Assembly: GCA_020217265.1 (NCBI GenBank)
Contig: JAIWOS010000181.1
Coordinates: 1 to 13,482 of the forward strand
Direction: 5' to 3'
DNA from: Thiobacillus sp.
GTDB taxonomy: Bacteria; Pseudomonadota; Gammaproteobacteria; Burkholderiales; Thiobacillaceae
Length of the DNA: 13,482 nt
This document shows positions 1-13,482 of this stretch, one piece after another (position 1 is the first letter of the stretch; each line of letters begins with the position of its first letter). The translations under genes were made by a program, and so were the position numbers. Below the pieces are notes generated by a model. The model had not been told where the DNA came from and made no database searches. It saw only the letters and a list, made by a program, of their open reading frames with translations.

Positions 1-457
1 CCGAGGTCATGGCCGCGTCGAGCTGGCCGAGGTCGAGCTGGGCGCTGGCGCGCAAGAGCAGCATGTCGAGCCGCGCCGCCGGCGGCAGGCCATCGGCGCC
101 GTAGCGTTCGAGCAGGACACGCGATTTGCCCTGCGCGAGCTGGGCCTGCGCCTGATACACCGCGATTTCGGCACGCGCCGCGCCCAGCCGCTCTGCATCC
201 GCCAACACGCGCTCGGCCGCCGCCGGCTCGCCGCGGCGCAAGTGCGCCTGCCCCAGCAGCACCAGCGCCGGCAGCATGCGCGCATCTTCTTTCAGCGCGT
301 TCTTCAGCTGGATGATCGCGCCGGCGTCGTCGCGCCGGGTATAACGCTTGAGCGCGTCCTCGTAATAGCGCGAGGCATTCGCGGCGGAATCGGCGTACGC
401 CAGCGGCACGACAAGGACGCCGGCCAGCAGCAGGGCGAGCGGACGGGGCAGGGGCAT
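1..457 (-). CDS. prsT: PrsT-like PEP-CTERM system TPR protein (5' part, continues beyond position 1)
   Basis: Reading the minus strand from ATG at 457 gives 152 open codons with no stop before the window edge, so the 3' part is missing. The start follows a GGAG ribosome site (463-466) by 5 nt. Residues 1-22 form a signal peptide with an AYA cleavage site; there is no lipobox cysteine. The mature part opens with SRYYEDALKRYTRRDDAGA and continues with AIIQLKNALKEDARMLPALV, then helix-turn-helix repeats rich in Ala/Leu typical of TPR units (about residues 29-60 and 62-93). The opening and the LLERYGADGLPP segment (115-126) match what I know of PrsT, the large TPR protein of exosortase A/PEP-CTERM exopolysaccharide systems. 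Its role there is probably periplasmic scaffolding, which is inference. Full-length PrsT proteins are around 900 residues, so most of the gene lies outside. It is divergent from metH. Confidence 0.72.
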   Translation of the reverse strand, partial: MPLPRPLALLLAGVLVVPLAYADSAANASRYYEDALKRYTRRDDAGAIIQLKNALKEDARMLPALVLLGQAHLRRGEPAAAERVLADAERLGAARAEIAVYQAQAQLAQGKSRVLLERYGADGLPPAARLDMLLLRASAQLDLGQLDAAMTS

Positions 458-646
458 GGTGGCTCCACAAACTGCGATCACGGATCAGAGGCAAGTATCG
501 TACCCGACGCGACGCGCCCATCCACGCGAGCCCTCAGCCTGGCGTGCCCGCCCGGCGTCGAAAAGCCGCCCCGACTGTCGGAACGCCAACCCCGGGCAGC
601 CAGGGCTCACCTTATATAATGCGGGTTTTCCTGATCGCCCTGCCCC
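458..646. other. divergent intergenic region prsT/metH
   Basis: This 189-bp region separates two divergent genes. Its right end carries the metH promoter. On the minus strand I see the GGAG ribosome site of the PrsT gene and a weak -10-like TACGAT (502-497), without a convincing -35. I looked for a cobalamin or SAH riboswitch upstream of metH and found no recognisable core. The metH transcript would also have only about 20 nt of leader, too short for one. Confidence 0.6.
592..627 (+). promoter_or_regulatory. putative metH promoter with consensus -10
   Basis: A perfect TATAAT lies at 615-620, followed by a GC-rich discriminator (GCGGG) and an expected transcription start near 627. The -35 region at 592-597 (CCGGGC) is poor, so the promoter may depend on an activator or on upstream contacts. 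The resulting leader is only about 20 nt and has no Shine-Dalgarno sequence before the metH ATG. Confidence 0.5.
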
Positions 647-4348
<3,702 letters not shown>

Positions 4349-4363
4349 GTTCTGGCGCTGGGC

Positions 4364-4921
4364 TTACCAGCCCTGTTGCAGCATCTTCTCCAGCCAGAAC
4401 AGCCCGATGACCGTCTTGGTCTCGCAGATGCGGCCGTCACGCACCCACTGCATCGCCTCGTCGAACGGCAAGCGGAAGACTTCGAGAAATTCGTCGTGGT
4501 CGCGGCCGTGGTCGCCGGCTTTCAGCTCGCGCGCCAGATAGAACGCCAGCCGCTCGTTGGAATACCCGATGCACGGATAAATCGTGGTGAGCTCGCGCCA
4601 GACGCCCGCGGTGTAGCCGGTTTCCTCTTCCAGCTCGCGTTGCGCGCACGTCAGGTCGGCCTCGCCGGGATCGATCTTGCCGGCCGGGAATTCGATGAAG
4701 TCGCGATGCAAGGGGTAGCGGTGCTGGCGCTCCAGCAGCACGTCGCCGTTGTCGAACACGGGGATGACGACCACGGCGCCGGGGTGGATGAGGTATTCGC
4801 GCGTGGATTCGCCGCCGTTGGGCAGGCGCACGCGGTCGCGCCTGACGTGCATGAGCCGGCCCTGGAAGACGGTTTCGGTATCGAGCTGCGTTTCGGTGAG
4901 GTCGGATGCGTCGGTTTTCAT
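4364..4921 (-). CDS. Nudix hydrolase, probable ADP-ribose pyrophosphatase
   Basis: A protein of 185 residues with a complete Nudix box (GX5EX7REUXEEXGU) at residues 81-103, beginning GKIDPGE and ending RELEEETGY, which binds the catalytic divalent metal. The preceding FIEFPAGKID and the following YPCIGYSNE (115-123, with a proline downstream of the box) are typical of the NudF/ADP-ribose pyrophosphatase subgroup. That subgroup splits ADP-ribose to AMP and ribose-5-phosphate; the substrate is inferred from family resemblance only. ATG at 4921 was chosen because the reading frame further upstream (to 4990) runs through a terminator hairpin and has no family resemblance. No clear ribosome site is visible. 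Its transcript start is unknown: it may have its own promoter, or come from read-through of the terminator at 4959-4988. It converges on metH. Confidence 0.88.
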   Translation of the reverse strand: MKTDASDLTETQLDTETVFQGRLMHVRRDRVRLPNGGESTREYLIHPGAVVVIPVFDNGDVLLERQHRYPLHRDFIEFPAGKIDPGEADLTCAQRELEEETGYTAGVWRELTTIYPCIGYSNERLAFYLARELKAGDHGRDHDEFLEVFRLPFDEAMQWVRDGRICETKTVIGLFWLEKMLQQGW

Positions 4922-4958
4922 GCCCGCGATGATAGCCGCGCGCTGCGGAAAACCGGGC

Positions 4959-4988
4959 AAAAAAAAGCCGGGTTCTTGCGAACCCGGC
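4959..4988 (-). terminator. strong Rho-independent terminator (minus strand)
   Basis: A perfect 9-bp stem (4967-4975 with 4980-4988, four-base loop) is followed on the minus strand by eight T residues (4966-4959). There is no T-tract on the plus strand, so it acts on leftward transcripts. It lies 37 bp upstream of the Nudix start, so it does not end any annotated protein gene. It is best explained as the 3' end of a short transcript initiating near 5050. Confidence 0.85.
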
Positions 4989-5050
4989 ATAAAAGAGAGG
5001 ACGAGCCCCTCATTGCGGAGAACTTCCTGCTTGCGAAACAGTGAGCAAGC
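4959..5050 (-). ncRNA. predicted small RNA, about 90 nt, with three stem-loops
   Basis: No plausible protein is encoded here, yet the stretch has the parts of an sRNA gene on the minus strand: an operator (5101-5086), a -10-like TAGCAT (5062-5057), a purine start candidate at 5050, and a perfect terminator ending at 4959. The transcript would fold into a 5' hairpin (5050-5045 with 5034-5029, GCTTGC/GCAAGC), a second hairpin (5011-5006 with 5000-4995, one G-U pair, loop 5005-5001), and the terminator hairpin. A single-stranded linker of about 17 nt between the first two hairpins contains TTCTCC, which could pair with a Shine-Dalgarno sequence. Targets and Hfq binding are unknown. The alternative is that this is a terminating leader controlling the Nudix gene. 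All of this is inference from sequence. Confidence 0.5.
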
Positions 5051-5056
5051 AAAAGC

Positions 5057-5101
5057 ATGCTACGAAGGGATCGCGGATTTGGATATACGACTTTAGTCGT
5101 A
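5057..5101 (-). promoter_or_regulatory. operator copy 2 plus -10 box for the predicted sRNA
   Basis: The perfect inverted repeat TACGACTTTAGTCGTA (5086-5101; 7-bp arms, 2-bp centre) sits inside a 19-bp sequence (5085-5103) identical to one at 5603-5621. On the minus strand it is followed 23 bp later by TAGCAT (5062-5057). The predicted start near 5050 puts the centre of the palindrome at about -43, the usual place for an activator touching RNA polymerase. No good -35 is present, which is in line with activator dependence. Confidence 0.5.
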
Positions 5102-5103
5102 GA

Positions 5104-5213
5104 TGGCACCCAAGCTATTGATTAGTAAAAACATTTAGTTTTTGAAACTCGCAAATATCCCGCTCGGAAGTGCCGGCTTCCCTTCAACTGCCGCCCGATT
5201 CGCAGGCGGCCCG
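5104..5213. other. AT-richer spacer downstream of the 105-aa gene
   Basis: About 110 bp, noticeably more AT-rich than the surroundings. It holds a weak A/T hairpin (5127-5132 with 5138-5143) and, closer to the stop codon, a short GC stem on the minus strand without a T-tract. Neither is a convincing terminator, so where the 105-aa gene transcript ends is unclear. No gene is seen here. Confidence 0.5.
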
Positions 5214-5531
5214 CTATTCGGAACTGCTGCAACCGCCCGATTCGACGACGGTTCCGCCCCCCGGCGCGGCCTTCACCGTGCCGACGAACATCATGTTCTC
5301 GATGCGCTCGAAATGGGCGTCGAGTGCCGACTCGACCTCGCGCTCCGACAGCCCGTCGTAGATATAGACGTTGCCGCTGCGTTCCTTGTCGAGTTCGGCC
5401 GGCGTGGGCTGCATCAGCCGGCGCACCTGCCATTGATGAAGATTGTCGTTCGGGGTCTGCGCCATGCCGGGGCCGATCGCCAGCAGGCCGCTGAGGAGCG
5501 CTTCGCCTGTGTGCAAAATCGTGTGTGCCAT
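5214..5531 (-). CDS. conserved-looking hypothetical protein, 105 aa
   Basis: I do not assign a function. The start is well supported: GGAGGT (5543-5538) lies 6 nt before ATG 5531. The N-terminus has a short apolar stretch (about residues 11-24, ALLSGLLAIGPGMA) that could be a weak signal peptide ending near AQ|TPND. The rest is soluble and charged, with LHQWQVRRLMQPTPAELDKE (31-50), GNVYIYDGLSEREVESALD (53-71) and FERIENMMFVGTVKA (74-88), and a glycine-rich tail with one cysteine (GGCSSSE). The middle segment reads like a genuine conserved protein core, and I have an impression of having met similar proteins in betaproteobacteria, but I cannot name the family. It is preceded by operator copy 1 and lies downstream of the response regulator gene in the same direction, separated by 108 bp. 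An internal start at Met23 is possible if the apolar stretch is not a signal. Confidence 0.75.
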   Translation of the reverse strand: MAHTILHTGEALLSGLLAIGPGMAQTPNDNLHQWQVRRLMQPTPAELDKERSGNVYIYDGLSEREVESALDAHFERIENMMFVGTVKAAPGGGTVVESGGCSSSE

Positions 5532-5575
5532 GGTCCACCTCCAGTCCGGAAGCCGCTGCGAGCTGCGGGGTCTCC

Positions 5576-5619
5576 GTTATAGAAGCCCCCCTGCGAACCG
5601 CCATACGACTTTAGTCGTA
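5576..5619 (-). promoter_or_regulatory. operator copy 1 plus -10 box for the 105-aa gene
   Basis: The perfect inverted repeat TACGACTTTAGTCGTA lies at 5604-5619 within the 19-bp sequence shared with 5085-5103. On the minus strand it is followed after 22 bp by TATAAC (5581-5576). The expected start near 5569 gives a leader of about 38 nt carrying the ribosome site, and places the palindrome centre near -42. A recognisable -35 is missing, so the palindrome probably recruits polymerase. Palindromes of this kind with 7-bp arms suit a dimeric helix-turn-helix regulator (for example LuxR/FixJ type). They do not look like the direct repeats bound by LytTR proteins such as the neighbouring regulator. 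Confidence 0.55.
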
Positions 5620-5639
5620 GAGGCCAGACAAGCCCTTGT

Positions 5640-6404
5640 TTACAAGAACTTAATTTTTTCTCTCAGACAGGAATACTGGCGCCGGCTGACGGCAAGACGC
5701 TCGTCCAGTCCATCCAGACGCAGGAAATGCCCCTCGTCGTCGCCCGGCAGTTTGCCGATTTCGCGGATGCGCGCGCCGGCCACCAGGCAATTGCGATGAA
5801 TGCGCACGAAGGCGTCGCCGAATTCGCTTTCGAGCCGGGTGAGCGATTCCTCCAGCAGGAACTCGCGCGCCGCGGTGCGCACGGTGACATATTTCAGCTC
5901 GGCTTTCAGGTACAGGATGTCGGCGACGGGAATGAGGACGATGCGCCCTTTTTCGTTGACCGACAGATGGGTGCGCGCCTTGGGGTAAGCCGCGCGCAGG
6001 TGTTCGAGCGCGCCGGCATTGAGCCGGTGGGCGCGCGACAGCGCTCGCACCAGCCGGTCGGCGCGCACCGGTTTCAACAGGTAATCGACGGCATTGAGGT
6101 CGAAGGCCTGACACGCGTAGGCATCGTAGGCGGTGCTGAAGATGATGGCCGGCGGCGCGGCCAGCCGGTTGAGGTGCGCCGCACACTCGAGGCCGTCCAT
6201 GCCCGGCATGCGGATATCGAGCAGGACGGCGTCGACCGGCTGGCGCTGCACCGCCTCCAGCGCCGCCAGGCCGGTTTCCGCCTCGCCCACGACGTTGACC
6301 GGCAGTTCGGCCGCGCAGTCGGCCAGCACATCGCGCAGGCGGCGGCGCGCGGGCGCCTCGTCATCGACGATGAGGACGGACAGGGGCAGGCTGGGTGCGT
6401 TCAC
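5640..6404 (-). CDS. algR: LytTR-family response regulator (AlgR type)
   Basis: A protein of 254 residues. The receiver domain (about 8-125) has the acidic pair Asp14/Asp15, phosphoacceptor Asp63 (LLDIRMPGMDG), Thr91 (FSTAYDAYA) and Lys111 (LLKPV). The C-terminal LytTR DNA-binding domain (about 145-250) shows IADILYLKAELKYV-like strand patterns, then RIHRNCLV and the closing SRRQYSCLREK. It is expected to be phosphorylated by the kinase encoded just upstream and to activate or repress genes in the cytoplasm; its targets are not known from sequence. The start is GTG at 6404, inside the kinase gene (44-bp overlap), which implies translational coupling. No later methionine fits, because the next one falls inside the receiver domain. 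In many betaproteobacteria hemC follows algR; here it does not. Confidence 0.92.
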   Translation of the reverse strand: MNAPSLPLSVLIVDDEAPARRRLRDVLADCAAELPVNVVGEAETGLAALEAVQRQPVDAVLLDIRMPGMDGLECAAHLNRLAAPPAIIFSTAYDAYACQAFDLNAVDYLLKPVRADRLVRALSRAHRLNAGALEHLRAAYPKARTHLSVNEKGRIVLIPVADILYLKAELKYVTVRTAAREFLLEESLTRLESEFGDAFVRIHRNCLVAGARIREIGKLPGDDEGHFLRLDGLDERLAVSRRQYSCLREKIKFL

Positions 6405-7404
6405 GGGTATAGGGCATGACGATGTGCACCTGATAAACGGCGCCCATGGGCTCGGACTTGAGCTGCGCGTCCAGATCGAAATGCAGCAGCAGCCGCTCGC
6501 GGATGTTGGCCAGCGCGATCCGGTTGCCCTTGTGATGGCTGGCGTCGGCGGCGACGGGGTTGCGCACGACGATGTGCACCTTGTCGCCGCTGCGGTAGAC
6601 GTTGAGGCTGACCTCGCCGCCGCCGGGCTGCGGTTCGATGCCGTGATAGACCGCGTTTTCCACCAGCGGCTGGATGACCAGCGGCGGAATCAGCGCGTCG
6701 GCCGGCATTTTCCGGGTATGCCAGACGACCTGCAGGCGGTCGCCCAGACGCAGCTGTTCCAGCTCCAGGTAGGCGCGGGTGAGCGCCACTTCGTCTTCCA
6801 GCGGCACCAGCTGGTTGGCCTGGCTCATCAGCGCACGGAACAGGTCGGCCATGTTTTCCAGCGCGTGCTCGGCGCGGCGCGGATCGCTGCGCACCAGCGA
6901 CAGCACGGCATTGAGACTATTGAACAGGAAATGCGGGCGGATGCGCGCCTGCAGGGCCTGCAACCGCGCCTCGGTAATGGCCGGCGACAACGCGCGGGCG
7001 CGCAGATTGAAGTAGGCGAGCAGGCCGCCGCCCAGCGCCAGCGCGAACAGGGCCACGACGGCCGGGGTGTAGGCCACGCTGTCGGTGAGCGGCGCCAGCC
7101 AGGCAGCGACGCCCGCCGCCACCGCCATGCCGAGGGCCAGCGTTGCCGCCACGCCCTTTCTGTAGGGCAGACCGCGCAGCCAGCGCGAAGCGAAGCACAG
7201 GGCCAGCAGACACAGCAGCAAGGCCGGCTGCGCCAGCGCCGAGAGCGCGATGAATTCGGCCCGGAAGTCGTCGACGTTCGCGGCGCGCGCGATCACGCCG
7301 GCGATCAGTGCGGCTTCCACCGTCAGCGCTATGCGCAGGCTCGTGCCCAGGTGGCAGAAGTTCGGCAATTCGACCGGCCGGTTGTTATGATTCCTGCTTT
7401 TCAT
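6361..7404 (-). CDS. algZ: sensor histidine kinase, AlgZ/FimS type (LytS-like His_kinase family)
   Basis: A protein of 347 residues. The N-terminus has the family opening [13 protein letters not shown], followed by four apolar segments forming a membrane domain. The cytoplasmic kinase core begins [18 protein letters not shown], with the phosphorylated His at about residue 158. The ATP-binding N-box is [18 protein letters not shown] and a later glycine/NIRERL segment completes the atypical ATPase fold of this family. The ATG at 7404 is preferred over an upstream in-frame ATG (7431) because family members start shortly before the LPNFC motif. The upstream choice would overlap argH. The gene is cotranscribed with the response regulator. 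Its start is only 14 bp from the divergent argH start, so its promoter must lie inside argH; I could not pick one out. Confidence 0.9.
7361..7398 (+). promoter_or_regulatory. putative argH promoter inside the kinase gene
   Basis: An extended -10 element, TGTTATGAT (TATGAT at 7386-7391), lies upstream of argH. The best -35-like match (TTCGGC, 7361-7366) is weak and 19 bp away. Transcription would start near 7398, giving a leader of about 21 nt. The element overlaps the first codons of the divergent kinase gene, because the two starts are only 14 bp apart. Confidence 0.35.
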
Positions 7405-7418
7405 CCCTTGCCTGCCCC

Positions 7419-8810
7419 ATGAGCACCTCATCGACGCCCCCGACCGGCGCCTGGTCCGGCCGCTTTTCCGAACCGGTGTCCGAACTCGTCAAACGCTACA
7501 CCGCGTCGATTCCCTTCGATTATCGGCTGGCCGAGTTCGACATTCAGGGCTCGCTCGCCCACGCCGCCATGTTGCACCACGTCGGCGTGCTATCCAAGGA
7601 CGACCTGGACGCCATTCGCCGGGGCATGGCCGAGCTGCTGGAAGACATCCGCGCCGGGCGCTTCGAATGGTCGCTGGACAAGGAAGACGTCCACCTCAAC
7701 ATCGAGGCGGCGTTGACGGCCAGAATCGGCGACGCCGGCAAGCGCCTGCACACCGGCCGTTCCCGCAATGACCAGGTGGCGACCGACATCCGCCTGTACC
7801 TGCGCGACGCCATCGACCGCATCGCGGCCGGCATTCGCGCCTGCCAGGCGTCGCTCGTCGATCTGGCCGAGGCGCACGCCGACACGGTGATGCCGGGCTT
7901 CACCCATTTGCAGGTCGCGCAGCCGGTCACCTTCGGCCACCATCTCCTCGCCTACTTCGAAATGCTGGCGCGCGACGCCGAGCGCATGGCCGACTGCCGC
8001 AGCCGCGTGAATCGCCTGCCGCTGGGCGCCGCGGCGCTCGCCGGCACCAGCTATCCCATCGACCGCGCCTTCGTCGCGCGCGAGCTCGGCTTCGAGGCGG
8101 TGTGCGAGAACTCGCTCGACGCGGTCTCGGACCGAGACTTCGCCATTGAATTCGCCGCCGCAGCGGCGCTGGTGATGACGCACCTGTCGCGCCTTTCGGA
8201 AGAGCTGATCCTGTGGATGAGCCCGCGCTTCGGCTTCATCGACCTCGCCGACCGCTTCTGCACCGGCAGCTCGATCATGCCGCAGAAGAAGAACCCGGAC
8301 GTGCCCGAGCTGGTGCGCGGCAAGACCGGCCGCGTCAACGGCCATCTCGTCGCCCTTCTCACGCTCATGAAAGGCCAGCCGCTCGCCTACAACAAGGACA
8401 ACCAGGAAGACAAGGAGCCGCTGTTCGACACGGTGGATACGCTGGTCGACACGCTCACGATCTACGCCGACATGCTGCGCGGCGTGACGGTGAAACCCGA
8501 GGCGATGCGCGCCGCCGTCATGCAGGGCTTCGCCACCGCCACCGATCTCGCCGACTATCTGGTGAAAAAAGGCCTTCCTTTCCGCGACGCCCACGAAGTG
8601 GTCGCCCGCGCGGTGCGCGCGGCAGAAGCCTCGAACCGCGATCTCGCCGACCTGCCGCTCGCCGAGTTGCAGGCTTTCAGCGCGGTCATCACGGAAGATG
8701 TCTACGCCGTGCTGACGCCGGAAGGCTCGCTCGCTGCCCGCGACCACTTCGGTGGCACCGCGCCGAACCAGGTGCGCGCGGCTATCGCCCGGGCGCGCGC
8801 GCGGATGTGA
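7419..8810 (+). CDS. argH: argininosuccinate lyase
   Basis: A cytoplasmic homotetrameric enzyme of 463 residues catalysing the last step of arginine synthesis, argininosuccinate to arginine plus fumarate. The N-terminus [20 protein letters not shown] is the family opening. Conserved regions follow: [13 protein letters not shown] (from His111), [11 protein letters not shown] with His163, and the fumarase/lyase signature [12 protein letters not shown] with Ser284/Ser285 in the mobile catalytic loop. The length is close to the E. coli enzyme (457). ATG 7419 is chosen because the preceding in-frame sequence is antisense to the kinase and unrelated to ArgH. There is no Shine-Dalgarno sequence, and the bases before the start (CCTGCCCC) are almost the same as before metH. 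It converges on the MarR-type gene, with a hairpin between them. Confidence 0.97.
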
Positions 8811-8849
8811 TCGGTACGCAAACCTATTCAATCACAGGGCGGAAGGTAA

Positions 8850-8886
8850 GCAAGGAAGAAGGGTACTCCTCCCCTTCTTCCCTTGC
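8850..8886. terminator. imperfect hairpin between convergent argH and marR-type gene
   Basis: GCAAGGAAGAAGGG (8850-8863) pairs with 8872-8886 over 14 bp with a single bulged C and an 8-nt loop. Neither side has a proper T-tract (the plus side runs into C6), so it is at best a weak bidirectional terminator, or a structure that protects both 3' ends. Confidence 0.4.
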
Positions 8887-8912
8887 CCCCCGTCAATTTC
8901 TTTCAGGCACAT

Positions 8913-9506
8913 TCATTCCTGGGCCGGCGGCGCCGACACCGGCGTCGCATGCTCGCGACAGATCCGCCGCGTCTCCGGGCTCGACAGCTTTTCCTGCATC
9001 AGCCCGCAGAAATAACTGCGCGGCCCCAGCCGCTGCAGGTGGCGGCAGGTGGCACACACGCCGAAGCTGCGCTTGCCGCTTTGCTGCTGCACCTGCGCGA
9101 GCACCTGCCGCAACACCACGATGGCCGACGTCACCCGCGCAGGGCTGGCGGTCTGCACGATGTCGCGCCAGGCGCTGCCGGCGGAAAGCGTCTTCAGGAG
9201 CGTGGTGCCGCCTTCGGTGAGAATCAGCCGAACCACCCTGCCGTCGCGCGGGTCGGCGTAGCGCGAGATCAGCCGCCGCCGCGCCAGCACCAGCAGGGTC
9301 TGTGAAACCGTGCCCTTGGTGAGCCCCAGGTATTCGGTGAGCGCCTGCGGCGTGTTGGAAAAGCGGTTGGCCTGGTTGAGGTAGAACAGCACCTGCAGGT
9401 GCACCGGCTGCAGGCCTTGCGCCGCGCCGGCCTGACGCAGGTCGGCGCGGGTGAGCAAGGAAAGACGCTCGACCAGATCGAAGAGGGTGAGCGCCTGGCT
9501 TTTCAA
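8913..9506 (-). CDS. MarR-type transcriptional regulator with C-terminal four-cysteine cluster
   Basis: A protein of 197 residues. The winged-helix domain (about 30-115) has TPQALTEYLGLTKGTVSQTL as helix-turn-helix and ADPRDGR as the wing, both typical of MarR. After a helical dimerisation segment, the C-terminus adds a motif not found in ordinary MarR proteins: Cys151-x2-Cys154, then Cys167 and Cys183 with His186 (FGVCATC...YFCGLM...RRICREH). It probably binds zinc, iron or an Fe-S centre, or senses redox state; this is inference. The start is TTG at 9506, 7 bp after the cyaY stop, with no Shine-Dalgarno sequence; coupling to cyaY is likely. No in-frame ATG exists near the N-terminus. Its position behind cyaY (iron/Fe-S) fits a metal- or redox-linked role. 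Confidence 0.82.
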   Translation of the reverse strand: MKSQALTLFDLVERLSLLTRADLRQAGAAQGLQPVHLQVLFYLNQANRFSNTPQALTEYLGLTKGTVSQTLLVLARRRLISRYADPRDGRVVRLILTEGGTTLLKTLSAGSAWRDIVQTASPARVTSAIVVLRQVLAQVQQQSGKRSFGVCATCRHLQRLGPRSYFCGLMQEKLSSPETRRICREHATPVSAPPAQE

Positions 9507-9513
9507 ACGCGCA

Positions 9514-9822
9514 TCAGAACGACACGGCGCCGCCGCCCTGGGCGGCGATCAGGCTGGCGAGCTTGTCGAAGAGCGGGGTGCCGTCCTTGGTATCGACCCA
9601 GCCGCCGTTCGACGGCTTGAAGTGGAAGCCGCCGGAGCGCGCCGCCACCCAGATTTCGCGGGCGACACCGTGACGGTTGACGATAATCTTGCTGCCGTCG
9701 TCGAACTCGATTTCGACGATGCCGTCGGCCGGCGTCTCGAAATCGAGGTCGGCGTCTTCCAGTGCGGCCTCGATGCGCGCCAGCGTCGCGGCGCTGGCCT
9801 GGTTGAAGTCGGCTTCGGTCAT
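9514..9822 (-). CDS. cyaY: CyaY, bacterial frataxin
   Basis: A protein of 102 residues, the usual CyaY length. It shows the frataxin fold pattern: an acidic first helix (ARIEAALEDADLDFE), then VEIEFDDGSKIIVNR (36-50) and EIWVAARSGGFHFKP (56-70), ending in the near-invariant AVSF-type tail. CyaY binds iron and modulates Fe-S cluster assembly through the cysteine desulfurase IscS. ATG 9822 gives the standard MTEADFN opening; an in-frame ATG at 9837 would add five residues and cannot be excluded. It is divergent from lptM with 37 bp between the starts, the arrangement commonly seen in beta- and gammaproteobacteria, and is followed by the MarR-type gene. Confidence 0.95.
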   Translation of the reverse strand: MTEADFNQASAATLARIEAALEDADLDFETPADGIVEIEFDDGSKIIVNRHGVAREIWVAARSGGFHFKPSNGGWVDTKDGTPLFDKLASLIAAQGGGAVSF

Positions 9823-9859
9823 TCCATTCGTGTCCATCGTGCGTGCTACCATTTCGCGC

Positions 9860-9985
9860 ATGAAACTGCGCGCCATATATATAGTGTCGTTGCTGCTGGT
9901 CAGCCTGGGCCTCGCAGGCTGCGGCTCCAAGGGCGACCTGTATCTTCCCGAAAAACCCCCCGCCCCGCAACGGACTGCCAATTGA
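9860..9985 (+). CDS. lptM: LptM (YifL-type) small lipoprotein
   Basis: A 41-residue lipoprotein. A lipoprotein signal peptide ends in the lipobox LAGC with Cys21, followed directly by the family motif CGSKGDLYLP and a short proline-rich tail. LptM homologues assist maturation of the LPS translocon LptD/LptE in the outer membrane. The start ATG 9860 was chosen because it gives a proper signal peptide; the reading frame extends further upstream but is antisense to cyaY. No ribosome site is evident. It overlaps lysA by 4 bp and the two are probably translated together. Confidence 0.9.
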   Translation: MKLRAIYIVSLLLVSLGLAGCGSKGDLYLPEKPPAPQRTAN

Positions 9986-11226
9986 ATACCCTCGCCCGCA
10001 TCGACGGCGCCCTCCATGTCGAGGGCGTGCCGCTGGAAACGCTCGCCGAACGCTTCGGCACCCCGCTCTACGTCTACTCCCGCGCCGCGCTTGACGCCGC
10101 CTGGCAGGCCTATGCGGACGCGTTCGCCGGGATTCCACATCTCGTCTGCTACGCCGTCAAGGCCAACTCCAGCCTCGCCATCCTCCAGCATTTCGCCCGC
10201 CTGGGCAGCGGTTTCGACATCGTGTCGGGCGGAGAACTCGCCCGCGTGCTGGCTGCCGGTGGCGATCCCCGCAAGGTCGTGTTCTCTGGCGTGGGCAAGA
10301 CGGCGGACGAAATGCGCACCGCGCTCGACGCCGGCATCCTCTGCTTCAACGTCGAATCCGAAAGCGAACTGCATCGCCTGAACCGGGTCGCCGGAGAAAT
10401 GGGCAAACGCGCGCCCGTCTCGTTCCGGGTCAACCCGGATGTCGACCCCAAGACCCACCCCTACATTTCCACCGGCCTCAAGGAAAACAAGTTCGGTGTC
10501 GCTATTGCCGAGGCGCCTCGCCTGTACCGGCTCGCCGCCAGCCTGCCACACCTTGAAGTCACCGGAATCGACTGCCACATCGGCTCGCAGCTCACCGACC
10601 TGTCTCCTCTGGCCGATGCCGCCGACCGCGTGCTGGCGCTGGTCGATGCGCTCGCTGCGGAAGGCATCGCGCTGCAGCACATCGATCTCGGCGGCGGCGT
10701 CGGCATCCGCTACCGCGACGAAACGCCGCCCGACCTTGAGGCTTATGGTCGCGTCCTCGCCGACAAATTCAGTGGGCGCCGCGAGAAGCTTCTGCTCGAA
10801 CCGGGCCGCTCGCTGGTCGGCAACGCAGGGCTCTTGCTCACCCGTGTCGAGTATCTGAAACCCGGCGAGGACAGGAATTTCGCCATCGTCGATGCCGCGA
10901 TGAACGACCTGATGCGCCCGGCGCTCTACGAGGCTTACCACGAGATCGTCGCCGTTCGTCCGCGCGAAACGACCGCCCGCCGCTACGACATCGTCGGCCC
11001 GATCTGCGAAACCGGCGATTTTCTTGGCTTTGCGAGGGATCTTGCGATCATGGAAGGCGACCTGCTGGCGCTGCTTTCGGCCGGCGCCTACGGCATGAGC
11101 ATGGCCTCCAACTACAATTCACGTCCGCGCGCGGCAGAAGTGCTCGTCGACAAGAATGAAATTCACCTCATCCGGGAACGCGAAACACAGAAGCACATGA
11201 TGGCCGGAGAGCGGCTTGTTTATTGA
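9982..11226 (+). CDS. lysA: diaminopimelate decarboxylase
   Basis: A PLP enzyme of 414 residues that decarboxylates meso-diaminopimelate to lysine. The fold-III barrel starts with the FGTPLYVYSRAAL segment, then CYAVKANSSL with the PLP lysine Lys60. It continues with HIGSQLTD, the glycine loop DLGGGVGIRY (235-244), LLLEPGRSLVGNAG, and the second-domain GPICETGDFL with active-site Cys342. The family ending AGAYGMSMASNYNSRPRAAE follows. The start is TTG at 9982, overlapping the lptM stop (TTGA); this gives MNTLARIDGALHVEGVPLE, which agrees with the usual LysA N-terminus, and there is no better ATG nearby. A strong terminator follows, so dapF, often the next gene in relatives, is not in this operon here. 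Confidence 0.96.
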   Translation: MNTLARIDGALHVEGVPLETLAERFGTPLYVYSRAALDAAWQAYADAFAGIPHLVCYAVKANSSLAILQHFARLGSGFDIVSGGELARVLAAGGDPRKVVFSGVGKTADEMRTALDAGILCFNVESESELHRLNRVAGEMGKRAPVSFRVNPDVDPKTHPYISTGLKENKFGVAIAEAPRLYRLAASLPHLEVTGIDCHIGSQLTDLSPLADAADRVLALVDALAAEGIALQHIDLGGGVGIRYRDETPPDLEAYGRVLADKFSGRREKLLLEPGRSLVGNAGLLLTRVEYLKPGEDRNFAIVDAAMNDLMRPALYEAYHEIVAVRPRETTARRYDIVGPICETGDFLGFARDLAIMEGDLLALLSAGAYGMSMASNYNSRPRAAEVLVDKNEIHLIRERETQKHMMAGERLVY

Positions 11227-11244
11227 CTTTACGCGACCCACAAC

Positions 11245-11268
11245 AAACCGGCGCAAGCCGGTTTTTTT
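11245..11268 (+). terminator. lysA Rho-independent terminator
   Basis: An 8-bp stem (11245-11252 with 11257-11264) with a GCAA tetraloop and a run of seven T (11262-11268), starting 19 bp after the lysA stop codon. Confidence 0.9.
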
Positions 11269-11297
11269 GTATCGATACGATACATTTTGCTGTATCG
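11269..11297. promoter_or_regulatory. clustered GTATCG/CGATAC inverted repeats, possible operator
   Basis: GTATCGATAC (11269-11278) is a perfect 10-bp palindrome. It overlaps a second inverted repeat, CGATACA (11278-11284) with TGTATCG (11291-11297), separated by 6 bp. The cluster lies just after the lysA terminator and 45 bp upstream of the -35 box of the next promoter. It could be a binding site for a dimeric regulator of the histone-like gene. The regulator is unknown. Confidence 0.35.
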
Positions 11298-11341
11298 CGA
11301 CAATTTTGCGCAGTTTATCCGTGCGCGGCCTTGACTATTTA

Positions 11342-11369
11342 TTGAACAGGGAAGAAAAGTAACTAGAAT
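11342..11369 (+). promoter_or_regulatory. promoter of the histone H1-like gene
   Basis: TTGAAC (11342-11347) and TAGAAT (11364-11369), each 4-5 matches out of 6 to the sigma-70 consensus, are 16 bp apart. Transcription would start near 11376. This is the best-formed promoter in the window by -35/-10 pairing. Another TTGACT at 11331-11336 is too far from the -10 to be used with it. Confidence 0.55.
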
Positions 11370-11375
11370 GAGGCT

Positions 11376-11527
11376 CACCAAGCGGAGCCTCGGTATCGCC
11401 CGTGCCAAGCGGGTTTCGGGCAAGTGGGTCGCCTGTCGGTACCACGCTTTGGAAGTGCAAATTCTGTCTGCACGTGGCTTACGGCTGTAGTGATGAATGA
11501 ATGTGTTCAACTTTCAAGGAGTGTTAG
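11376..11527 (+). promoter_or_regulatory. long structured 5' leader of the histone-like gene
   Basis: About 150 nt lie between the predicted start and the ATG. Inverted repeats include GAGGCTC/GAGCCTC (11370-11376 with 11385-11391), GCCCG/CGGGC (11398-11402 with 11417-11421), and CCACG/CGTGG (11442-11446 with 11473-11477), the last enclosing GTGCA/TGCAC. The ribosome site AAGGAG (11516-11521) is unpaired in this reading. No known riboswitch class is recognised. It might regulate translation or stability, or hold an independent small RNA. Confidence 0.4.
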
Positions 11528-11905
11528 ATGGCAACAGTGAAGAAACCCGCCGCCAAACCGGCGGCCAAGAAGGCAGCCCCTGCCAAGAAGCCTGCGGTGA
11601 AGAAAGCCGCTCCGGCCAAGAAGGCAGCGCCCGCCAAGAAGCCCGCAGTGAAGAAAGCCGCTCCGGCCAAGAAGGCAGCGCCCGCCAAAAAGCCCGCGGT
11701 GAAGAAAGCCGCACCGGCCAAGAAGGCAGCGCCCGCCAAGAAGCCCGCGGTGAAGAAAGCCGCACCGGCCAAGAAGGCAGCGCCCGCCAAAAAGCCCGCG
11801 GTGAAGAAAGCTGCGCCTGCCGTCAAGCCAGCAGCCGCGCCTACGCCTGCGCCCGCTGCAGCACCCGCACCGGCGGTACCGGTCATCAAGCCGTTCGGGC
11901 TTTAA
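11528..11905 (+). CDS. histone H1-like Ala/Lys/Pro-rich DNA-binding protein
   Basis: A protein of 125 residues made almost entirely of Ala, Lys and Pro. A short head ([19 protein letters not shown]) precedes four complete copies and one partial copy of the 17-residue unit [17 protein letters not shown] (residues 20-98). An uncharged Pro/Ala-rich tail ends in PVIKPFGL. Such proteins resemble the C-terminal tail of eukaryotic H1 and the bacterial Hc1/BpH1/AlgP-tail group, which bind DNA non-specifically and condense the nucleoid; binding here is inferred from composition. AAGGAG lies 6 nt before the ATG, making the start secure. The gene has its own promoter, long leader and terminator. Its length is likely to vary between strains through repeat slippage. 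Confidence 0.88.
11585..11821 (+). repeat. 51-bp in-frame tandem repeat, 4 full copies plus 33 bp
   Basis: Copies start at 11585, 11636, 11687 and 11738, with a partial copy at 11789-11821. Differences are few and mostly silent. Copies 1 and 2 share GCTCCG; copies 3 and 4 share GCACCG; copy 3 and the partial copy share AAAAAG at their start. This points to recent block duplication. The unit is a multiple of three, so copy changes keep the reading frame. Confidence 0.95.
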
Positions 11906-11930
11906 ACAGGTCGGGCATTGCCCAATCTGA

Positions 11931-11957
11931 AACGGGGGCCACGAGCCCCCGTTTTTT
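11931..11957 (+). terminator. terminator of the histone-like gene
   Basis: A 9-bp stem (11931-11939 with 11945-11953), five-base loop, followed by TTTTTT (11952-11957). It lies 25 bp after the stop codon and ends just before the convergent msrQ gene. Confidence 0.9.
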
Positions 11958-11996
11958 ATTTCTGCCCTTACCGGGTCACTCCGGCCTCGACGCCCG

Positions 11997-12634
11997 TCAC
12001 GTCCTGGCAAGCCCCCAACGCTGGCGTATGCTCTGCAACACGTCCACCCCCCATGGCAGCCGGGCAATGAGCAGCAACGCCAACACGCTGGCGTAGATCA
12101 GGGGCTGTGTCAGATCCTTCTTCACCAGCCACACGTAATGCAACACCCCGAAGACCGCGATGGCGTAGACCAGCCGGTGCAGTTGCTGCCAGCGACGGCC
12201 CAGCTTGCGCATCATGGCCTGGGTCGAGGTGGCTGCGAGGGGAATCAGCAGGACGAAGGCGGCGAAGCCGACCGTGATGAACGGCCGCTTGACGATGTCG
12301 CGCGCGACCGAAGCCAGATCGAAAAACTGGTCGAGCCAGATATAGGTGATGAAATGCAGGCAGGCATAGAAAAAGGCGAACAGCCCGAGCATGCGCCGGT
12401 AGCGCAGCAGCACCGACCAGCCGGTGAGGCGCCGCAGGGGCGTGACCGACAGCGTCGCCAGCAGGCCGACCAACGTCCAGGTGCCGGTGGAATGGGTGAT
12501 GAACTCGATCGGATTAGCGCCCAGTCCATCGTTCACCCCCAGCACGATCAGCCGGACGAGCGGCAACAGGCAAACGGCGAACAGCCAGACCTTGGGCTCG
12601 CGCAGCCCGTTGGGGAGCCAGTTCAGGGAAGGCA

Positions 12635-12635
<1 letters not shown>
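11997..12635 (-). CDS. msrQ: MsrQ, heme-binding membrane subunit of the MsrPQ methionine sulfoxide reductase
   Basis: A 212-residue inner-membrane protein of the ferric-reductase-like family, with about six apolar segments. The expected heme-ligand histidines are visible at His94 ([14 protein letters not shown]), His153 (WQQLHRLVY) and His166 (GVLHYVWL). The segment [20 protein letters not shown] (51-70) and [16 protein letters not shown] (80-95) are characteristic. MsrQ passes electrons from the quinone pool or a cytoplasmic reductase to periplasmic MsrP. Its ATG (12635-12633) shares one base with the msrP stop codon (TGATG), so the two are translationally coupled. Confidence 0.96.

Positions 12636-13482
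<847 letters not shown>

Follow-up and report, generated by a model that had tools for sequence, protein, structure and literature searches.

The response regulator NarL binds sites of the 7-2-7 type. Another regulator of its family, GacA, activates the small RNAs RsmY and RsmZ through an upstream palindrome. The CrbS/CrbR (MxtR/ErdR) system, with its ACTU motif, occurs in Pseudomonas and other Gammaproteobacteria and controls acetate genes; to activate, CrbR requires an imperfect palindrome spanning -52 to -36 ahead of an RpoD promoter, and a predicted ACTU match reads TACGACTAAAGTCTAAA, according to the part of the source cited here (PMC5715377). The DosR box, in the cited part of another source, reads GGGACTWWAGTCCC (PMC2275270).

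The Thiobacillus locus described here was compared with these systems. CrbR, NarL-type like the candidate regulator proposed below, is its closest named relative; the ACTU match is like the palindrome found here, and the two sites would have the same position (the start here being predicted). Since the CrbR palindrome lies at -52 to -36, a site of this type and in about this position was already known; what is new is the candidate target set, the predicted small RNA (sRNA) and an apparently repeated, concerted switch. CrbR targets acetate genes, whereas the candidate targets here are the sRNA, FimT-type pilins and comEA; the regulator also scores far below the ErdR cut-off. With the DosR box and NarL sites the palindrome shares an ACTWWAGT core and the dimer-type inverted repeat of NarL-family regulators, while outer bases, organism and targets differ. 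The GacA-RsmY/RsmZ system resembles the proposed one in its NarL-family regulator, sRNA and upstream palindrome, but the GGA of the sRNA here is not conserved.

The window, i.e., the whole analysed stretch of 13,482 nucleotides (Thiobacillus sp., contig JAIWOS010000181.1), carries two identical 19-bp sequences (5085-5103 and 5603-5621) with a perfect 7-2-7 inverted repeat, just where the first-pass annotation had placed them. They were the only matches in the window with up to three mismatches, and none appeared in 200 shuffles. The core, TACGACT-N2-AGTCGTA, is exact in both copies and occurs exactly twice in the window. Allowing it up to three mismatches gave nothing beyond the two copies, and at least two such matches also arose in 4 of 200 shuffles. 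The -10-like boxes claimed earlier, TATAAC (5581-5576) and TAGCAT (5062-5057), are present on the minus strand at 22 and 23 bp, respectively, from the 16-bp palindrome. Both promoters had been said to lack a good -35, and no sigma-70 hexamer pair or -35 was found in 4800-6000. The two promoters are alike over 40 bp at 83% (repeat family D8) and look as they would after a duplication. A plasmid search with window positions 4900-5700 gave no match. The features are as follows:

4364 to 4921, minus strand: gene for a NUDIX hydrolase, located past the sRNA terminator and also next to the sRNA in another genus (genome G285) (domain search)
4959 to 5050, minus strand: predicted small RNA of about 92 nt, with stem 1, single-stranded linker AGGAAGUUCUCCGCAA, stem 2 and terminator (fold, conservation, paired structure)
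4967 to 4988, minus strand: intrinsic terminator stem of the sRNA, with a T-run 3' (terminator prediction)
5057 to 5062, minus strand: TAGCAT, the sRNA promoter's -10 box, with transcription predicted to start near 5050 (consensus TAGGAT, offset 39-44)
5086 to 5101, minus strand: operator copy 1 within the sRNA promoter, minus-strand sequence TACGACTAAAGTCGTA (exact-pattern search; register kept in 50 sRNA promoters)
5111 to 5123, minus strand: IHF-like box AATCAATAGCTTG, 10-22 bp 5' of operator copy 1 (exact register in sRNA promoters)
5214 to 5531, minus strand: 105-aa protein behind operator copy 2, with 48 homologues, none having a Pfam domain (homologue search)
5576 to 5581, minus strand: TATAAC, the -10 box of promoter 2, with transcription predicted to start near 5569 (read from the sequence)
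5604 to 5619, minus strand: operator copy 2, identical in sequence to copy 1 (exact-pattern search)
5629 to 5641, minus strand: IHF-like box AAACAAGGGCTTG 5' of operator copy 2, 9/9 match, overlapping the end of the LytTR gene (register scan)
5640 to 6404, minus strand: neighbouring LytTR response regulator (domain search)

The palindrome was searched for in the source genome of the window (G000, a 2.14 Mb draft, 84.6% complete). Three exact 7-2-7 cores were found, compared with none for a control pattern. With up to three mismatches four more places appeared, against 69 for the control, and hence only exact copies are informative in the draft. A comEA-like gene (TIGR00426, HHH_3) begins 71 bases after the end of the third exact copy. 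Directly upstream of the operator formed by this copy lies a 455-aa ORF (L008:2355-3722, contig C41), which we take to be an IS256-type transposase. One of the 3-mismatch palindromes (L009:2996-3011; C31:5995-6010) lies about 90 bp 5' of an ORF that is presumably an RpoH-type sigma factor.

Operator copy 1 appears to drive no protein gene. Its presumed target is a predicted three-stem RNA with its own terminator, not the NUDIX gene. The region between the operator and the NUDIX gene folds into hairpins with a z-score of -3.93. By DNA search the sRNA was present in 53 of 56 Thiobacillus genomes, including all 27 good ones. Across 48 aligned orthologues, 99.0% of the cells in the three stems are paired, more than in any of 500 shuffles; four stem pairs are changed on both sides, a number reached by 7 of the 500 shuffles, and this covariation is modest because conservation is high. 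When the most conserved stretch of the sRNA was compared with named genomes, 58 stretches were obtained. Those bearing the palindrome came from Thiobacillus, or from MAGs under other names that match loci of the genus; the rest included 19 from other bacteria or archaea, which are free of it, and one truncated Thiobacillus-type locus. The earlier proposal of one activator for both units gained support from sequence, with the correction that the unit behind copy 1 is a predicted sRNA, which had escaped the first reading.

The linker AGTTCTCCG does not vary and is single-stranded in the consensus; the sRNA probably acts by base pairing through its invariant unpaired AGUUCUCCG. No Rfam family reached the gathering threshold (best below it, mmgR, 22.1 of 41 bits). 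A role as a CsrA/RsmA sponge was considered and rejected; the sRNA has a single GGA ahead of stem 2 and this GGA is not conserved, which makes such a sponge unlikely. The linker complement GCGGAGAACTT was then searched in 20 genomes, and the matches read comprised 29 loci, sRNA genes among them, and 40 regions. Most non-sRNA matches lie inside long open frames. No target was conserved among the matches read in the 20 genomes, and therefore none is claimed. In one genome only (G002, L410, C9:97767), 12 bases complementary to the linker stop one base short of the start codon of an ORF, presumably norB; in G024 a match (L447) lies 5' of a small ORF.

Promoters were numbered from the palindrome, its first T being 0. 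In 50 sRNA promoters four elements follow one another: A/T tract (-40 to -32), IHF-like box (-22 to -10), palindrome (0 to 15) and TAGGAT (39 to 44). The implied start at 51 puts the palindrome centre near -43.5 and its predicted span at -51 to -36. Scored against the IHF consensus WATCAANNNNTTR, the box matched at 8 or 9 of 9 positions in exact register in 48 of the 50, and at none of 90 control registers. At the 63 non-sRNA sites it was in exact register in 8 and anywhere in -30 to -13 in 19 (control 0.06 per register), counts that are lower bounds, since the scoring took a number of comEA sites in the wrong orientation. FimT promoters mostly have no such box. The first-pass annotation had called for a scan of the genome and its relatives, to see whether matches cluster at promoters with a -10 about 33 bp from the centre. 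Such clustering was found: in 41 of 55 non-sRNA sites a -10-like hexamer beginning at offset 39 has A as its second and T as its sixth base (6 sites for the next best offset), the sites are mostly in promoter context, and they number 0-7 per genus genome (1-7 in 55 of the 56; reversed-pattern control 0 or 1 each), unlike a dispersed repeat. The idea that an AAA centre always points downstream was discarded; seven comEA sites and the G285 sRNA site read TTT.

The genes behind the operators were examined for 115 distinct sites (52 sRNA, 63 other), made up of the sites of 21 genomes plus the sRNA and regulator loci of others, and thus a part of the sites in the 56 genomes. L093 (centre TTAA) was counted once, and L029, an sRNA locus clipped at its end, was counted as sRNA. 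comEA lies behind 17 of the 115 sites, 10 in one orientation and 7 in the opposite one. GspH/FimT-type pilins lie behind 13, and all 13 first pilins have a C-terminal GRxR; the single FimT-type representative scanned contained GspH PF12019. A C-terminal GRxR motif is described for DNA-binding FimT in the cited part of PMC8897410. An AmpD-like amidase lies behind 6 sites, a lipoprotein-like protein behind 4, and mixed or single targets behind 23 further non-sRNA sites. The comEA and FimT-type targets suggest DNA uptake, presumably competence, as a common theme. Some homologues of the 105-aa protein are named Thiobacillus or Thiobacillaceae. In the window its gene and promoter (5214-5640) lie between LytTR and sRNA; in G034 and other relatives a single promoter is present there. 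Two single-genome sites lie 5' of a LuxR/GerE-type regulator gene (L143, G016 C1:786513) and of a Bro-N domain gene (L140, G062 C4:442215).

The sRNA operator in the genus is usually TACAACTAAAGTTGTA. The form seen in the window, G/G, was found in 3 of 50 sRNA promoters, those of G000, G013 and G034. All 11 sites found in these genomes (3, 4 and 4, respectively) are G/G, whereas the 67 sites of 18 other genomes comprise 48 A/A, 15 mixed, 2 of other types and 2 G/G, of which G011 and G024 have one apiece; the 11/11 and 2/67 counts were made by hand, and G008 entered with 4 of its 5 sites. Both half-sites are changed together in G/G operators. In a single-gene tree of the LytTR protein (45 genomes), G000, G013 and G034 fall in three places, none of 200 bootstrap trees unites them, and strongly supported branches force at least two operator changes.

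LytTR and GerE proteins were compared for residues that follow this variation in the operator. GerE proteins of seven genomes gave 61 matches, of which one below the cut-off was left out and 60 were clustered. One cluster had a recognition helix differing in G013 and G034. Its helix reads TVK[VI]H[IMV][AS]AIF in 48 of 50 orthologues, the only exceptions being G013 (HTTAIF) and G034 (HNTEIF), which are also the only G/G genomes at the sRNA among the 50. Residues unique to these two occur in 3 of 212 columns: the adjacent helix positions 187 and 188 and one in the C-terminal tail. Of the 1225 genome pairs, two have such a helix column, and G013/G034 alone has two. Position 188 aligns with a NarL lysine, presumably the base-contacting K192. 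Two genomes with an A-type helix, G011 and G024, nevertheless have one G/G site each.

The G024 orthologue contains PF00072 and PF00196 over cut-off and matches the NarL structure at 6.6e-29. The best NCBIfam model of the regulator is ErdR (NF041830; 147.6 bits, below the cut-off of 390), and that of its partner kinase, a G013 protein, is NahK/ErcS (NF041832; 369.9 bits, below 400), so that both are relatives of ErdR and NahK/ErcS, not certified members. The window genome's own orthologue was not found in its 84.6% complete draft, and the link between regulator and operator therefore runs through relatives. At the cut-off used the regulator was not found in six genus genomes, five of which carry the sRNA; one sRNA genome without it, G070, is 93% complete with 1% contamination. 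Among the 120 best database matches listed, P0051 and P0056 carry HVTAIF, as predicted for the window's lineage. They are 88% and 82% identical to the regulator of G062, the window genome's nearest relative on the LytTR tree, and neither could be placed in the window genome.

The RNA model was run against 399 genomes of the order, and 30 places were listed: 4 strong, all in Thiobacillus, and 26 weak, of which 17 were inspected. The only inspected weak match with linker and palindrome, at 33.7 bits, was that in G285, a genome from another genus of the family (linker GTTCTCCGC, palindrome TATAACTTTAGTTATA). Here the regulator orthologue (57% identical) is encoded on the opposite strand, its start 132 bp past the palindrome, and the kinase gene comes next; the far side of the RNA is occupied by a NUDIX gene, just as it is in the window. 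G285 has two palindrome sites, one imperfect, and no IHF-like box was found in its sRNA promoter. The regulator of G285 has an A-type helix, HVAAIF, which agrees with the A at position 4 of the operator. The palindrome was found in none of seven other-genus genomes of the family besides G285, six of which have a regulator homologue.

The best candidate for the binder is the ErdR/CrbR-like response regulator of the NarL family, not LytTR. A LuxR/FixJ-type dimer had been judged more plausible earlier, and this judgement is supported by a recognition helix that follows the operator change and a gene that adjoins the site in another genus. That another regulator binds, either an ErdR-like paralogue in this genome at contig C140 or a member of an unscreened family, we consider improbable. 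The paralogue has the helix TVKAHVTAIF, with T at the key position, in a draft that has no orthologue; however, such paralogues were listed in 13 of 56 genomes, compared with 55 of 56 for the operator, and it is the orthologue that covaries with the operator and adjoins the site in G285. The paralogue (L218, C140:16000-17270) is about 42-50% identical to the orthologues, clipped by the contig end, and converges on a hybrid kinase. Still less likely is binding by the neighbouring LytTR (AlgR/BtsR-like) regulator, which the first reading had also doubted. Its gene lies within 1.5 kb of the sRNA on the same contig in 52 of 53 sRNA genomes (on different contigs in G064), and GTT, a feature of LytTR sites, is part of the half-site, but LytTR sites are usually direct repeats, and G285 has the NarL-type gene at this place instead. 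LytTR also failed the residue test: among 45 proteins no DNA-contact residue follows the operator change, the one column that does lying in a linker and being common to three other genomes. A dispersed repeat or chance palindrome with no regulatory role, which the exact identity of the copies might suggest, is scarcely credible for 0-7 copies per genome with a fixed 23-bp distance to the -10 and half-sites changed together.

The palindromes are thus most probably operators of an ErdR/CrbR-like regulator of the NarL/FixJ family with a NahK/ErcS-type kinase, activating an sRNA and DNA-uptake genes. The hybrid sensor kinase would phosphorylate its paired regulator, and the activated dimer would bind the two TACRACT half-sites centred near -43.5 and recruit sigma-70 polymerase to promoters having no -35. 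A bend by IHF 10-22 bp 5' of the operator probably helps at the sRNA and many comEA promoters. The targets switched on in Thiobacillus would be the approximately 92-nt sRNA, comEA, FimT-type pilins and accessory genes; in the window, the sRNA and the 105-aa protein. We regard as evenly balanced the further proposal that, in this DNA-uptake two-component regulon with its own sRNA, replacement of A188 by T (with I187 to T or N) shifted specificity in at least two, probably three, lineages, each carrying its operators from A/A to G/G, and that the mixed A/G sites (15/67) are stepping stones.

If true, the sulfur-oxidising genus Thiobacillus would have a first candidate for the switch controlling its DNA uptake and for the sensor, along with a genus-wide sRNA, absent from Rfam, switched on together with DNA-uptake genes. 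By title and the start of the abstract, none of the literature matches listed dealt with Thiobacillus small RNAs or competence control. The genus would also offer a natural series, with one regulator, at most seven operators per genome and repeated switches, for testing how regulator-operator specificity changes. It may be noted that the window also encodes, at 11528-11905, a lysine/alanine-rich protein made of near-perfect 51-base repeats (family D1), which we take to be histone H1-like in composition.
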